Part shown: positions 1-64,000 of the stretch, in pieces
How positions within the stretch are numbered: position 1 is the first letter of the stretch
Layout: every line of letters begins with the position of its first letter
NCBI RefSeq assembly: GCF_001570405.1
Contig: NZ_BBYM01000017.1
Location: forward strand, 186,001 to 250,000
Source of the DNA: Microtetraspora niveoalba
Lineage (GTDB): Bacteria > Actinomycetota > Actinomycetes > Streptosporangiales > Streptosporangiaceae
Reading direction: 5' to 3'
DNA length: 64,000 nt
Program-made: the position numbers and the translations under genes
The notes under the pieces: model-generated
The model's database searches: none
The model's input: the letters and a program-made list of their open reading frames with translations, nothing else
Told to the model about the DNA's origin: nothing

Positions 1-894
1 CCATGCCTGGGCCGCATCGGTGAGGAGTATCTGCTCGAGTTCGAGGTGGATCCGCCTCGCTGCGGCATGCTCCATCAGGTGCTGGTAGGCGCTGCGCCGT
101 GCTTCAAACGGGGTAAGGAAGTTGGTGTGCCCGATAATGGTCACCAATTTGTTTCGAAAGTTCGGGGCCGGCAGGGAGGCGGTGGGGCCTGCCGAGTTTC
201 CCACCTGGATCAGTCGGGCACCGCGCCCTGCCGCCTCGATGGCGTGCGTCACCGGCTCGCCCCACAGGAGATCGATGATCACGTCGTAGCCGTCGGGGGC
301 TGCGTCGCGCAGTTCCCGTAGGGACGCCGCCGCGTCTTCCTGCAGGCGGGCCACCGCGTGGGCGCCGATGGACCGAATACGTTCCAGTGACGGTTCACCA
401 CGTGCGGCGCCCACCACGCGACCGGCCCCCAGCGCGAGAGCCGCCTGCACGGCGATCTGGCCGACGGTGCCGCCAGCGCCCAGCACGAGCACCGTCTCGC
501 CCGTGGTCAGGCGTGCCCGGTACTCGAGGGCCAGCCAGGCCGCCATGCCCGCGACTCCGAGAGACGCGGCGAGCGCAGGGTCCACCCCCTCGGGAACAGG
601 CAGCGCTTCCGCGATGGGGACGGGCATCAGCTCTGCGAAGGTCCCGAAGGGCAGCGCCGGACCGGCGATGTACCATCGGCGGCCGTCGTCCGTCTCTCCC
701 ACCCCCTCATAGCCGGCGACCGCCGGAAACGTCACCCTCCGGAATGGCATCTGCCCACCCGCGATCGCGAGGTCGACCGGGTTCAAGCTCGCCGCCAGTA
801 CCCGTGCGACCGGGCGGCCCAGAGCCGCCTCAGGATCGGCGAACTCCTCGACCACGGGGGTCTCGCCCGGTGCGTGCAGTACCGCTGCTCGCAT
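1..894 (-). CDS. Zinc-type/quinone oxidoreductase (MDR superfamily), 3' end cut by window
   Basis: An NAD(P)H-dependent oxidoreductase of the medium-chain dehydrogenase/quinone reductase type. The ATG at 894 opens 298 codons that run off the left edge, so the C-terminus is not visible. The N-terminal GroES-like half includes the AASLNPVDLAIAGG stretch, followed by a Rossmann segment with VLGAGGTVGQIAVQAA, a typical NADPH-binding loop. The conserved zinc cysteines of true alcohol dehydrogenases are not seen, which favours the quinone oxidoreductase branch. It lies about 120 bp downstream of an MBL-fold hydrolase and an alcohol dehydrogenase on the same strand, so the three may form a small catabolic group. 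The substrate is unknown. Confidence 0.85.
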   Translation of the reverse strand, partial: MRAAVLHAPGETPVVEEFADPEAALGRPVARVLAASLNPVDLAIAGGQMPFRRVTFPAVAGYEGVGETDDGRRWYIAGPALPFGTFAELMPVPIAEALPVPEGVDPALAASLGVAGMAAWLALEYRARLTTGETVLVLGAGGTVGQIAVQAALALGAGRVVGAARGEPSLERIRSIGAHAVARLQEDAAASLRELRDAAPDGYDVIIDLLWGEPVTHAIEAAGRGARLIQVGNSAGPTASLPAPNFRNKLVTIIGHTNFLTPFEARRSAYQHLMEHAAARRIHLELEQILLTDAAQAW

Positions 895-1011
895 GATCAG
901 CTCCCTCGCTCGTCTCCCTCGAGCGCGTACGGGCTTCGTGCGGTGCTCCGGCCGCACACTCGGGATTCGCCGTAGTGCCCCTGGGGCCACCACGGGCCCG
1001 GCCCGCTCGTT

Positions 1012-2016
1012 TCACTTGGCGTAGGCGAACTGCGCCCACACCACCTGCTCCGCGTTGCTCCAGGTCCCGTACTCGAAGCCGTAGTACTGGCCGTACTTGG
1101 GCCGTAGCGCGTCCACCGCCGTTCGTGCGACCAGGTCGGTCCAGGTCGTGTGATACGCCGTGTGCGAGTTGAGGCCTTCAATGCCCTTCGCGCCGTCGCG
1201 GAAGTCGATGGTGTCCATGGCGCGGCGCACGGCTTCGACCATGTCGGCGATGTACTGGTGGTAGAAGTCGCGGTCCGCGTGAGAGCCGACGTTGCCATGC
1301 CCCCCGTTCTCGAACACCCAGTCCAGTTCCTCGGTCTCCCTGAGGTTGGGTTCGAAGTAGAGGAAGTTCTCATTGGCGGAGAACTTCCAGAACGGAGGCT
1401 CGTCCGGGTTGGTGTGATCGGCCGCATGCAGCACTTTCTCCTCGACCAGAAGCTGCGCGGAGTGGTCGTCGGTGTGTGCCGCCCGGGCGAACCCGTGGAA
1501 CTCCACGTGCAGGTCCTCGAACTGGAACCGGCTGTGCGGCCAGGCCACCACCTCGGTCGCAGGAGGTTGGGAACTCCTCCGGAACAGCTGCTTCTGCGCC
1601 GTCGCCTCGGAAGCGATGACCCGCGGGTGGACGCCGATCTCGGCCATCGCCTGTAGCACCACGTCCGCATCGCCGATGTGGTCGTAGTGGTCGTGGGAGA
1701 GCACGATCGTCGTGACCGGACGGTCGGTCACCCTTTTGATCGCTTCGAGAATGTACTGTCCGCGTTCATGGAGTGGGTCGAACAGCAGAACACCATCCTC
1801 GCCCACGTAGAAAGTGCAGGCGTAGTGGTCCCGCTGGAACCAGTAGGTTCGCTCGGTCACTCGCTGGAGCACGTACTCCTGGCTTTCATTGAGGTTGAAC
1901 AGGTGCGCGATCTTCTGGCCCGGCTTCAGCGGGACGGTGGCCGACTCCTGCACGTACTCCGCGTCGACCGTTGACGGCGCTTCACGCACCCACACGTGAT
2001 CCCGGTTCCCTGCCAT
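1012..2016 (-). CDS. MBL-fold metallo-hydrolase
   Basis: A 334-residue metallo-beta-lactamase-fold hydrolase. The zinc motif HxHxDH is present as SHDHYDHIGD near residue 110, and further family histidines follow (AAHTDDHS, HAADHTN). The protein is probably cytoplasmic because no signal peptide is visible. The ATG at 2016 is preferred over the one at 2031 because GGAGG lies about 8 bases upstream. The order of an alcohol dehydrogenase upstream and an oxidoreductase downstream, all on the minus strand, suggests a catabolic role such as hydrolysis of an ester, lactone or thioester intermediate. That role is inferred from context only; lactonase or alkylsulfatase-like activity cannot be separated by eye. 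Confidence 0.85.
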   Translation of the reverse strand: MAGNRDHVWVREAPSTVDAEYVQESATVPLKPGQKIAHLFNLNESQEYVLQRVTERTYWFQRDHYACTFYVGEDGVLLFDPLHERGQYILEAIKRVTDRPVTTIVLSHDHYDHIGDADVVLQAMAEIGVHPRVIASEATAQKQLFRRSSQPPATEVVAWPHSRFQFEDLHVEFHGFARAAHTDDHSAQLLVEEKVLHAADHTNPDEPPFWKFSANENFLYFEPNLRETEELDWVFENGGHGNVGSHADRDFYHQYIADMVEAVRRAMDTIDFRDGAKGIEGLNSHTAYHTTWTDLVARTAVDALRPKYGQYYGFEYGTWSNAEQVVWAQFAYAK

Positions 2017-2199
2017 CCTTCTTCCCTCCAAGCTCCCACAATGCGACGGAAGCAGGTTTGAGCTCGTGATGCGGTCGCTGCCTCACCCTCCCTTCCTGCC
2101 AAGGAACTTGACGCGAGGCCGGTTCCTTGCCGCCCACCATTCGGGGACCTGGTGGAACGACCGCCCAGAGCTGGAGACCGGACTCATTTATGGACTCCG

Positions 2200-3306
2200 T
2201 CATCCGGGCATGATCAGCACCGGTTTGATGGTGGTTCCGGCGTCAGAGTCGCGCAGCGCGGTGTTGATGTCGCTGAAGTCGTAGCGCGCGATGATCTTCT
2301 CGAAGGGGAAGACCCCGCGTTCGTGTGCCTCGATCAGCCATGGCAGAAACGTCTGGGCAACCGCCTCTCCGCCATTGATGCCGTGGATGGTCTTGCCCGA
2401 TCCGATGATCGAAGCTATTTCGAAACTGACGTCGACGTCGGCGCCCGGGTCGCCGATCACCCCGCACGTTCCGCCGGCCCCCAGCACCGCGAGCGCCGTC
2501 GGGAGGACAGCTTTGTCGCTGGTGCAGATGAGGGAGAATTCTGCGCCGTGGCCGGTGATCTGATGAACGCGTTCCGGCACATCGTCCTTCTGTGGGTCGA
2601 GCGTGTGCGTCGCGCCGAGTGACCGAGCGATCTCACGTCGGCTCGGGTGCGGCTCGACGGTGATGAGGTGCAGGCAGTTCGCCAGTTTCGCGGCCATGAT
2701 CGCGGAGGTTCCGACCCCGCCGGCGCCGAAGATCACTGTCGAGTCGCCGGCGCCCGGACGCAGGGCGTTCAGCACTCCACCCGCGCCGGTCATGATGCCG
2801 CAGCCCAGGACGAACCTGTCCAACGGAAGATGTTGGGGCACCACGACCACGTTCATCTCGGTAGCGATGACATGGCTGGCGAAGGCGGACTGCTGGAACA
2901 GGTGGCCGCCCACCTCCGTACCGTCGCGCCGCAGCGCCGACCCGGAACCGTCCAGTCGGCGGCCTGACCACATCAGCCGCTCACCCGACTCGCACCAACG
3001 CGGCCGCCCCTGAAGACAGTTGCGACAGGTCCCGTCACTGGGAAAGGACATGATGACGTGGTCCCCGGATCTCACCCTGGCCACCAGAGGCCCGACACGT
3101 TCGACGACCCCCGTCCCCTCATGGCCGAGAACACCCGGCAGCGGGAACGGAATCGCCTGATCACGCGCCAGAATGTCGGCCCGGCACACCGCACACGCAA
3201 CAACGCGCACCAGGATTTCCCTCTCCCTGAGCTCGTCGTCGAGTTCCAGGTCCTGGATGACCAGCGGCGCACCCTTGCTCTCCGCTACAGCGGCGTGAAC
3301 CTGCAT
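2200..3306 (-). CDS. Zinc-dependent alcohol dehydrogenase (MDR family)
   Basis: A 368-residue medium-chain alcohol dehydrogenase that would oxidise an alcohol to an aldehyde with NAD(P)+. Visible features are the catalytic-zinc Cys in VVACAVCRADI, the GHEGTGVVERVG segment, structural-zinc cysteines around GTCRNCLQGRPRWC, and the dinucleotide loop VIFGAGGVGTSAIMAA. The structural-zinc loop has fewer clear cysteines than the usual four. The sequence resembles the aryl- and NDMA-linked alcohol dehydrogenases of actinomycetes. The ATG at 3306 is supported by GGAGG about 6 bases upstream. It is the first gene of the minus-strand group continuing with the MBL-fold hydrolase and the quinone oxidoreductase. 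Confidence 0.88.
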   Translation of the reverse strand: MQVHAAVAESKGAPLVIQDLELDDELREREILVRVVACAVCRADILARDQAIPFPLPGVLGHEGTGVVERVGPLVARVRSGDHVIMSFPSDGTCRNCLQGRPRWCESGERLMWSGRRLDGSGSALRRDGTEVGGHLFQQSAFASHVIATEMNVVVVPQHLPLDRFVLGCGIMTGAGGVLNALRPGAGDSTVIFGAGGVGTSAIMAAKLANCLHLITVEPHPSRREIARSLGATHTLDPQKDDVPERVHQITGHGAEFSLICTSDKAVLPTALAVLGAGGTCGVIGDPGADVDVSFEIASIIGSGKTIHGINGGEAVAQTFLPWLIEAHERGVFPFEKIIARYDFSDINTALRDSDAGTTIKPVLIMPG

Positions 3307-3774
3307 GGAGACCTCCGTATGCGTACCTCGCTCCGGAACCGGCTGGGCCGGATGCAACTCCCTCCCTTTGCGGGCTCAACTCGTCTCCGACTTCCGGCTG
3401 CGGACCGCTCACCGTCGTGGGCCGCTCGCCGGTCGGGGTGCGAATGATCAACAAGCTGCGGGGAAGGCTAACCGACAGCATCCCGCGCCGGAGCGAGCCT
3501 TTGCTCGCCACTCACCGAAGCGCACTACCGTCAGTGACCGATCACCGGCCCTCATGACCGCACGGAGTTCTTCGCGGCCAGAGCCAAGCCGTTGCCGCCT
3601 GCCCCCGACAGAAACACAGTCACACAAATAGATCCATTAATCCCCATTGTCGGTGTTTGCTCCGGGGTTGTCCAACGTGCACGGATACCCGCAGCGTCCG
3701 CGGCGGGGTAGGCGTGGCAAACGACGGCTGGAGCCCGCCGCCCGGGAGACTGTCCCGTCCCCGGGCGAGGCGGC

Positions 3775-3905
3775 GATCTTCCAGTAGGCGGCCTGCACCT
3801 CGGCCTGGTCGCTGGTGCCGACCTTCGCCAGCACATTTCTGGCGCGGTGCACGAGACACCTTTGGCGCAGCGAGGCGGGCAAGGCCTGCGCTGCGCGGGC
3901 CTGCG
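3775..3905 (-). pseudogene. IS256-family transposase fragment
   Basis: A short internal fragment of a mutator-type (IS256) transposase. The recognisable core is the segment around RQRCLVHRARNVLAKV followed by QAEVQAAYWKI, conserved in IS256 proteins near the catalytic domain. Flanking frames lose similarity at once on both sides, and no start codon, catalytic triad or terminal repeats remain. It abuts a Tn3-type fragment on its upstream side, so one element was probably inserted into or recombined with another. Confidence 0.6.
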
Positions 3906-4090
3906 CCACTTGGTGGAGGCATCGGCGTAGATCTCACGGCGCTTGAGGCCGCGCCAGAACCGCTCCAGCATGCAGAAGGCGTAGGCGCGCCGGTTCACCG
4001 ACCCGTCCTCGCGCACGGGGGCCGAACACCAAGCGCTTCCACGGCCCGTTCACCACCTCGGCGTCGACCAGACGGCCCGTAGAAGGCCAC
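3895..4090 (-). pseudogene. Tn3-family transposase (TnpA) fragment
   Basis: A remnant resembling the Tn3-family TnpA segment that precedes the DDE domain. The stretch AYAFCMLERFWRGLKRREIY followed by ADASTKW matches the conserved VLE-x-R-x-LKRREIYA-x-S-x-RW pattern of that family. Upstream coding sequence switches frame within about 60 bases, so the piece is both truncated and frameshifted. It sits between IS256-like and IS21-like remnants. The family call is from motif recognition only. Confidence 0.5.
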
Positions 4091-4215
4091 GCTGAGCAGT
4101 ACCACGCGGAACGGCGGCCAGCCGCTGGGCTGGCGCGGTGCAGGGCACGAGTATCGCGCAGCAGGGCTGTACAAGGCAGGCGATGCTCACGCACCGAACA
4201 AGGAGGTGACCGTTC

Positions 4216-4745
4216 TCAGCCGGGAATGGAGTGCTGGGCTTCAGTCTGAGGGAGCCGGTAGGAGCGAGTGCCGGTGTCGATGATGGCGGCGTTGAACGTA
4301 AGGGGGTCAACGATCGCGGCGCAGAGCCGCGGCTCGGTGAACGTCTTGGTCCAAGCTCGCTCGATGCGCTCGATGCGCTCGTTGAGTTCGGCGATCGGGT
4401 CGACCTGCGGGACGGGAACCAGCCGGTTACGGCGGAACCGGCCGACCTCTCCCTCCACTCCGCCCTTCTCGTGCGCGCCCTCTATGCCGGGTCGGCAGTA
4501 GAACGCCTCGAGGCCGTAGTGGGAACGAAAGACCGTCCAGCGCTCGTTTTCCACCTGACTCGGGAGAACCCCAGGACCTGGGCGACCGCGGCCTTCAAGT
4601 TGTCGTAGCGGACCCTGCCGGTCGGCACTCCACCAAGCACGCTGAAGGCGTGCACGTGCCCTTCCAGGAAGGCTTCCTGCCCGCACGACAGCGAGACGCG
4701 GGGCACTGCCTTGCCCGAGTACGGCAGGCGAAAGATAAACAAACC
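4216..4745 (-). pseudogene. istA: IS21-family transposase IstA, C-terminal fragment
   Basis: A truncated and frameshifted C-terminal half of an IS21-type IstA transposase. The diagnostic piece is [19 protein letters not shown] followed by [14 protein letters not shown], near the end of the catalytic domain. The preceding part ([20 protein letters not shown]) is in another frame, so there is at least one frameshift near 4550. No istB ATPase gene follows. The 5' boundary at about 4745 coincides with the start of a headless isochorismatase-like gene on the opposite strand, which suggests this element or a related rearrangement destroyed that gene. Confidence 0.75.
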
Positions 4746-4746
4746 A

Positions 4747-5166
4747 CCGATCCCGCAGTTGCGCCAAGCCCTGGACGGCCTGCCCACCTACGACCGCACG
4801 TCGATCAACGCGTGGGAAGATCGTGAGTTCGTCGAGGCGGTCAAGGCCACCGGCCGCAGGAAGCTGGTGATGGCGGCGTTGTGGACGGAGGCATGCCTGA
4901 CCTTCCCTACGCTCGACGCGCTGCGTGAGGGCTATCAGGTCTATCCGGTCACCGATGCAGTGGGCGGCACCTCGCTGGCTGCGCATGAGACCGCGTTGCG
5001 CCGCGTCGAGCAGGCCGGAGCGCGACCGATCACCTGGGTGCAACTGCTGTGTGAGCTGCAGCGTGACTGGGCCCGCAAGGAGACCGTCGGCGACTTCACC
5101 CGGCTGTTCATCGAGACGGGCGGCACCGCCGGCCTGCAGTTCGCCTACGACCGGGACGAACACTGA
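4747..5166 (+). pseudogene. Isochorismatase-like hydrolase (YcaC type), 5' truncated
   Basis: The C-terminal two thirds of a YcaC-like cysteine hydrolase of the isochorismatase superfamily. Visible are the [20 protein letters not shown] segment, a catalytic-loop region [20 protein letters not shown] with its cysteine, and the YcaC-type tail [14 protein letters not shown]. About 70 to 80 N-terminal residues, including the first catalytic Asp, are missing. The reading frame upstream of 4745 belongs to the antisense of an IS21 remnant, so the ATG at 4711 is not a genuine start. It is probably not functional. Confidence 0.75.
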
Positions 5167-5539
5167 GGCCGCATACCGAGGCCGCGTGGTCACTCGTAAC
5201 CTTCCTTGGCTTGGAAGGTAGCCTGCTGACCTGCATATCCGGTGTCTCCTGCCCGTTATGACTGGGTTAGACGTCCTCAGTCGGCAGAGCCGCCATGGCG
5301 TGAACGTCGCGGCTCGCCTCGGCGGCGAGCAGGGAGTGGACCACAACCTCGCTCGGCGCGCCTGCGCAGTGTCGGCCTCATGCCGGGTCCGGGTATCGGT
5401 GGGCAAGTTCGTCACAGGCGTCCTCTTCACGGTTGTACGGCGCTCTGGCCGCTGCGGATGGCTTCGATGGGACGTCTCCACGAGCCCGCTGATGCTGACT
5501 ACGCTCGGCATGTCCTGTGACGTTCGCAGGCTGCTTGCC
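5167..5539. other. Non-coding or unidentified stretch
   Basis: No gene is recognised here. Several open frames exist on both strands but none has convincing domain similarity. It separates the isochorismatase remnant from a small convergent membrane-protein gene. Confidence 0.4.
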
Positions 5540-5627
5540 GGCAGGCCCGGATGGACGAGCATGAAGGAGACACCGAGGGCGGTGACGGCAATGGTGAAGA
5601 GGAAGAAGCGCTCGATCGGATGAACGG
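5540..5627 (-). other. Possible extra membrane helix in shifted frame
   Basis: Directly after the stop of the small membrane protein, another minus-strand frame encodes a hydrophobic segment containing [18 protein letters not shown]. It resembles a transmembrane helix and has no start codon of its own. It may be the original C-terminal helix of the neighbouring membrane protein, separated by a frameshift. Confidence 0.35.
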
Positions 5628-5942
5628 TCAGGCCAGGGACACCAGCCGGGACACTCCGGCCAGAAGGAAGACGAGACAGGGGATCCAGGCGGCTCTCACC
5701 CTGGGGAAGACCAGCGTCGCGATCACCGCCAGGACCATGCCGAAGAACACCAGGACCTGTACGGCGGCGAGCACGTCCGTGTCGTTCGAATGCGGATCGG
5801 GCTCGAAGAGGTGGCCGAAGAACATCGAGACGAGCGCCAGCAGCCAGGAGACGCTGCACACAACGGCCTTGACCACCGGCATGAATCTCATTCCCCGGCC
5901 GCCGTCGGCGCTTCCGGACACCGGCGAACGATCGATGCTCAT
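5628..5942 (-). CDS. Small three-helix membrane protein, function unknown
   Basis: A 104-residue protein with three predicted membrane segments, roughly residues 24-46 ([20 protein letters not shown]), 58-80 ([20 protein letters not shown]) and 85-104. The ATG at 5942 is favoured because AAGGTGG lies about 12 bases upstream and the upstream extension is Arg-rich and unlikely. No family is recognised. The stop is immediately followed by another hydrophobic segment in a different frame, so the gene could be C-terminally frameshifted. Confidence 0.55.
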
Positions 5943-6254
5943 ATTCAGCGGTCCACCTTTTCCGGTTCTCGTCATGCCTCCGGTACGCCGCGTCCCGGTC
6001 GCCCGGCGTCGGCGACGGACGCGGGCTCCCGCGGGCGCCACCAGGAGGCCGCCTCGCCGTCCTCGATGCCCCGGCGGTTACCGGCAGTTCCCGGCGGCCA
6101 TGATCGCGCCGCCGGCCGGCACCGTACCAGTCGGGCACGTCACGCGCTTCGCCGAGCCGACGGGCGACCAGGCTTCGCGGCACACCGCGCCACGCGCTGG
6201 CGACCGCCCGGCCGCCGCGGGAGGGGCGGCCGGGCCGCCTCCGTGAGACCGGCC

Positions 6255-9041
6255 TTACGGCGCCTCCAGTTCGTGGGTCGCGCCGAGCCGCCGGTGCAGG
6301 AGCTGGGCGGCGCGGACGAATCCGCTCGTACCCTTGCGCCCGGCGATCTCGGCGACGGCCGGGAGCGTGTCACGCGCGTCGGCCCAGCGCGCGGCCTCGA
6401 CGGCGAAGGTGAGCGCCTGGGTGTGACCGGAGTGCGGCCGCTCGCCCGGCCCGGGCAGGTAGACGGGCAGCAGTCCGGCCATGATGTCCCAGACCTCGCG
6501 GTGCGCGCCCTTCCTCGCGCAGTCCTCCAACGACGACATCACGTCGCTCGGCCTGACCGACATCCTCCGGAGGACGAGGCCGAGTTGCCTGCCGCACTCC
6601 GTCGCGGGCAGGTGGCCTGCGGCGGCCGCCCGCAGCAGCAGCTCCTGTCCGCGCTCAACCGACCCGTACCAGCCGCGCTCGGCCAGCAGGACGGCGACCA
6701 GCACGGCCACCCCCTCGCCCATCGGTCCGTCCTGGTGGAACAGCTCGCCCACGTACTGGTGGAAATAGTCGGGCCTGCCCCAGCCGTCGAGCAGGAACGG
6801 CAGGAGATGCATGGCCACCGCCTCCCGGTCGGAGGGCAGCATGAGCCGCCAGTACGCCATGTAGGCACCGTGGCCGTGCCACCGGGAGGAGGGCGGGTCG
6901 GCCAGGAGCGCGTCGACGAGTGCGAGCCCTGTCGGCTCCAGCCGGATCCGGGGGCGCAGCCTGGGGTTGAGGTTGGCCGGCTCGCGGTCGTCGGCGTAGT
7001 CACCTCCGGCGTGGAACCAGTCCACCCTCATCGCGGGCTCGGGCCGTTCTTTCAGCCAGCGCGCCAGCGTCGCGCCCGCCTCGGAGGTCAGCCTCGCCGC
7101 GCGGTCCGCCACGCCGGGATCCACCTCGCGCGGCAGCCGCAGCAGCGCCTGCTGCAGGTCGGCGGGGAGCGCCCGTACGCCCGCCCGTTCGTAGCCCTCC
7201 AGGCGGGCGACCAGCTCGGCGGGCTCGATGTGGCCCGAGGTGAGGGTCGGGGTGGCCAGCAGGTACGGCGGGAGCGTCCCGGCCTTCAGCGCGGCGTGGA
7301 TCTCGGCGCAGCGCAGGAGCATGGCCCGGTGCGGCAGTGAGACGGTGTTCGGGCCGAGCAACCGGTCGACGTCGGCCTCGACGGACCCACCGGCGGCGTG
7401 GGGGCGGGCGGGCTCGGGGGCGGGCGGTTCCTGGCCGGGGGCCGCGGCCTCGCGCAGCAGCGCCTCCACCCACTCCTCCGGCCGGGACCAGTGGCGACCG
7501 GACAACCCATCCCCGCCGTGCTCTGGGTCCTTGGGGCGCGGCGCCTTCCTGGCCGCCGGCTCGCGCACGAACCCGTCGAGCCAGCGCTCGACGGTGACGA
7601 CGTCGTCCAGCTCGGCGTACGTGCCGGCCAGGTCGCCGAGCGCGGGCGGGAACGGCTTCCGGACGGGCGCCTCGAACGACGGGAGCGGGACGGCCCGGAA
7701 ATCGTCGGCCTCCGCCAGGAGACTGTCCACCTCGCCGTACGCCTCGGACAGACGCGCCGCCAGATCCGCGGGCAGCACGGCCGCCGCCTCGCGTACGGCC
7801 TCGGCGCCGACGGGCGAGAAGCGCGACGCGTGTTTGACGGCCAGCCGTACGGATCGTTCCTGGACCTCGAACGACTCGGACAGGAACGCGGAGGCGAGCG
7901 CGGGCGCGAGATGGTCGAGATCGTCGCCGGCGTCGCGCGCGGCCCGGTCGAGCCAGGTCAGCCCGGCGCGCACCAGTTTTCCCTCGGCGCGGAACAGCAG
8001 CGCCGACAGCGCCTCGTTGACCTCGTCACCGCTCAGGCCGCCGGCACGGCGCAGCTGCCTCAGGGCCAGCTCGGCCACCGGCCCCGGCGCGGCAGGCAGC
8101 AGCCGCAGGTAGTCGCGGGAGCGCTCCTGGCGGGGCTCGGGGTCGAGCAGGTCGTGCAGCCGGACGAAGAAGCGCAGGTCGGGGGCGTTGCCGCCGAGCA
8201 GGAACCGCCGGACGCAGCCGTCGATCAGAACGTCGCGGCCGACGCGGCCGGCGTCGGCCAGGTCGCGGAGCGAACGCAGCCAGGAGGGCTGGTCCGGGGC
8301 CCATTCGGGCGGGTCGGCACGGTCCTCACGCAGTGCCCGGCCCACGCCCTCGGCCTCGAAGATCCGGGGCAGCAGGTGCTCGGTGAGCGGATCGTGTTCC
8401 AGAGCGGGCGGGGCGGACACCCAGGCGACCACGAGCGGGTCGTGGGCGGGCGGGACGGCCCCGGTGCGGCGCAGCAGCTCCAGCGCCAGTTCGGCGCTGT
8501 CGTCCCTGGCCTGCGCCCGGCTGCCGCGCAGGCGCAGGGCCAGCCGTACGGCGAGATCGGCCTGCCACTCGGACGGGCGGGCGGCGATGACCTGGAGCAG
8601 CGGGCGGAGGTCGCGCGACGTCCGGCCGCGGGCGAAGTCTCGCCGGTAGAGCCAGGTGGCGACGGCCGCCGCGCCGCCGATCGTGCCCGCGCCGGCGACC
8701 CGCATGGGCTCGACCCAGCGCTCGCGCTCGCTCCAGTCGACCCAGTATTCGCGCCGCTGATGCTCTCTCAACCACCAAGTGTGATGGGCCTCGTCGCTGG
8801 AGGCGCCGCGCGCCATCTCGGCGCGGACGAACTTCTTCCTGTCCCGTTCCCCGGCCAGGGTGGCCTCGGCCCGGCGGCGTTCGTACCGCTCCAGGGCGTC
8901 CTGGCCGGCGGAGCCGATGTGGCCGGGCAACTCGCGGGCCACCTCCCGGCGGCCGGCCTCGTCGAGGCTCAGCACCTCGTCCGCCATCAGGGAGGCGTCA
9001 CCGTCGGCGATGATCTTGCGTACTCTCTCCCAGGCGCTCAT
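6255..9041 (-). CDS. DUF6493 family protein
   Basis: A 928-residue, probably cytoplasmic and largely alpha-helical protein matching the actinobacterial DUF6493 family. It starts [19 protein letters not shown] at an ATG with GGAGG 8 bases upstream. Long helical, Arg/Leu/Ala-rich repeat-like stretches run through the body, with a Pro-rich linker near residues 545-560. The C-terminal block [20 protein letters not shown] to [18 protein letters not shown] is the conserved tail of the family. No catalytic motif is visible. Family members often lie near SWIM zinc-finger and MoxR/VWA genes, but none is seen here. A broken paralogous tail occurs at 28149-28418. The open frame continues upstream to 10121, but that part is antisense to the BtuF-like gene. 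Confidence 0.8.
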
Positions 9042-9411
9042 GCGCTCGCCTCCACGCCGATGGGGGCGCCGGCCGGGACGGTGGTCGTACGGTCGCCGAC
9101 GTGGTGCGGGCGGTCGTGGGGGCCGGGCGGCACGCGGCCGCCGGACGCGAACGGCGCCAGGCGAGAGCCGCCGGATATGGGGGGACAGACGTTGGAGCAC
9201 GCCTGCGAGGCAGTCGTCATGCGGCAGACGGTAGAGATCGCCTCCGACAAACCGCCACGCGAGCCGCGCCCGCACGGCTGCCGGGCGATCGGCCGGTGGC
9301 CCGCCATCGGGCGTCGCGCACGGACACGGCCCCGGAACCGGGCACGCGCACACCCCGCCGCGCGGTTTCCCGGCGGGCGGGGGCGTGGCGTGGCTTCTAG
9401 GATTACCGGGC
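9042..9411. other. Divergent intergenic region
   Basis: This 370-base gap lies between the divergently transcribed DUF6493 gene and the BtuF-like gene and must hold both promoters. No clear gene, repeat or strong palindrome was seen. Confidence 0.4.
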
Positions 9412-10197
9412 ATGACGGACAGCCGGATGGAGCGTGACGACCGCGGCCACCTCGTCGCCGTTCCCGCGCGGGTGCGCCGCGTCGTCTCCCTCGTCCCCTC
9501 GCTGACCGAGGCCGTCGCCGCCACCCGGCGGGACGTCCTCGTCGGGGCCACGGAGTGGTGCTCCCATCCCGCCGACCTGGCGGTCACCCGGGTCCGGGGG
9601 ACGAAGAACCCGGACCTCGACACGATCCGCCGGCTTCGGCCGGACGTCGTCCTGGCCAACTTCGAGGAGAACCGCGAATCCGACCTCGGCGCGCTGCGCG
9701 CCGCGGGCATCGCGGTCTGGACGACGGTCGTCCGCAGCGTGGGCGAGGCCCTGACCTCGCTGGACCGGATGCTCACCCTCGCATGCCGGCTTCCCCGCCC
9801 CGCGTGGCTGGACGAGGCCGAACGGGCGTGGGCCGTACCCGTGACGCAGGCGCGGCGCCGGGCCGTCATCCCCGTGTGGCGGCGCCCCTGGATGGTCGTC
9901 GGCCGGGACACCTTCACCGGGGACGTGCTGGCGCGGCTGGGCGTCGACAACGTCTTCGGCCGCCACGGGGAGCGGTATCCGAAGATCCCGATCGCCGAGA
10001 TCCTGGCCGCTCGGCCCGAACTGGCCGTGTTGCCCGACGAGCCGTACCGCTTCACGGCGGACGACGGGCCGGAGAGCTTTCCGGGCGTCGACGCCGCGCT
10101 GGTCAGCGGCCGCCATCTCACCTGGTACGGGCCCTCCCTGACCGAGGCGCGGCGCGTCCTCGCGGACCAACTCGGGCTTCAGGGCGCCGACGGTTGA
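9412..10197 (+). CDS. Helical-backbone metal receptor, BtuF/TroA-like, cytoplasmic form
   Basis: A 261-residue protein of the cobalamin/siderophore-binding TroA-like superfamily. The N-terminus carries RRVVSLVPSLTEAVAA and LVGATEWCSHPADL, the classic BtuF-type opening, followed by a VRGTKNPDLDTIRRLRPDVV segment. There is no signal peptide or lipobox and no ABC permease beside it, so it is probably one of the cytoplasmic members common in actinomycetes rather than a transport receptor. The ATG at 9412 is taken; a GTG at 9385 in the same frame would add nine residues. Ligand and role are unknown. Confidence 0.8.
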   Translation: MTDSRMERDDRGHLVAVPARVRRVVSLVPSLTEAVAATRRDVLVGATEWCSHPADLAVTRVRGTKNPDLDTIRRLRPDVVLANFEENRESDLGALRAAGIAVWTTVVRSVGEALTSLDRMLTLACRLPRPAWLDEAERAWAVPVTQARRRAVIPVWRRPWMVVGRDTFTGDVLARLGVDNVFGRHGERYPKIPIAEILAARPELAVLPDEPYRFTADDGPESFPGVDAALVSGRHLTWYGPSLTEARRVLADQLGLQGADG

Positions 10198-10249
10198 CGC
10201 GGCAGGTCACCGCGGCGCGGCGTCGACGGCCGCGCTTCCGGGTGGGCGG

Positions 10250-10440
10250 AGCCCCTTGACATGAAGCTCTTGGACGACCAGCGTTTCGCGCCGGCGCCAC
10301 CCTTGCCGCCGATTCGGTAGAGGATGGGGGGCTTGGGCATGCGGATGTCGTACGGGGCGCCGACCTCGGCGAAGGTCTGCTCGGTGATGCCGCCGAGTTC
10401 CAGCACGATGGCCCCGTTGTTGATTCTGAAGCCGTCGACG
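10250..10440 (-). pseudogene. Unidentified coding fragment with strong GC3 bias
   Basis: Minus-strand reading here gives FRINNGAIVLELGGITEQTF, then EVGAPYDIRMPKPPILYRIG, with nearly every third codon position G or C, as expected of real coding DNA. No start codon or family is recognised, and the frame enters the antisense of a ferredoxin-reductase remnant at its 5' side. It is probably the 3' part of a gene lost by rearrangement. Confidence 0.35.
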
Positions 10441-10935
10441 TCCGGCTCACCGACGGGACTGTGCTGTCGGCCGACCTGGTGGTGCCCGGGATCGGAGCGG
10501 TGCCCGCCACCGACTGGCTCGCCGGGTCCGGGCTGCCCCTGGACAATGGCGTCGCCTGCGGCCAGAACCTGTTCACCGGAGTCCCCGGCGTGTACGCCGC
10601 CGGGGACGTGGCACGTTGGCACAACCCGATGTTCGACCGGCTCATGCGGTTGGAGCACTGGACGAGCGCGGTCGAGCAGGGGGCGGTCGCGGTGCGCTCG
10701 ACCCCTGCAACGCCAAGCCCTACTCCACCGTGCCGTACTTCTGGTCGGACTGGTACGGCTCGCGAATCCAGTTCGTCGGAATCCCGGCCGCGGGCGAGAT
10801 CCGTGGGATCGACGGAGACCTGGGCGGGGACCGCTTCGTCGCTCTCTATCGAGAAGGCGACCGCCTGGCCGGAGCTCTGACGATGAACGGTCAGGCCCAG
10901 ATCATGAAGTACCGCGGGCGTATTGCCACGCTCAA
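10440..10935 (+). pseudogene. Ferredoxin/rubredoxin reductase (FAD-dependent), broken C-terminal part
   Basis: The remnant of a ferredoxin reductase that would pass electrons from NAD(P)H to a ferredoxin. The FAD-binding segment GVYAAGDVARWHNPMF and the reductase C-terminal domain (PYFWSDWYGSRIQFVGIP and QAQIMKYRGRIA) are recognisable. The N-terminal two thirds with the FAD and NAD Rossmann loops are missing. The two visible pieces are in different frames, joined near 10700 where one base appears to have been lost. No intact P450 or ferredoxin gene lies next to it. Confidence 0.8.
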
Positions 10936-11135
10936 CCAGTTCCGCCGTGCTGCCTGTCAGCCAAGCCCCTGGCAGCCCAGGCGTGCGTCGTGCCGCTTGT
11001 GCCGGACGCGTGCGGTGCTCACGGTTCGATCACATTTGCCTGTGGCCGCCGGATGTGCGTGCACCTCTATCAGCCGGCGGCCGTCCTCCTTCTCGACCGG
11101 TGTGACCAGCCGGGTTGACGCGAGGGAGGGTGCTG

Positions 11136-12608
11136 ATGACGGAGTACCGGTTCAACTCGCCGCCGGGGTGGCCGGCCCCGCCTCCTGGGTGGCGGCCTCC
11201 TCCTGGGTGGCAGCCGGACCCGTCCTGGCCACCGCCCCCGGCGGGCTGGCAGTTCTGGGTGGCCGACGCCCCACCCGCTCACGCCCCCGTTCCGCCGCCT
11301 GCTCCTGCTCCTGCTGGGCCGACCGGCCGTCACGCCATGCCGGTCCGTGAGGCTCCCGTAGTTCCCGTGTCGGAACGTTCCGGCGGCGGGCTGTTCGGCG
11401 GCAAGAAGCGGCTGGAGGCGGAGAACGCCCAACTGCGGGAGTGGGTCGAGCGGCTCGGTGGCCTGGACGCGATGCAGATCACCGCCGCGACCGAGCAACT
11501 GCGCGGGGAGCAGGCCCGATTGCAGGCGGCGATCCAGGACGCCGATCACCGGCTGAGGAAGATCGAGGCGCAGGTCGTGCAGACCGAGGACGTCGCCCTG
11601 CTGCAGGAGGCCGGCGTCTATGAGTACCAGCATCCCCTCAGCGACGCAGTCGCGTACAAGGCGAAGCTGGCCGAGGTCAAGGACAAGATCAAGAGCATGG
11701 CCCGCGCCGGGCAGGCTGTGCTGGGCGCGACGAACTGGACGGTCAACGGTTCCGCTGCCGAGGGGCGGCGGATGGTGCGGGACTTCTCCAAGCTGATGCT
11801 CCGCGCCTACAACGCCGAGGCCGACAACTGCGTACGCACGATGCGGCCGTACAAGCTGCAGTCGGCGATCGACCGGCTGAGCAAGGCCGGCGAGGCCATC
11901 GTCAAGCTCGGCAAGACGATGCACATCCACGTCAGCGACGACTACCACCGCTTACGGGTGTACGAGCTGCAGCTGACCGCCGACTACCTGGCCAAAGTCG
12001 AGGAGGAAAAGGAACAGGTCCGCGCCCAGCGGGAGCGGCAGCGGGAGGAGGAGGCCGCGCGCCGGGAGTTCGAACGCGAGAAGGCCCGCCTGCGCAAGGA
12101 GGAGTCCCACTACCGCACCGCGCTGGCCAAGCTGCTGGCGAACGGCGACACGGCGGGCGCGGAGGAGTTGAAGGCGAAGCTGGAGGAGATCGGCGCCGCG
12201 GTCGCCGATGTGGAGGCGCGCGAGGCCAACATCCGGGCGGGCTATGTGTATGTGATCTCCAACATCGGCGCGTTCGGCGAGAACGTCGTGAAGATCGGCA
12301 TGACCCGGCGGCTGGAGCCCGAAGACCGGGTGCGCGAGCTGGGGGACGCCTCGGTGCCGTTCAAGTTCGACACCCACGCACTGATCTTCAGCGACGACGC
12401 CGTCTCCCTCGAAGGCCGGCTCCACGACGAACTGCGCGAGCGGCGCGTCAACAAGGTCAACCCCCGCCGTGAGTTCTTCTACGCCACACCAGCGGAGGTC
12501 CGCGACCTGCTGGAGAAGATCGCCGGCCAGCACCTGCTGGAGTACCGCGACGTGCCCGAGGCGTTGGAATGGCGACAGTCGGCCCACGGCACTGCACCCG
12601 CAGTCTGA
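11136..12608 (+). CDS. DUF4041 protein with C-terminal GIY-YIG-type (T5orf172/Mug113) nuclease domain
   Basis: A 490-residue protein. Residues 1-45 contain Pro-Gly-Trp repeats (PPGW x3 and PPAGW). A coiled-coil region follows (about 85-150, from KKRLEAENAQLREWVERLGG), then a DUF4041-like region and a second long charged coiled coil (about 285-330). The C-terminus (from about 370) is a T5orf172/Mug113 GIY-YIG domain with YVYVISN, ENVVKIGMTRR and the presumed catalytic Glu in SLEGRLHDELRERRVNKVNP. The domain predicts metal-dependent DNA nicking or cleavage; similar proteins occur in phages and in defence or mobile regions. GGGAGGG just upstream of the ATG at 11136 fixes the start. It is convergent with the next gene. 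Confidence 0.82.
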   Translation: MTEYRFNSPPGWPAPPPGWRPPPGWQPDPSWPPPPAGWQFWVADAPPAHAPVPPPAPAPAGPTGRHAMPVREAPVVPVSERSGGGLFGGKKRLEAENAQLREWVERLGGLDAMQITAATEQLRGEQARLQAAIQDADHRLRKIEAQVVQTEDVALLQEAGVYEYQHPLSDAVAYKAKLAEVKDKIKSMARAGQAVLGATNWTVNGSAAEGRRMVRDFSKLMLRAYNAEADNCVRTMRPYKLQSAIDRLSKAGEAIVKLGKTMHIHVSDDYHRLRVYELQLTADYLAKVEEEKEQVRAQRERQREEEAARREFEREKARLRKEESHYRTALAKLLANGDTAGAEELKAKLEEIGAAVADVEAREANIRAGYVYVISNIGAFGENVVKIGMTRRLEPEDRVRELGDASVPFKFDTHALIFSDDAVSLEGRLHDELRERRVNKVNPRREFFYATPAEVRDLLEKIAGQHLLEYRDVPEALEWRQSAHGTAPAV

Positions 12609-12635
12609 GGCCTGCAGGGCGGGAGGATCGACTGG

Positions 12636-13415
12636 TCAGTGTGGCCAGGGGAAGCCGAGGCGGTCGGCATAGTCTGGGTGACCGCCGACGACCCTGGCCC
12701 AGGTTTTAGGGTCGGTGCGCTGGAGGCGGTCGGCCAGATGAGCGACCTGGGCGTCGAGGTCGCTGTCGTCGATCGGGATGACCCATTCGAACTGGAGCCA
12801 CGGATCGTGGTCATCCGGCGATGAAGGGCGGCGCGGGTACCGGAAGAACATTCTGATCCTGTCCTGCTCCCCGTTATGCGCGAACACGCCCCAGAAATCG
12901 CAGTGCCAGGCCGAGAGCAGTCCCGGCTCGTCCCGTAGGCGCCGGTCGAACTCGCGGGCCAGGCCGCGGGCGGGCCATTCCGATCCGTGGTCGCGTCCGG
13001 CCCGGGCGATCGTCGCTGCGTACTGTTCCGCGTGGAAGCGGAACGGCGGCAGCGTGACCGTTCCGTCGGGATCGCGCCAGTCGCGCCAGACGACGGTGTC
13101 GCCGTCGCGCACGATGGTGACGTAGAGGGCTCCGCAGCAGCCCTCGGTGCAGTACGCCTCGGCCAGCCGTACCTCGTGAGGCCGGTCGGTGGCCTCCGGA
13201 GCGCCGAGCAGATCCTCCGGCTGGTACGGCAGGCCCTTGCGGAACGCTTCCGCGATCACCGGTCGGCCGTTCACCAGCAGCCGGGTCTCGACCGGGCCGG
13301 GCCGCAGGGGATCGGGGACGGCGACATGGATGGCCAGCCGGTCGTGCCCCGCCTCGTCCGGCGATGCCAGGTCGGGGAACGATCTGGCGATGGCACGGGC
13401 CGGAGTAATTGTCAA
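12636..13415 (-). CDS. Hypothetical protein, actinomycete type
   Basis: About 259 residues if a TTG at 13415 is used. No known domain is recognised. Visible traits are a Cys-rich patch YCTEGCCGALYVTIVRDG near the middle, several Trp/Arg-rich strands (VVWRDWRDP, WHCDFWGVFAHNG) and an acidic C-terminal part with EWVIPIDDSDLDAQVAHLAD. It looks like a soluble beta-rich protein. The start is doubtful: no ribosome-binding site is obvious, and the presumed end of the IS256-type element lies only 4 bases upstream, so the N-terminus may have been replaced or lost by the insertion. Confidence 0.6.
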   Translation of the reverse strand: MTITPARAIARSFPDLASPDEAGHDRLAIHVAVPDPLRPGPVETRLLVNGRPVIAEAFRKGLPYQPEDLLGAPEATDRPHEVRLAEAYCTEGCCGALYVTIVRDGDTVVWRDWRDPDGTVTLPPFRFHAEQYAATIARAGRDHGSEWPARGLAREFDRRLRDEPGLLSAWHCDFWGVFAHNGEQDRIRMFFRYPRRPSSPDDHDPWLQFEWVIPIDDSDLDAQVAHLADRLQRTDPKTWARVVGGHPDYADRLGFPWPH

Positions 13416-13418
13416 ATT

Positions 13419-13432
13419 CTGTGGATCGCGGG
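13419..13432 (+). repeat. Putative left inverted repeat of IS256-type element
   Basis: CTGTGGATCGCGGG here matches the reverse complement of 15281-15294 at 13 of 14 positions, the first 11 without mismatch. The pair brackets the transposase and the HAD gene. No convincing 8-9 bp target duplication was found outside the repeats. Confidence 0.5.
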
Positions 13433-13436
13433 TGAT

Positions 13437-13934
13437 TCACAAGGATCGAAGCCATTGATCGAGGGCTACGAAGTCTTCGTCGGCGAGTCCCCTGTATGAC
13501 TCCACGTGGTGAAGGAGAGCCCGACCGCTATGGTGCGCGGAGACCCACTCCCTATCGGCGTCGGTGATCTCGTCGTCGACCCAGGCGAACGGGCGTCCGG
13601 CCGCCCAGTTCACCACGGTCCGTGTCTTCCAGCAGAGCCCGAACCATTGGTCCTCACGTTTGTGGTGGTCGGTTGGCTCCGGCCAGCTCACGACAGGCAG
13701 TCGCGGCAGCCCGATCCGGGGCGCTATCTCGCCATTCGCCTCCTCTTCCCAGGTTGTCGCCCAGACGAGTTGGCAGGGCAGCGCTGCCAGCCGACTCCCC
13801 ATCTCGGAGGTGAGCCGCGCCAAGCGCGAGTCCGGCGTAGTACCCCGCGGTGCGCGTTGCGGATCCTCGCCGAAGGGGAGAAGCGGTCCGTCGACGTCGA
13901 GGAAGAGCAGCGGGCGTTCGGCATGATCGGTCAT
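13437..13934 (-). CDS. HAD-domain protein (phosphatase-like), possible IS passenger
   Basis: A 165-residue HAD-superfamily protein. The nucleophile motif is LLFLDVDGPLLPFG near residue 9, a later Thr-containing strand is LVWATTWEEEAN, and the acidic motif is AWVDDEITDADREW, so all core HAD elements are present. It resembles the secondary-HAD proteins linked to nucleic-acid repair, but the substrate is unknown. Its ATG overlaps the transposase TGA (ATGA at 13931-13934), implying translational coupling. The stop codon lies about 5 bases inside the presumed left inverted repeat, so the gene seems carried inside the element. Confidence 0.75.
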   Translation of the reverse strand: MTDHAERPLLFLDVDGPLLPFGEDPQRAPRGTTPDSRLARLTSEMGSRLAALPCQLVWATTWEEEANGEIAPRIGLPRLPVVSWPEPTDHHKREDQWFGLCWKTRTVVNWAAGRPFAWVDDEITDADREWVSAHHSGRALLHHVESYRGLADEDFVALDQWLRSL

Positions 13935-15198
13935 GCTGCGCTGACCTCGTCACGTTCGATGAGCACGCCGCGTTCGAAGCGGGCTCCGGCACGTACGAGA
14001 GCCATCAGGTGAGGTGCGTTGACCGCGCGCCAACGGGCCTGGGCCGACTCGATCAGCTTGAACGCCATGGCCAACCCGGCCGCCCGCGAGCCCGGCCCCT
14101 TGGTGACCTTGGTGCGGTGCCGGACGGTTGCGAACGTCGACTCGATCGGATTCGTCGTGCGCAGATGGATCCAGTGCTCGGCCGGGAAGTCGTAAACGCC
14201 AGCAACTCCTCGACGTCATCGACGACCTTGGCCACCGCCTTGCCGTACTTGGCGCCGTAAGCCGCCCGGAACGCCGCCACCGGCGCGTGCTCCTTGTCCT
14301 CGGCGTTCCAGATCTCCGCCAGCGCCTTCTTCGCTCCTGGGTGCGCGGACTTCGGCATGGCCCCGAGAACGTTTGCGATCTTATGAAACCAGCACCTCTG
14401 GCCTCTGGTCTGCGGAAACACCTCACCCAGCGCGCCCCAGAACCCCAGCGCGCCATCCGCAACCGCCGGCACCGGAGCGCACATGCCGCGGCGTTTGGCA
14501 TCGCGCAGCAGGTCCGCCCACGACTCGGTGGATTCGCGGTAGCCGTCGGCCAGCGCGACGAGCTCCTTACGGCCGTCGGAGCGCACCCCGATCATCACCA
14601 GCAGGCACAGGCGCTGTTCGTCCAGGCGGACATTGACATGGATGCCGTCGGCCCACAGGTAGACGTAGTCCACGCCCGACAGGTCCCGGGCGGCGGATGC
14701 GCGCTGCTCGGCTGTCCACTGCTCGGTCAGCCTCGTGATCACCGATGCCGACAGGCCGGCCGTCGAGCCGAGGAACCGCCCGAGCGCGGCGGTGAAGTCG
14801 CCGGACGACAGTCCGTGCAGATACAGCAGCGGCAGCACCTCGCTGACCTTAGGCGTCTTGCGGCACCACGGCGGCAGGATGGACGAGGCGAACCGCTTGC
14901 GCTCGCCGGTGACCGGATCAGTGCGCTTGTCGTTGACCCGGGGCGCGCGAACCTCGATCGCGCCGGCCGCGGTCAGAACCTCGCGCGGGGCGTGGGAGCC
15001 GTTGCGCACCACCAGGCGACGGCCGCCTGCGTCGCGCTCGTCGGCGAAGGCGGCGATATAGGCGTCCACCTCGGCCTGCAAAGCGGCGGCCAGCATACGG
15101 CGGGCGCCCTCGCGAACGATCTGATCGATCAGCGCGGCTGAGTCGGTCGCCGGGTGGCTGTCGTCGGAGGGGAGATCAGGGACTACGGTGAGCGGCAC
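13931..15198 (-). pseudogene. IS256-family transposase, single frameshift near C-terminus
   Basis: A mutator-type transposase of about 422 residues if one base is restored. The DDE domain is visible with VDYVYLWADGIHVNVRL (first Asp), VADGALGFWGAL (second Asp) and QRCWFHKIANVL. At 14194-14196 the frame breaks: the coding strand reads TTT where a fourth T would restore the expected LLAFYDFP sequence and continue to ERDEVSAA with a stop at 13931. The third catalytic residue lies after the break, so as written the protein is inactive, although a homopolymer sequencing error is equally possible. Start at 15198. The stop overlaps the HAD gene start. Confidence 0.85.
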
Positions 15199-15280
15199 GG
15201 GTGTGCCTTCCCGACCGACGCGGCAACGTCGGCCTTATCTCGAAACCATCATCGGGTGATCCGGGAAGGTACACCCCTTC

Positions 15281-15294
15281 CCGGCGATCCACAG
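15281..15294 (-). repeat. Putative right inverted repeat of IS256-type element
   Basis: The partner of 13419-13432. It lies about 83 bases upstream of the transposase start, a usual distance for an IS256 terminus. Confidence 0.5.
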
Positions 15295-15334
15295 GTTTCG
15301 ATCATTGCTCCTCAGCCCATCCTCAGCCGCCGTG

Positions 15335-15940
15335 TCAGGCAGGGCGGAGGAGAGCAACCAGGAAGCTCGAGTCATCCCTGAACGGACGCAGGTCCCAGGT
15401 GGACAGCAGCAGGTCGGGTTCGAGCGCGCAGGCCGCCGCGTCCACAAAGAACTCGCTGAACTCGTAACCGCGGCCGACGCCGAAACCGACAATGGCCCGG
15501 CCCCCAGGTGCGAGGTGCGCACGGAACCGTCTCAGCACTTCACGACGCGTGCTTGGCGCGAGGAACGTCATCACGTTCCCAGCGCAGACGATGGCATCGA
15601 ACAGCGTGGTGATGCCCTGTGCGGGAAGGTCGAGTTCGGCCAGGTCGCCAACCAGCCATCGTGGCCCGGGGTGGTCCTGCTCGGCGGCCTCGATCAGAGC
15701 CGGGTCGACATCGACGCCCACGACGTCGTGGCCGGCCTCGGCCAACGCGCCACCGACCCGGCCGGACCCGCAGCCGGCGTCGAGGATGCGGGCGCGGCGC
15801 GCCACCATGGCGTCCACAAGGCGGGCTTCCCCGGCGAGGTCGTCACCGGCGCGCGCCATGGAACGAAATCGCTCGATGAACCAGCTGGAGTGATCAGGGT
15901 CGGCGGCAACCTTCTGCATCCAGATGCTCTGTTCAACCAT
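15335..15940 (-). CDS. Class I SAM-dependent methyltransferase
   Basis: A 201-residue cytoplasmic methyltransferase with the standard SAM-binding motif I RILDAGCGSGRVGGALAEAG near residue 52, the acidic motif II VVGVDVDPALIEAA and the post-motif strand DAIVCAGNVMTFL. It resembles small actinomycete methyltransferases of the Methyltransf_25/11 type that act on small molecules. The ATG at 15940 has a GGGAGA element about 8 bases upstream. The acceptor substrate cannot be told from sequence. It sits just outside the right end of the IS256-type element and reads towards it. Confidence 0.85.
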   Translation of the reverse strand: MVEQSIWMQKVAADPDHSSWFIERFRSMARAGDDLAGEARLVDAMVARRARILDAGCGSGRVGGALAEAGHDVVGVDVDPALIEAAEQDHPGPRWLVGDLAELDLPAQGITTLFDAIVCAGNVMTFLAPSTRREVLRRFRAHLAPGGRAIVGFGVGRGYEFSEFFVDAAACALEPDLLLSTWDLRPFRDDSSFLVALLRPA

Positions 15941-16116
15941 GCCTGCATTCTCCCGGACCGGAGGAGGCGATTCGCGACCACCGAACGGATGCCCACTGCC
16001 TGCACAACACTTGTGAGCAACCCCAGCAGACTCGGCAATCGGCGGAGATCCAGTTTCGACGGATGGATGTGGAAGATCACCTGTCTACTGGATCTCCGAT
16101 CCCGTGTCTGGGGAAC

Positions 16117-16798
16117 TCACATTCTTGACAGCTTCACGAGCGCCTTGACTACCCGGCCTCGGGGCAACATCCGCCGCACCCACAGCTCGTCATTCACCCG
16201 TGGACCCTTCTCACGAAGATCACCGTCTTCGAGTCCGTCCCAGCCGTCCTATGCAGACAGGGCCACAGCGCTCCACGTCGAAACCGAGACGTCTTCCCCG
16301 TCGGGCATGACCTTGCCGGGCCGAATGCCCCGCCGGTCGAACTCAGCGCACAAAGGCTCCAGCGCAGCATCCGGGTCGAAGTAGAACTCGCTCTCGCGAA
16401 TCCGCCAGAACCGCCAGTCTGCCCGCTTGAGTTCGCGCTCCCGGTCCAGGTCGGCCGCGCGCTGTTCCGGCGTAGCGTCCGGTCCCCTTACCCAGCTTGC
16501 CGATGTGGTCCTGGTAGGCGCGTAGTGCCGTGGTCTGCCGGGCGTTCATCCGACTCCGTGCAGCCTGCCATGCCTGCTCGGCGGCGAGCTCCGCGGTCAG
16601 CCGCATCTCCCCTGCGGTGGCGGCCTCGAGCTCGCTTCCCAGCCGCTGTTCGAGGCCCGGCCGCCGCTGCTGGGTGAAGACCGTACGCGCCTTGGCCCAT
16701 GCCCAGGCGCGATCCCAGGTGGTGAAATGAGAGTGCCATGCGCCGGCTTCTGTGAGCAGAGTCGGCAACGCCGGGGGGATGATGGATCCTCCCGGCAT
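16117..16798 (-). pseudogene. Remnant of a large superfamily 1 (Upf1/AAA-12-like) helicase
   Basis: Two pieces of one large helicase-type protein are joined with the core missing. The upstream piece, WDRAWAWAKARTVFTQQ to TTALRAYQDHIGKLGKGTG, resembles the region before the helicase motifs in big actinomycete AAA-type helicases. At about 16480 the frame changes to the C-terminal tail, ERELKRADWRFWRIRESEFY then FDPDAALEPLCAEFDRRGIR, ending at 16117. All ATPase motifs between the two are deleted, and the N-terminus is absent. Such proteins are often found in defence or nuclease clusters, but this one cannot be functional. Confidence 0.6.
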
Positions 16799-16977
16799 CT
16801 CCTCCGCGCAAGCCGCCCTGTTTCAAGCGTTTCCTGCTTTCCAAAGCGGGACCGACGGCGAGTCGATACGTCGATGTCACGCAGAATGCGACCCCGCGGC
16901 GATGAGCAGCCCCTCGCGTTCGGCCGGTGACGCACACGCCGACCTGGAGAACCGCCGTACGGCGGGCAAGATCGTTC

Positions 16978-17985
16978 TTATCCCTTGGCGTGGCCCGCTT
17001 CGCGAACATGAGCAGGCCGGCGGAACGTGGCGCGGTAGTCCCGCGGCCGCTGGCCCGTGTGCCGGGCGAAGATGGCGCTGAAGGTGCTCGTGTCCGCGTA
17101 TCCGAGGTCGGCGGCGATGCGCGCGACGGTCCGGTCGGTCGTCTCCAGCAGATGACGAGCCCTGCGGACCCGAGCGGATTGCAGGTACGCCAGCGGGGTC
17201 TGGCCGGCCTCCTCACCGAAGCGGCGGAGCATGGTTCGCGTGCTCACGTGAAACGCTTCGGCGAGGATGGACAGGTCGTAGCGCGCCCCGAGATTCTGGT
17301 CGAGCCACCGCTTCACCGCGAGTGAGAACTCACGGCCGACGGCGGGCATCAGCGCCAGGTCGACGTAGGGAGCCTGGGTGGAGCGTGCGTCGTCGACGAG
17401 CGCGATGCGTGCGGTGCTGCGGGCGACGCGGGGGCCGTCGTGCTCACGGATCAACTGGAGTGCGAAGTCGTACATGGCGCTGAAGGCGGCGGTCGTCGTC
17501 ACACCGCGATCGGTGACCACGAGGTGCTCGGGGCGCACCTTCACGTCGGGGTAGCGACGGGCGAGCTGGTCCGCGAACAGCCAGGACGTCGTCGCCTCGC
17601 GCCCGTCGAGCAGGCCGGCCTCGGCGACGAGGAAGGCGCCGACACAGATCGACACGACGGCGATGCCGGAGGCGGCCTGCGACCGGATCGACGCCACTTC
17701 GGGCCTCAGGTTCGCGAGCGTCGCGTCGAGATCGAGCTTGGGCGAAAGCTCGAAACCCGGCACGATCAGGACGTCGACGGGGCGCAAGGCCGTGGCCTCG
17801 ATGGCCCGGCCGCCGGACACGACCACCCGCCGCCGGGGCGAGACGACGGACACCTCGTGCGGCGGTCGATCCGCCCCTTGCGCCGCCGCGATGTGATCGG
17901 CCATGAACAACAGGTCGGGGATCCCGAACACCTCTGAGGCGAAGCAGCCGGGATACGCCAGCACGCCCAGGCGCAGCGGTTTCAT
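16978..17985 (-). CDS. GlxA-type transcriptional regulator (DJ-1/PfpI domain plus AraC HTH)
   Basis: A 335-residue regulator. Residues 5-190 form a DJ-1/PfpI-like domain with the elbow sequence VVSICVGAFLVAEAGLLDG and the following TTSWLFADQLARRYP. The C-terminal 100 residues hold two AraC helix-turn-helix units (LSILAEAFHVSTRTMLRRFG; IAADLGYADTSTFSAIFARH). Such GlxA proteins sense metabolites or stress. The ATG at 17985 has GGAGG 4 bases upstream. It is divergent from a dienelactone-hydrolase-like gene, and the 96-base gap holds several palindromes that could be its operators. Confidence 0.88.
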   Translation of the reverse strand: MKPLRLGVLAYPGCFASEVFGIPDLLFMADHIAAAQGADRPPHEVSVVSPRRRVVVSGGRAIEATALRPVDVLIVPGFELSPKLDLDATLANLRPEVASIRSQAASGIAVVSICVGAFLVAEAGLLDGREATTSWLFADQLARRYPDVKVRPEHLVVTDRGVTTTAAFSAMYDFALQLIREHDGPRVARSTARIALVDDARSTQAPYVDLALMPAVGREFSLAVKRWLDQNLGARYDLSILAEAFHVSTRTMLRRFGEEAGQTPLAYLQSARVRRARHLLETTDRTVARIAADLGYADTSTFSAIFARHTGQRPRDYRATFRRPAHVREAGHAKG

Positions 17986-18010
17986 GGCTCCTCCAACTCC
18001 CCACGGCGGT

Positions 18011-18066
18011 GGCGGTATCGCCGCTCCATATGGCGATATCGCCACTTCTCGTGGGGACAGTGTCCC
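18011..18066. promoter_or_regulatory. Palindromic operator-like sites in divergent promoter
   Basis: Three dyads are packed in the gap between the GlxA-type regulator and the hydrolase: GGCGGTATCGCC at 18011-18022 (one mismatch), the perfect palindrome GGCGATATCGCC at 18032-18043, and GGGACA-G-TGTCCC at 18054-18066. The first two are 21 bases apart centre to centre, two helical turns, as expected for cooperative binding of a dimeric regulator. Confidence 0.5.
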
Positions 18067-18081
18067 AGCACACTCTCGATC

Positions 18082-18900
18082 ATGACAACGATGCGAACGC
18101 GGCGCGACGACCCCTTGGACGACTTCTCCCGGAGAGTCGTCAGCGTCGATGACGTCAGCAAGACCGTGTACGTCGCCGGGACAGGACCCGGCGTCGTCCT
18201 GATGCCCGAGATGCCGGGCATCAGCCCCGACGTCGCACGGTTGGCACGCTGGGTACGCGATGCCGGCTTCTCCGTGTACCTGCCCTCTCTCTTCGGCGTC
18301 GACGGCGCCTACCCGACCACCGAGGCAGGCGAGGCGGTCGTCCGGCGCGCATGCGTCAGCGCCGAGTTCCGCGCGTTCGCCGGGGGCGGCACCAGCCCGG
18401 TCGCGGCGTGGCTGCGCGGCCTCGCGCGCATCGCGCATGCGGAGTGCGGTGGGCCGGGGGTCGGCGCGGTCGGGCTGTGTTTCACCGGTAACTTCGCGCT
18501 GACCATGGCACTCGAACCGGCCGTCATCGCCCCGGTCGTCAACCATCCCTCGCTGCCGCTCGACGACCCCGGGGGGCTGGAGATCGGAGACGAAGACGCG
18601 GCCGCCCTGGCCGAACGTGTCGAACGAGACGGGTTGAAGGTGCTGGCCTACCGCTTCGACGACGACAGGTGGTGCACGGGCCGGCGGTTCGCGGCCTACC
18701 GAAAGCTACTCGGAGAAGCGTTCGACGGCCGTGTGCTTCCCGCCGACGTGGCGAACACGAACCCTCCACCCTTCTTCCGCGACGTCGTCGGGTGTGCTCA
18801 CAGCGTCACTACGGCACATCTCGTGGACGAGCAGGGTCACCCGACGGTGCGCGCCCGTGACGAGATCATCGCCTTCCTGAAGGAGCGGCTCAGGGGGTGA
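18082..18900 (+). CDS. Dienelactone hydrolase family protein
   Basis: A 272-residue alpha/beta hydrolase. The core strand and oxyanion region is GPGVVLMPEMPGISPDVARL, the nucleophile elbow is GAVGLCFTGNFAL with Cys as in true dienelactone hydrolases, and the C-terminal region includes the histidine-bearing segment HSVTTAHLVDEQGHPTVRAR. It would hydrolyse a lactone or ester in the cytoplasm. The ATG at 18082 is used; no ribosome-binding site precedes it, so it may be translated from a leaderless transcript (an in-frame ATG follows at 18091). It is divergent from the GlxA-type regulator, which probably controls it. Confidence 0.82.
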   Translation: MTTMRTRRDDPLDDFSRRVVSVDDVSKTVYVAGTGPGVVLMPEMPGISPDVARLARWVRDAGFSVYLPSLFGVDGAYPTTEAGEAVVRRACVSAEFRAFAGGGTSPVAAWLRGLARIAHAECGGPGVGAVGLCFTGNFALTMALEPAVIAPVVNHPSLPLDDPGGLEIGDEDAAALAERVERDGLKVLAYRFDDDRWCTGRRFAAYRKLLGEAFDGRVLPADVANTNPPPFFRDVVGCAHSVTTAHLVDEQGHPTVRARDEIIAFLKERLRG

Positions 18901-18959
18901 CGCGCGTGCGGCCTCCGACTGGTCCAGGTCCAGGCCGGACAGTTCGGCGCGGGGTAGCC

Positions 18960-19081
18960 CGCCGCCGATCCGACCCCGTGCGCTGTCGCCGACCGCGGAA
19001 GGTACGCCGCAGGTCGTCGCCCCATTCTCCGGGGATCTGCCACGGGATGAAGTGGCCGCCGTGGTCGTGAGTGTCCGTTTG
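18960..19081 (-). pseudogene. Epoxide hydrolase-like C-terminal fragment
   Basis: Just downstream of the SDR stop, minus-strand reading gives DHGGHFIPWQIPGEWGDDLR then RTFRGRR. This is the typical end of actinomycete epoxide-hydrolase-like alpha/beta hydrolases, including the catalytic His region HxxGHF. The rest of the gene is absent. It marks a deletion between the SDR and the hydrolase gene that once followed it. Confidence 0.55.
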
Positions 19082-19084
19082 CTC

Positions 19085-19810
19085 TCACACACCTTGGCTG
19101 AGCTCGATTGTCGGGAACGTCACCGGTGTGGCCGGTTGGCCTGCCTGTACGACCCAGGCTTCGCCGGTCGTGCCGTGCTGGACGATGGTCTGGACGGCCT
19201 CGGCGACTTCGTCCGGGTCGGCGATGGCGAGGCGGTGCATGAGGACGTGCTCGCGGATACTCCTGAGCATCGGGGTATCGACGAAACCCGGGCAGACCGC
19301 GTTGATGGTGACGCCGGATTCGGACAAGGTATGCGCGAGTGACCGAACCAGCCCGATGATCGCGTGCTTGCTGGCCGAGTAGACGGGGTCGAACGGGTTG
19401 GGCGCGATCCCGGCGAGGCTGGAGGTCACCACGATCGCACCGCCGCCTGTCGATGCCAGCGCCGGCAGGGCCGCGCGGATGCCGAACATGGTGCCGTCGA
19501 TGTTGACCGCGATGACGCGCCGGTAGGAGTCGAGGTCGAAGCCGTCGCCCGCGCCACCGGTCCCTGCGTTGAGGTGCACGATGTCGAGCCCGCCGAAGGT
19601 GGTCAGCGCAGCCTCGACAGCGGCCTGGTTGTCCCGCTCGCGGGTGACGTCCATCGGCACGAACAGGCCGTCGATCTCGGCGGCGAGGGCCCCGCCCGCC
19701 GCCTCGTCCAGGTCCGCGATCAACACCCGGGCACCGGTTCGGGCGAAGCGCCTGGCCACCGCGGCACCGATGCCGCCGGCCCCGCCGGTGACCAGCACCA
19801 CTGTCGTCAT
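19085..19810 (-). CDS. Short-chain dehydrogenase/reductase
   Basis: A 241-residue SDR oxidoreductase. The cofactor loop is VTGGAGGIGAAVARRFA at the N-terminus, ADLD after strand 2 suggests NAD(H) preference, the NAG motif is HLNAGTGG, the catalytic Ser lies in VVTSSLAGI, and the Tyr/Lys pair lies in YSASKHAIIG. All catalytic residues are present. The ATG overlaps the stop of the upstream VC0807-like gene (ATGA), so it is the last gene of the PadR-led operon. The substrate is unknown. Confidence 0.9.
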   Translation of the reverse strand: MTTVVLVTGGAGGIGAAVARRFARTGARVLIADLDEAAGGALAAEIDGLFVPMDVTRERDNQAAVEAALTTFGGLDIVHLNAGTGGAGDGFDLDSYRRVIAVNIDGTMFGIRAALPALASTGGGAIVVTSSLAGIAPNPFDPVYSASKHAIIGLVRSLAHTLSESGVTINAVCPGFVDTPMLRSIREHVLMHRLAIADPDEVAEAVQTIVQHGTTGEAWVVQAGQPATPVTFPTIELSQGV

Positions 19811-20478
19811 GAGGACGCCTCCGATCTGGTCTCGGTGTCGATCCGGGCGCCTGCGCGACGCAGGTAGATCTGGCTGCTCACCTCGAGGGCGGCGAACACC
19901 GCCACGTACTGCAGCCCGCTGATCAACGGCACCCTGTCCACGGGGAGCGAGTACGCCAGCACCACCCGTACCCCGGCGTCAAGCACCAGCCCGACGCCCC
20001 AGATCGCGGTGGCCACCCGCAACATGTGCCGGAAGGCGGTCGACTCACGCCACGCGGTCTCGGCGCGTTCCCGGGTGGCTCCGGCGGTGAAGGAACGAAT
20101 GACCTGGAAGTAGAACGGTGTCCGCGGCAGCGTCGCGAGAATCCACAGGCCGCCGACGGCGGTCATCCAGCCGTCCTTGGCCAGGAGGAACCGCGGGCTG
20201 CCGGCCAGGAACGACACAGCGACGCTGAGCACCAGGATGCTCACGGTGAACAGGGCGAGTGCGTCGATCCGCCTGCGCGTGGCCACGGTCCACATCGCCC
20301 GAACCCCCGGTGGCAGCACCCCCAGGGTCAACGCCAGCCATTGGTCGGCTCCGGCCGCGCGCAGGCCGTAGAACACCGCGAGCGGCGCCGCCACGTTGAC
20401 GATGAGATTGATGACGGCCTCGCGTCGCGGGTCGGTTGGTTTGCCGTCTTCCTTCGCTGTCGTCGCAGGTGTGTTCAT
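19807..20478 (-). CDS. VC0807-like membrane protein
   Basis: A 223-residue integral membrane protein with about six helices, for example INLIVNVAAPLAVFYGLRAA and DALALFTVSILVLSVAVSFL. The pattern of conserved Arg/Trp between helices (FLLAKDGWMTAVGGLWILA) fits the VC0807 family related to septation protein A. Its exact function is unknown. The ATG at 20478 overlaps the stop of the HAAS-domain gene (ATGA), and a GGAG element lies 4 bases upstream. It is co-transcribed with the PadR regulator, HAAS protein and SDR. Confidence 0.75.
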   Translation of the reverse strand: MNTPATTAKEDGKPTDPRREAVINLIVNVAAPLAVFYGLRAAGADQWLALTLGVLPPGVRAMWTVATRRRIDALALFTVSILVLSVAVSFLAGSPRFLLAKDGWMTAVGGLWILATLPRTPFYFQVIRSFTAGATRERAETAWRESTAFRHMLRVATAIWGVGLVLDAGVRVVLAYSLPVDRVPLISGLQYVAVFAALEVSSQIYLRRAGARIDTETRSEASS

Positions 20479-21479
20479 CGCTCCGCCTTCGCATAGGGGG
20501 AACCCACGTCGGTGTCGCCGGCCCTGTTCCGGTTGCGCGACCGCCAGGTCCGCAGGAGGGAAGCGACGGTGATGAGGGCGAGGACGAGGATGGCCAGCCA
20601 GGCGATCCAGCTTCCCGATGCGGGAAGGGCGCCCGTGTCGTGGGTCAGTGCGTGGTTGAGCACCTGCGCCTGCCAGAACAGCCAGCTGAGCGGAACGGTG
20701 CCGGCGAGCGTGAGTGCCGTGGTGGCCGCGGCCGTGATTGGATTCCACTCCCGCAGCCGCAGATCCACGGCTTTGACGACGAGGGCCAGCACGATCACGG
20801 CGATGAAGTAGGGAACCCAGAAGGCCCAGAGCGCGGGATTGATGATCGGCACAGCCGCGCCCCCCGTGGTGGTCACCGGCGAGAGCACCCGTTGCACGAA
20901 CAGTGCGACGATCAGGACCGCGGCCAGAACGATCTCGGCGATCAGGTCGCTCCAGCGCGCTGGTCGCGGATCGTCGACCGCGGTCAACCGGTCCGGCGTC
21001 CACGGCTCGGCGAGTACGGCGGCGTCGGGATGGTCGCCGCGCCGGCGATCGGCGATGGCGAACAGGCCCGTCACGCCGACGGCGAGATACATCGCCACGG
21101 TCAGCGTTATCCCGATCGGGCGGAAGATCGCTGTCCACGCGTTTTCGCCGTGGGCCCGCAGGACGAGGACCAGGACGACGTAGAGGATCGGTAACACCGA
21201 CCAGCACGACGCCCGCAGTGCGTGGATGTAGGCGGGGTAGGTGTCGGGTCCGATGAGGGCCACGGCGCGGCGGGTGTAGCGGGCGGCCAGCATCGTCGGA
21301 TCACCGAGCTCGCGCAGCGCGGCGTATTCGGCGTCGGCCGGCGCCTCGCCGTGGACGGTGCGTGCGTCGATGTCGTCGGCGATCGCGGCGCGCAGTTCGC
21401 GTTCGATCTCACGGCGGTGCTTCTCGGGTACGTGCCGCACAGTGGCGGCGACATAGCGGTCCGTCAGCGATATCGTCAC
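20475..21479 (-). CDS. HAAS/permease-prefix domain multi-pass membrane protein
   Basis: A 334-residue protein with an N-terminal cytoplasmic HAAS-type domain (about residues 1-75; VTISLTDRYVAATVRHVPEK and ERELRAAIADDIDAR) followed by about seven membrane helices. HAAS domains are typically encoded beside PadR regulators and are thought to sense or transmit signals from the membrane. The GTG at 21479 overlaps the PadR stop (GTGA), which fixes the start over an upstream ATG. The transported molecule, if any, is unknown. Confidence 0.78.
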   Translation of the reverse strand: MTISLTDRYVAATVRHVPEKHRREIERELRAAIADDIDARTVHGEAPADAEYAALRELGDPTMLAARYTRRAVALIGPDTYPAYIHALRASCWSVLPILYVVLVLVLRAHGENAWTAIFRPIGITLTVAMYLAVGVTGLFAIADRRRGDHPDAAVLAEPWTPDRLTAVDDPRPARWSDLIAEIVLAAVLIVALFVQRVLSPVTTTGGAAVPIINPALWAFWVPYFIAVIVLALVVKAVDLRLREWNPITAAATTALTLAGTVPLSWLFWQAQVLNHALTHDTGALPASGSWIAWLAILVLALITVASLLRTWRSRNRNRAGDTDVGSPYAKAER

Positions 21480-21826
21480 AGTTCTGATCCTTCGACGTCC
21501 AGGCGCGTAAGGGCCTTGTCGATCGCCTGCCACTCGCGCAGCAGTGCACGGGCGAGGCGGACGCCGTCCTGGCTGGTGCGGTAGAACTTGCGCGGACGGG
21601 CCTCACTGGTGTCCCACTCACTGGTCAGCAGACCTTGGCTCTCCAGGCGGCGCAGCAACGGATAGAGGGTGTTGGCCGCGACCGGCACCCCCGCACGATC
21701 GAGCGCCTCCAGCAGGCCGTAGCCGTATCCCGGCGTCCGCAACGCCAGGAGACTGGCGAGGACCACCGAGCCGCGGCGCAACTCTTGCCGGTGCGCATCG
21801 AGCAATTCGGACTCCTTCACACTGAC
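21476..21826 (-). CDS. PadR family transcriptional regulator
   Basis: A small winged-helix regulator of about 116 residues. The core KESELLDAHRQELRRGSVVL is followed by the wing helix segment GYGYGLLEALDRAGVPVAAN, then TLYPLLRRLESQGLLTSEWD and a C-terminal dimerisation helix. It is the first gene of a four-gene overlapping operon with the HAAS protein, VC0807-like protein and SDR, which it probably represses. The start is uncertain: GTG at 21826 or 21820 fits the family length, while an ATG at 21850 would add eight residues. No ribosome-binding site is clear, so a leaderless transcript is possible. Confidence 0.85.
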   Translation of the reverse strand, partial: VSVKESELLDAHRQELRRGSVVLASLLALRTPGYGYGLLEALDRAGVPVAANTLYPLLRRLESQGLLTSEWDTSEARPRKFYRTSQDGVRLARALLREWQAIDKALTRLDVEGSEL

Positions 21827-22010
21827 ACGATACTGTGCGACACACATCATCGTCCATATGGTATGGCTGTGTCTTGCACGACGATGTGACTTGAGGAGGT
21901 GTGGGCCCGGCAGGGTGTGCCGTGCTCGCGCTGACGACCTGGCAGAGCTCGCCCGGCGGCAACGGCCAGGTCATGCCAGGGCGCTCGGACGGTGTGTCGA
22001 GGTGCCGGGC

Positions 22011-22171
22011 GTGGCGCGCGTGCGACTTGTCATGGCAGCGGCGGCCGGCCTGTCCGTCATCGCGGCTTGCGGTCCGCCCGGCGTCGCTTGTCCGGCAGGA
22101 AGCCCGGGAAATATGAGCCGGTCCGCAGCCATGGCACGGCCGGCTCGATCCGGCTCAGTGCATCGCCAGGG
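22011..22171 (+). pseudogene. Possible truncated lipoprotein signal sequence
   Basis: A GTG at 22011 opens VRLVMAAAAGLSVIAACG, which looks like a lipoprotein signal peptide with lipobox IAAC, followed by GPPGVACPAG. The frame then runs antisense into the beta-propeller lipoprotein gene with no recognisable mature domain. It is probably the 5' end of a lost lipoprotein gene. The rest of the 21827-22171 gap holds nothing recognised apart from the PadR promoter. Confidence 0.35.
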
Positions 22172-23449
22172 TCAGGGCGTGCTCGCCGCGGGGGAGGCCG
22201 CCGGCATTTTCGAACGTTGCAGGATGACGGCCCTCTCGTCGTCACGGATGCCCATCGAGCCGACGGCCCAGAGGCGGTCGGTCCCGGGGATCCTGGCGAG
22301 CGCGGTGTACGCGCTGTCGCCGACCGGGCCGTGCTCACGCGCCCAACTCTTCCCGTCGTAGTGGATGAAGACGCTGTTCTTCGGTCGCGCCTCGGCGTCC
22401 CCCTCCTCGCCGTCCCATTGGACGCCGCTCACCCACACGTCGTCCTCGCCGAAGGCGGTGACATCGCGGAGCTCACCCTTCCACGCCGGCAGGTCCACCC
22501 GCTTCCATGCGGATCCGTCCCAGCGCATCACGAGCGGCGAGGCGTTGAGATATCTCGAGGCCCTGTCCGTCACGGATTCATCCTTCGCGCACGCGCTGTC
22601 CACGTCGGCGGCGTCGCCCCCGTCCGGCCAGATCGTGCCCACGGCCCACACGTCCGTGGGGCTGATCTGCCAGATCCGGTTCAGCTCCCCTCCGGGGATG
22701 TCGGGCACGAGCACCTCGTCGTAGCCCTTGGCGCCGGCCATCCTGTGCCGGATCAGCGGGGTGATGCCCGCGCAGCCGGGGAGGGTCCTGGCTCCGGCGA
22801 TCCAGGTGTGCCCGTCGCCGGTGGCGACCGCGCTGAACTTGCCGGAGCCCTTGCCGTAGGTGTGATAGGTGAACCGCCGGCCGTCCCAGTCGGCGACGAA
22901 CGGCCGTACACGCGCCCACCACCCCGCGTCCGTGAACTCGTGACCGATCAGGATCGCGCGCCCCTCGCGGACGGCGACGCCGCTCAGATCGTGGGTCTCG
23001 GATCCGCCATACACGTCCCGCGCCCTCCAGCGGCGCCCGTCCCAGAGGGCGGACTTCGAAGACCGCCCCACCATCCAGATGCCGCCGGCCCCGTCCGCGG
23101 CGAAGTCGGTCGGCTCCATGTAGAGGTCCCCGCGGGGGACCTCGCTCCACCGCGTGCCGTCCCAGCGCTGCAGGACGGGGAACCCCGGATCCTCCTCAGG
23201 CGTGTACTCCTCGTAGCCCATGGCCCATGCCTCGCCGGGGCCGCTCGCCACCACGCGCAGCAGGGCGGAGGCGGGGGTGAGCGGCATGGTCCCGATCGCC
23301 TCCCACCGCCCCGCGGCCTGGGGCGGTGTGGAAGCAGCGGTGCTTCCCGGCGCGGGGGAGACGCGGGCGTTTCCGGCCTCTTCGGAGCATGCAGCCAGCA
23401 GGCCCAGTAACGGCACCGCGGCGGCGGCGACCCGCTTCGTGATCTTCAT
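22172..23449 (-). CDS. Secreted lipoprotein with beta-propeller-like repeats
   Basis: A 425-residue exported lipoprotein. The signal peptide is MKITKRVAAAAVPLLGLLAA with the lipobox Cys at residue 21. A Ser/Pro/Thr linker is followed by repeated blades with the pattern W-D-G-x-x-W (LQRWDGTRWSEVP, ALWDGRRWRARD, VADWDGRRFTYH, VMRWDGSAWKRVD, IHYDGKSWAREH) alternating with DVWAVG/DVWVSG-type strands. This suggests a six- to seven-bladed propeller outside the cell, as in actinomycete PQQ/kelch-like lipoproteins. No enzymatic residues are evident. Function unknown. Confidence 0.75.
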   Translation of the reverse strand: MKITKRVAAAAVPLLGLLAACSEEAGNARVSPAPGSTAASTPPQAAGRWEAIGTMPLTPASALLRVVASGPGEAWAMGYEEYTPEEDPGFPVLQRWDGTRWSEVPRGDLYMEPTDFAADGAGGIWMVGRSSKSALWDGRRWRARDVYGGSETHDLSGVAVREGRAILIGHEFTDAGWWARVRPFVADWDGRRFTYHTYGKGSGKFSAVATGDGHTWIAGARTLPGCAGITPLIRHRMAGAKGYDEVLVPDIPGGELNRIWQISPTDVWAVGTIWPDGGDAADVDSACAKDESVTDRASRYLNASPLVMRWDGSAWKRVDLPAWKGELRDVTAFGEDDVWVSGVQWDGEEGDAEARPKNSVFIHYDGKSWAREHGPVGDSAYTALARIPGTDRLWAVGSMGIRDDERAVILQRSKMPAASPAASTP

Positions 23450-23627
23450 GATGCCGCATTATGCGGGATTCGTTCCCGGCCCGGCTCCCGTTTTCGCGGG
23501 CGCGAAGGAGGCCACGAAGCGCGGCTCGTACGGCGTCGGGGCACGGGGACGGCACGTCGTCACTTCACGCGACCGGCGCCTACCTCCGGCCGTTCACGAG
23601 CCCGGAAATCGGGCGACGCCGCCGGGT

Positions 23628-24284
23628 TCACTCACCCGGGCGCACCAGGCCCGTCTCGTACGCGTGGACGATCGCCTGGGCCCGGTCGCGGAGGCCGAGT
23701 TTCGCCAGGATGCGGCCCACGTGGGTCTTCACCGTCTGCTCGGACAGGACGAGCCGTTCGGCGATCTCCTGGTTGGACAGGCCGTGGGCGACCAGGGTGA
23801 GCACCTCCGCCTCGCGTTCGGTGACCCCGTCCAGCGTGGCGCGGGGACGGCGCGGGCCGAGCCGGGCGAACTCGGAGATCAGCCGCCGGGTGACGGAGGG
23901 CGCGAGCAGGGCCTCGCCGGCCGCGACCACCCGGACCGCCTCGGCGAGCTGTACGGCGGAGGCGTCCTTCAGCAGGAAGCCGCTGGCGCCCGCCCGGAGC
24001 GCCTCGTACACGTAGTCGTCCAGGTCGAACGTAGTCAGGATCAGCACCTTCGGGGGACGGCCGCCCGAGGACAGGATCCGCCGGGTGGCCTGGAGGCCGT
24101 CCAGCACCGGCATCCTGACGTCCATGAGCACCACGTCGGGCGAGAGTTCCGCGACGCGGCGAACGGCCTCCTCGCCGTCGGCCGCCTCGCCCACCACGTC
24201 GATGTCCGGCTGCGTGCTCAGGAACGCGGTGAACCCGGTCCGCACCATGCCCTGGTCGTCGGCGACGAGCACCCTGATCGTCAT
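23628..24284 (-). CDS. NarL/FixJ family response regulator
   Basis: A 218-residue response regulator with an N-terminal receiver (VLVADDQGMVRTGF; phospho-acceptor Asp in VVLMDVRMPVLDG; Lys in GFLLKDAS) and a C-terminal LuxR HTH (LTEREAEVLTLVAHGLSNQE-type signature, here VTEREAEVLTLVAHGLSNQE, then VKTHVGRILAKLGLRDRAQA). It would bind DNA after phosphorylation by the adjacent histidine kinase, whose stop overlaps its ATG (ATGA at 24281-24284). Targets are unknown; the flanking lipoprotein and S41 protease genes are possible ones. Confidence 0.95.
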   Translation of the reverse strand: MTIRVLVADDQGMVRTGFTAFLSTQPDIDVVGEAADGEEAVRRVAELSPDVVLMDVRMPVLDGLQATRRILSSGGRPPKVLILTTFDLDDYVYEALRAGASGFLLKDASAVQLAEAVRVVAAGEALLAPSVTRRLISEFARLGPRRPRATLDGVTEREAEVLTLVAHGLSNQEIAERLVLSEQTVKTHVGRILAKLGLRDRAQAIVHAYETGLVRPGE

Positions 24285-25582
24285 CCGGCGTCCCCTCGGA
24301 TCGGCAGGGTCGCGGTCACCACGAACTCCGCGCCGACCCGGCCCGCCCGGAACGTGCCGCCGAGCATCCCCACCCGCTCCCGCATCCCGGCCAGCCCGTG
24401 GCCCGACCGCTTTTCGGGGAGGCCCTCCGGCGCGGCTCCGGGATCGGCGGGCAGGCCGTTGACCACGCGGATCCGCAGCTCGTCGCCGTCGCGGACCAGC
24501 TCCGCGGCGACGTCCGATCCCGACCCGTGCCGCATCGCGTTGCTCAGTGACTCTTGCACGATCCGGTATGCCGTCAGCCCCACGGTGCCCGGCAGGTCGC
24601 CCAGCTCGCCCGAGCCGGACACCCGCAACGACATCCCGGCGCGGGACGCGGTCGCGACCAGCTCGTCGAGCCGGTGGAGGCCGGGCTGGGGCGCGGTGTC
24701 CGCGTCCTCCGCGCCGCGCAGCACGCCGACCACCTGGCGCATCTCAGCCAGCGTCGTCAGCGACAGCGCGCGGATCTCGGCGAGCCCCTGCGCCAGCAGG
24801 CCCGCGTCGCCCCCCGCCCGCAGCGGGACCGCCTCCGCCTGGATGGCGATCACCGACATGTGGTGGGCGACCAGGTCGTGCAGCTCACGGGCGATCCTGG
24901 CCCGCTCGGCCAGCGCCGCCCGTTCGGCCAGGGCGTCCTCCGCCCGCCGCTCCTCCTCGGCCAGCTTCCCGGTCGCCAGCCGCCGCGCCTGTACGTTGTG
25001 GCCGAACAGCACGGCGACGGTGATCCCGGTCACCGCGGGGACCGCCGTGCCGACGTCGACGGCCACCGCCGCGAGGCAGGAGACCAGCCACACACCCGCC
25101 GCGATCGCGCCGTCGGATCGGACCGCGACGGAGTAGGCCACGAGCAGGCAGGCGATCGCCGCGCCCGGCGGGTACGGCGGGCTGAGGAACTCGCCGACGA
25201 CCGCCGCGCCGCTCGGAAGTGCCAGCAGCGCGTACCGCCAGGCCGCCAGCGGCCACCGGTGGCGCAGCACCAGCGGCAGCGAGAAGGCCGCTGACATGAT
25301 CACGAGGTACGCCTTGTCGTGCGGCCACCGTGCGGTGGCCGCGGGGCCCTCCATGTACGCGACCCCGCCCGCGAACGCCACGAACGCCAGCGCCGCGTCG
25401 CCGAGCCGGACGAGATCCAAGGTGGCGCCCCGTCCGCCGCGCGGCCACGGCACCCGCACCTGCCCACGCCGGGGCGCGGGCGGCGGCGGGTCGGCCGTGC
25501 CGGTGACGACCGCCCGCAGCAGCGCTCGCGCCACGGCCCGCAGGAGCGGCACCGGCTTCGCGATCGGCCCCTGATGGATCAT
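24281..25582 (-). CDS. Sensor histidine kinase (HisKA_3 type)
   Basis: A 433-residue membrane kinase. After a Pro-rich cytoplasmic N-terminus there are about five or six hydrophobic helices (residues 55-195), then the dimerisation/phospho-acceptor helix RARIARELHDLVAHHMSVIA with the conserved His, and a HATPase domain (YRIVQESLSNAMRHG; GHGLAGMRERVGMLGG). There is no large extracellular sensor loop, so the signal may be membrane-borne. It overlaps the response-regulator gene by 4 bases and forms a standard two-component operon with it. Confidence 0.94.
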   Translation of the reverse strand: MIHQGPIAKPVPLLRAVARALLRAVVTGTADPPPPAPRRGQVRVPWPRGGRGATLDLVRLGDAALAFVAFAGGVAYMEGPAATARWPHDKAYLVIMSAAFSLPLVLRHRWPLAAWRYALLALPSGAAVVGEFLSPPYPPGAAIACLLVAYSVAVRSDGAIAAGVWLVSCLAAVAVDVGTAVPAVTGITVAVLFGHNVQARRLATGKLAEEERRAEDALAERAALAERARIARELHDLVAHHMSVIAIQAEAVPLRAGGDAGLLAQGLAEIRALSLTTLAEMRQVVGVLRGAEDADTAPQPGLHRLDELVATASRAGMSLRVSGSGELGDLPGTVGLTAYRIVQESLSNAMRHGSGSDVAAELVRDGDELRIRVVNGLPADPGAAPEGLPEKRSGHGLAGMRERVGMLGGTFRAGRVGAEFVVTATLPIRGDAG

Positions 25583-25701
25583 TTCCCCAGCCTATGGACG
25601 TGCCGGGCGGGTCGCATCGTCCTCATGGGCGACCTTCGCGCCCACCTGTGACGGGAGGCCGCCCGCCGCCGAGTGGCGTACCAAGCAGTGCGCGACGCGA
25701 G

Positions 25702-27120
25702 TCACCGGCCGGATCTCCCGGCCGTGCGCAGGTAGGCCAGCGCCCGATCGAAGGCGGCGTCGCGGCCGGCCGCGAGCTCCTCGTCACTGAGCGTTCCGGC
25801 GATCCTGTCCTGCGGCGGGATTCCGGTGATGTCGAAGCTGGTCCCCTGCCGGGTGAGGAACCGCTCGTTGGGCAGGGCGAAGGTCCAGCCGTTGGGCAGC
25901 GTGCGCCAGAGGAAGTCGGAGAACGCGCCCTGGGTGGTGTCGCCGATCCGCCGAGGGGCGGGGGTGCGGGCCGTCATGGCCTGGCTGAACGTCTCTCCGG
26001 CGCTGATGGTCAGCGGGCTGGTCAGCAGGGCGATCGGCCCGGTGTAGCGAGAGCCCGCGGCCGGCCGCACCCGGATCGGCAGCGCCCGCGTGAACCGGGT
26101 GGGGTCGGAGGGGTCGTTGCGCGCCTGCTTGGCGTAGGCCGCGTACGGCCGGCCGGTGAGGTGGGAGGCGAGCCGGATGCCGAGGGCGTCGTACCCGCCG
26201 AAGTTGAGGCGGACGTCGAGGACGAGGCCCTTCAGGCGCGAGGTCCGGTCGGGGGTGAAGATCTCGTCCAGCGCCCGGTCCAGCTCCTTCGCGTTGGCCG
26301 CGAAGCCGCCGTCGGCGTACCCGTCGAAGGCGGCCGACCGCAGGTAGCCGAACCCGCCCGGCAGGTCGGCGTACCCGATCACGCCCCGGCCCCATGTCGT
26401 CAGCGGCTTCTTGCCGTCGTGCTTCTCCACGAGATCGAGGACCCGCTTGTTCAGGGCCATGAAGGCCGGCAGGCCGTCCAGTGGCCTCGTGCCCGGGCGC
26501 AGCGGCCGGACGAACTCGTCCTTTCCGGCGCGCAGCGCGGTGTGGGCGTCGCCGAGATCCTTCAGGATGTCGCGCAGCACGCCGAACAGCTCGGCGTCGG
26601 TGGTTTTCGGGCCGATCCGGGGACGGTACCGGTCGCGCACCGCCTGCCAGTTGACCCCCTTGATCGCGAAGAACGGGTAGTTCTCCGCGAACGTGGTCCA
26701 GAAGACGTCGAACACCCTGACCGGGTCCGCGGCGGAGGCCTTCACCGAGCAGCTGGTGGGAAGGGCGGGCAGCCGGCGCAGGCCGATCTCCCCGACGGCG
26801 CCCACGTAGCGGAGCCGCGCCCGCTGCCGGCCCTGGAGCCTGATCGTCATCTGGCGGGAGCCGTCGTCGGCGACGAACGACCTCGGGGCGCCCTGCTGTT
26901 CGGCCGACATGACGCCCGGCAGGCAGCTGATCGCCGTCGTGTCGAAGTACCGGAGCCTGTCCCCATGGACAGTGATGATCGTGCCGTAGCCGTCGGTCTG
27001 CCACACGCCGTCCAGGGCGGCGTCCCGCGCGCTCGCGGCCGCCGTCGCGGCGGGCGCCGCCGTCATGACCGTGACGGCCGCCAGAGCCACGGCCATGATC
27101 CGTGTTCCGCTCTTTTCCAT
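25702..27120 (-). CDS. Secreted S41 family (C-terminal-processing-type) peptidase
   Basis: A 472-residue exported protein with a signal peptide (about residues 1-29, cleaved after ATAAASA). The S41 domain spans the C-terminal half: GFGYLRSAAFDGYADGG, LVLDVRLNFGGYDALGIRLA and the nucleophile region LTSPLTISAGETFSQAM, whose Ser fits the catalytic position. There is no obvious PDZ domain, as in tricorn-core-like and Ctp variants without PDZ. It would cleave proteins outside the membrane. It lies upstream of the two-component genes on the same strand, with a 119-base gap. Confidence 0.85.
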   Translation of the reverse strand: MEKSGTRIMAVALAAVTVMTAAPAATAAASARDAALDGVWQTDGYGTIITVHGDRLRYFDTTAISCLPGVMSAEQQGAPRSFVADDGSRQMTIRLQGRQRARLRYVGAVGEIGLRRLPALPTSCSVKASAADPVRVFDVFWTTFAENYPFFAIKGVNWQAVRDRYRPRIGPKTTDAELFGVLRDILKDLGDAHTALRAGKDEFVRPLRPGTRPLDGLPAFMALNKRVLDLVEKHDGKKPLTTWGRGVIGYADLPGGFGYLRSAAFDGYADGGFAANAKELDRALDEIFTPDRTSRLKGLVLDVRLNFGGYDALGIRLASHLTGRPYAAYAKQARNDPSDPTRFTRALPIRVRPAAGSRYTGPIALLTSPLTISAGETFSQAMTARTPAPRRIGDTTQGAFSDFLWRTLPNGWTFALPNERFLTRQGTSFDITGIPPQDRIAGTLSDEELAAGRDAAFDRALAYLRTAGRSGR

Positions 27121-27365
27121 GGCGCCGACGGTATGAACGCGGTCCCGTAACCGGCGTCACCCTGGAGGACCGCCCCGCGGCTCCCTCCTGGGAGTGACCC
27201 TATCCGCGGGCCGACGCCGGATCGTCACTCGGTACTGCATCAGCAGCAGGACGGCCACCAGGGGATCCGCTCTCCCGCTTCGACGATGCAGAAAAGTACT
27301 CACTCGATGAGCACTTTGCCTGGAAGCATCGATCTCACAAGCCGCCGAACGGAAGGCAGAAGGAC

Positions 27366-27779
27366 ATGCTCCGCGGACTCACCACCATCAGCTTCTACGC
27401 CCATGACGTCGTCGCCGCCCGTGACTGGTACGCCGAGTTCCTCGGCGTGCGGGCCTACTTCCAGCGGCCCGAGCAGGGCGACCCGGCCTACGTGGAGTTC
27501 CGCGTCGGCGACTACCAGCACGAGCTCGGCATCATCGACGCGCGGTTCGCTCCGGACGGCTGGAGCACCGAGGACGGCGGAGCGATCGTCTACTGGGCCG
27601 TCGACGACCTGGAGGCGACCTGGGAGCGGCTGCTGGAGATGGGGGCCACCCCGTTCGAGAAGCCGACCGAGCGCGGCCCCGGGTTCGTCACCGCCTCGGT
27701 GCGCGACCCGTTCGGCAACATCCTCGGCGTCATGGTCAACCACCACTACATGGACGTCCTCGCGGGCCGGAAGGGCTGA
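27366..27779 (+). CDS. VOC family protein (glyoxalase/bleomycin-resistance fold)
   Basis: A 137-residue VOC-fold protein. The two beta-alpha-beta-beta-beta modules are visible: TTISFYAHDVVAARDWYAEF, and YWAVDDLEATWERLLEMGAT followed by VRDPFGNILGVMVN. The DPFGN segment and a preceding Glu/His are typical metal-site or ligand-site positions. It could be a dioxygenase, a lyase or a resistance protein; sequence alone does not decide. GGAAGG lies about 10 bases upstream of the ATG. It is followed after 5 bases by a truncated YdeI-like gene and probably forms an operon with it. Confidence 0.88.
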   Translation: MLRGLTTISFYAHDVVAARDWYAEFLGVRAYFQRPEQGDPAYVEFRVGDYQHELGIIDARFAPDGWSTEDGGAIVYWAVDDLEATWERLLEMGATPFEKPTERGPGFVTASVRDPFGNILGVMVNHHYMDVLAGRKG

Positions 27780-27784
27780 GCACG

Positions 27785-28141
27785 ATGACCGACGACGCCC
27801 TGATCCTGGACGACGCAGCCGCCTGGAGGGCATGGCTCGCCGAGCACCACGAGACCGCCCGCGACGTCTGGCTGATGATCGCCAAGAAGAGCGGCAACGC
27901 GACGACCGTCACCCTCGACGAGGCCTTGGACGAGGCGCTGTGCCACGGCTGGATCGACAGCCACCGCAGGGCGTTCGACGGCGACTACTACCTGCAGCGC
28001 TACTCGCCGCGTACCCGCCGAAGCCCTTGGTCCAGCATCAACGTCGCGAAGGCCGAGGCGCTGACGGCCGCCGACCGGATGCGCCCGGCAGGCCGCGCCG
28101 CGATCGAGGCCGCCAAAACCGCCGGCCGCTGGCCCGCCTAG
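27785..28141 (+). pseudogene. YdeI/OmpD-associated family protein, C-terminally truncated
   Basis: A 118-residue N-terminal part of a YdeI-type protein, a DUF1801/OmdA-like family usually about 190 residues long. The family block WLAEHHETARDVWLMIAKKS and DEALCHGWIDSHRRAFDGDY, then YLQRYSPRTRRSPWSSIN, is well preserved. The stop at 28139 falls right after the conserved AGRAAIEAAKTAGRW, removing the usual C-terminal helical domain. What follows is the tail of an unrelated DUF6493 gene, so the truncation is a recombination junction. The stable fragment might still fold. Confidence 0.75.
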
Positions 28142-28418
28142 CACGCGCATGATCGAGGCACTGGCCGATCTGGTCGCGTCCGGGGCGCACGCCGAGATCT
28201 GGCAGGCCCTCGCCGTGGCCGTCCCGCTCCTGCTGCCTACGGGGCAGGGCGAAAGGACGCGGAACGGGCTGGGCGAGCTGCTGGGTGTCGCCGCCCGGGC
28301 GGCCGTCCTGGCGCGGGCGCATGGCGAGATCCCCGGGCCGGCGGAGCCGGCGGCTCGCAAGGGGGCGAGCCTCGTCCTCCAGGAGGCCCGCCGCCTCCAC
28401 GCGGTGATCTCCTCGTGA
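28142..28418 (+). pseudogene. DUF6493 family C-terminal fragment
   Basis: About 85 residues matching the tail of the 6255-9041 protein: GAHAEIWQALAVAVPLLLP against [19 protein letters not shown], and AEPAARKGASLVLQEARRLH against [20 protein letters not shown]. The first 800 or so residues are absent. The ATG at 28149 is only an internal Met. It shows that a second DUF6493 gene once lay here. Confidence 0.7.
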
Positions 28419-28455
28419 CCGATCGAGGCTGCGTGACAAGAGCATCCGGCCCCGG

Positions 28456-29034
28456 TCAGCCCCTCTTGCGCACCACCGCTCCGCTGGCGGCGTCCACCGT
28501 CACCTCGTGCTTGACCCCGTCGGGTGTGATCACGTCAGACTCCCAGACGGTCCTGCCCCGCTCGGTGTCCAGGTTCAGCTCCGTGATACGCCCGCCCGGC
28601 ACGGTCGCCAGGATCTTGTCGGCCGCCGCCGCGTAGTCGAGCTTGGCCGCCGCGACCCGTGCCCGGTGCTTGGCCTTGTCGTGGGCGTCCTCCGGCTTGA
28701 TCGTGGGGCCGACGACCACCCTGCCCGACTCCACATCCATCTGGTGCTCGGTGCCGTCCCGGTCGACGACCTGCGCCTCCCAGAGCCGGCCGTTCTCCTC
28801 CGTCTCGATGGAGATGAGCGTGGAGCCGGGCACCGCGCGCAGCGCCGCCGCGGCGGCCTGGCGCAGGTCGCCCGCGCCGGCCGGGCTCGGAGATGGCGTG
28901 AACGGGGTGGCGGTGGGCGTGCCGACGGACGGAGACGTCCGCACGGCGGGCTGTTCGGCCTTCGCGGGTACGATGCCGCAGACTCCCGCGAGCGCGGCCG
29001 CGGCGGCGATCGTGCCGGTGATCGTCCATTTCAT
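28456..29034 (-). CDS. Secreted protein with two PepSY domains
   Basis: A 192-residue exported protein. The N-terminal signal peptide MKWTITGTIAAAAALAGVCG leads to a Pro/Thr/Ser linker and two PepSY repeats, about residues 60-115 (AAAAALRAVPGSTLISIETE, then DGTEHQMDVESGRVV) and 130-192 (AADKILATVPGGRITELNLD, then VTVDAASGAVV). PepSY domains are thought to bind or inhibit peptidases or to act in cell-envelope signalling. The ATG at 29034 is chosen because the signal peptide begins there; no strong ribosome-binding site is seen. Confidence 0.82.
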   Translation of the reverse strand: MKWTITGTIAAAAALAGVCGIVPAKAEQPAVRTSPSVGTPTATPFTPSPSPAGAGDLRQAAAAALRAVPGSTLISIETEENGRLWEAQVVDRDGTEHQMDVESGRVVVGPTIKPEDAHDKAKHRARVAAAKLDYAAAADKILATVPGGRITELNLDTERGRTVWESDVITPDGVKHEVTVDAASGAVVRKRG

Positions 29035-29075
29035 GCAGGGACCCTGCCCGCGCAGGACGGGAGTATTCGAGCAGG

Positions 29076-29990
29076 TCAGGTGGCATCCCGGCCGCACGCG
29101 AGAGACGGTGCTCCACAGCGGAGGAGGCCCCAGGGCAGGACGGTCAGACCCCAGATGAGGGCCGCGACGCCCCAGCTCGTGCCGGGGCTCGCCGCATGGT
29201 CGGGGTAGCCCATGGCAATGGCGCCGAAGCTCATCGAGGCGATACCCGACGTGACCGCAGGAATCGGGTGTCCCCAGGCGGTCAACGCGACCAGCGCGAT
29301 GCCCAGGGCCGCCTGGATCGGCCAATGGTCGAGCCCCATCGTGATCTCCATCGGTTCACGGCCTTCCTCGGCGGCCCGGATCATGTCGGCGGCGTACAAG
29401 ATCCAGGGGAGTGCCGCCGCCGCCGCGAGCGCGAGTGGCAACCGGGATCGGGGGGCCGGGACGGCGCCCCATCGGCTGAGGACGACGGCGAGCGCCCACA
29501 CGGCGCCCACGACGCCCAGCCACGCCGCCAATGCGGCCTCGCCGAGCACCGTGGCCGCGGCCGCGCCGGCGAACGGGGCGACGGCGAGAACGAGATGCCA
29601 GGTCCGCGGTCCGCCCGCGGTCGTCCAGCCGCGGAGCATCGCGGCGAGCACTCCCGCGCAGAGTCCCAGAATCGCGGTGACGGCCAGAAATGCCGGCTGG
29701 CCGGCGAGTACGCCGACGAGACCGATCACCGTCCCGACGACGACCACCTCCCCCAAGGCCGCGGCCCGCGCCGCGGGATTGAGGAAGACGACCAGGAACG
29801 GCACGGCCACCAACAAGGAGAGCACCAGCCCCCAGCCGCCCTCCAGCATCGACGCTTGGACGAACTCGGGCGACGGTGCGGCGATGGGGACCGCGAGGTC
29901 CACCGTCCCGAACCCCGGATAGACGGCGGCTCCGATCGCGAAGCAGAGGGCGAGGGCGCGTGCGGGCAACGCGAGACGGGATGCGTTCAT
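29076..29990 (-). CDS. Multi-pass membrane protein, function unknown
   Basis: A 304-residue hydrophobic protein with about eight or nine predicted helices, for example GWGLVLSLLVAVPFLVVFL and LGEVVVVGTVIGLVGVLAG. No transporter signature or enzyme motif is recognised. Its ATG overlaps the stop of the nucleoside hydrolase lipoprotein gene (ATGA at 29987-29990), so the two are co-translated. A role in uptake of the hydrolase product is conceivable but not supported by any motif. Confidence 0.65.
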   Translation of the reverse strand: MNASRLALPARALALCFAIGAAVYPGFGTVDLAVPIAAPSPEFVQASMLEGGWGLVLSLLVAVPFLVVFLNPAARAAALGEVVVVGTVIGLVGVLAGQPAFLAVTAILGLCAGVLAAMLRGWTTAGGPRTWHLVLAVAPFAGAAAATVLGEAALAAWLGVVGAVWALAVVLSRWGAVPAPRSRLPLALAAAAALPWILYAADMIRAAEEGREPMEITMGLDHWPIQAALGIALVALTAWGHPIPAVTSGIASMSFGAIAMGYPDHAASPGTSWGVAALIWGLTVLPWGLLRCGAPSLACGRDAT

Positions 29991-31015
29991 GAGGTGTGTC
30001 CTCCGGCGAGGCGGTCGACATAGATGTCCCAGAATCTGCTGGGATCGACATGGCTGACGACGTGGGCGGGGGAGGCGCCCCGGACCGCCTTGCCCGTCGC
30101 CGGCTCGGCGGAGACGGGGCGATCGCTCGTGTCGGTGACGATGTCGGGCCGGAGGAAGACGGCCGCCGCGACCGTGTCCCAGACGGGCATGTTGTAGGCG
30201 GGATCGCCCGCGAAGATCGAGCCGTGCAGGTTCCGCAGCGGCTTGGAGAGGGGCGCCGCTGGGGCCGCGACCACCCTTTCGTAGATCTGCTTGTCGTACA
30301 GGAGCTCCTGGCAGGCGTCGAGGGGGATGACGGTCTTTTCCCTGAAGGGCGCGTCGAGCGCGATCTCGGCGGCTCGGGGGTCCCACCACCAGTTGAACTC
30401 GGCGTCCTTGGTGACGCTGCCCGGTACGTCGAACGCCCCGCCCATGAACACGACGCCTTTGACGAGGGCCACGATCTCGGGATGGTCCTCGATGGCGCGG
30501 GCCAGGTTGGTGGCCGGGCCCAGGGCCAGGATCGTTACCTGGTGTGGATGACTCTTCACCTGGTCGGCGATGAACTCCGAAGCCGTGGCGTCACTCGGTT
30601 CGGTGGTCGGGTATCCGAGACGTGGTGTCTCGCTCAGGTTCCGGTAGCCGAGGGGGCGGGGGCGGGCCAGCGCGCCGGCGTAGGGGAGGGAACGGTAGTC
30701 CTTCCCATCGGGGCGGATCCGTGGGTCCGCGGTGGCTCCCCGGATGACCGGTATGTCGGTGCGGCCCAGCAGTTCCAGGAGCCGCAGGGCGTAGGCGGCC
30801 CCCTCCTCCGGCCAGGTGTTGCCACCGACCGTGGTGATCCCGAGCACCTCGACCTGGGAGGAATCGAGCAGCATGGCCGTGGCCAGAGCGTCGTCGTTGA
30901 GCTCACCGGGGTCCTCGTCAATGATGATCTTTCCCGCGCCGGGGGGCCGGTGCAGCGTGGTGGGAGCCGAGCACGCCGCCAGCGCGACCGCGAGCAGGAT
31001 GATGAACGTTCTCAC
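29987..31015 (-). CDS. Nucleoside hydrolase, predicted lipoprotein
   Basis: A 342-residue inosine-uridine-type nucleoside hydrolase that would split ribonucleosides into base and ribose. The GTG at 31015 (AGGT 4 bases upstream) starts a lipoprotein signal VRTFIILLAVALAAC with lipobox LAAC, so it is membrane-anchored outside the cell, unlike most family members. The metal-binding loop is IIIDEDPGELNDDALATAML, a variant of DTDPGxDD with three extra residues. Other family parts are VEVLGITTVGGN, VTILALGPATNLARAI and VVFMGGAFDVPG. The upstream in-frame ATG at 31156 is rejected because the signal peptide begins at the GTG. Confidence 0.85.
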   Translation of the reverse strand: MRTFIILLAVALAACSAPTTLHRPPGAGKIIIDEDPGELNDDALATAMLLDSSQVEVLGITTVGGNTWPEEGAAYALRLLELLGRTDIPVIRGATADPRIRPDGKDYRSLPYAGALARPRPLGYRNLSETPRLGYPTTEPSDATASEFIADQVKSHPHQVTILALGPATNLARAIEDHPEIVALVKGVVFMGGAFDVPGSVTKDAEFNWWWDPRAAEIALDAPFREKTVIPLDACQELLYDKQIYERVVAAPAAPLSKPLRNLHGSIFAGDPAYNMPVWDTVAAAVFLRPDIVTDTSDRPVSAEPATGKAVRGASPAHVVSHVDPSRFWDIYVDRLAGGHTS

Positions 31016-31183
31016 GCTGACCTGTCGGGAAAAAGGGCGAATTGGGTTCGATGAACCGGTCACACCCTCCGCGGCGACAGAGGGGCCGTCTTCTCTTGGG
31101 TGAGCCTGTCGTGAACCGTATGGAAGCCGCGGTGCGACAGAGGACCGAGGAGCCATCGAGGCACGGACCGACAGGCAGAGGCG

Positions 31184-31711
31184 ATGAACGATAAGGCGGA
31201 GTGGAGCGACGCTCGATTACTGGGCGCGGTCGCGGATGGGGACCGGCGTGCGCTGGAGGTCGTGTACGAGAGGCACGCGCCGTGGCTCCTGCTCCGGCTG
31301 AGCCGACGGTGCGCCGACCAGGCGGTCGTGGACGAGGCCGTGCAGGACACCTTCGTGGCGGTGTGGCGCACCGCGGGCAAGTGGAACGGCAAGGGGGATG
31401 CGGCCGCGTGGATCTGGGGGATCGGCATACGCCGGTTGCTGGATCTGCTGCGCAGGCGGCCCCTCGTGGTGTCGCCGGCCTATGAGCAGATCATGGTGTC
31501 GGCCGAGGAGCAGGTCCTGCTCGGAGTCGAGTACGGCGATCTGGGCCGGGCGCTGGACGGGTTGTCGCCGGAACTACGGGCGGTCGTCCAGGCGACTGTG
31601 CTTGACGGGCTGACCACGCGGGAGGCGGGGAAGCTGCTGGGCATCCCCACGGGGACCGTCAAGACGCGGATGATGCGTGCGAAGGCCCTGCTGAGGGAGG
31701 CGCTGGCATGA
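31184..31711 (+). CDS. ECF-type RNA polymerase sigma factor
   Basis: A 175-residue group 4 sigma factor. Region 2 spans about residues 20-88 (VYERHAPWLLLRLSRRCADQ, then DEAVQDTFVAVWRTAGKW), and region 4 is about residues 125-172 (LSPELRAVVQATVLDGLTTR and LGIPTGTVKTRMMRAKALL). Its stop overlaps the ATG of a zinc-finger membrane protein, the likely anti-sigma factor (ATGA at 31708). The following ABC genes overlap in the same way, so the four form one transcription unit. It probably drives its own promoter in the 31016-31183 gap. Confidence 0.93.
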   Translation: MNDKAEWSDARLLGAVADGDRRALEVVYERHAPWLLLRLSRRCADQAVVDEAVQDTFVAVWRTAGKWNGKGDAAAWIWGIGIRRLLDLLRRRPLVVSPAYEQIMVSAEEQVLLGVEYGDLGRALDGLSPELRAVVQATVLDGLTTREAGKLLGIPTGTVKTRMMRAKALLREALA

Positions 31712-32508
31712 CCTGGCACATGGACGGCGGCCTGGCGACCAGGTACGCCGACGGGGATCTCGACGCGACACTGGCCGCCTCGGTGGAGGCCCATCTGCTG
31801 GCATGTGCGCGGTGCAGGGGGCTGCTGGCCCCCCAGGCGCCACGAGCGCGGCTCGACCGGCTGTGGGATGAGATCGCCGAGGCCGTGGACAGTCCCGTTC
31901 CCGGGCCGTTCGAGCGGCTGCTGCGTCTGGTCGGCGTGCGTGATCACACAGCGCGGCTGCTGGGCGCGGCCTACTCGCTCCACCTGTCGTGGATCTCGGC
32001 CGGCGCGCTCGCCCTGCTGTTCGCGGTGCTGGCCGCCAGGGAGACGACCGGATGGGGCCTGGTCGGCTTCCTCGCCCTGGCGCCGATCGTGCCGGTCGCC
32101 GGAGTGGGCTTGGCCTACGGCCGTGGGGCGGACCCGGCATACGAGATCGGACTGGCCGCACCGTACTCGGCCTTCAAGGTGGTGCTGATGCGCGCGGCCG
32201 CGGTGCTGGTCACCTCGGCGCTGCCCGCGCTCGTCATCGGCTTCGCCCTGCTCGGTCAGAGCTGGACCGTCGCCGCTTGGCTGCTGCCCGCGCTGGCGCT
32301 CACATCCCTGTCCCTTGTGCTGTCCCGGTGGTTCGAGCCCGCGCATTGCGCGCTCGCGGTGTCGATACTCTGGCTCGCCGGGATCGCCGGAACGAACCTG
32401 CGCGAGCCGAGCCTGGCGATGTTCAGCACCGTCGGGCAGCTCGGCTACCTGACCATAACGGTCGTTTCCGGCGTGCTTCTGGTAGCGCGCCGCAAGGAGT
32501 TCTCATGA
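31708..32508 (+). CDS. Zinc-finger anti-sigma-type protein fused to multi-pass membrane domain
   Basis: A 266-residue protein. The first 50 residues carry a ZAS-like motif (EAHLLACARCRGLL: H-x3-C-x2-C) typical of anti-sigma factors that hold ECF sigma factors. Instead of one membrane anchor it has about six helices (residues 85-262; WISAGALALLFAVLAA, GLVGFLALAPIVPVAGVGLA, VVLMRAAAVLVTSALPALVI). It overlaps the sigma gene upstream and the ABC ATPase gene downstream by 4 bases each. The membrane part could sense the envelope state or belong to the ABC complex; both ideas are inference. Confidence 0.8.
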   Translation: MTWHMDGGLATRYADGDLDATLAASVEAHLLACARCRGLLAPQAPRARLDRLWDEIAEAVDSPVPGPFERLLRLVGVRDHTARLLGAAYSLHLSWISAGALALLFAVLAARETTGWGLVGFLALAPIVPVAGVGLAYGRGADPAYEIGLAAPYSAFKVVLMRAAAVLVTSALPALVIGFALLGQSWTVAAWLLPALALTSLSLVLSRWFEPAHCALAVSILWLAGIAGTNLREPSLAMFSTVGQLGYLTITVVSGVLLVARRKEFS

Positions 32509-33350
32509 GCGTGGTCGTCGAAGGTCTGACGAAGGCCTATGGCCGGCGCGGCCATGCCCTGGACGGGCTCTCGTTCACCGCCGGGGTCGGCGTGAACGGC
32601 CTGCTCGGCCCCAACGGCGCGGGCAAGACCACGCTGATCCGCCTGCTGGCGACCGTGCTCACGCCTGACGGCGGAACGATGCGGTTGCTGGGCAGGGATC
32701 CGGCCACCGAGCGGTCGGCGATCCGCCGCAGGCTTGGTTACCTGCCGCAGGAGCCGGGTTATCACCGTGGCTTCACCGTGTTCGAGTTCGTCGACTACGT
32801 GGCGATCCTGAAGGAGATGGCGGACCGGCGTGCCAGACACGACGAGGTACGCAGGGTGATCGACGCGGTCGGGCTCGCGGACGTGAGCGGCAAGAAGATC
32901 CGGGCCTTGTCCGGAGGTATGCGGCGTCGGGTGGGCATCGCACAGGCGCTGCTCGGCGAGCCGGAGCTGGTGCTCCTCGACGAACCGACGGCCGGGCTCG
33001 ACCCCGAGGAGCGCCTGAGGTTCCGGGAACTGATCTCCCGAATCGGCGAGAACCGCACGGTGATCCTCTCCACCCACCAGATCGAGGACGTCGCCGCGCT
33101 GTGCGCCAGAGTGGTCGTGCTCAAGGACGGCAGAAGCGCGTTCGAGGGAACACCGAAGGAGCTGCGAGCCCTCGCCAAGGGCCGTACGTGGCTCTGGGAG
33201 AAGAAGGCGGGTCTGCTCTCCTGGCGTACCGGCGAGGGGGTCTTCAGGAGTATCGGCGACCCGCCCGAGGGCGCCCGGCTGGTCGAGCCGACCATCGAAG
33301 ACGCCTACCTGCTGCTGCTCGGTGAGGGCGCTCTGGCGGCGGCCGGATGA
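32505..33350 (+). CDS. ABC transporter ATP-binding protein
   Basis: A 281-residue ABC ATPase. Walker A is LLGPNGAGKTTLIRLL, the Q-loop is GYLPQEPG, the signature is LSGGMRRRVGIAQALL, Walker B is ELVLLDEPTAGLDPEER and the switch His is ILSTHQIED. The domain order and the C-terminal extension of about 50 residues are like those of drug or Na+ exporters. It overlaps the anti-sigma gene and the membrane partner gene by 4 bases on each side, so the complex is co-produced with its sigma regulators. Confidence 0.95.
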   Translation: MSVVVEGLTKAYGRRGHALDGLSFTAGVGVNGLLGPNGAGKTTLIRLLATVLTPDGGTMRLLGRDPATERSAIRRRLGYLPQEPGYHRGFTVFEFVDYVAILKEMADRRARHDEVRRVIDAVGLADVSGKKIRALSGGMRRRVGIAQALLGEPELVLLDEPTAGLDPEERLRFRELISRIGENRTVILSTHQIEDVAALCARVVVLKDGRSAFEGTPKELRALAKGRTWLWEKKAGLLSWRTGEGVFRSIGDPPEGARLVEPTIEDAYLLLLGEGALAAAG

Positions 33351-34177
33351 CCGGCGTCGCGCGGGTCGTCCACGGCGGGTCGCGCTCCGATGTCCTGCCG
33401 GCGATGGCGATCAACGAGATGTGGAGGCTGCTGCGCCATCCGCTCCATCTGCTGGGCGCGGCGCTGTGGAGCCTGGCGATCGCCAAGAACGCGTGGGACG
33501 GTCCGCGGCCCGCGTTCAGCGATCTGACCGAGCCGATGACGATGTTCTGGGGGGTCCCGGTCTTCTTCGCGGCCAACCTGGTCGCCTCCGCCGCCCGCCG
33601 GGCCGGTGCGGAAGAGATGCTGGGGGTTCTGCCCCGCGGGCGGGCGGAGCGCACGGGGGCGCTGTGCCTGGCCGCGTTCGGCCCGTTCCTCGTGGGCGTC
33701 GGCGCGCAGGCCCTCCTCTCCTTTCTCTATGTGGCCACGGAAAACCAGTTGGAGCGGTTCCCGACGATCGCGGAACTCGCGTGCGGACCGCTCAACCTGC
33801 TCGGCGCATGCCTGCTCGGGATCGCGATGGCCCGCTGGACGCCCTGGCCGGGAGCGCCGGTGCTGGCGATGGTCGTGCTGGTGAGCTTCAACCTCATCGT
33901 GAACACCACGGGGGCCGGGTACGGTCACGGGGTCGGCCCGTTCTACCTGCTGGGCTTCTACGCCGACTTCGCGGTCTGGGGGCCCGCGCCCTCCCTGGCC
34001 GCCGCGGGGTTCAACCCCGGCTCGACCGGCTGGCACGCGGTCTACCTGTTCGGCCTGTGCCTGGGGGCCGGCGCGCTGGCGATCCTGGCCGACTCATCCC
34101 GCCGACTGTTGTGGTCGGCGGTGGGCGTCGTGTCCGTGCTGGTCGTCGCCCTCGCGGGAATCTGGCAGCTGCCGTGA
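33347..34177 (+). CDS. ABC transporter membrane protein (putative permease)
   Basis: A 276-residue integral membrane protein with about six helices, for example VFFAANLVASAARRAG and APVLAMVVLVSFNLIVNTTG. It follows the ABC ATPase gene with an ATGA overlap and is therefore taken as its membrane partner. It does not show a strong ABC2 signature, which is usual for this fast-evolving group. The start GARVVHGG has no secretion signal. The last gene of the sigma/anti-sigma/ABC operon. Confidence 0.72.
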   Translation: MTGVARVVHGGSRSDVLPAMAINEMWRLLRHPLHLLGAALWSLAIAKNAWDGPRPAFSDLTEPMTMFWGVPVFFAANLVASAARRAGAEEMLGVLPRGRAERTGALCLAAFGPFLVGVGAQALLSFLYVATENQLERFPTIAELACGPLNLLGACLLGIAMARWTPWPGAPVLAMVVLVSFNLIVNTTGAGYGHGVGPFYLLGFYADFAVWGPAPSLAAAGFNPGSTGWHAVYLFGLCLGAGALAILADSSRRLLWSAVGVVSVLVVALAGIWQLP

Positions 34178-34631
34178 CCCCACCGTCGGTTCCGGCGCGT
34201 ACCGGGCGAAGGGGCCCGGCTCCGACGGTCCCGACTGGGAGCCTGTGAGCTCGGAGCCGCGATCACAAGGAATGTGATCACGGCTTTCTGTGACGTCCCC
34301 CCGCGTGGTGTAACAGAAGTCCTCCTCCTGGCGAATTTCATCGCCACACGCCAGCCTGACCGGCTGCTCCGCGAAGACTTCGCCGCTGACTTCGATGAGA
34401 TCGGGCGACGGCTTGGCGAGCCCTGTCCGTCCCGCCAACGCTCGGGGACCCATCATGCGCCGGCTCCGGCGACAACATGGCAAGTGGGATGAGCGAAATG
34501 CCGTTCTACCTGCCTCACGCTCGTTGTCAACGAGCTCGTCGGCGTTGATCCCTGTCGTCTTTCCTGCGCAAGGACAACACAGTTGTTGCTGTTCAATGAT
34601 CTATCCGAAACCTCCGGCCGAAGGGACCTCG
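34178..34631. other. Intergenic region with an inverted repeat
   Basis: No convincing gene. At 34261-34279 there is a 7-5-7 dyad, GATCACA-AGGAA-TGTGATC, resembling a CRP-like operator. A frame starting with GTG at 34274 has a plausible coding bias (VITAFCDVPPRGVTEVLLLA) but no recognised family and ends at 34492; it may be a transposase or regulator remnant. Confidence 0.4.
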
Positions 34632-35366
34632 ATGGCCCGGCTCCTGTCCCGAAGATACAGGCGTCTCGTCATAGTGCTCATGGCAGCAACGTTGGCCATC
34701 GGGGGACTCGCGGCCTGCAGCTACTTACAGCCCCGCACTGTCGATCCGTCCGATGGAGACGTGGCCAAGCGCAGGGATGCCGTCCGGCGTACTGTCACGG
34801 TCCGGCTCGACCAAGCCAGACGCACCGCTGGCGTGACCAAGGAGATAAGCCGCCTCACCATCGACCGATGCAGGCGAGGCAACGACGACGCGAAGAACAC
34901 CGAGGACTTCCTGTCGATCTGCAGCCTCATCCAGCAACGGGCGTATGTCTGGGATGGAGATGTGAACGGCTTCCTCGACCGGTTCCCCAAGTGCGACTCC
35001 ACCCCTATGAACAGGGACGAATGGCGAAGGATGCACGGGAAACCGGCCCCGGTAGACCCTGCACGCACCTTTGACGCCGGCGACCTGCCGGGTTTGGAGT
35101 GCAGCGCCGTGGAGATTGAATTCGTCACCTCCGCGACATCCCGGCGGGATCTGGAAACACTGAAGCCGGGCGCCATCATCATGGATCCCGAGTCCGGCAT
35201 CGACGGCCCTTATCACTGGGTCGTCGAGGGGAAGCCGTGGCTCGCTGACTGGCTCAAGATCCGCGGCAAGAACCGATTCCTGGTGGCCATGTCAACGATC
35301 GAGGACTACGCCGTCGACCCGCGTCGAACTCGGAGTCCCCTGCCCATCCAATCCCATAGCCGGTGA
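34632..35366 (+). CDS. Hypothetical secreted lipoprotein
   Basis: A 244-residue lipoprotein. The Arg-rich start MARLLSRRYRRLVIVLMAAT is followed by a lipobox LAAC at about residue 29, so it should be anchored on the outer face of the membrane. The mature part has several Cys (DRCRRGND, SICSLIQQ, FPKCDSTP, GLECSAVE) that could form two disulfides, and a helical charged region near residues 45-75. No family is recognised. AAGGGA lies about 8 bases before the ATG; GC content is a little lower than that of the neighbours. Confidence 0.7.
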   Translation: MARLLSRRYRRLVIVLMAATLAIGGLAACSYLQPRTVDPSDGDVAKRRDAVRRTVTVRLDQARRTAGVTKEISRLTIDRCRRGNDDAKNTEDFLSICSLIQQRAYVWDGDVNGFLDRFPKCDSTPMNRDEWRRMHGKPAPVDPARTFDAGDLPGLECSAVEIEFVTSATSRRDLETLKPGAIIMDPESGIDGPYHWVVEGKPWLADWLKIRGKNRFLVAMSTIEDYAVDPRRTRSPLPIQSHSR

Positions 35367-35508
35367 CTCGCTCCTCCGCCGGCCGAGTTGGGAAATGACG
35401 AGTCGGTTGAGCGACACCCGCATGATTTTGCGCGCCCTACCTGCTCACTAGCCGGGATTGGGTAGGCGGCGAGCTGTGTGATCCCGGTCGGCTTGGCATT
35501 CTTGCAGG

Positions 35509-35965
35509 GTGCTCGAATTGAACACGTCGAAGCCGGTGATTGTCGCGGCCCAACTCGGCGCAGCCTGGGCGGTGGGGGCGGTCGCACTGCCGATGACATG
35601 GCAGGCCCTGTTGATCGGGGCGTTTGCCGGTGGAAAGGGCCTGTTGGGCGTCATCGCCCTGGCGGTCTTGGCCGTCCTGGTCTACCTGATCGTGGTGATT
35701 GCGGTCACCCGTAAAGTGTCGGTTCTCGGTGCGACCGGCGGTCGCCGAGTGCTCTGGGCGCTGCTGGTCATGGGCGGGGGAACCGTTGGGTGGGCCCTGG
35801 GGTGGGCAGCGACCGACGTCGCCATGCTCGGAGTCAGCCGCAGCCCACTGTCGACGTTCCTTCTCGGAGGGGTCCCGTTCGCTCTGGTGGCCGCGATGTT
35901 CCTGCGCGGCTGGCAGTTCAGCACCGCCGCGCTCGGGCTGAGCCTGGTGCTGATCGGCGCCGGCA
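35509..35965 (+). pseudogene. Multi-pass membrane protein, 3' end replaced by rearrangement
   Basis: A GTG at 35509 starts a hydrophobic protein with about five helices (VIVAAQLGAAWAVGAVALPM; LLGVIALAVLAVLVYLIVVI). After LGLSLVLIGAGMP at about 35962 the frame continues with unrelated, Cys-rich sequence that is antisense to a PhyH gene, and stops at 36054. The natural C-terminus has therefore been lost at the same point where PhyH is cut. Family unknown. Confidence 0.6.
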
Positions 35966-36353
35966 TGCCGTCCTCCACCTGCCAGAACGGGAAGTCCTGG
36001 TGCCAGGGCCATTCCGCGCCCTGTTTCGCCTGCTTGAGGTTCACCTTGAACTGATAGACGTAGGCTCGGCTGCCGAGAACCTCTTCCGCCACGTCGACCA
36101 GCTGGGGAAGTCGGGTCAGGTCCGAGCACACCTGGTCGAAACGGTGGCAGCCATGAATTCCCCGTACCGCTCCAGAGCCTTCCTCATATGTCACCCCGGG
36201 AGGGCGTTCACTTATGTGGCGCTCGACACTGGCCCGTAATTTTTCGATTTCATCATTGGTCAGCCGATGACTCAGCCGACACCATCCCTGCTGCTCGTAT
36301 ATAGCCTTGAATCGGGACGCGGCCGTCGTCCCGGCGGTGGCCTGCTGTGTCAT
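35963..36353 (-). pseudogene. Phytanoyl-CoA dioxygenase (PhyH) family protein, C-terminally truncated
   Basis: The N-terminal 130 residues of a non-heme Fe(II)/2-oxoglutarate dioxygenase, starting at an ATG with AAGGCGAG upstream. The region up to the first two iron ligands is present (GAEWPWHQDFPFWQVEDG, with the HxD pair), but the second half with the distal His and the 2-oxoglutarate-binding Arg is missing. From about 35962 the frame reads antisense through a membrane-protein gene. The protein would be inactive. It is divergent from a P450 gene, so the pair may once have belonged to one tailoring pathway. Confidence 0.8.
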
Positions 36354-36558
36354 GGGCTCGCCTTTCTTGGTTTTTACGTGCCACTGGACCAGGCATACCG
36401 GTTGTCATCTTCAGCCACCGCATACGGCCTGTCAAGATACGCCGGAATCCGTCGGAATCGATAAAAATATTCCGGCGAAAACCGAATGCTTCCTATCGTT
36501 CGGGCGCCCTTGTATAACAGCATCAGCGAGCAACGACCGTCGATGTGAGAGGACGTCC

Positions 36559-37749
36559 ATGCCAGCCCAGGACGGTATGCCGGCCCTGCCCTTCCCCCAG
36601 CCCGATCCGATGGCGCCGCCCCCGCAACTGCTCGAACTGGCGGAACACGAACCGGTCGCTCGCGTCCGCACGCAGGCCGGTGACGAAGCCTGGCTGGTAT
36701 CCCGTTATGAGTATGTGAAGCGACTGCTCAACGACGACCGGCTGGGAATGTCACACCGCGATCCCGAACGTGCCGCCAGAATTTCGAACTCGAGTCTTTT
36801 CAGCGGCCCGTCGCCCGAGTACACCTTTGACGAAGAGTTCGCGAAGCATGCCGAGATGCGCCGGATGCTCTCGCCGTTTTTCGCGGCGAAACAGATTCGG
36901 AAGCTGCAGCCGAGGGTCGAACGGCTGGCCGCCGAACTGGTGCGAGAGATGGTCAAGGCCACTCCTCCGGTGGACTTGCACACCCAGTTTTCCTGGCCGT
37001 TTCCGGTGCTGGTGATCTGCGAGTTGCTCGGCGTGCCCTACGAGGACCGTGAGCGATTCCGTGCCCTCTCGTACACGATCGCCGATCTCCGGGACAGGGA
37101 CGCCTCGATGGCGGCGCTCATGGAGCTGATCGCTTACATGGCTGATCTGGCCAAGCGGAAGCGGGCTCGGCCCGCCGACGACGTGATGTCGGAACTGTGC
37201 AGGACGCAGGACGACGACACGGTCGCGATGCGCTGCGCCGGGCTGCTCTTCGCGGCTCATGAGACGACCACGGGCCGGATCGACATGGGCGTGACGATGC
37301 TGCTCGGCCACGAGGGCCAGTGGAGCAGGCTGGTCGCGGAGCCGGAACTGATCGATGCCGCGGTGGAGGAGATAGTGCGCGCGGCGCCCATCGTCTCGAT
37401 CGGTGGTCTCGTCCGCTACGCACGCAGCGACATCGAGCTGGGTGGGGTACGGATACGGGAAGGCGACGCGGTCTTGCTGAGTCTGGTGGCCGCCAACCGG
37501 GACCCGGCGGAGTTTCCCGGAGGCGACCGGTTCGACATCGGCTGCCCGCGCACCGGGGTTCATGTCGCGTTCGGCCACGGCAGGAGGTACTGCATCGGCG
37601 CCCCGCTGGCGCGGGTCGAACTGCGAGCCGCTCTCGCCGAGCTGATCACCACGCTGCCCGGGCTCCGGTTGGCGGTGCCGCCCGGCGAGCTTCGGATCAG
37701 GACGAGCAAGCTGTCGGGCGGCCTCGAAGGACTCCCTGTCATCTGGTAG
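36559..37749 (+). CDS. Cytochrome P450
   Basis: A 396-residue bacterial class P450 monooxygenase. The I-helix oxygen motif is GLLFAAHETTTGRIDMG, the K-helix ExxR is EEIVRAAP, and the heme loop is FGHGRRYCIGAPLARVEL with the Cys ligand. No N-terminal membrane anchor is present. The ATG at 36559 follows GAGAGGAC. The sequence style is that of actinomycete CYP105/CYP107-like enzymes acting on secondary metabolites or xenobiotics. No ferredoxin or ferredoxin reductase lies beside it. It is divergent from the truncated PhyH gene. Confidence 0.93.
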   Translation: MPAQDGMPALPFPQPDPMAPPPQLLELAEHEPVARVRTQAGDEAWLVSRYEYVKRLLNDDRLGMSHRDPERAARISNSSLFSGPSPEYTFDEEFAKHAEMRRMLSPFFAAKQIRKLQPRVERLAAELVREMVKATPPVDLHTQFSWPFPVLVICELLGVPYEDRERFRALSYTIADLRDRDASMAALMELIAYMADLAKRKRARPADDVMSELCRTQDDDTVAMRCAGLLFAAHETTTGRIDMGVTMLLGHEGQWSRLVAEPELIDAAVEEIVRAAPIVSIGGLVRYARSDIELGGVRIREGDAVLLSLVAANRDPAEFPGGDRFDIGCPRTGVHVAFGHGRRYCIGAPLARVELRAALAELITTLPGLRLAVPPGELRIRTSKLSGGLEGLPVIW

Positions 37750-37796
37750 CTCGAAGCTTCCTGTCAGCTGTCGCCCGGCAGCCGGTCGCGGGCCGA

Positions 37797-39086
37797 CTAC
37801 GCCGACTGCTCGCGAGGGCCGTGCTTCCTGGCTGTGGCGGCGCGCCGGAGCGGGATCAAAGCCGGGTTGACGCTTTCCAGCACCGTCTCTTCACTGATCA
37901 CCAGTTGTTGCACGTCGGTGCGGCTGGGGATTTCGTACATCAGCGGCAGCAGCACGTCCTCCATGATGGCCCGCAGGCCGCGTGCCCCGGTGCCTTGCAG
38001 CAAGGCCAGATCCGCGATCGCGTCCAGCGCGTCCTGGGTGAACCGAAGGTCGACACCATCCAGCTCGAACAGCCGCGCATACTGCTTGACGAGTGCGCTG
38101 CGCGGTTCGGTCAGAATCTGGATCAGAGCCTCGCGATCGAGGTCGTGCACCGTCGTGATGACCGGCAATCGCCCGACGAACTCAGGAATCAATCCATATT
38201 TGACCAGGTCTTCCGGCATGAGTGCGGACAACGAGTCGGCCTCGCCGTCCGCCTCGTCCGCCAGGCGCAGCACCGAGTTGAATCCCATCCTGCGGTGCCC
38301 GACGCGCTGTTCGACCAGCTTGTCCAAGCCCGCGAAAGCGCCCCCGCAGATGAACAGGACGTTGGTGGTGTCGATCTGGAGGAATTCCTGCTGCGGGTGC
38401 TTGCGTCCGCCCTGCGGCGGCACCGATGCCGTGGTGCCATCGAGGATCTTCAGCAGCGCCTGCTGGACGCCTTCTCCTGACACGTCCCTCGTGAGGGAAG
38501 GATTTTCACTCTTGCGGGTGATCTTGTCGATCTCATCGATGTAGATGATGCCGGTTTCAGCTTTGCGCACATCGTAGTCGGCGGCCTGGATCAGCTTGAG
38601 CAGGATGTTCTCAACATCCTCACCGACGTAGCCCGCCTCGGTCAGCGCTGTCGCGTCGGCGATCGCGAACGGCAGGTCCAGCATCTTGGCGAGGGTCTGT
38701 GCCAGCAGCGTCTTGCCTGAACCGGACGGCCCGATCAGCAGGATGTTCGACTTCGCGATCTCGACGTCGTCGCCCCCTGAGTCGATGTTGCCGGAGACGA
38801 TTCGCTTGTAGTGGTTGTAGACCGTGACCGCGAACGTCTTCTTGGCCTTCTCCTGGCCGACGACGTGCGCGTCGAGGAACTCGTAGATCTCGTGTGGCTT
38901 GGGCAGGCTCTCGGGCCGGACTTCTGAGGACGCCTCGGCTTCTTCCCCGATGATCTCGTTACAGATGTCGATGCACTCTTGACATATGTATACCCCGGGG
39001 CCCGCTATGAGTCTTTTTACCTGCCGCTGGGCCTTACGGCAGAACGAGCATTTGAGGTGGTCCTCATGGTTGTGGAGGCGTGCCAT
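37797..39086 (-). CDS. clpX: ClpX-type AAA+ unfoldase (likely accessory paralogue)
   Basis: A 429-residue ClpX that unfolds proteins for ClpP. The zinc-binding domain is intact ([16 protein letters not shown] and [10 protein letters not shown]), as are Walker A ([18 protein letters not shown]), the pore loop GYVGEDVEN, Walker B ([10 protein letters not shown]), the RKH loop ([10 protein letters not shown]) and sensor 2 ([12 protein letters not shown]). The ClpP-docking IGF loop is replaced by MGF. No clpP or trigger-factor gene is nearby, unlike the usual clpP1-clpP2-clpX arrangement, so this is probably a second copy. AAGGAG precedes the ATG. A ClpX-zinc-finger/HTH gene lies 1.3 kb away. Confidence 0.9.
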
Positions 39087-39698
39087 TCATTCGCTCCTTT
39101 ACATCTGGCCGTCTTGGGCGGGGTATGCCAGTCGTCTGGAAACCGCTGAACCTGAGGCCGTTCACAACGCCCTTGCCCGGGCCTGGACCTTTGCCCGGCC
39201 TGAACGGTGCGATCACGCCTCGGATCCGGGTTGGGGGGAGAAAATTGCAGGTCAAGACCGCGGATCTGCCGGCCGTGGTGGACGTCTGCGCGCTCCCGGC
39301 CTTTTCTCGGGGACGCTTTCGAGCGGACGAAGACTTCTACGGGTTTCGCCCCGGAGAGTACGTGCTCAGGACGGTCCCCGCAGCCCGGGTCCGCCTGGAC
39401 GGGCCATTCTCGTGTCGGCCAGGTCGCCCCGGCCGCGACTGGCGTGAGAAGCCATCCCGGACATGAGAATTTCGGCTCAAGAATCGCCGGCGGCCCTGTC
39501 GTCCGCGGGAGCGGGCCAAGGCCTGGCGACAGCGGCCGACGCGACTTTTCTGCGCGTTGAAACGTCGGAACCGACGGCCGGCGCCGGTCGCCTGTGAAAA
39601 TTTCCGGATTCACCGTGACGGTCCTTCGCTATCGCGGGATTCTAGGGCTTCGGTTAGACTTCCTTCTCGGTCCGGTCCGCATCGTGGAGAGGTCACTG
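39087..39698. other. Divergent intergenic region, no recognised gene
   Basis: The 612 bases between clpX and the acetyltransferase gene are long for this window. Short frames occur on both strands, for example from 39080 on plus, but none has family similarity. Promoters for both flanking genes must lie here. Confidence 0.4.
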
Positions 39699-40256
39699 AT
39701 GGCGACTGCGAAAGAGAAGATGCTTGCGGGCGAGCTCTATATCGCGGACGACCCCCAACTCAACTCTGAGCGTCTTGAAGCGGCCTTGATCGTGGAGAAA
39801 TATAATTCGTCGAGCGCTGCCGACCCGGGGCTTCGGCGTCTGCTGCTGGAAGAGCTGTGCGACTCGGTCGGCCATTCTGTCGAAGTGCGGCCGCCGTTCA
39901 GTTGTGTATACGGCAAGCGGATATCTCTCGGTGACCGGGTATTCGTCAACTTCGGCTGCGTCTTCCTTGACATGTCGTACATCGACATCGGGAATGGAGC
40001 ATGGGTGGGTCCCGGCGTTCAGCTGCTCACCGGCACGCACCCGCTTGATCCCCAATTGCGGAAGGCGGGTTACGAGTATGGCCAGAAGATCACCGTGGGA
40101 GCCGACGCATGGCTCGGCGGCGGCGTGATCGTGATGCCTGGGATCACCATCGGCGACGGCGCCGTCATCGGGGCCGGGAGCGTGGTCACGAAGGACGTTC
40201 CCCCCGGAGTCCTCGCCTACGGGAACCCGGCTCGGGTCGTGCGCACCCTGCCCTGA
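39699..40256 (+). CDS. Maltose O-acetyltransferase-like (Maa/NodL type) protein
   Basis: A 185-residue acetyl-CoA-dependent sugar O-acetyltransferase. The N-terminal Maa segment is EKMLAGELYIADDPQLNSER. Left-handed beta-helix hexapeptide repeats follow (VFVNFGCVFLDMSYIDIGNG, then AWVGPGVQLLTGTHPLD with the catalytic-type His), and the end is WLGGGVIVMPGITIGDGAVI, GAGSVVTKDVPPGVLAYGNP. All features of an active trimeric enzyme are present. The ATG at 39699 follows GGAGAGG; an upstream ATG at 39594 would add an unlikely 35 residues. Confidence 0.9.
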   Translation: MATAKEKMLAGELYIADDPQLNSERLEAALIVEKYNSSSAADPGLRRLLLEELCDSVGHSVEVRPPFSCVYGKRISLGDRVFVNFGCVFLDMSYIDIGNGAWVGPGVQLLTGTHPLDPQLRKAGYEYGQKITVGADAWLGGGVIVMPGITIGDGAVIGAGSVVTKDVPPGVLAYGNPARVVRTLP

Positions 40257-40408
40257 GCCGCCCCGAAAGCCTGTCCACCGCCATCGCACGGCGTTGAGGC
40301 CGCTCCGCGTCGGCCGGCTCGACATCGAACAGCCCACCCTCGCCGCGGGTACCGGGATCATGCCGCGCGAAAGGTCCTCAGACGCACGGCGGGCTGCCCC
40401 GGACCGGG

Positions 40409-40780
40409 TCACTCCTCGCCGGAGAACCGCTCCCACGCGGACTGGCGGGTGATCCCGAGGGCTTCCCCGATCCTGACCCAGGTGACGCCCCGTCGGCGCA
40501 GTTCCTGCACCCACGAGCGCAGGTCAGCCTCGGCCTGGTCTATGTGCGCGGCGACGCGCGGAATGTGGTTCAGCATCTCCTCGTCGGTCAGCGACTCCCA
40601 CATGGGCACGCGCGGGCCTGCGGGGCTCTTGACGCCGCCGTTGATGATCGACGCCGACAGAGCCACGCACTCGTTGCAGATGTACACCCCAGGACCGGCG
40701 ACCAGCCTGTCGACCTCGGTGGCCGGCTTGCCGCAGAAGGAGCACCGAGCGAATTCGGTCAGGGTGTCAGGCGGTGTCAC
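40409..40780 (-). CDS. ClpX-type C4 zinc-finger protein with C-terminal helix-turn-helix
   Basis: A 123-residue protein. Residues 11-45 are a ClpX zinc-binding domain ([20 protein letters not shown], then [13 protein letters not shown]: CxxC and CxxC). Residues 70-120 form a helical region ending in a helix-turn-helix-like segment ([20 protein letters not shown]). It lacks the AAA+ domain. Such proteins may dock to ClpX or partners through the zinc domain while binding DNA. The GTG at 40780 is used. Two near-identical palindromes (40797-40815 and 40825-40841) lie directly upstream, pointing to autoregulation. Confidence 0.85.
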
Positions 40781-40796
40781 AGCACACTCCTCGTGA

Positions 40797-40841
40797 TGTC
40801 AGGGATTCCCTGACATCATAGGTGGTCAGGGAATCCCTGAC
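40797..40841. promoter_or_regulatory. Pair of palindromic operators
   Basis: TGTCAGGGA-T-TCCCTGACA (perfect 9-1-9, 40797-40815) and GTCAGGGA-A-TCCCTGAC (perfect 8-1-8, 40825-40841) share the core TCAGGGA(A/T)TCCCTGA. The centres are 27 bases apart. They sit 17 bases upstream of the zinc-finger/HTH start codon, the expected place for an autoregulatory operator. Confidence 0.75.
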
Positions 40842-40857
40842 AACTCGTGTGCGCATT

Positions 40858-41075
40858 GCGACGCTCTGGAGTGCCTCGCCGGCGCGACGGTGGAGGAGGT
40901 GGCGGACGAGGGCGAACGGATCCAGGTGCGGGCGCGAACCCCGCATGGGCCGGTCGCCTGTCCAGGCTGCGGTGCCGAGACGGCGCGTGTACATGTCGGC
41001 TATTACGAGCGGCGTGTCGCCGATTTCCGTGGATCGCCACCGCCCGCGCTGCGGATGTCCTGCCCGGCATGGTGA
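40858..41075 (+). pseudogene. ISL3-family transposase, N-terminal fragment
   Basis: The start of an ISL3-type transposase: VEEVADEGERIQVRARTPHG then PVACPGCGAETARVHVGYYE, with the N-terminal zinc-ribbon CxxC that marks the family. A frameshift follows at about 41020, after which only RCGC-like residues of the second zinc pair are seen in another frame. The DDE domain is absent. It directly follows the operator pair, so a mobile element once inserted there. Confidence 0.65.
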
Positions 41076-41200
41076 TCGAGCCGCCCGGCCGCTGCCGGAG
41101 TTCCTTCACGGCGGCGACGACGTCGCCGTCGATGCGGGTCGTGTCGGCCCATTCGACTGTCGTGAGAGTGGTGGAGGCGATCAGGTAGGAAGGTTGCTCG
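41070..41200 (-). pseudogene. DHFR/RibD-C family reductase fragment
   Basis: Minus-strand reading gives SYLIASTTLTTVEWADTTRI then DGDVVAAVKELRQRPGGSI, matching the central part of the DHFR/RibD-C family (K-x-V-x-S-x-T-L-x-x-x-EW). Both ends are missing. It lies between ISL3 and MFS remnants. Confidence 0.6.
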
Positions 41201-41263
41201 TCATGACCGGCGCCGCCGGCTCGAGCGGGGGCAGGGCCGTACGGCGGAGCACGGTCAGGGTGA

Positions 41264-42088
41264 TCAGCGCCGCGGCAGCAGGTTGCAGGCGTTCGCGCCG
41301 GCCACCGAGCGGTTGGCGAACATGCCGAGCCTGACCAGCGGTTCGCGCGAGGTCGTGCGCTCGACGTGGAGGAACCCGGCCAGTAGCAGCACCGCCGCCG
41401 CCAGGGTCGACAGCGTGACCGGGGACGCCCAGCCGTACTGCTCGGTGCGGACCACGCCGAAGACCAGCAGGCCCATGCCCGCCGTCGCCAGCACCGCGCC
41501 GAGGACGTCGGGGCGGCCGGTGCGGGCGGCGGGCGCGCCGCCCGCGACCCCGCGCCAGGCCAGGACCAGCGCGAACGCGGCCATCGGGACGTTGACGAAC
41601 ATCACCCAGCGCCAGCCCGCGTACTCGGTGAGCAGCCCGCCGATCAGCACGCCGAGCGCGCCGCCGGCGGCGTTCATCGCGCTCCACACCCCGAACGCGC
41701 GCACCCGGGCCCGGCCCGAGGGGAACGCCTCGGTCAGCAGCGCCAGCGCGGCCGGGGCCAGGGCGGCGGCCCCGACGCCCTGCGCGGCGCGGGCGGCGAC
41801 GAGCTGACCGGCGGTCCCGGCGAACCCGCCGGCCAGCGAGGCGAGGCCGAACAGCCCGAGTCCGAGCAGCAGCACCCGCTTGCGGCCGTAGCGGTCGGCC
41901 GCCTTGCCGCCCAGCAGGAGCAGCCCGCCGAACGTGAGCGCGTAGGCGTGGATCACCCAGGTGAGGCCGACCTGGCCGAAGCCGAGCCCGTCGGCGATCT
42001 GCGGCAGGCCGACGTTCACGACGGACAGGTCCAGCGAAACCATGAACTGCACAACGGCCGCGGCCGCCAGCGTCGACTTTTGGAACAT
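41264..42088 (-). pseudogene. MFS drug transporter (EmrB/QacA type), truncated
   Basis: The first 274 residues of a 14-helix DHA2-type exporter. Motif A is LLGGKAADRYGRKRVLLLG, motif C-like sequence is present, and eight to nine helices can be counted (STLAAAAVVQFMVSLDLSVV to LAAAVLLLAGFLHVE). After GMFANRSVAGANACNLL the frame stops at 41264, with remnants continuing in another frame, so roughly the last five helices are lost. The ATG at 42088 has GAGG upstream. It is divergent from a broken TetR gene that probably controlled it. Confidence 0.78.
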
Positions 42089-42094
42089 GTTCCG

Positions 42095-42324
42095 AACCTC
42101 TTCCGCGGCCTCTGGTACTACACCGTCGGCGAGATCCTCGTCCGCGCCCACTCCCGCCGCGACCGCCCCGCCCCCGACGGCCCTTCCTGGGCGACCTCGA
42201 TGCCGACCTGCCCCACCTGGAGGCGATCGGCGCGAGGTGGCCGGGGCTGGCGGCGCGCGACACCTACCGGCAGGGGCTGGCGGCCTTCGTCGACGGCCAC
42301 CTCGCCCTGGCCACGCCGCGCTGA
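42095..42324 (+). pseudogene. TetR family regulator, C-terminal remnant
   Basis: The ligand-binding half of a TetR regulator: LFRGLWYYTVGEILVRAHSR, a frameshift at about 42183, then DLDADLPHLEAIGARWPGLA and AFVDGHLALATPR with the stop at 42322. The DNA-binding N-terminal domain is gone. It sits back to back with the truncated MFS exporter, the classical TetR/efflux arrangement. Confidence 0.6.
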
Positions 42325-42493
42325 TGGCGCCGCGCTTCGCCGTCCGCGAGGGGTACGCGCTCCACCGCGGCCCGGTGACGGACGGCGGCGCGCATCGGCA
42401 CGCGGCCTTCCAGATCGCCATCGCGCCCCGGGGCGAGGTGGTCACGCGGGACGCCTCCGGAGACCTCCACCGCGCCGAGGCGCCGGCTCGGCT
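42324..42493 (+). pseudogene. AraC-type regulator N-terminal fragment
   Basis: An ATG overlapping the TetR stop begins FAVREGYALHRGPVTDGGAH then RHAAFQIAIAPRGEVVTRDA, resembling the cupin-like sensor domain that starts some AraC regulators. Similarity ends at about 42490, where the convergent rRNA methyltransferase gene begins, so the gene is truncated to about 55 residues. Confidence 0.4.
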
Positions 42494-43612
42494 TCAACCG
42501 CGGACGGGCATGACAGGGATCAGTTCCGTGTCGCCAGGGGCGGCGATCATCGGGTTCGCCGCGAGGTACCTGGCGTGGAGTTGACCGCAGGCGGCGTCGA
42601 TGCCGGTGCCGAACTGCCGTCGCCGCGTCGCATGCACACCGCGGGAGGTGAGGCCGCGCACGAACTCGTCTACTCGGGTGGTGGACGGGGCGCGGTAGTC
42701 CGGTGACGCTCCTGCCGCCTCGTTGTAGCGGATGACGTTGACGTGGAACAGCTCGGGCCGGGACCGCGCGTGAACCAGTTCGGCGAGAGCGGCGAGATGG
42801 TCGTCGCTGTCGTTGACGCCGGCGATGAGCAGGTAGGCGAGGTAGACCTTCCGTCGGCTCTCGGCGGCGTGCCGATCGAGGATGTCGAGGTTCTGTGTGA
42901 GCGGGAAACGTTCCTCGATCGGGATGATGCGGGCACGTTCCTGCGCGAACGGCGAGTGCACGGACAGGGTGATCGTCACCTGCGGGTGCTCGTTGGCGAG
43001 GCGGGTGAGGTTCGGCGCGAACCCCACGGTGGACACGGTCACTCGTCGCGCGGACATCCCGGCGTAGCCCGCGCCTGTCAGCAGGGTGAGCGCGTCGAAC
43101 ACGTGAGGGTTGGCGAGCGCCTCGCCCATCCCCATGAACGCGACACTCGCCGGCCGGGGCAGCCCGTTGCGAGTCCAGTGGGGGTGCATCACCTGGGCGA
43201 CGATCTCGTCGGCACTGAGGTTGCGGACCAGGCCCACCGCGCCGGTGGCGCAGAACGTGCAGCCCAGGCCGCAGCCCGCCTGCGACGAGATGCACATGGA
43301 GTCCCATCCGGCCCGATAGTGCGACACGACGGTCTCGATGCGGGCGCCGCTCTCCGAAGCGAACAGCACCTTCTCGACTTGTTCGTCCCGTTGGACGTTC
43401 AGTGGAGTCAGGGGATGCAGCCGTGGACCGAATCGTTCCGCGAGGTCGGCACGCAGTGCGGCCGGCAATGCATGGACGTCCGCGAAGGCCTCGGCCGTCG
43501 AGCTCTGCCATGCGGCGATGAGCTGGCGGAACCGAAACGCGGGGGCTCCGGTCTGTTCGAGATGGTCGCGAATGCGCATCCAGCGGCTCCGCGTGGTCAG
43601 GACGACGCTCAC
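42494..43612 (-). CDS. cfr-like: Cfr-type radical-SAM 23S rRNA A2503 methyltransferase
   Basis: A 372-residue radical-SAM methyltransferase acting on A2503 of 23S rRNA. The iron-sulfur motif is CGLGCTFC (CxxxCxxC) in [20 protein letters not shown], and the catalytic Cys lies in [17 protein letters not shown]. Several positions follow Cfr (C8 methylation, resistance to phenicols, lincosamides, oxazolidinones, pleuromutilins and streptogramin A) rather than Rlm[11 protein letters not shown] instead of FMGMGEPLxN, [20 protein letters not shown], and FHVNVIRYN. The GTG at 43612 overlaps the stop of a ribosomal protein L32 gene. The activity is inferred from motifs; an unusual RlmN is the alternative. 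Confidence 0.87.
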
Positions 43613-43800
43613 GCGTCACCCCCCGTCGGGGGCAGGACCTCGCGGCCCCGATAGAAGCCGCAGTGCCGGCATGCTCGGTGCGCCGGGGTGGGCTTGCCGC
43701 AGGCGGGGTTCGTGCAGATGGTGAGCGTCGGCGCGCTCGCCTTCCAGTGGGCGCGACGGTGACGGGTGCGGGAACGGGGCGTGCGGTGCTGCATGGCCAC
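43609..43800 (-). CDS. rpmF: 50S ribosomal protein L32, paired-cysteine form
   Basis: A 63-residue L32. The basic N-terminus [19 protein letters not shown] matches the family, followed by a zinc ribbon [18 protein letters not shown] and the end [11 protein letters not shown]. The first Cys pair is C-x4-C instead of the usual C-x2-C. GTG at 43800 aligns best with the family start (GAAAGG upstream); ATG at 43794 is an alternative. The stop overlaps the Cfr-type methyltransferase GTG (GTGA), so the two are translationally coupled. L32 genes normally sit elsewhere, so this is probably a second, specialised copy. Confidence 0.82.
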
Positions 43801-44135
43801 GGCCTTTCGCGAGTGGTTGCGAATGTCAGCGGAGCTGACGGGACAACCGACCACGGGCCGTGAGTCGATGCGGCGAGAGATCGATCCCGATGACCGGAAC
43901 GCCACCTGCGTGAGGCACCAGGGCGCTGCCCGAGTGCCGGGCGAAGGGGGGACGGGGAACGGGCAGGATCGAGGTCGCGCGCGTTCGCAGGCACGAACTC
44001 AAGACCGAGGTCGGTGCGGTGCGAACGTGCCGGCAAGGTTCACGCAGAGGTGTCAACGCCTTGGAGGAGCGGACTCACGCTACTGCGTCAGGAGAACGGT
44101 CATTCACCGGTGCGGGCATCGCCCACACGCGTGAA

Positions 44136-44157
44136 AGCCACCGGCAGTTCGGTGGCT
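44136..44157 (-). promoter_or_regulatory. Leader hairpin (possible attenuator)
   Basis: AGCCACCG (44136-44143) pairs perfectly with CGGTGGCT (44150-44157) around a six-base loop. On the minus strand the 5' arm begins in the last bases of the 8-codon leader ORF. Its 3' arm could instead pair with CACCGG inside 44105-44112, giving two mutually exclusive structures. No U-tract follows. Confidence 0.5.
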
Positions 44158-44182
44158 AGATTCTGTCGACCTCGATCTCCAT
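44156..44182 (-). CDS. Putative leaderless leader peptide MEIEVDRI
   Basis: An 8-codon ORF with stop TAG, 356 bases upstream of the L32 gene. TAGGTT, a good actinobacterial -10 (TANNNT), ends 7 bases before the ATG, so the transcript would start at or next to the A of ATG. The last codons overlap the hairpin at 44136-44157. Short leader ORFs of this kind control many ribosome-targeting resistance genes by ribosome stalling; here this is inference. Confidence 0.45.
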   Translation of the reverse strand: MEIEVDRI

Positions 44183-44195
44183 GACACCCAACCTA

Positions 44196-44435
44196 TCAGT
44201 CGTGGGCAGCCGGCTGATCTCGGCCGGTGGTGGGGAGGGTGCGCCCGAGCCCGCCCGCCGATGATCGCGGAACGTACGGCAGCCGCATGGCGAACATCGG
44301 GCCCATCAGAAGGATGCCGTAGGGGGCGGCCACCGCGTAGACACTGGAGAACCCGGTGAGCACGGCGATGACGATCCAGCGTGCAGACGCGACACAGCGA
44401 CCCTCCAGAAAGTTGATGGGTCGCTGTGTCACCAC
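44196..44435 (-). CDS. Small hypothetical membrane protein or remnant
   Basis: A 79-codon frame from GTG at 44435 with one clear hydrophobic stretch (SARWIVIAVLTGFSSVYAVA). No family is recognised and no ribosome-binding site is obvious. It may be a fragment of a transporter gene. Confidence 0.3.
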   Translation of the reverse strand: MVTQRPINFLEGRCVASARWIVIAVLTGFSSVYAVAAPYGILLMGPMFAMRLPYVPRSSAGGLGRTLPTTGRDQPAAHD

Positions 44436-44509
44436 GTGAACGCGATGTGCCTCACACCGGTGCCATGGTTTCCGCCGGAGCCGCGTCGTCGTGTGTCATG
44501 GCCGCGTCA

Positions 44510-45964
44510 TCAGCAGTTCCGGTCGCGGGTGGGCAGGTGGCCGGTGACGAGGAAGTCGGTGACGGTCCGGTCGCCGCAGGCGTTGCCGTTGGCGAGGTAG
44601 ACGCCGTGACCGCCGGAGTCGACGGAGACCATGCGAGCCCGCTGCCCGAACGCCTCGCGCATCTTCAGCGCCCCGCTGTACGGCGTGGACGGATCGCGCA
44701 GATTCTGGATCAGCAGGACGTTGGCCGGGCCGCGCGAGCTGATCCGCGTGGCTTTCTCCGCGGGCTTGAACGGCCAGTACGCGCACGGCCCGAGGTTGAC
44801 CGGCATGCCCGCGGTCAGCGGGTAGACGGCCCGGTTGCGCTTGACCTGCCGCTCGTGCCGGGCGATCGAGTTCGGCCATTCGATGTCATTGCACATCGTG
44901 GCACCGGCGTGCGCGGCGGTGTTCTGGAGAGCGGCCTCCTCCGGCGTCTTCGGAACGGGCAGCTCGGTACGGTTCAGCGCGGCGTGCATGAGCCCGGCCA
45001 GCATCGGGTAATTGGCCGCGGAGTAGAGCGCGTTGAGCAGGGTCTCCCTCAGAAGGTTGCCGGTCAACCGCTGCTCCGGCTTGGCGCCCGGCCACGCCAG
45101 CGGCTCGCGGTCCAGCCGGGCGGCGAGGTCGAGGAAGGTCCGGCGCACAGCGGCCGCGTCGGCGCCGAGGCCGTAGTCGCTGTCGCGCGCAGCCGCCCAG
45201 GCTCCGAAGTCGGGGAAACTGTCCTCTACACCGACGGCGTAGTTGGCCAGCCACTGGCGCGACACCTTGTGCGGATCGGGGTCGTCATTGCTGTCGAGGA
45301 CCACTCGATCGGTGGTGCCGGGGAACATCGTGGCGTGGACGGCGCCCGCGTAGGTGCCGTACGAGACGCCCCAGTAGGAGATCTTGTCCTCACCGAGCGC
45401 CGCGCGGATCCGGTCGATGTCCCTGGCGTGGTTGCGGGTGCTGATGTGCCGGATCAGCGGCCCGCCGTTGCGGGCGCAGGCCTCGGCGATCCGGTGCGAC
45501 CACGCCGCGTTCTCGGCGATGCCGCCGTCCGCGTCGGGGTACGGCTTGAGCCGCGTGACGGAGAGGTCGGCGGGCGCGAGCCCACAGGAGACGGGTGAGC
45601 TCTTTCCCACGCCACGCGGGTCGAACCCGATGATGTCGTAACGGTCGAGCACCTCCTGGGGCAGCTTCTTGACCAGGGTGCTGGGCCGGTTCAACCCCGG
45701 GCTGCCGGGACCACCCGGGATGATCAGCAACACGCCGCGGCGGAACTCGGGACGAGCCGTCTTGATCCTCGACACCGCCAGTGTGATCAACGGACCGCCG
45801 GGGGAGGCGTAGTCCATCGGCACCTCGATCGTCATGCACTCCTGCCGGGGATCGACGCCCTGGCCGGGTGTGCAGGCGCTCCACTGCGTGACGGCGGCGT
45901 GCGCCGGGGTGGCGAGCAGTGTGGTCGTCAGGGCGGCTGCGGACAGGAGGGCGAGGGTTTTCAT
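44510..45964 (-). CDS. Secreted S33-type alpha/beta hydrolase (tripeptidyl aminopeptidase-like)
   Basis: A 484-residue exported hydrolase with signal peptide MKTLALLSAAALTTTLLATP (cleavage after AHA). It has the S33/TAP order: oxyanion loop LLIIPGGPGSPG, DIIGFDPRGVGKSSPVSCG, nucleophile elbow ISYWGVSYGTYAGAV with Ser, then the TAP C-terminal domain with Asp in NLRDPSTPYSGA and His in SVDSGGHGVYLAN. All triad residues are present. It would remove short peptides or hydrolyse esters outside the cell. The ATG at 45964 has AGAGGA upstream. Confidence 0.9.
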   Translation of the reverse strand: MKTLALLSAAALTTTLLATPAHAAVTQWSACTPGQGVDPRQECMTIEVPMDYASPGGPLITLAVSRIKTARPEFRRGVLLIIPGGPGSPGLNRPSTLVKKLPQEVLDRYDIIGFDPRGVGKSSPVSCGLAPADLSVTRLKPYPDADGGIAENAAWSHRIAEACARNGGPLIRHISTRNHARDIDRIRAALGEDKISYWGVSYGTYAGAVHATMFPGTTDRVVLDSNDDPDPHKVSRQWLANYAVGVEDSFPDFGAWAAARDSDYGLGADAAAVRRTFLDLAARLDREPLAWPGAKPEQRLTGNLLRETLLNALYSAANYPMLAGLMHAALNRTELPVPKTPEEAALQNTAAHAGATMCNDIEWPNSIARHERQVKRNRAVYPLTAGMPVNLGPCAYWPFKPAEKATRISSRGPANVLLIQNLRDPSTPYSGALKMREAFGQRARMVSVDSGGHGVYLANGNACGDRTVTDFLVTGHLPTRDRNC

Positions 45965-46335
45965 CAGGATCCTCTCAGTTCTGCGGATGTCCACGACTCT
46001 GCCGGGCCGTTGATCGTCGAACCAGAGATCTCGTCAGTGACCACCCGTGACCTCGTCATGAAAGCGACAAACGCCCAGAATCCGCGCAGCATTCGTGATT
46101 CAGTGATCCGGTTGTGCTCGGCGATCGTCGCGGGATGTGCCCTCGTGGCAGGAGCGAATCGTGACCTTCACACTTCCCGCCGGACACGGCAGCCTGGCGC
46201 CACCTCACCGCACGAGTTGGTCGAGCGCCCTGCACCACACCCGTGAGGGGCGGGATAGCCTGCCTCACGCGCCATCCCGGGAATCGTGCCGGGCGTGGAA
46301 TAGTTCAGGCGGTGGAGCAAACGGGGTAGGGAGCC
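45965..46335. other. Divergent intergenic region
   Basis: These 371 bases separate the S33 hydrolase from the MarR gene. No gene or strong repeat was recognised; both promoters should lie here. Confidence 0.4.
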
Positions 46336-46788
46336 GTGGCGGATATACGAATCGAGTGGCCGGACCCAGAGGGCCAGGAGATCGTGGAGCGTCTGTTCGC
46401 CGTGGCGGTGGCCCTACGCGTGCACTTCGAGGAGACCGCCGCCGACGCCGGGCTCACCGTCCCGCAGGCTCACACGCTGATCCATCTCCAGGAGCCCCAG
46501 CGCATGGGGGAGGTGGCCGCGCATCTGCGCTGCGAGCCGTCCCACGTGACCTCGATCGCCGACTCCCTCGAACGGTGCGGCTTCCTGCGGCGGGAACCGG
46601 ACCCGGAGGATCGTAGGGCCAAGCGGCTTCTCCTCACCAGTCGCGGACAGCAGCTCAGGGGCCGCCTCCTGGCCCGCCTGTTCGACAAGGCGCCGATCAT
46701 CTCGGTGCTCGACGCCGACCAGCGGACCGAGTTGTTGTCTCTCCTGCGTACGGCTCAGTCAGTGGCCGGCCCCGACATCCGGCGCTGA
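46336..46788 (+). CDS. MarR family transcriptional regulator
   Basis: A 150-residue winged-helix regulator. The recognition region is QRMGEVAAHLRCEPSHVTSI then ADSLERCGFLRREPDPEDRR, with the DxR wing tip typical of MarR. It begins at a GTG preceded by GGGAG. It is divergent from the S33 hydrolase and followed by an SDR remnant, which may once have been its target. The ligand is unknown. Confidence 0.9.
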   Translation: MADIRIEWPDPEGQEIVERLFAVAVALRVHFEETAADAGLTVPQAHTLIHLQEPQRMGEVAAHLRCEPSHVTSIADSLERCGFLRREPDPEDRRAKRLLLTSRGQQLRGRLLARLFDKAPIISVLDADQRTELLSLLRTAQSVAGPDIRR

Positions 46789-46966
46789 ACCCTCCGGGGG
46801 CGGCCGAGAGGTTCTGCTGGTGCTCAGCGCGGTCACGGCCGGCCTTGCCCTGGCCGCCCTCTGAGACGCGAAGTCACCGGGCCTGTTGCACAAGCCGCAA
46901 GGTCTCCCGCCGCCCCCTTCTTCGCGTCGGGCCTGAACGGGTCCGCCGCGATCACGGTGTGACAGA

Positions 46967-47140
46967 GTGACCTACCCCCCGGTCTCGGGGGCCGTGGCGA
47001 TCGTCGCGGCAGCTCTCGACGGCATCGAGGCGCACCGGCCTGAGGTGCTCGCCGACGACTGGAGCCGCCAGGTGAAGGCGTGGCTGTCGGAGGACCCGAG
47101 CCTCATCTACAAGGAAGCGGCGGCGGCGCTCACGGACTGA
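46967..47140 (+). pseudogene. SDR family C-terminal fragment
   Basis: A frame with SGAVAIVAAALDGIEAHRPE then VLADDWSRQVKAWLSEDPSL, typical of the last 50 residues of actinomycete SDR proteins (EVLADD-x-SR-x-VKA). The cofactor and catalytic parts are absent. The GTG at 46967 is only the first start-like codon. It probably reports a deletion between the MarR gene and its target. Confidence 0.6.
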
Positions 47141-47307
47141 CCGCCGACGCTGAAGGCCGTGGCACCCGCGGCCATGATCTCCAGGCTGCGACGCGTACGT
47201 CAAGGCGGGCTCGGCGGTCAGGGCACCTTTCGTATAACCGATCTTGTGGATTTCGGCCCGGCTGTATACGTTCTGCACCGACGCCTTCGACGCACAGGGA
47301 GTCCGCC

Positions 47308-50300
47308 GTGGAGTTCGGAGTTCTCGGCCCACTCGTCGTGCGAACCGGCGGCGAAGCGATACGCCTGACCTCCACCAAGCAGCAGATCCTGCTTGCGGTG
47401 TTGCTCTGCCACGCCAACATCCCGGTCTCCCGGGAGCGCCTCCTGGAGGCGCTGTGGCAGGAGCCGCCGGCGTCCGCCGCGGAGAACCTGCGCCTGTACG
47501 TGCACCGGCTGCGCCGGGTGCTCCAAGCGCCACAGCGCATCACCAGCCACGCCTCCGGCTACCTGCTGGCCGTCCGTCCCGGCGAGCTGGACGCGGATCG
47601 GTTCGGCGAGCTCGCCGCCGAGGCGGGCCGGGCCCGGGAGGCCGGAGACCTGAAGCGCGCGGGCGAACTGCTGACCGAGGCGCTGGCACTGTGGCGGGGG
47701 AGGGCGTACGACGGCATCGCCCAGATCCCGCTGATCCACGAGACCGCGACCCGCCTGGAGGAGGAGCGCGTGCGCGCCGTCGAAGAGCGGGTCGGCATCG
47801 AACTCGCGCTCGGCCGGCACGCCGACGTGGTGCCGGAACTGACCCTGTTGGTGGACGAGCACCCCTATCGGGAGGTCCTGCGCCGCCACCTGATGCTCGC
47901 GCTCTACCGGTCGGGCCGGCAGAGCGAGGCGCTGGAGGTCTTCCGGCGGACCCGCTCCCTGCTCATCGAGGAGCTGGGCGTCGAACCGGGCCCCGAGCTG
48001 CGACTGCTGCACGAGGCGATGCTGCGTGGCGAAGAGGATCTCTGGTCACCGCCGCACCCGTCGCCGCCGCCCGTCCCCCGAGAGCTCCCGACCGGCGTGT
48101 ACGGATTCACCGGCCGGGCGGACGCGCTCAAGGCGCTCGACGAGACGTTGTCCGGCGATCACGGAGCCGCGGCCGCGCCGGTCGCCCTCGCGGTCATCGC
48201 CGGGCCCGCCGGCGTCGGCAAGACCGCCCTCGGGCTGCACTGGGCCCAGCGGATCACGCACCGGTTTCCAGACGGGCAGCTCTACCTGAACCTGCGCGGG
48301 TACTCGGCGGAGCCGCCGTTGCGTCCGATGGAGGCGCTGACAGCGTTCCTGCGCGCGCTCGGCACGCCCCCGCAGCGGATGCCGTCCGACCAGGCGCAGG
48401 CCGCGGCCCAATACCGTTCGCTCCTGGCCGACCGGCGCATGCTCGTGTTGCTGGACAACGCGGCGTCCGCCGAACAGGTCCGCCCCCTGCTGCCGGGCGC
48501 CCTCGGCTGCCTCGTGGTCGTCACCAGCCGCGACCGCCTCAGCGGGCTGGTCGCCCGCGAGGGCGCGCGGCGGATCACGCTCGACGTCCTCACACCGGCC
48601 GGGGCCCGGGAACTGCTCACCTCCTTCCTCGGCGAGCGGCGGATCGCGGCGGAGCCGGAGGCCGCGGCGGAGATCGCCGAACGGTGCGGGCGGCTGCCGC
48701 TGGCGCTCCGGATCGCGGCCGCCCACCTGGCCGATCGCCCGCTGCGGCGGATCTCGGACTACGCCGCGGAACTCGCCGAGGGGAACCGGCTGGCCGCACT
48801 GGAGATCGCCGGCGACAGCGGCACGGCCGTACGCGCCGCCCTGGACGGGTCGTACGAGACGCTGTCCTCGGAGGAGCGGCGGATGTTCCGCCTCCTCGGC
48901 ATCGCGCCGGGCATGGACTTCACCGTGGAGGCGGCCGCCGCGGCTTCGGACCGGAACCCGGAGCAGACGGTGCGGCTGCTCGATCGGCTGGCGGCCGCGC
49001 ATCTCCTGGAGGAGCGGGTGGCGGGCCGCTTCGCCTTCCACGACCTCGTCAGGCTGTACGCGCAGGCCCAGGCGAACGCGGAGGACAGCGCCGAGGAGCG
49101 GGTGGCGGCCGTCGGGCGGGTGCACCGGTGGTACCTGGCCGCCGCGGACAGCGCGGCCGGGCTGCTCTACTCGCATCTGCTGCGCATGCCTCCCCTTCCC
49201 GCGCCCGCCGTACGGTTCGAGGGAGCCGGTGACGCCCGCGGATGGCTGGACGCGGAGTCGGTCAACCTCGTGGTCGCGACAGTCGAGGCCGCCGAAGGCG
49301 GCGCACCGCGCGAGGCATGGCATCTGGCCATGGCGCTGCGCGGCTACTACTGGCTGTCCGGCGATGCGGACGCGGCCATGACCACGGCGGAGGCGGGTCT
49401 CGCCGCCGCGCGGGGCTCCGGGGACCTACGGGGCGAGGCCGGCGCCCGGCTCACCCTCGGCCAGACCCTCAGCCGGCTCGGCCGGACCGAGGAGGCGTTC
49501 AGTCATCTCGATCGGGTCATCGAGCTGACGGAACGGCTCGACTGGCCGGAGTGCCGGGCGTCCGCGCTCACCGTACTCGGCAACCTGCACCTCGATCGGG
49601 GCCGGCTCGAGCGTTCGGCCGACTCCTACCGGCAAGCCCTGAGACTGGACCTGGAACGCGGAAACCTGGCGCGACAGGCGGTGAACCTGGCCAACCTCGG
49701 CTTCGTGGCGCTGCACGCGGGAAACCTGGAGCAGGCCGTCGCGGACTGCGAAGACGTGCTGAGGCGGTACCGCGTGGCCGGTTCGGGCGACGGGCACCCG
49801 GCCGTACTCGACACCCTCGGTCACGCCTGCCACCTCCTCGGCAGGTTCGAGGAGTCGCTCGGCCATTTCGAGCACGCTCTGGAGATCTACCGGAAGATCG
49901 GGAACACCGTCGAAGAGCCTCTCGTGCTGGCCGCATGCGCGGCCGTACATCGTGACGCCGGACGCCGGGAGGAGGCTCTGCGGCAGGCCGAGGCGGCCGT
50001 CCACGCCGCGAGCGGCGCCGGGGAGCGGACCCAGGCCGGCGTCCTGGTCGTTCTCGGCTCGGTGCATCGGTACCTGGGGCGCCTGCCGTCCGCGCTCCGG
50101 CATCTCCAGCGGGCCCAGGCCGCGGCCGACGTCGTCGCCGACCGCTTGCTGGACACGAGGATCCGGATCGAGCTCGCCGCCACCCGCCTCGCGGCGGCCG
50201 ACGCCGCCGGGGCCACGGCCGACGCGGAGCATGCCCTGGCCCTGGCGAAGGACGCGGGATATCGCGTGTGGGAAGGCCGGGCGCTGCTCGCCCTGGCCGA

Positions 50301-50493
50301 GGCCGACCTCACTCTCGGACGGGTCGAACGAGCCGCGGAACGCGCCGCACTGGCACTCGCCCTGCACCGCGAGACCGGCCACAGCCTCGGTCAGGGGGAG
50401 GCTCTGCTCCTGCTGGCCGACGCCGCTCGCCGGGGCCGGGCCGATTCGCGCCCGCACGAGGCCGGCGAGGCAGCGCGTCCAGCCGGGCGTTGA
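47308..50493 (+). CDS. AfsR/SARP family transcriptional regulator
   Basis: A 1,061-residue regulator. Residues 1-95 are an OmpR-like winged-helix domain (LLAVLLCHANIPVSRERLLE, LRLYVHRLRRVLQ), 96-245 the bacterial transcriptional activation domain (LMLALYRSGRQSEALEVFRR, LLIEELGVEPGPELRLLH), about 270-600 an NB-ARC ATPase (Walker A VIAGPAGVGKTALGLHWA; RMLVLLDNAASAEQVRPLL), and 700-1040 tetratricopeptide repeats. This is the full AfsR architecture. GGGAG precedes the GTG at 47308. No recognisable secondary-metabolite cluster is next to it, so its targets lie elsewhere or have been lost. Confidence 0.93.
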   Translation: MEFGVLGPLVVRTGGEAIRLTSTKQQILLAVLLCHANIPVSRERLLEALWQEPPASAAENLRLYVHRLRRVLQAPQRITSHASGYLLAVRPGELDADRFGELAAEAGRAREAGDLKRAGELLTEALALWRGRAYDGIAQIPLIHETATRLEEERVRAVEERVGIELALGRHADVVPELTLLVDEHPYREVLRRHLMLALYRSGRQSEALEVFRRTRSLLIEELGVEPGPELRLLHEAMLRGEEDLWSPPHPSPPPVPRELPTGVYGFTGRADALKALDETLSGDHGAAAAPVALAVIAGPAGVGKTALGLHWAQRITHRFPDGQLYLNLRGYSAEPPLRPMEALTAFLRALGTPPQRMPSDQAQAAAQYRSLLADRRMLVLLDNAASAEQVRPLLPGALGCLVVVTSRDRLSGLVAREGARRITLDVLTPAGARELLTSFLGERRIAAEPEAAAEIAERCGRLPLALRIAAAHLADRPLRRISDYAAELAEGNRLAALEIAGDSGTAVRAALDGSYETLSSEERRMFRLLGIAPGMDFTVEAAAAASDRNPEQTVRLLDRLAAAHLLEERVAGRFAFHDLVRLYAQAQANAEDSAEERVAAVGRVHRWYLAAADSAAGLLYSHLLRMPPLPAPAVRFEGAGDARGWLDAESVNLVVATVEAAEGGAPREAWHLAMALRGYYWLSGDADAAMTTAEAGLAAARGSGDLRGEAGARLTLGQTLSRLGRTEEAFSHLDRVIELTERLDWPECRASALTVLGNLHLDRGRLERSADSYRQALRLDLERGNLARQAVNLANLGFVALHAGNLEQAVADCEDVLRRYRVAGSGDGHPAVLDTLGHACHLLGRFEESLGHFEHALEIYRKIGNTVEEPLVLAACAAVHRDAGRREEALRQAEAAVHAASGAGERTQAGVLVVLGSVHRYLGRLPSALRHLQRAQAAADVVADRLLDTRIRIELAATRLAAADAAGATADAEHALALAKDAGYRVWEGRALLALAEADLTLGRVERAAERAALALALHRETGHSLGQGEALLLLADAARRGRADSRPHEAGEAARPAGR

Positions 50494-50564
50494 AGGCGGC
50501 CGCCGCCCCGCCGGCCTCTCCCGCGGCACCGCGAGCGGCTCGCCCATGTCCCGTGTTCGAGCGG

Positions 50565-51977
50565 TCAGACCAGGCGGGACGGAGGACGCGCGTGGGGGGT
50601 GGGGCGTGGTTCGGTCTGCGCGGCGGGAGGCGTCGAGCGCAGCAGTCGCAGGAGCGCCGCGCAGGCGAGGTAGGTGATCAGCGCGACCGCCGGCATTCCG
50701 GACACGGTCGGAGCGGTGCTCGGCCACAGGCTGTTGGTGAGCAGGGCGAAGGCGACTCCTGCGAACGCCGCCACGGCCAGCCATGGCCGGAACCCCTCAC
50801 CGGACGCCATGCGGGCCAGGCCGGCCGGCGTCGGGAGCGAGAGCCGGCGGGGCCGTTGGGCGCCGCGCACCTCGATCGGACCGAAGATCGCGACGAGGAG
50901 CGTGAGGACGACGCCGCACATGACCAGCAACGGGATCCGCCAGGCCAGCCACGCGGCCGATCCGGCCTCCGGAGTCGGGAGCACACCCGCCACGTGCAGC
51001 ACGCCGGTGAGCAGGATCGCGGCGGAGATGTGCCAGAGGAAGACGGTCATGATCACCGAGTTGACGGCGACCACGGCCGTCCACCGGCGGGTCCGCCGCA
51101 ACCATCGCTCGGCCCGATCCCGCAGCAGCAGCGCCACCCCGAGTTGGGCGGTCGCGACCGCGAGCAGAGCCAGGCTGGGCGGGGACATGTTGTGCAGTCG
51201 CTCGCCGGGCACATTGATCATGCTGATCGGGTAGGGGCCGGCGAGGGTGAGCAGGAGCAGCGCGCCGATCCCGGCGAGCAGCAGCGGCACGGCGACGCGA
51301 GGTCGGGCCGGCAACAGTCCGTCCCGCCAGGCGAAACCCATCTGGTGGACGGCCAGCCAGCCGAACAGGAAGTTGCCGCCACCCCAGAAATCATGGCCGA
51401 GGAGACGGGCCACGTCGCCGGCGGCGACGAGCAGCACCAGCACCGGCGGGACGGCGAGTCCGTACCGGCGGTGAAGGGCGTACATCGGCGGGGTCAGCGC
51501 GACCACGATCAGGTAGACCACGAGGAACCACAACGGGATCGAGGCGAGCCAGACCACCGTGCGAACCCGGGCGGGGGCGGCGTCGAACAGGCCGGCCGCC
51601 AACGCGCCGCCTCCCATCACCAGCACCAAGGCCGTGGTCGGCGGGATCAGCCGGCCGCTCCGCTTGATCAGCCACTCGGTGGCCGTCCCTCCGCGGCGTC
51701 GCTCGGCGTCCAGGGAGACGGCGTTGGCGTACCCGCCGACGAAGAAGAACACGGGCATCACCTGGACCACCCAGGTGAGCGGGTGCGCCCACGGCAGGTC
51801 CGGCAGCGCCGACCGGCCGATCAGTTCGCCGTGGTCGTCGTGGCCGACCACCGTCACCAGCCAGTGCCCGAGGACCACCGCCACGATCGACACGGCTCGC
51901 AGCAGGTCGATGAACCGCTCCCGCGACGGCGGCGTCCGCTCCGCGACCCGCCGGACCTCACGCAACGCGGTGCCCAT
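50565..51977 (-). CDS. Membrane acyltransferase (acyltransferase-3/OafA type)
   Basis: A 470-residue integral membrane protein. The N-terminal acyltransferase-3 signature is ERFIDLLRAVSIVAVVLGHW with the catalytic-type His, followed by PVFFFVGGYANAVSL and about ten to twelve helices. Such proteins transfer acetyl or acyl groups to sugars, lipids or antibiotics at the membrane. The ATG at 51977 is preferred over longer frames because GCAGGAC precedes it. It is convergent with the SARP gene; the 70-base gap probably holds a terminator. Confidence 0.85.
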   Translation of the reverse strand: MGTALREVRRVAERTPPSRERFIDLLRAVSIVAVVLGHWLVTVVGHDDHGELIGRSALPDLPWAHPLTWVVQVMPVFFFVGGYANAVSLDAERRRGGTATEWLIKRSGRLIPPTTALVLVMGGGALAAGLFDAAPARVRTVVWLASIPLWFLVVYLIVVALTPPMYALHRRYGLAVPPVLVLLVAAGDVARLLGHDFWGGGNFLFGWLAVHQMGFAWRDGLLPARPRVAVPLLLAGIGALLLLTLAGPYPISMINVPGERLHNMSPPSLALLAVATAQLGVALLLRDRAERWLRRTRRWTAVVAVNSVIMTVFLWHISAAILLTGVLHVAGVLPTPEAGSAAWLAWRIPLLVMCGVVLTLLVAIFGPIEVRGAQRPRRLSLPTPAGLARMASGEGFRPWLAVAAFAGVAFALLTNSLWPSTAPTVSGMPAVALITYLACAALLRLLRSTPPAAQTEPRPTPHARPPSRLV

Positions 51978-52114
51978 GTCCTGCACGTTCCCCAGGGGCC
52001 GTGGAGCTACCGGCACGCCGAGTCGTACACCTTGGTCAGCGCGTCCGATTTCGGTCGTGCCATGTCCTTGAATCGGGGCGTCCCGGCCCCGGGTTCCGGG
52101 GCCGGGACAGGTGG

Positions 52115-52405
52115 TCAGATCTCGGCCAGGACCTCGATGTCCTCCGCCGTGACGTCGCGGGCCAGCGCGAACGCCGCGGCGGCCGCGGGGGTGCCGGGCA
52201 CGGACTGGCGGGCCGCCCGGAGGCTGGCGGCCGAGTCCCAGCGCCAGACGCCGACCCACGTCTCGTCGTTCAGCCGGCCGAGGCGGGCCTCGGTGAGGCC
52301 GGGCACGGTGGTTCTGATCGCGGTGACCAGGGCGGCGTGCTGGACCTGAACCTGCTCGGCGTCGGCGGGATCGGCCTGGAAGCGAGTGACGCTGATGACC
52401 GGCAT
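52115..52405 (-). CDS. Antibiotic biosynthesis monooxygenase (ABM)-like protein
   Basis: A 96-residue dimeric alpha-beta barrel-type protein: VISVTRFQADPADAEQVQVQ, VPGLTEARLGRLNDETWVGV, WRWDSAASLRAARQ. The size and pattern fit the ABM/stress-responsive barrel superfamily, which includes cofactor-free monooxygenases and proteins of unknown function. It is divergent from a TetR regulator across 61 bases packed with CTAG-core repeats, so it is likely the regulated target. Confidence 0.75.
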   Translation of the reverse strand: MPVISVTRFQADPADAEQVQVQHAALVTAIRTTVPGLTEARLGRLNDETWVGVWRWDSAASLRAARQSVPGTPAAAAAFALARDVTAEDIEVLAEI

Positions 52406-52419
52406 TAGCTGGACCTGCT

Positions 52420-52464
52420 CTCTAGAGTTGACTTCTAGTTACTAAAACTAGAGATAGACTCTAG
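52420..52464. promoter_or_regulatory. CTAG-core operator array between ABM and TetR genes
   Basis: Four CTAG cores lie in 45 bases: CTCTAGAG (52420-52427), TCTAGTT-ACTAA-AACTAGA (52434-52452, 7-5-7 dyad) and ACTCTAG (52458-52464). This AT-richer patch is unusual in the window and is the likely TetR binding region. Confidence 0.65.
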
Positions 52465-52466
52465 CC

Positions 52467-53111
52467 GTGAGCGATGTCAAGCGGACGAACAAACGAGCGC
52501 AGAAGGCCCAGGAGACGCGCCGGCGCATCCTCGCGGCGGCACTGGAGCTGTTCGTGCGGGACGGATACGGCGCGACGAACCTGCAGGACGTCGCGGACGA
52601 GGCCGGGGTCGCGGTGCAGACGATCTACTTCGTCTTCGGAAACAAACGCGCCCTGCTCAAGGAACTGGTCGATGTCACGATCGCGGGTGACGACGAGCCG
52701 GTGGCCACGATGGACCGGCCGTGGTACACCGCCGCGCTGGCCGCGGGCACCGCCCAGGACATGCTGCGCGCCTACGTCGCCGGAACGACCACGGTCCTGG
52801 AACGCGTCGCGCCGATCGGCAGGGTCCTGGACGCGGCGATCGCGAGCGACCCGGAGGTCGCCGCGCTGTGGCCGCATGACGTCGATCCCCGGTACGTCGT
52901 GCAGCAGGGCGCGGCCAAGGCGCTCGCCGGCAAACCCGGGGCGCGAGCCGAGGTGCCGGTGGAGGAGGCCGCCGACCTGCTGTACGGCCTGCTCAGCCCC
53001 GAGCTGTACCTGCTGTTCGTCCGCGAGCGCGGATGGACGCGCGAACGCTGGGAGCGATGGGCCGGCGAGACCCTGTGCGCCCAGCTCTGCTCCGTGGGCG
53101 GTGACTCGTGA
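52467..53111 (+). CDS. TetR family transcriptional regulator
   Basis: A 214-residue TetR regulator. The N-terminal HTH is RRRILAAALELFVRDGYGAT then NLQDVADEAGVAVQTIYFVF, followed by a helical ligand-binding domain. It starts at a GTG 3 bases after a CTAG-core repeat, so its own promoter overlaps the operator. It is divergent from the ABM gene. Its stop overlaps the ATG of the TrmO-like gene (TGATG), so both are co-transcribed. Confidence 0.92.
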   Translation: MSDVKRTNKRAQKAQETRRRILAAALELFVRDGYGATNLQDVADEAGVAVQTIYFVFGNKRALLKELVDVTIAGDDEPVATMDRPWYTAALAAGTAQDMLRAYVAGTTTVLERVAPIGRVLDAAIASDPEVAALWPHDVDPRYVVQQGAAKALAGKPGARAEVPVEEAADLLYGLLSPELYLLFVRERGWTRERWERWAGETLCAQLCSVGGDS

Positions 53112-53578
53112 TGGACCACGTCATCCTGACCCCCGTCGCCCGCGTCCTCGGCGGACGGCCTGAGATGTACGAGGACCACTGGTACGACACCGAGGCCGTC
53201 ATCCGGCTGGACGACCGCTTCGAGCCGTCGGCCCTGCAGGGCTTGGAGGAGTTCTCCCACCTGGAGATCGTCTTCCAGTTCGACCGGATCGACGACGAGG
53301 ACGTGCGGAGCGGGCCGCGCCCGCCGCGCAAGAACCCCGACGGCCCGCTCGTGGGGGTCTTCGCGCACCGCGGGCCGTACCGGCCCAACCGGCTCGGCGT
53401 CTCGGTGTGCCGGCTGCTCGCCGTCGACGGCCGCGACCTGCACGTGGCCGACCTGGACGCGCTGGACGGCACCCCCGTGCTGGACATCAAGCCGTACCTG
53501 GTCGAGTTCGCGCCCACCGACCCGGTCCGGCAGCCCGCCTGGGCGACCCGTCTCATGAGCGAGTACTACAAGGCGTGA
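53111..53578 (+). CDS. TrmO-like tRNA methyltransferase (TsaA/YaeB family)
   Basis: A 155-residue protein of the TrmO/TsaA family, SAM-dependent enzymes that N6-methylate the t6A37 base of tRNA-Thr. Family blocks are LEEFSHLEIVFQFDRIDDED, GPLVGVFAHRGPYRPNRLGV and VLDIKPYLVEFAP. The N-terminal beta-barrel fold, rather than a Rossmann fold, is implied. The ATG at 53111 overlaps the TetR stop; a GTG one codon earlier is possible. Substrate specificity beyond the family is inferred. Confidence 0.87.
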   Translation: MDHVILTPVARVLGGRPEMYEDHWYDTEAVIRLDDRFEPSALQGLEEFSHLEIVFQFDRIDDEDVRSGPRPPRKNPDGPLVGVFAHRGPYRPNRLGVSVCRLLAVDGRDLHVADLDALDGTPVLDIKPYLVEFAPTDPVRQPAWATRLMSEYYKA

Positions 53579-53661
53579 TCAGGCCTGGCGGCGGCTCGGA
53601 CGCTTCCCCGGAATCCGCCCGCGGTTCTGGGGAAGCGACCGTCCCCGCGCACGAAACGTTG

Positions 53662-55335
53662 TCAGCGCCTCTTCAGCAGGAGCTCGGTGTTGCGGTCGCC
53701 CGGCAGGCCCGCCAGCGCGCTCTGCAGACCGGGCGCGTTGAACGACAGTTCGCGGTAGAGCGCGGCCAGCCCGTTTTGCGACAGATCGGTCAAGTCGGTG
53801 CGGTACGGCGCGGCCGACTCCACCAGCGTGGTGAACAGGGAAAGCGTTCCGTCGCGGTTGTCGGCCAGCTCGATCACCCTGGCCAGCTGCGGGTAGTCGA
53901 CGTGGGAGGCGGTGGAGACCTCCCAGAAGCCGCCATGCGAGACGATCTTGTTGCGGTGGGAGTGGCCGTTGATCCACGCCGCCACGTTGCGGTGCTTCTT
54001 CAGCACCGCCAGCAGCTCCTGCCCGCTGTGGCGCTTGTCGTGCGGGCGGGCCGGGTCGGGGACGAGGTTGGTCATGGCCCAGCTCGGATGGTGACTGAAG
54101 ATCAGCGCGATGTCGTCGGCGTGGGTCTTCAGGGTCTGCTCCAGCCAGGCCAGCTGCCGGCTGCCGACCGATCCGCGGTAGTCGCCGCCGCGGTCGGTGG
54201 TGTCCAGGCTGATGCCGACGACGCCGTCGGCGATCCGGAAGGAGTAATCCAGCCGGCCGCTGTCGAGGTTGTCGCGGGTGTAGCCGTGGCCGACGGGTCC
54301 CGCGCCGGTGTACGCCGGGTCGAGGTGAGCGGCGATGTAGTCGCGCGGGCTCAAGGGGGCGCGGCGCTCGTCGGCGGTGACCGTGCGGGCCTTGCCCTTG
54401 TAGCGCTTCCACGCCTCGCGAAAGCGGGCGCCCGTGGGGTCGGGGCCCTGGCGCAGCGCCCGGTAGACGGCGGCGGCCTCGGAGGCGGGCAGGGTGAACA
54501 ACTTGCGTGAGCCGGTGGCCAGGTCGGCGAAGAAGCCGCCGGCCGCGGCGTAGGCGCCGCCGAAGAGCTGGTCGTGATTGCCGATGGTGGAGTACCACGG
54601 TACGGCCAGTCCGGGGCTGCTCACCTCACGGATGGCCGCGTCCAGGAAGCCGTCCAGGCGGGGGAATCCCGCCCGCTTGTCGATGTCGCGCACGCCGGAC
54701 CCGGGCTGCCAGTACAGGCCCAGGCCGGAGTCCTGCACGCCCTCGTACACGCTCGGGTCGCCGGTGTTGGGTGTGAAGCGGCCGCCGGTCATCGCGGTCA
54801 GGAACCACTCCAGCTCGATACGGGAGTTGTTGTCGGTGTTGTCGCCCGTGGTCATGACGAAGTCGATGGGCGCCCGGGTGGCCGGGCCGTACCGCAAGGT
54901 GTTGACCTGTTCGATCAGTGAGACGGCGCCGGCGGCGGTCAGCGCTTCCTGCGGGCGCCAGGCGCTGACGGCTCCGGTGCGCAAGAACTCGAAGCGCTGC
55001 GGGCTCTGCACGTCGGTGATGTGCAAGTCGGTGAACTGGACGAAGCAGGCAAGCACCGTGCGGCGCTCGGCCCTGCCCTTCCCGGCCTCGGCCAGCTCGG
55101 TGCGTGTCACCCGCCGCCAGCCCGGGCCGTCGGCCAGCCTGCGGTATCCGGTGGCGCCGCGAGGGCTGGCGACGCTCTGGACCGTGGTGGCTGTGGTCGT
55201 CGTGGTCGTGGTCGTAGTTGTGGCCGTGGTCGAGGAGGTGGCCGGGGTGGAGGCGAGTGCGATCTCCAGCCCGAGGCCCGCGGCGGTCATTCCGGAGGTG
55301 AGTAGGAAGGCGCGACGGCTGAGGACGGGATCCAT
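53662..55335 (-). CDS. Tat-exported metallophosphoesterase (TIGR03767 type)
   Basis: A 557-residue calcineurin-like phosphoesterase. The N-terminus has a twin-arginine signal (LSRRAFLLTSGMTAAGLGLE), followed by a run of about ten Thr as a linker. Metal motifs are FTDLHITD (DxH), MTTGDNTDNN (GDxxD-like), YSTIGNHDQLFGG (GNHD), LIFSHHPSW and WINGHSHRNK (GHSH), all intact. It would act outside the membrane on phosphoesters. The ATG at 55335 has GGGGAG upstream; longer frames are rejected because they would bury the Tat signal. Confidence 0.9.
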   Translation of the reverse strand: MDPVLSRRAFLLTSGMTAAGLGLEIALASTPATSSTTATTTTTTTTTTATTVQSVASPRGATGYRRLADGPGWRRVTRTELAEAGKGRAERRTVLACFVQFTDLHITDVQSPQRFEFLRTGAVSAWRPQEALTAAGAVSLIEQVNTLRYGPATRAPIDFVMTTGDNTDNNSRIELEWFLTAMTGGRFTPNTGDPSVYEGVQDSGLGLYWQPGSGVRDIDKRAGFPRLDGFLDAAIREVSSPGLAVPWYSTIGNHDQLFGGAYAAAGGFFADLATGSRKLFTLPASEAAAVYRALRQGPDPTGARFREAWKRYKGKARTVTADERRAPLSPRDYIAAHLDPAYTGAGPVGHGYTRDNLDSGRLDYSFRIADGVVGISLDTTDRGGDYRGSVGSRQLAWLEQTLKTHADDIALIFSHHPSWAMTNLVPDPARPHDKRHSGQELLAVLKKHRNVAAWINGHSHRNKIVSHGGFWEVSTASHVDYPQLARVIELADNRDGTLSLFTTLVESAAPYRTDLTDLSQNGLAALYRELSFNAPGLQSALAGLPGDRNTELLLKRR

Positions 55336-55708
55336 GGTGCTCCCCAGTGATGGCGTCGAGGCGAAACGTCCACTGGGATGTTTGACACCGGGGATGACTG
55401 CCGGCCTAACACGGCTGAAACGTTGTACAGCCATCTATGGCACAGCCGGGCTCCATGTGGTAAAGCCATCCCGCGGCAGCGGGCTGGACACCTGCGGCTC
55501 TCCCTCCGTTCACGAGAGCGAGGTCAGGGCCGCGCCACCACGGTCGGCCGGTCGCCGGCCCGCAGGGATCTACAGCGACGAACCCGACGGCGTGCTTCGT
55601 CGCGAGCGCCTGACGAGAGGTTCTGACTCGACACCCGTAGAACCCGGGCCCTCCGGTTTCCGACCCGCGTCCATGGAGCCGAACCGGCCCACCGCGTAGG
55701 GTCCGGCC
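55336..55708. other. Intergenic region
   Basis: The divergent gap between the phosphoesterase and the S9 peptidase remnant. No gene, terminator or strong repeat was recognised. Confidence 0.35.
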
Positions 55709-55925
55709 ATGAGCGGTGAAGACGTGCGCGGCAGCGCCACCTGGGACCTGGTCGAAGAGTACTTCCGCCGGTTGCACGAGCCGGTGATGGGACAGCCGCA
55801 CAGGCTGCTGGAGCCGTCCTGCTCCGCTGACGGGTCGCGGATCGCCGTGACCGGCCTCGTGTACGACGAGCTGGCCGGCCTTCCACGCCAGGCCTGCTTC
55901 CTGGTCGACGGTGCGAACCTGGGGT
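55709..55925 (+). pseudogene. S9 prolyl oligopeptidase-family protein, N-terminal fragment
   Basis: The start of an S9 peptidase: YFRRLHEPVMGQPHRLLEPS then CSADGSRIAVTGLVYDELAG and LPRQACFLVDG, the first propeller blade of the family. Similarity ends at about 55925. The missing middle is followed 1.8 kb later by the catalytic C-terminal part of what looks like the same gene (57735-58324). Confidence 0.65.
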
Positions 55926-56352
55926 GGAACAGCCGCCATGTGCCGGGCCGCGTACGGCGATGCCTCCGGCGGGGGCACTCCGGCTCCGGGATGGCGTTCG
56001 ACCATGCGTGCGGTGAAGGGCCCCGGGTCTCTCACCCCAAGGCAGGACACCGGCCAAAGATCGCGCCCCCTCTCCGTCATCAGGCACCCAACCGGTCTCC
56101 GGGGGTGCCCTTCGCCGCGCCCAGCTCGATCTGGACGAGGTCGAGAAATCGCTATGGCCAGGGAATGTCTACACCGGCCATGTTGCACGGCGCCGGACTT
56201 CGCCCGCAAAGTCGAAATACGGATCCATATCCGTAATTGCGTGCCCCAAAGAAGGGCCGGCCGGCGGCGGGGTACCCCAGAAGTATTTCGCGCCGGTGCA
56301 CGACAGGAAGGAGTGGGACGAAGGTCGGTCTGCTTGGCCAAAGGGAGGCGTC
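55926..56352. other. Non-coding or scrambled stretch inside the split S9 gene
   Basis: Mostly unrecognised sequence. One plus-strand frame near 56113 gives RRAQLDLDEVEKSLWPGNVY without a start codon, possibly another gene remnant. GC content drops towards the secreted-protein gene. Confidence 0.3.
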
Positions 56353-56787
56353 ATGTTCCACAACTTCGCGCGACGGACTCTGGTGCTCGCTACCTTCAGC
56401 GCGCTCACCGTGGGAGGTATCGCGATGTCGAGCGGCTCCGCTCTGGCGGACACCACCGCGAGAGGTGCCGCAACATCAAACGGCTCTCCCTTCACGAACA
56501 CCTGCGTCAACGTCGCCATCTCACCGCATACGAATAACCTGGCCGCGGCCCCGCAGCCAGGACCGAACCCGAACCCGGCGGTCGACTGTCACGCTATTTG
56601 TCGTCCAAAGGCAGAGGCGGCCTGTCGTAAAGTATGCAATGGCGATGAAGCCTGTAAGTCGAGCTGTATAGCGGAACACCTACCCAAATGTGTGGCCTCG
56701 TGCCAGAAACAGCACAAGGGCCGACACGGGCGACACCATGGACACCGACACCACAAATACCATCGACACCACGCGCCCGAGGGCTAG
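56353..56787 (+). CDS. Small secreted protein with four CX3C motifs and His-rich tail
   Basis: A 144-residue exported protein. Residues 1-32 form a signal peptide (RRTLVLATFSALTVGGIAMS, cleaved near SALA-D). The mature core holds CHAIC, CRKVC, CKSSC and CVASC in a regular spacing, CX3C-X7-CX3C-X5-CX3C-X7-CX3C, plus one earlier Cys. The last 25 residues are His/Lys/Arg-rich (KGRHGRHHGHRHHKYHRHHA). The spacing suggests two disulfide-linked helical hairpins; the tail could bind metal ions or nucleic acid. AAAGGGAGG precedes the ATG. Codon use is lower in G/C than that of the neighbours, a hint of transfer. No family is recognised. Confidence 0.7.
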   Translation: MFHNFARRTLVLATFSALTVGGIAMSSGSALADTTARGAATSNGSPFTNTCVNVAISPHTNNLAAAPQPGPNPNPAVDCHAICRPKAEAACRKVCNGDEACKSSCIAEHLPKCVASCQKQHKGRHGRHHGHRHHKYHRHHAPEG

Positions 56788-57017
56788 GTACGCGTGCGCC
56801 GCACACGGTGAGGCTGTAAAGGCTTTCAGGTCGCCCGGCATCACGTTCAGAAGCGTGATTGGCTGAGCGCCCAGAGGGGAGCCGAGTCGGGAGCCGCATG
56901 TGGTGAGCCAGTGTGAACGGGTCAGGACTCCGTTGACTGGCCTGACCTCGCATCCGGATCAGCGTGAACTGATCGACACGGGGTGAGTCTGGTTCGAGTC
57001 CTATCGCGGAAGCCACT
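56788..57017. other. Intergenic region with small hairpins
   Basis: No gene. Contains GATCAG-CGTGAA-CTGATC and a tRNA-like GGTTCGAGTCC motif, but no tRNA fold can be drawn. Confidence 0.35.
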
Positions 57018-57063
57018 GGCCGAGGCCGGGTGATCGAAAGGTCGCCCGGCCTCTCGGCGTTTT
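57018..57063 (+). terminator. Hairpin with T-tract, terminator-like
   Basis: GGCCGAGGCCGGG pairs with CCCGGCCTCTCGGC (one two-base bulge) around a 14-base loop and is followed by TTTT. This fits a factor-independent terminator for transcription from the secreted-protein gene. Confidence 0.55.
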
Positions 57064-57142
57064 ACGGCCCGATCCGGCGTCCCCGAGGTCGATCGACCGC
57101 CCCACACTGGTGGAGAACATAGTTCTGCGCAGGGAGGTCGAC

Positions 57143-57735
57143 ATGCCGATGCTGTCCGAGAACCACGACCTGGTGCTGTCCGAGAGCCATGGTGCCGTAC
57201 GGATCTTGACGTTCAACCGTCCCGAGCGATTGAACGCCTGGACTCCCGATCTGGGGCGGCGCTATTTCGATCTCCTGAAGAGGCCGACCGCGACCCCTCC
57301 GTGCGGGTCGTCGTGGTCACCGGCGCGGGGAAGGGGTTCTGCGCCGGGGCCGACTTCCAGGCGCTCGCCGCCGTGGGTTCGGGCGGGGTGCCGGACGGGC
57401 CCGGGTTCGAGCTCGACCACCGGCCCACCACCTTTCCGATCACCCTCCGCAAGCCGGTCATCGCCGCGGTGAACGGCGCCTGCGCCGGGCTCGGGATGGT
57501 CTACGCCCTCGTCTGCGACCTCGTGTTCACCGCCGAGGACGCCAAATGGACCACCGCGTTCTCCCGGCGCGGCCTGATCGCCGAGTACGGCCTGGCCTGG
57601 ATCCTGCCCAAGCTGGCCGGACAGGCCCGCGCGATGGAGCTCCTGCTCTCCGGCCGCACGTTCCCCGGCTCGGAGGCGTACGCGCTGGGGTTGGCGTGCC
57701 GTGCCGTACCGGCGGAGCGGGTGCTCGACGAGGCC
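57143..57735 (+). pseudogene. Enoyl-CoA hydratase/isomerase, frameshifted and C-terminally truncated
   Basis: A crotonase-fold enzyme. The start is good (GGGAGG before the ATG; MLSENHDLVLSESHGAVRIL). One base is missing at about 57280 (FDLLK then DRDPSVRVVVVTGAG in the next frame). Oxyanion-hole segments are GKGFCAGADFQALAAVGSGG and VNGACAGLGMVYALVCDLVF, and a catalytic-type acidic residue lies in RGLIAEYGLAWILPKL. The C-terminal trimerisation helices are absent: at about 57735 the sequence switches to the S9 peptidase fragment. Likely inactive. Confidence 0.8.
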
Positions 57736-58324
57736 CTCGCGTCCTGGGAACCCGCGGGGCAGCTCCGGCCGCGGGCAGGACTTCGCCCGGCTGGTGTTCG
57801 GGGAGATGGGCGGCGAGGACACGGCCTACTTCACGTCGGCGATCGACGCCCTCGTCGGCCGCGGGATCGTGGATCCTGCCAGGGTCGGCCTCACCGGCGG
57901 GTCGTACGGCGGCTACATGTCCGCGTGGTTGGTCACCCAGGATCAGCGCTGGGCCGCCGCCGTACCGGTCTCACCCGTGACGGACTGGTACAGCCAGCAC
58001 TTCACCAGCAACATCCCCTACTTCGACGCGCTGTTCCTCGACGGGAACCCGGCAGTCCCCGGCGACAAGTTCCACTCCAGGAGCCCGGTGGCCCACGCCA
58101 GCAAGGTGCGCACCCCGTGCCTGAACATCGCCGGCGCCCTGGACCGCTGCACGCCGCCGACGCAGGCCCGGGAGTTCCACCAGGCGCTGCTCGAGCACGG
58201 GGTCGAGTCCCAGCTCGCGATCTACCCGCAGGAAGGCCACGGCGTCCGTGCCTTCCCGGCTCTGATCGACTTCTGCACCCGCCTCGTGGACTGGTTCCAG
58301 AAACACATGCCGGCCGGCGGCTGA
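57735..58324 (+). pseudogene. S9 prolyl oligopeptidase-family protein, catalytic C-terminal fragment
   Basis: The catalytic alpha/beta-hydrolase domain of an S9C acylaminoacyl-peptidase-like protein. It starts at NPRGSSGRGQDFARLVFGEM, with the nucleophile elbow VGLTGGSYGGYMSAWLVTQD (Ser), Asp in NIAGALDRCTPP and His in YPQEGHGVRAF, so the whole triad remains. It lacks the propeller and is fused out of frame to an enoyl-CoA hydratase remnant. No plausible start with a ribosome-binding site is seen, so expression is doubtful. Confidence 0.75.
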
Positions 58325-58458
58325 CGCGGTCTGTTCACCGTTCCCTCCAGACCCGACCCGGGCTTCGACGTGGCGCGGGTGGGCATGCCGATCCGTTACG
58401 AGGGGACCCTCCTCGGCGGCGTGTGATCGAGGGACGTCCGCCGAGACGCCGCCGGGCC

Positions 58459-59421
58459 CTATTTCCAGCCGGTACGCTGCCGCAGCCACGCGAGAGCCAC
58501 CCTGCCCTGCGCGAGCTGGAACGCGCGCAACGTGGGCAGGCCAGGGGGCGGGGGCAGGAGCCCTCCCTGCAGGAAGTATCCGGTCAACGCGGCGAGAACG
58601 GCGGTGACGGCGTCGGGGTCGGCGTTCCTCGCGACCGGGTGGTCGTCGAAGATCTCGGCGGGCGGCGGCCCACCCTGCATGGTCACGCTGGGCAGCATCC
58701 CGAGCAGGTCGAACCACGGCGCGGCCAGGCACGCGTGGGGCCAGTCCACCACGAGCACCCGACCGTCGGCGGTGAGCAGCAGGTTGTCCGCCCGCATGTC
58801 GGCGTGGGCGAGGCAGGAGCCCTCGGCGGCCCGGCCCCAGGGCTCCTCCAGTTCCGCCAGCCGCGGCAGGTGCCGTACGGCCCAGGGGTCGAGGACGGCG
58901 GAGAGGTCTTCGCCGCCCGCGGCCAGGCACCGCCAGCCCCGGAACTCGTCGTCGAACTTCTCGGCGGCGGCCGGCACCCGAACCGGGGCGGGGGTGAGCG
59001 CCTCGGCCATGTCGGCCAGCGTGTCGAGCACGAGGGCCAACTCGTCCGGCGTCCACGGCTGGGCAGGCGGCCGCCCCTCCACGTCCTCGAACAGCAGCGC
59101 CACCCAGCCGTCCTGGTCGAAGGAGGCGAGCAGCCGGGGCGCGGGCACGCCGGCCGGCAGCGCGGCGGCCACCCTGGCCTCGGCGCGGTGGAAGCCGGGG
59201 CTGTGGGGGTTCGGCTCGGGGCCGACCGCCTTGACGAACGCCCTGCCGCCGCGACCGAGCCGCAGCCGGGCGGCCACACCCGGCGAGAAGCCTCCGCGCT
59301 GCGTGACCGCCTCGGCCACCCGGTCGCCGAGACGCCGCTCGATCGCGAGTCTCAGGTCCTCGGGCATCGCCGACCACGGGATCCGTACGCCCTCCGCGGG
59401 CGGCGGCGATTCCTGGTTCAT
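58459..59421 (-). CDS. Aminoglycoside phosphotransferase-family kinase-like protein
   Basis: A 320-residue APH/choline-kinase-fold protein. The Brenner loop is SCLAHADMRADNLLLTADGR (HxDxxxxN) and the metal-binding Asp is VLVVDWPHACLAAPWFDLLG. The N-lobe nucleotide Lys is probably in GRAFVKAVG. It would phosphorylate a small molecule such as an aminoglycoside, macrolide or choline-like substrate; most such actinomycete proteins are not proven resistance enzymes. The ATG at 59421 starts MNQESPPPAEG; upstream frames are longer but unlikely. Confidence 0.88.
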   Translation of the reverse strand: MNQESPPPAEGVRIPWSAMPEDLRLAIERRLGDRVAEAVTQRGGFSPGVAARLRLGRGGRAFVKAVGPEPNPHSPGFHRAEARVAAALPAGVPAPRLLASFDQDGWVALLFEDVEGRPPAQPWTPDELALVLDTLADMAEALTPAPVRVPAAAEKFDDEFRGWRCLAAGGEDLSAVLDPWAVRHLPRLAELEEPWGRAAEGSCLAHADMRADNLLLTADGRVLVVDWPHACLAAPWFDLLGMLPSVTMQGGPPPAEIFDDHPVARNADPDAVTAVLAALTGYFLQGGLLPPPPGLPTLRAFQLAQGRVALAWLRQRTGWK

Positions 59422-59609
59422 TCCGTCATGATCAGGGCCGGTGCGCAGGCACCGCAATCGAGTTTCAGGGACGGTGTGCACGTGCGTTACGCCCTCTCTG
59501 CTTCGGCAGGCCAGGTTCGACGGGTTGTCAGCGGGCGTCGGGCACCCGACGCCAAAGCCTCCCGCAATCCAGGCGGCCGGGGGAACGCCGTGGACGGCGG
59601 CGGAGGGCC
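59422..59609. other. Unassigned stretch
   Basis: Between the phosphotransferase start and the Gln/His-rich tract. No gene recognised; promoter of the phosphotransferase expected here. Confidence 0.3.
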
Positions 59610-59792
59610 GTCACCTCGACCGGCGAAACCGGGCAGCTCCAGCCCTGCCCGCACGGCCGCTGTAGGCACCGGCATCACCGGCATCACCACCACAGGCACT
59701 ACCAGCAGCAGCAGGGACCTTACGGCCAGCAGCAGCAGGAAGACCGCGGCGCCCAGCAGCAGGGACCCTATGGCCAGCAGCAATCGCAGTAA
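59610..59792 (+). pseudogene. Gln/His/Tyr-rich low-complexity C-terminal tract
   Basis: The plus frame ending at TAA 59790-59792 reads HRHHRHHHHRHYQQQQGPYG then QQQQEDRGAQQQGPYGQQQS, with GPYGQQQ repeated. No start codon or conserved domain is found upstream in that frame, so this looks like the tail of a protein whose front part is lost or frameshifted. The repeated CAG codons create the Leu-rich open frame on the opposite strand. Confidence 0.35.
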
Positions 59793-59832
59793 AGCGCTGC
59801 CTTGCATAGCGGGCTCCGCCCGCTGACCAGGT

Positions 59833-59860
59833 GTCGCCCCGTGAGCGCTCACGGGGCGAC
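59833..59860. terminator. 28-base perfect palindrome, probable bidirectional terminator
   Basis: GTCGCCCCGTGAGC at 59833-59846 is followed directly by its exact reverse complement at 59847-59860. It lies just downstream of the TAA of the Gln/His-rich frame. The very stable hairpin without a long T-tract is the common actinomycete terminator form. Confidence 0.65.
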
Positions 59861-60035
59861 GTCTCTTACTTCCGGTCGATTTCCTGCTCAGAGAGCGCCA
59901 TCACGGGGCGCGCGCCGCTCGAAACGCGACGGTCTGAGCACACCAGCCGGTCCCGCCGGGCTCGTTGGCGGTCTGTTGCCGTCCAGAGCGCACGAGCAAC
60001 GGCTCGCAGGGTGCGTGACACCTCCCAGCACGGCA

Positions 60036-60070
60036 ATCGTTCGTTATAGTGAACGCAGAGTTCGTTGATC
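60036..60070 (+). promoter_or_regulatory. Promoter and GTTC/GAAC operator of the AlaX-XRE operon
   Basis: TATAGT at 60045-60050 is a good -10. It is embedded in GTTCGTTATAGTGAAC (60039-60054), and GAAC-GCAGA-GTTC (60051-60063) forms a second dyad overlapping the start of transcription. XRE regulators often bind such GTTC/GAAC repeats, so the downstream XRE-cupin gene is a likely autoregulator. Confidence 0.5.
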
Positions 60071-60088
60071 TTTCCTGGTGAGGGTGTC

Positions 60089-60778
60089 ATGCAGGTCCCG
60101 GCCTACTACATGGATACGTACGAGGAGCAGGCTCATACCCAGGTGGCCGCCATAGGCGAGCGTGACGGCGCACCGTGGGTGGCGGTCGAGCGCTGTCTGT
60201 TCCATCCGCAGGGCGGGGGGCAGCCCGCCGACCGGGGGTGGGTGGACGGCCACGAGATCGTTCCGGTGCGGGACCATGACTCCGGGCTGGTCGTGGCCGT
60301 GGCCCGCGGTGAGGCCGCGCTGCCGGTCTTCTCGGTCGGGCAGCAGGTCGAGGCCCGCATCGATCTGCCGCTGCGCACCGCGCATGCCGCGCTGCACACG
60401 GCCGGCCATCTGATCGAGGCGGCCGGACGGGCGCAGGGCTGGGTGCTGGCCGCGAACAACCACTTCCCCGGCCAGGCCCGGATCGAGTTCACCGCGCCGC
60501 AGCCGGACGCCCGCCTGGACACCCCGGAGGGCCGGGAGGAAGCCACCGACGCACTCCGTGCGGAGGTCGCCGAGGCCATCGCACAGGACCTGCCCGTGAC
60601 CTGGGAGAACGACTCCGAGGGCCGTCGCGTCGTGCACCTGGCCGGTCTGCATTCGGCTCCGTGCGGGGGCACCCACGTGGGCGGCCTCGGCGACCTCGCC
60701 GACGTCGTGCTGCCGACCCTGAAGGTCAGGAAGGGCCGGATCCGCGTCTCCTACAGCGCCGCACACCGGGAGCGGTGA
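60089..60778 (+). CDS. AlaX-type alanyl-tRNA editing protein
   Basis: A 229-residue stand-alone editing protein that hydrolyses mischarged Ser- or Gly-tRNA(Ala). The N-terminal AlaRS-like part has CLFHPQGGGQPADRGWVDG, the zinc site is AALHTAGHLIEAAGR (HxxxH) with CGGTHVGGLGDL (CxxxH), and the C-terminal strand is KGRIRVSYS. All four zinc ligands are present. GGTGAGGG precedes the ATG. Its TGA overlaps the ATG of an XRE-cupin regulator. Confidence 0.9.
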   Translation: MQVPAYYMDTYEEQAHTQVAAIGERDGAPWVAVERCLFHPQGGGQPADRGWVDGHEIVPVRDHDSGLVVAVARGEAALPVFSVGQQVEARIDLPLRTAHAALHTAGHLIEAAGRAQGWVLAANNHFPGQARIEFTAPQPDARLDTPEGREEATDALRAEVAEAIAQDLPVTWENDSEGRRVVHLAGLHSAPCGGTHVGGLGDLADVVLPTLKVRKGRIRVSYSAAHRER

Positions 60779-61356
60779 TGACTCCTCCAGCGTCCGGCGA
60801 CCGCCGGCCCGCCAGCAGTACCGCGATCGCGGTCGGGGCGAAGATCCGCCAGCGCCGTGAGCAGCGCGGTATGAGCAGTGCCGAGCTGGCCCGCCGGGCG
60901 GGCCTGAGCAAGGCGACGCTGTCGCAGCTGGAGGGTGGACGGGGCAACCCGACCATCGAGACCCTTGATGCGCTCGCGATCGCCCTGCGTATCCCGCTGA
61001 CCGACCTTCTGGCCCGCGACACCGACCCGGGGCCGGTGTTGGTGGCCGGCACCGACCTGGCCGACGGCGAAGTGGGACGCGAACTGCTGCGCCGCATCAG
61101 CGGCGGCAACAGCCTGGAGATCTGGCGGCTGCGCATGCCCCCCGGCACGCACCTGGAGGGCGTGCCGCACGCGACCGGCACCATCGAGCACCTGCTCGTC
61201 TCCTCCGGCCACCTCACCGCCGGGCCCACCGACGCGCCCACCGACCTGGGCCCCGGTGACCTGCTCGCCTTCGCGGGCGACGCCCCGCACACCTACCGCA
61301 CCGGCCCCGAGGCCGCCGACGTCACCGTCGTCATCGCCTCCCCGATCATCGGTTGA
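60778..61356 (+). CDS. XRE family regulator with cupin domain
   Basis: A 192-residue regulator. Residues 20-75 are an XRE HTH (AKIRQRREQRGMSSAELARR then AGLSKATLSQLEGGRGNPTI), and residues 100-190 a cupin sensor (WRLRMPPGTHLEGVPHATGT, DLGPGDLLAFAGDAPHTYRT). The His residues of the cupin could bind a metal or ligand such as an amino acid. Its start overlaps the AlaX stop (TGATG). It probably controls the operon through the GTTC/GAAC repeats upstream of alaX. Confidence 0.9.
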   Translation: MTPPASGDRRPASSTAIAVGAKIRQRREQRGMSSAELARRAGLSKATLSQLEGGRGNPTIETLDALAIALRIPLTDLLARDTDPGPVLVAGTDLADGEVGRELLRRISGGNSLEIWRLRMPPGTHLEGVPHATGTIEHLLVSSGHLTAGPTDAPTDLGPGDLLAFAGDAPHTYRTGPEAADVTVVIASPIIG

Positions 61357-61505
61357 AAGACAACCCCCATGAGCGTCACCGCCCCCGGCGCACCCCAGCG
61401 GATGTTCACCGGCGACACGGCTGGAGACCCGCCCCGCTCACGCCGGAGGTGAACGTCCGCCGACTCGCCGACGCGGCCGACCTGTACCGGCCCGGACAGC
61501 CGGCG
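61357..61505. other. Unassigned stretch after XRE-cupin gene
   Basis: A short frame from ATG 61370 (MSVTAPGAPQRMFTGDT) ends within 30 codons. It may be the remnant of a third operon gene. Nothing else is recognised. Confidence 0.3.
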
Positions 61506-61542
61506 GTGTGTCGGGAGCCGTACTCGGCGGCTCCCGACACAC
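61506..61542 (+). terminator. Strong hairpin, probable terminator
   Basis: GTGTGTCGGGAGCC (61506-61519) pairs perfectly with GGCTCCCGACACAC (61529-61542) around a 9-base loop. It lies 150 bases after the XRE-cupin stop. No T-tract follows, as is usual in actinomycetes. Confidence 0.65.
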
Positions 61543-61856
61543 CTTCACGGGGCCGTCTCCACAGGTGCGGCTTCGACCCGGCGGGCGAGGACGCCGAATG
61601 CCGGGATCCGCCCCGCGGCGGCCTCCCGATGAGTGGGAAAGACGATGTCGCCGTGAGGCGATGAGCACCAGAATCGAACGAACCTCGCCGCCGCTGAACG
61701 AATCAACCGAGCACGCCTTCCCCGGTGGCAGCCACGAGAACGCAGAACATCACGTCCTTGAACGCGCACCGGTCGGCTTGGCCGGCGCCCGGCGTCAGAG
61801 TCGCGCGGGAGCCGGCCTCCAGACCTTCCAACGCCCCCGCCGAGAAGGAACGACAG

Positions 61857-63401
61857 ATGGACAACTGGAACGAAGTATGTGACGTGCTGGTCGTGGGCTC
61901 GGGCGGAGGTGGCGTCACCGGCGCCTACACCGCCGCACGCGAGGGACTGTCGGTGTGCCTGGTCGAGGCCACGGACAAGTTCGGCGGGACCACGGCGTAC
62001 TCGGGCGGCGGCGGTGTGTGGTTCCCGTGCAATCCCGCGCTCAAGCGTGCCGGCACCGACGACACCATCGAGGACGCGCTCGAGTACTACCACGCGGTGG
62101 TCGGCGATCGCACACCCCGCGAGCTGCAGGACGCATATGTCCGCGGGGGCGCGCCCCTGATCGAATACCTCGAGCGGGACGAGCATCTCAGGTTCGAGAT
62201 GCTGCCGTGGCCCGACTACTTCGGCAAGGCGCCGAAAGCCCGGCTGGACGGCCAGAGGCACACCATGCCGACGCCGCTGCCGGTCGCCGAGGCCCCGGAA
62301 TTGCGCGAGGTCGTGCGCGGTCCGCTGGACACCGACCGGCTCGGCACCCCGCAGCCCGACGACTTCTTCATCGGCGGCCGCGCGCTGATCGCCCGGTTCC
62401 TCAAGGCGATCGCCCAGTATCCCGACGCCACCCTGCACCTGAACACTCCGCTGGTCGAACTGGTCGTCAAGGACGGCCGGGTGGTCGGCGGCATCGTCGA
62501 GCGCGAGGGCGAGCGGGTCGCGATCCGCGCCCGCAAGGGCGTGCTCCTGGCGGCCGGGGGATTCGAGCAGAACGACGAGCTCCGCCGGCAGTACGGCGTG
62601 CCGGGCGGGGCCCGCGACACCATGGGCCCGCGGGGCAACGTCGGCAAGGCGCTGCAGGCCGGCCTCGCGGTCGGCGCCGACGTCGACCTGATGGACCAGG
62701 CCTGGTGGTCGCCGGGCATGACCCATCCCGACGGCCGCTCGGCGTTCGCACTGTGGTTCACCGGCGGCATCTTCGTCAACCAGGACGGCAGGCGCTTCGT
62801 CAACGAGTCGGCGCCGTACGACCGGCTGGGCCGCGACGTGATCAGCCAACTGCAGGACGGCTCGGTCACGCTGCCGTACTGGATGATCTACGACGACAAG
62901 GAGGGCGAGGTCCCGCCTGTCAAGGCGACCAACGTCTCGATGGTCGAGCCCGAGAAGTACGTCGCGGCCGGCCTGTGGCACACCGCCGACACCCTCGAAG
63001 AGCTCGCCGAGAAGATCGGCGTGCCGGCCGACAACCTGGTCGCCACCGTACGGCGGTTCAACGAGATGGTCCCCAAGGGCGTCGACGAGGATTTCGGACG
63101 CGGTGACGAGGCGTACGACCGCGCCTTCTCGAACGGCGAGCCGCCACTGGTGGCGATCGACCAGGGTCCGTTCCACGCGGCCGCGTTCGGCATCTCCGAC
63201 CTGGGCACCAAAGGCGGGCTGCGGACCGACACCACGGCGCGAGTGTTGGACACCGCGGGAAACCCGATCCCCGGCCTGTACGCGGCGGGCAACACGATGG
63301 CGGCCCCCAGCGGCACCGTCTACCCGGGCGGCGGCAACCCCATCGGCACGTCCATGCTGTTCAGCCACCTCGCGGCACTGGACATGGCGGCCCGGCATTA
63401 G
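61857..63401 (+). CDS. FAD-binding 3-ketosteroid-dehydrogenase-like flavoprotein
   Basis: A 514-residue flavoprotein of the KstD/fumarate-reductase fold. FAD-binding loop DVLVVGSGGGGVTGAYTAAR, then LVEATDKFGGTTAYSGGGGV with the family GGTTAYSGG motif, RKGVLLAAGGFEQND, and the C-terminal GLYAAGNTMAAPSGTVYPGG then GNPIGTSMLFSHLAA. These match 3-oxosteroid 1(2)-dehydrogenases and 3-ketosteroid-delta4 dehydrogenases. The ATG at 61857 has GAGAAGGAA upstream. The neighbouring quinone oxidoreductase, 57 bases downstream, may be co-transcribed. The steroid substrate is family-based inference. Confidence 0.88.
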   Translation: MDNWNEVCDVLVVGSGGGGVTGAYTAAREGLSVCLVEATDKFGGTTAYSGGGGVWFPCNPALKRAGTDDTIEDALEYYHAVVGDRTPRELQDAYVRGGAPLIEYLERDEHLRFEMLPWPDYFGKAPKARLDGQRHTMPTPLPVAEAPELREVVRGPLDTDRLGTPQPDDFFIGGRALIARFLKAIAQYPDATLHLNTPLVELVVKDGRVVGGIVEREGERVAIRARKGVLLAAGGFEQNDELRRQYGVPGGARDTMGPRGNVGKALQAGLAVGADVDLMDQAWWSPGMTHPDGRSAFALWFTGGIFVNQDGRRFVNESAPYDRLGRDVISQLQDGSVTLPYWMIYDDKEGEVPPVKATNVSMVEPEKYVAAGLWHTADTLEELAEKIGVPADNLVATVRRFNEMVPKGVDEDFGRGDEAYDRAFSNGEPPLVAIDQGPFHAAAFGISDLGTKGGLRTDTTARVLDTAGNPIPGLYAAGNTMAAPSGTVYPGGGNPIGTSMLFSHLAALDMAARH

Positions 63402-63458
63402 TCAAAGTGCGGAACCCGTGCCGGCACGACCATCTGACACCACCTTGGGAGACCCACT

Positions 63459-64000
63459 GTGAAAGCCGTCGTCTACCACGAGTACGGCGAGCCCTCCGTC
63501 CTTGAACTGGCCGAGATCGACGACCGCGTCGTCGGATCCGGTGATGTGCTCATCCGCCTTGCCGCCGCCTCGGTGAACCCCGTCGATTGGAAGACCACCG
63601 CGGGTTATCTGGCGGAGTACGCGCCGGTTCGGTTCCCGGCGTTCGCCGGATCCGACGTCTCCGGGACCGTCGTGGCGATCGGCGACGATGTCTCCGATTT
63701 CCAGGTCGGCGACGACATCATCGGGGCCGTACCGCCATTCGTGGGGGCGTTCTCGGAACTGGTGCCGGTCGCGGCAGCCGTCGCCGCGAAGAAGCCCGCT
63801 GGAATGAGTTTCGCCGATGCGGCATGTCTGCCCACTGCCGGCCTTACCGCCTTGGCGAGCATCCGCGCCGTCAACCCGAAGCCCGGTGACACCGTGATCG
63901 TCAACGGGGCGGCGGGGGGTATCGGCAGCTTCGCCGTTCAGCTTGCGCGGACGGCCGGGGCTCGTGTCGTCGGTATCTGCTCACCGGGCAGCACCGAATA
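63459..64000 (+). CDS. NADP-dependent quinone oxidoreductase (MDR), cut by window end
   Basis: The first 180 residues of a quinone-reductase-type oxidoreductase: VKAVVYHEYGEPSVLELAEI, AASVNPVDWKTTAGYL, FAGSDVSGTVVAIGDDVSDF and the NADPH loop VNGAAGGIGSFAVQLARTAG. GGGAG lies 8 bases before the GTG at 63459. No zinc cysteines are visible. The 3' part lies beyond the window. Confidence 0.88.
   Translation, partial: MKAVVYHEYGEPSVLELAEIDDRVVGSGDVLIRLAAASVNPVDWKTTAGYLAEYAPVRFPAFAGSDVSGTVVAIGDDVSDFQVGDDIIGAVPPFVGAFSELVPVAAAVAAKKPAGMSFADAACLPTAGLTALASIRAVNPKPGDTVIVNGAAGGIGSFAVQLARTAGARVVGICSPGSTE

Follow-up and report, generated by a model that had tools for sequence, protein, structure and literature searches.

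Two overlapping genes of Microtetraspora niveoalba, one for a Cfr-family methyltransferase and the other for a second ribosomal protein L32, most probably (at roughly 60%) form a transferable, attenuation-controlled operon for ribosome protection against peptidyl-transferase drugs, in which methylation of A2503 would be combined with an alternative bL32. Both genes lie in the window, by which the whole stretch of 64,000 nucleotides analysed here is meant. Comparison of sequences supports the kinship of the enzyme with the Cfr side of its family, the linkage of the two genes, the coding conservation of L32 and of a leader mini-ORF, the covariation of the hairpins that follow this mini-ORF, and the sharing of the leader with ABC-F genes.

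The gene pair and its surroundings

Both open reading frames are located on the minus strand where the earlier note had placed them, and the overlap that it described was confirmed, the GTG start of the methyltransferase (43612) sitting within the GTGA that closes the L32 gene (43609-43612). By position, the same 4-nt overlap is found in 12 of the 13 loci that have a directly upstream L32, while 3 nt separate L32 from cfr in L036. In L047, the 5' end of cfr is out of frame in the alignment, and this locus was excluded from the dN/dS analysis of Cfr.

Table 1. Features of the locus, with positions numbered from the first letter of the window
Feature	Position	Strand	Basis
Extended -10, TAGGTT preceded by TG	44190..44195	minus	TAnnnT box scan of 28 leaders
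Mini-ORF, ATG GAG ATC GAG GTC GAC AGA ATC TAG (MEIEVDRI-stop)	44156..44182	minus	conserved in leaders
Hairpin H1, 7 bp, beginning in the mini-ORF stop codon	44137..44156	minus	22-sequence alignment
Hairpin H2, directly after H1	44103..44135	minus	22-sequence alignment
Hairpin-forming stretch just before the rpmF ribosome-binding site	43815..43848	minus	13-locus upstream alignment
rpmF paralogue, 61-aa bL32, ATG start, four zinc cysteines	43609..43794	minus	ORF, profile scores, dN/dS
Cfr-family radical-SAM methyltransferase, 372 aa, GTG start	42494..43612	minus	ORF, profile scores, tree

The nine neighbouring ORFs scanned encode a cut-short MFS transporter, a TAP-like hydrolase, a zf-C4_ClpX protein, a hexapeptide acetyltransferase, a ClpX-type ATPase, a MarR regulator, one unmatched product, a BTAD/TPR SARP-type regulator and a P450. 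No biosynthetic cluster is evident among these nine, and self-protection of a producer, one of two purposes proposed in the earlier note, finds no support in them. The transporter ORF, downstream of cfr (41264-42445), matches positions 2-249 of 347 of its Pfam model and looks cut short, and the small zf-C4_ClpX protein (40409-40780) is encoded near the full ClpX-type ATPase (37797-39086), which has the same zinc finger.

The methyltransferase belongs to the Cfr side

The enzyme scores 385 bits against the Cfr model TIGR04432 (curated cut-off 550) and 233 bits against the RlmN model TIGR00048 (curated cut-off 290), and all three curated Cfr cut-offs are missed (385 vs 550, 383 vs 468 and 380 vs 530 bits). 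Because neither a Cfr nor the RlmN cut-off is reached, naming the enzyme from score alone would be unsafe. The genome's own RlmN shows the reverse pattern, with 321.8 bits against RlmN, over the cut-off of 290, and 221 against Cfr; the separate rlmN lies elsewhere in the genome (8.47 Mb, 98 contigs), and its product is 38% identical to the window enzyme.

A phylogeny, which the earlier note had named among the checks on its assignment, places the protein outside RlmN: in a 39-protein tree (IQ-TREE), from which a Devosia fragment was left out, the 14 RlmN-side rows are split with support of 100/100 from three known Cfr proteins together with the window protein and its 21 actinobacterial relatives, and the 22 actinobacterial Cfr-like proteins form one group, likewise at 100/100. 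Long branches and uneven composition in some of the 39 rows drew a warning from the program, so no use is made of the order in which Cfr, Cfr(C) and Cfr(D) branch. The CX3CX2C cluster motif and the two catalytic cysteines are present, C107, C114, C118, C121 and C342 being invariant in the 17 relatives aligned; the roles of these cysteines in Cfr are described in the accessible text of PMC4689488. Ten alignment columns separate the two sides, defined as those in which the three known Cfr proteins agree and at least 70% of 13 RlmN-side rows share another residue. At 8 of these columns the window protein matches Cfr, at 1 it matches RlmN and at 1 it matches neither, which bears out the claim of Cfr-like residues at several diagnostic positions. 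Judged by tree and residues, the window enzyme belongs to the Cfr side, apart from RlmN, and would presumably methylate A2503 at C8. That the pair could be the housekeeping copies of rlmN and rpmF was rejected, as the genome has a separate rlmN and two other rpmF genes.

Linkage and distribution of Cfr-like loci

Twenty-two Cfr-like loci were compared, comprising the window, 17 loci from named records, and G025, G221, G217 and G368; G118 and G038, which have the same identities as L036 and L037, were not counted beside them. The survey of rpmF-methyltransferase neighbours that the earlier note had proposed gives an L32 gene nearby in 15 of the 22 actinobacterial loci, intact in 14 and decayed in 1. 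This gene is directly upstream in 13 loci, one of which (L044) is the decayed case, lies 150 nt upstream of the Cfr-like gene in G025, and stands about 80 nt downstream of cfr in G221, where the order is leader-cfr-L32. An adjoining L32 is absent from seven loci (L045, L046, L048, L049, L050, G217 and G368); in L045 only the first six L32 codons are left, fused to cfr, and in L046 an unrelated short ORF occupies the place of L32. Because L32 is decayed, reduced or absent in several loci, Cfr can persist without it, and L32 is, by this pattern of decay and loss among relatives, not indispensable to the Cfr-like gene. The reading of a Cfr-type enzyme and a second L32 as one cassette nevertheless stands, because the enzyme lies outside RlmN, other copies of both genes exist in the genome, and the pairing is kept across several actinobacterial families; what the earlier interpretation overlooked was the leader and the ABC-F partner.

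The Cfr-like clade is uncommon, being found in 4 of 394 class genomes (E 1e-90) and in 4 of 200 family genomes (at least 58% identity), with the window genome included in both counts. In the 39-protein tree, Amycolatopsis groups with Microtetraspora (98/89) and one Streptomyces with Microbacterium (97/92), and this mixing of families suggests horizontal transfer. Carriage of the pair by plasmids was considered and rejected: 246 plasmid records match, all at less than 60% identity, the closest plasmid proteins among the matches listed are Cfr(D), Cfr and Cfr(C) at 40-42% identity, and plasmid DNA matches to the pair are partial (6 records). Carriage by phages was set aside as well: among the viral contigs matching its patterns there was no relative of the enzyme, nor was there a leader match. 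A separate L32-profile search of the 394 genomes (E 1e-16), excluded from all counts given here, matched 48 genomes, from which 30 loci were kept; the seven of these that were inspected comprise four housekeeping loci, two of another paralogue in one family, and G221. For one housekeeping locus the next two genes, ribonuclease III and Fpg, were confirmed, and the others were judged by eye.

A conserved leader with a mini-ORF and covarying hairpins

Well upstream of rpmF, the 13-locus upstream alignment contains a conserved block, the window mini-ORF starting 388 nt before the rpmF start. This leader is made up of a promoter element, a mini-ORF 7-9 codons long whose EVDRx end is followed by a stop, and then hairpins. 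When the 4-12 nt ahead of the mini-ORF start were searched for a TAnnnT box, its distance was 7 nt in 21 leaders, 6 nt in 4, 9 nt in 1 and 10 nt in 2 (28 leaders), and TG precedes it in 25 of the 28. In the window leader, a sigma-70 scan requiring a -35 found no consensus -35. Such spacing between a -10 and a start codon is expected of a leaderless start, and the window mini-ORF is probably leaderless.

Among the EVDR codons of 27 leaders, departures from the commonest codon amount to 12 that are synonymous and 2 that replace an amino acid conservatively. The search pattern leaves room for little else, but 17 of the 27 leaders come from loci chosen by cfr. The conserved Arg codon is AGA in 24 of the 27 (44162-44164 in the window), even though AGA accounts for 4 of the 427 Arg codons across 16 window ORFs.

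Over the 22 sequences, 99.4% of H1 cells are paired, and two of the seven pairs change on both sides; the two helices of H2 have 75.5% and 77.3% of cells paired, with two-sided changes in 9 of 11 pairs. In H1 and H2 together, 26 cells are changed on both sides, a value that none of 500 shuffles and no slid version attained, although here and in the refolding test the remaining relatedness and the folding tendency of GC-rich RNA may inflate the counts. The alignment of 22 rows left out L048, L049, G221, L143, L153 and L155, which have other hairpin sequences. Predicted folding of the window leader exceeds in stability that of 100 shuffled versions (z -3.95). In folds predicted with the 5' arm of H1 masked, three or more bases from the H1 3' arm region find partners far downstream, beyond H2, in 20 of the 22 sequences, a figure without a null control. 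A classical antiterminator, pairing the H1 3' arm with the H2 3' arm, is not clear in the predicted folds, and the window leader has no intrinsic terminator with a U run. U runs are often missing in high-GC actinobacteria. A search of Rfam yielded no credible match for the leader, its one match being at chance level and on the other strand. Taken as a conserved short coding ORF followed by covarying hairpins, the leader would fit the class of mini-ORF attenuators.

Genes behind the leader

The leader stands before 18 of the 22 Cfr-like loci, that of G221 being a variant, MSTPIADRA-stop, spotted by eye; none was recognised before the Cfr-like genes of L050, G217 and G368. In G025 (L009:802-1326), L32 and the Cfr-like gene lie behind a different mini-ORF, MLAHRRPAAQYAV-stop. 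A pattern made of the mini-ORF end and the H1 start matched 8 of 394 class genomes, with 1 match for the reversed control, and the mini-ORF-only pattern matched the same 8, again with 1 in the control. These eight genomes are that of the window and seven in which an ABC-F gene follows the leader. The full order leader-L32-cfr-ABC-F is found in six Cfr-like loci (L037, L038, L040, L042, L044 with its decayed L32, and L051), and L047, noted beside them, retains a piece. For the relatives' ABC-F proteins the best family is the ribosomal-protection family NF000355, with 314-324 bits in 4 of 4 tested, under the cut-off of 380. The window genome has no close copy of this ABC-F gene, the best match being 45%.

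In one of the seven genomes with an ABC-F gene behind the leader, remnants of a decayed L32 and of the Cfr C-terminus lie between leader and ABC-F at L104:1501-3024; read from these remnants, L104 is a fossil of the three-gene operon.

Among 199 Streptomyces genomes the leader pattern gave three matches. At L153:1495-2058 an L32 paralogue follows the leader MLIEVDRA-stop, with no cfr in the 1.5 kb examined and no ABC-F gene nearby. L154 was dropped, its match being a chance one inside a coding gene. At L155:1495-3019 the leader MIIEVDRL-stop, with a stop-overlapping hairpin seen by eye, lies 500 nt before a cytochrome P450 gene (PF00067, 78 bits). An rpmF paralogue is also carried by two plasmid records of Streptomyces anthocyanicus, and on the large plasmid the leader MLIEIDRV-stop (L143:5711-5750) precedes it by 279 nt (L143:6003-6176), with no cfr or ABC-F annotated within 6 kb of this leader and rpmF (one plasmid record). 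L32 thus occurs behind this leader without cfr in Streptomyces. Just upstream of the plasmid leader and rpmF is a gene for a class I SAM-dependent methyltransferase (L143:4499-5635), which has weak PrmC/MTS-type matches.

Since the same leader also precedes ABC-F protection genes, specialised translation, the other purpose proposed in the earlier note, appears less likely than inducible resistance.

Proposed mechanism

To the features described above, the operon model adds a presumed leaderless start, induction by a drug, an RNA switch, C8 methylation, incorporation of L32 and a presumed class of drug. Transcription would start from the extended -10 promoter at, or beside, the first base of the mini-ORF. 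Slowed by the drug as it approaches the end of the mini-ORF, a ribosome would sit over the 5' arm of H1, a hairpin whose first bases belong to the stop codon; the leader RNA would then refold, and transcription or translation would continue into rpmF and then, by coupling, into cfr. Sensing near the stop fits, because the distance from EVDRx to the stop is conserved while the front of the mini-ORF varies; the stalling and switching step itself is modelled on the known mini-ORF attenuators of ABC-F genes. The Cfr-family enzyme would then methylate A2503 of 23S rRNA in new subunits, and the alternative bL32 would be built into the same subunits. There it might aid the folding or work of subunits with an altered peptidyl-transferase centre, or add to drug exclusion. 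L32 presumably reaches towards the drug site; no figure for the distance from bL32 to A2503 was found in the papers examined.

Points against the operon reading are the missed curated Cfr cut-offs, the decay or absence of L32 at several Cfr-like loci, the lack of a U-rich terminator and of a credible Rfam match, the different mini-ORF of G025, the three loci in which no leader was recognised, and the single leader that stands before a P450 gene. A wider proposal, which we hold tentatively and at somewhat less than even odds, is that the variant bL32 with its ribosome-sensing leader is a dedicated drug-inducible resistance factor: cells exposed to a drug would swap it into their 50S subunits, in some Streptomyces by itself and in other actinobacteria in combination with A2503 methylation and ABC-F.

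The L32 paralogue and alternative explanations

The window L32 scores 66 bits against TIGR01031 (cut-off 22.6) and 65 bits against PF01783 (cut-off 21.3); it has an L32 domain with a zinc ribbon, in which all four cysteines are present, and at the N-terminus it falls three residues short of the housekeeping L32. The two other rpmF genes in the genome encode an ordinary zinc-type protein (82 bits) and one with a partial score (36.5 bits) that lacks the zinc motif. Comparison with the window copy gives a dN/dS of 0.08-0.40 for 11 relatives and of 0.54 for the decayed gene of L044 (n=12), and on this measure the cassette L32 is a real protein, under purifying selection outside L044. In the L32 tree, built from short sequences and with 11 of its 21 inner forks under 80, a clade (99/95) unites two leader-controlled Streptomyces L32s with the 12 intact copies that lie directly upstream of cfr; it is nested in a larger group (99/96) from which six rows of housekeeping type are excluded. 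The L32s of G025 and G221, which are extended at the N-terminus, fall outside the 99/95 clade.

Cfr acts on unassembled rRNA. One might suppose, accordingly, that the cassette L32 has the same function as the housekeeping protein and simply adds to the amount available when ribosomes are made anew under drug stress, a need that would arise if only unfinished 50S subunits are open to Cfr. It would suit this explanation that in E. coli defective 50S precursors are marked by the absence of uL22 and bL32, as given in the accessible text of PMC11723945. However, the cassette and leader-controlled L32s stand apart from the housekeeping L32 (99/95) and have a shorter N-terminus, and a separate clade together with a shorter N-terminus indicates a distinct role, so that mere supply is regarded as unlikely.

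The L32 ORF might also serve as a vehicle of translation and no more: through its initiation region and the overlapping stop it would pass ribosomes on to cfr, and the protein itself would be unimportant. The 4-nt overlap in 12 of 13 loci would agree with this, as would L044, which lacks most of the zinc cysteines and yet has frame and overlap intact, and L045, with its six L32 codons fused to cfr; in such decayed loci the overlap may have preserved the L32 ORF as a vehicle. Elsewhere, however, L32 is under purifying selection (dN/dS 0.08-0.40), and because L32 is found behind the same leader without cfr, and in G221 lies downstream of cfr, which it is there unable to feed, coupling accounts poorly for the cassette L32, and this explanation is considered quite unlikely.

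The enzyme, for its part, might be a divergent one with another product (m2A2503 or a modified tRNA) and no resistance determinant, as the scores under the curated Cfr cut-offs and the 2 of 10 separating columns that are not Cfr-like would allow; but the tree places it with known Cfr, the genome already has its own RlmN, and leader and operon are common to ABC-F protection genes, which together make this very doubtful. Hardly credible is the usual zinc-limitation replacement, for which rpmF is mentioned in Actinobacteria Zur regulons (PMC2823685 and PMC6103462), since four zinc cysteines are kept in the 12 intact directly upstream copies and the cysteine-poor L32 sits elsewhere in the genome; a zinc-sparing role was rejected for the window L32, which retains all four.

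Implications

Resistance to ribosome-targeting drugs is known to arise through rRNA methylation, drug-displacing ABC-F proteins and efflux. If the operon model is true, a further mechanism would be added, the dedicated replacement of a core ribosomal protein under the control of a drug-sensing leader; ribosome heterogeneity would become testable in a small cassette, and actinobacteria would be marked as holders of inducible Cfr-family operons. The findings suggest that the swap of a ribosomal protein may form part of a switchable antibiotic defence, and the leader gives a short motif by which other such operons can be found.

Comparison with known systems

In the open-access literature no description of an L32-Cfr pair was recognised, in agreement with the earlier note, which knew of none; subscription papers lay largely outside this scope, and the pair may be in print elsewhere. 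Actinomycete relatives of cfr have already been published (PMC11047308, in whose accessible text 'L32' does not occur), and a near mention is the rpmF duplicate among the core genes of one producer (accessible text of PMC9290621).

Cfr, Cfr(C) and Cfr(D) share with the window enzyme the same side of the tree (100/100), the same cysteines and 40-42% identity, whereas the window enzyme falls in a separate actinobacterial clade, below the curated cut-offs, and adjoins L32 behind the conserved EVDRx-stop leader. Co-location of an A2503 methyltransferase with an ABC-F gene is likewise seen where cfr stands beside lsa ABC-F genes on mobile elements (PMC10201436, accessible text), but a ribosomal protein gene is added here, and the window copy lacks the ABC-F gene. 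WblC/WhiB7 provides a case of drug-dependent change of ribosome proteins in actinobacteria (PMC7157823); the changed proteins there, however, are ribosome-associated factors, and neither 'L32' nor 'rpmF' appears in the accessible text of that paper. The cysteine-free L32 paralogues of Actinobacteria are also products of a second rpmF, and the window genome has one elsewhere, whereas the cassette L32 retains its zinc cysteines and adjoins a Cfr-family gene.

Closest to the leader are the mini-ORF attenuators known before ABC-F genes in Streptomyces, Clostridia and Bacilli (PMC10201436 and PMC12421871, accessible parts). The attenuators of lmrC, are5sc, tiaA, cplR, vmlR and whiB7/wblC likewise combine a short upstream ORF with RNA hairpins and, as far as the accessible texts describe them, precede a ribosome-protection or resistance-regulator gene (PMC10201436, PMC12421871, PMC10727445). 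In contrast to these, the window leader has a different peptide, a hairpin that begins at the stop codon and a promoter that abuts the start codon, and one leader of this type serves L32, Cfr and ABC-F genes.
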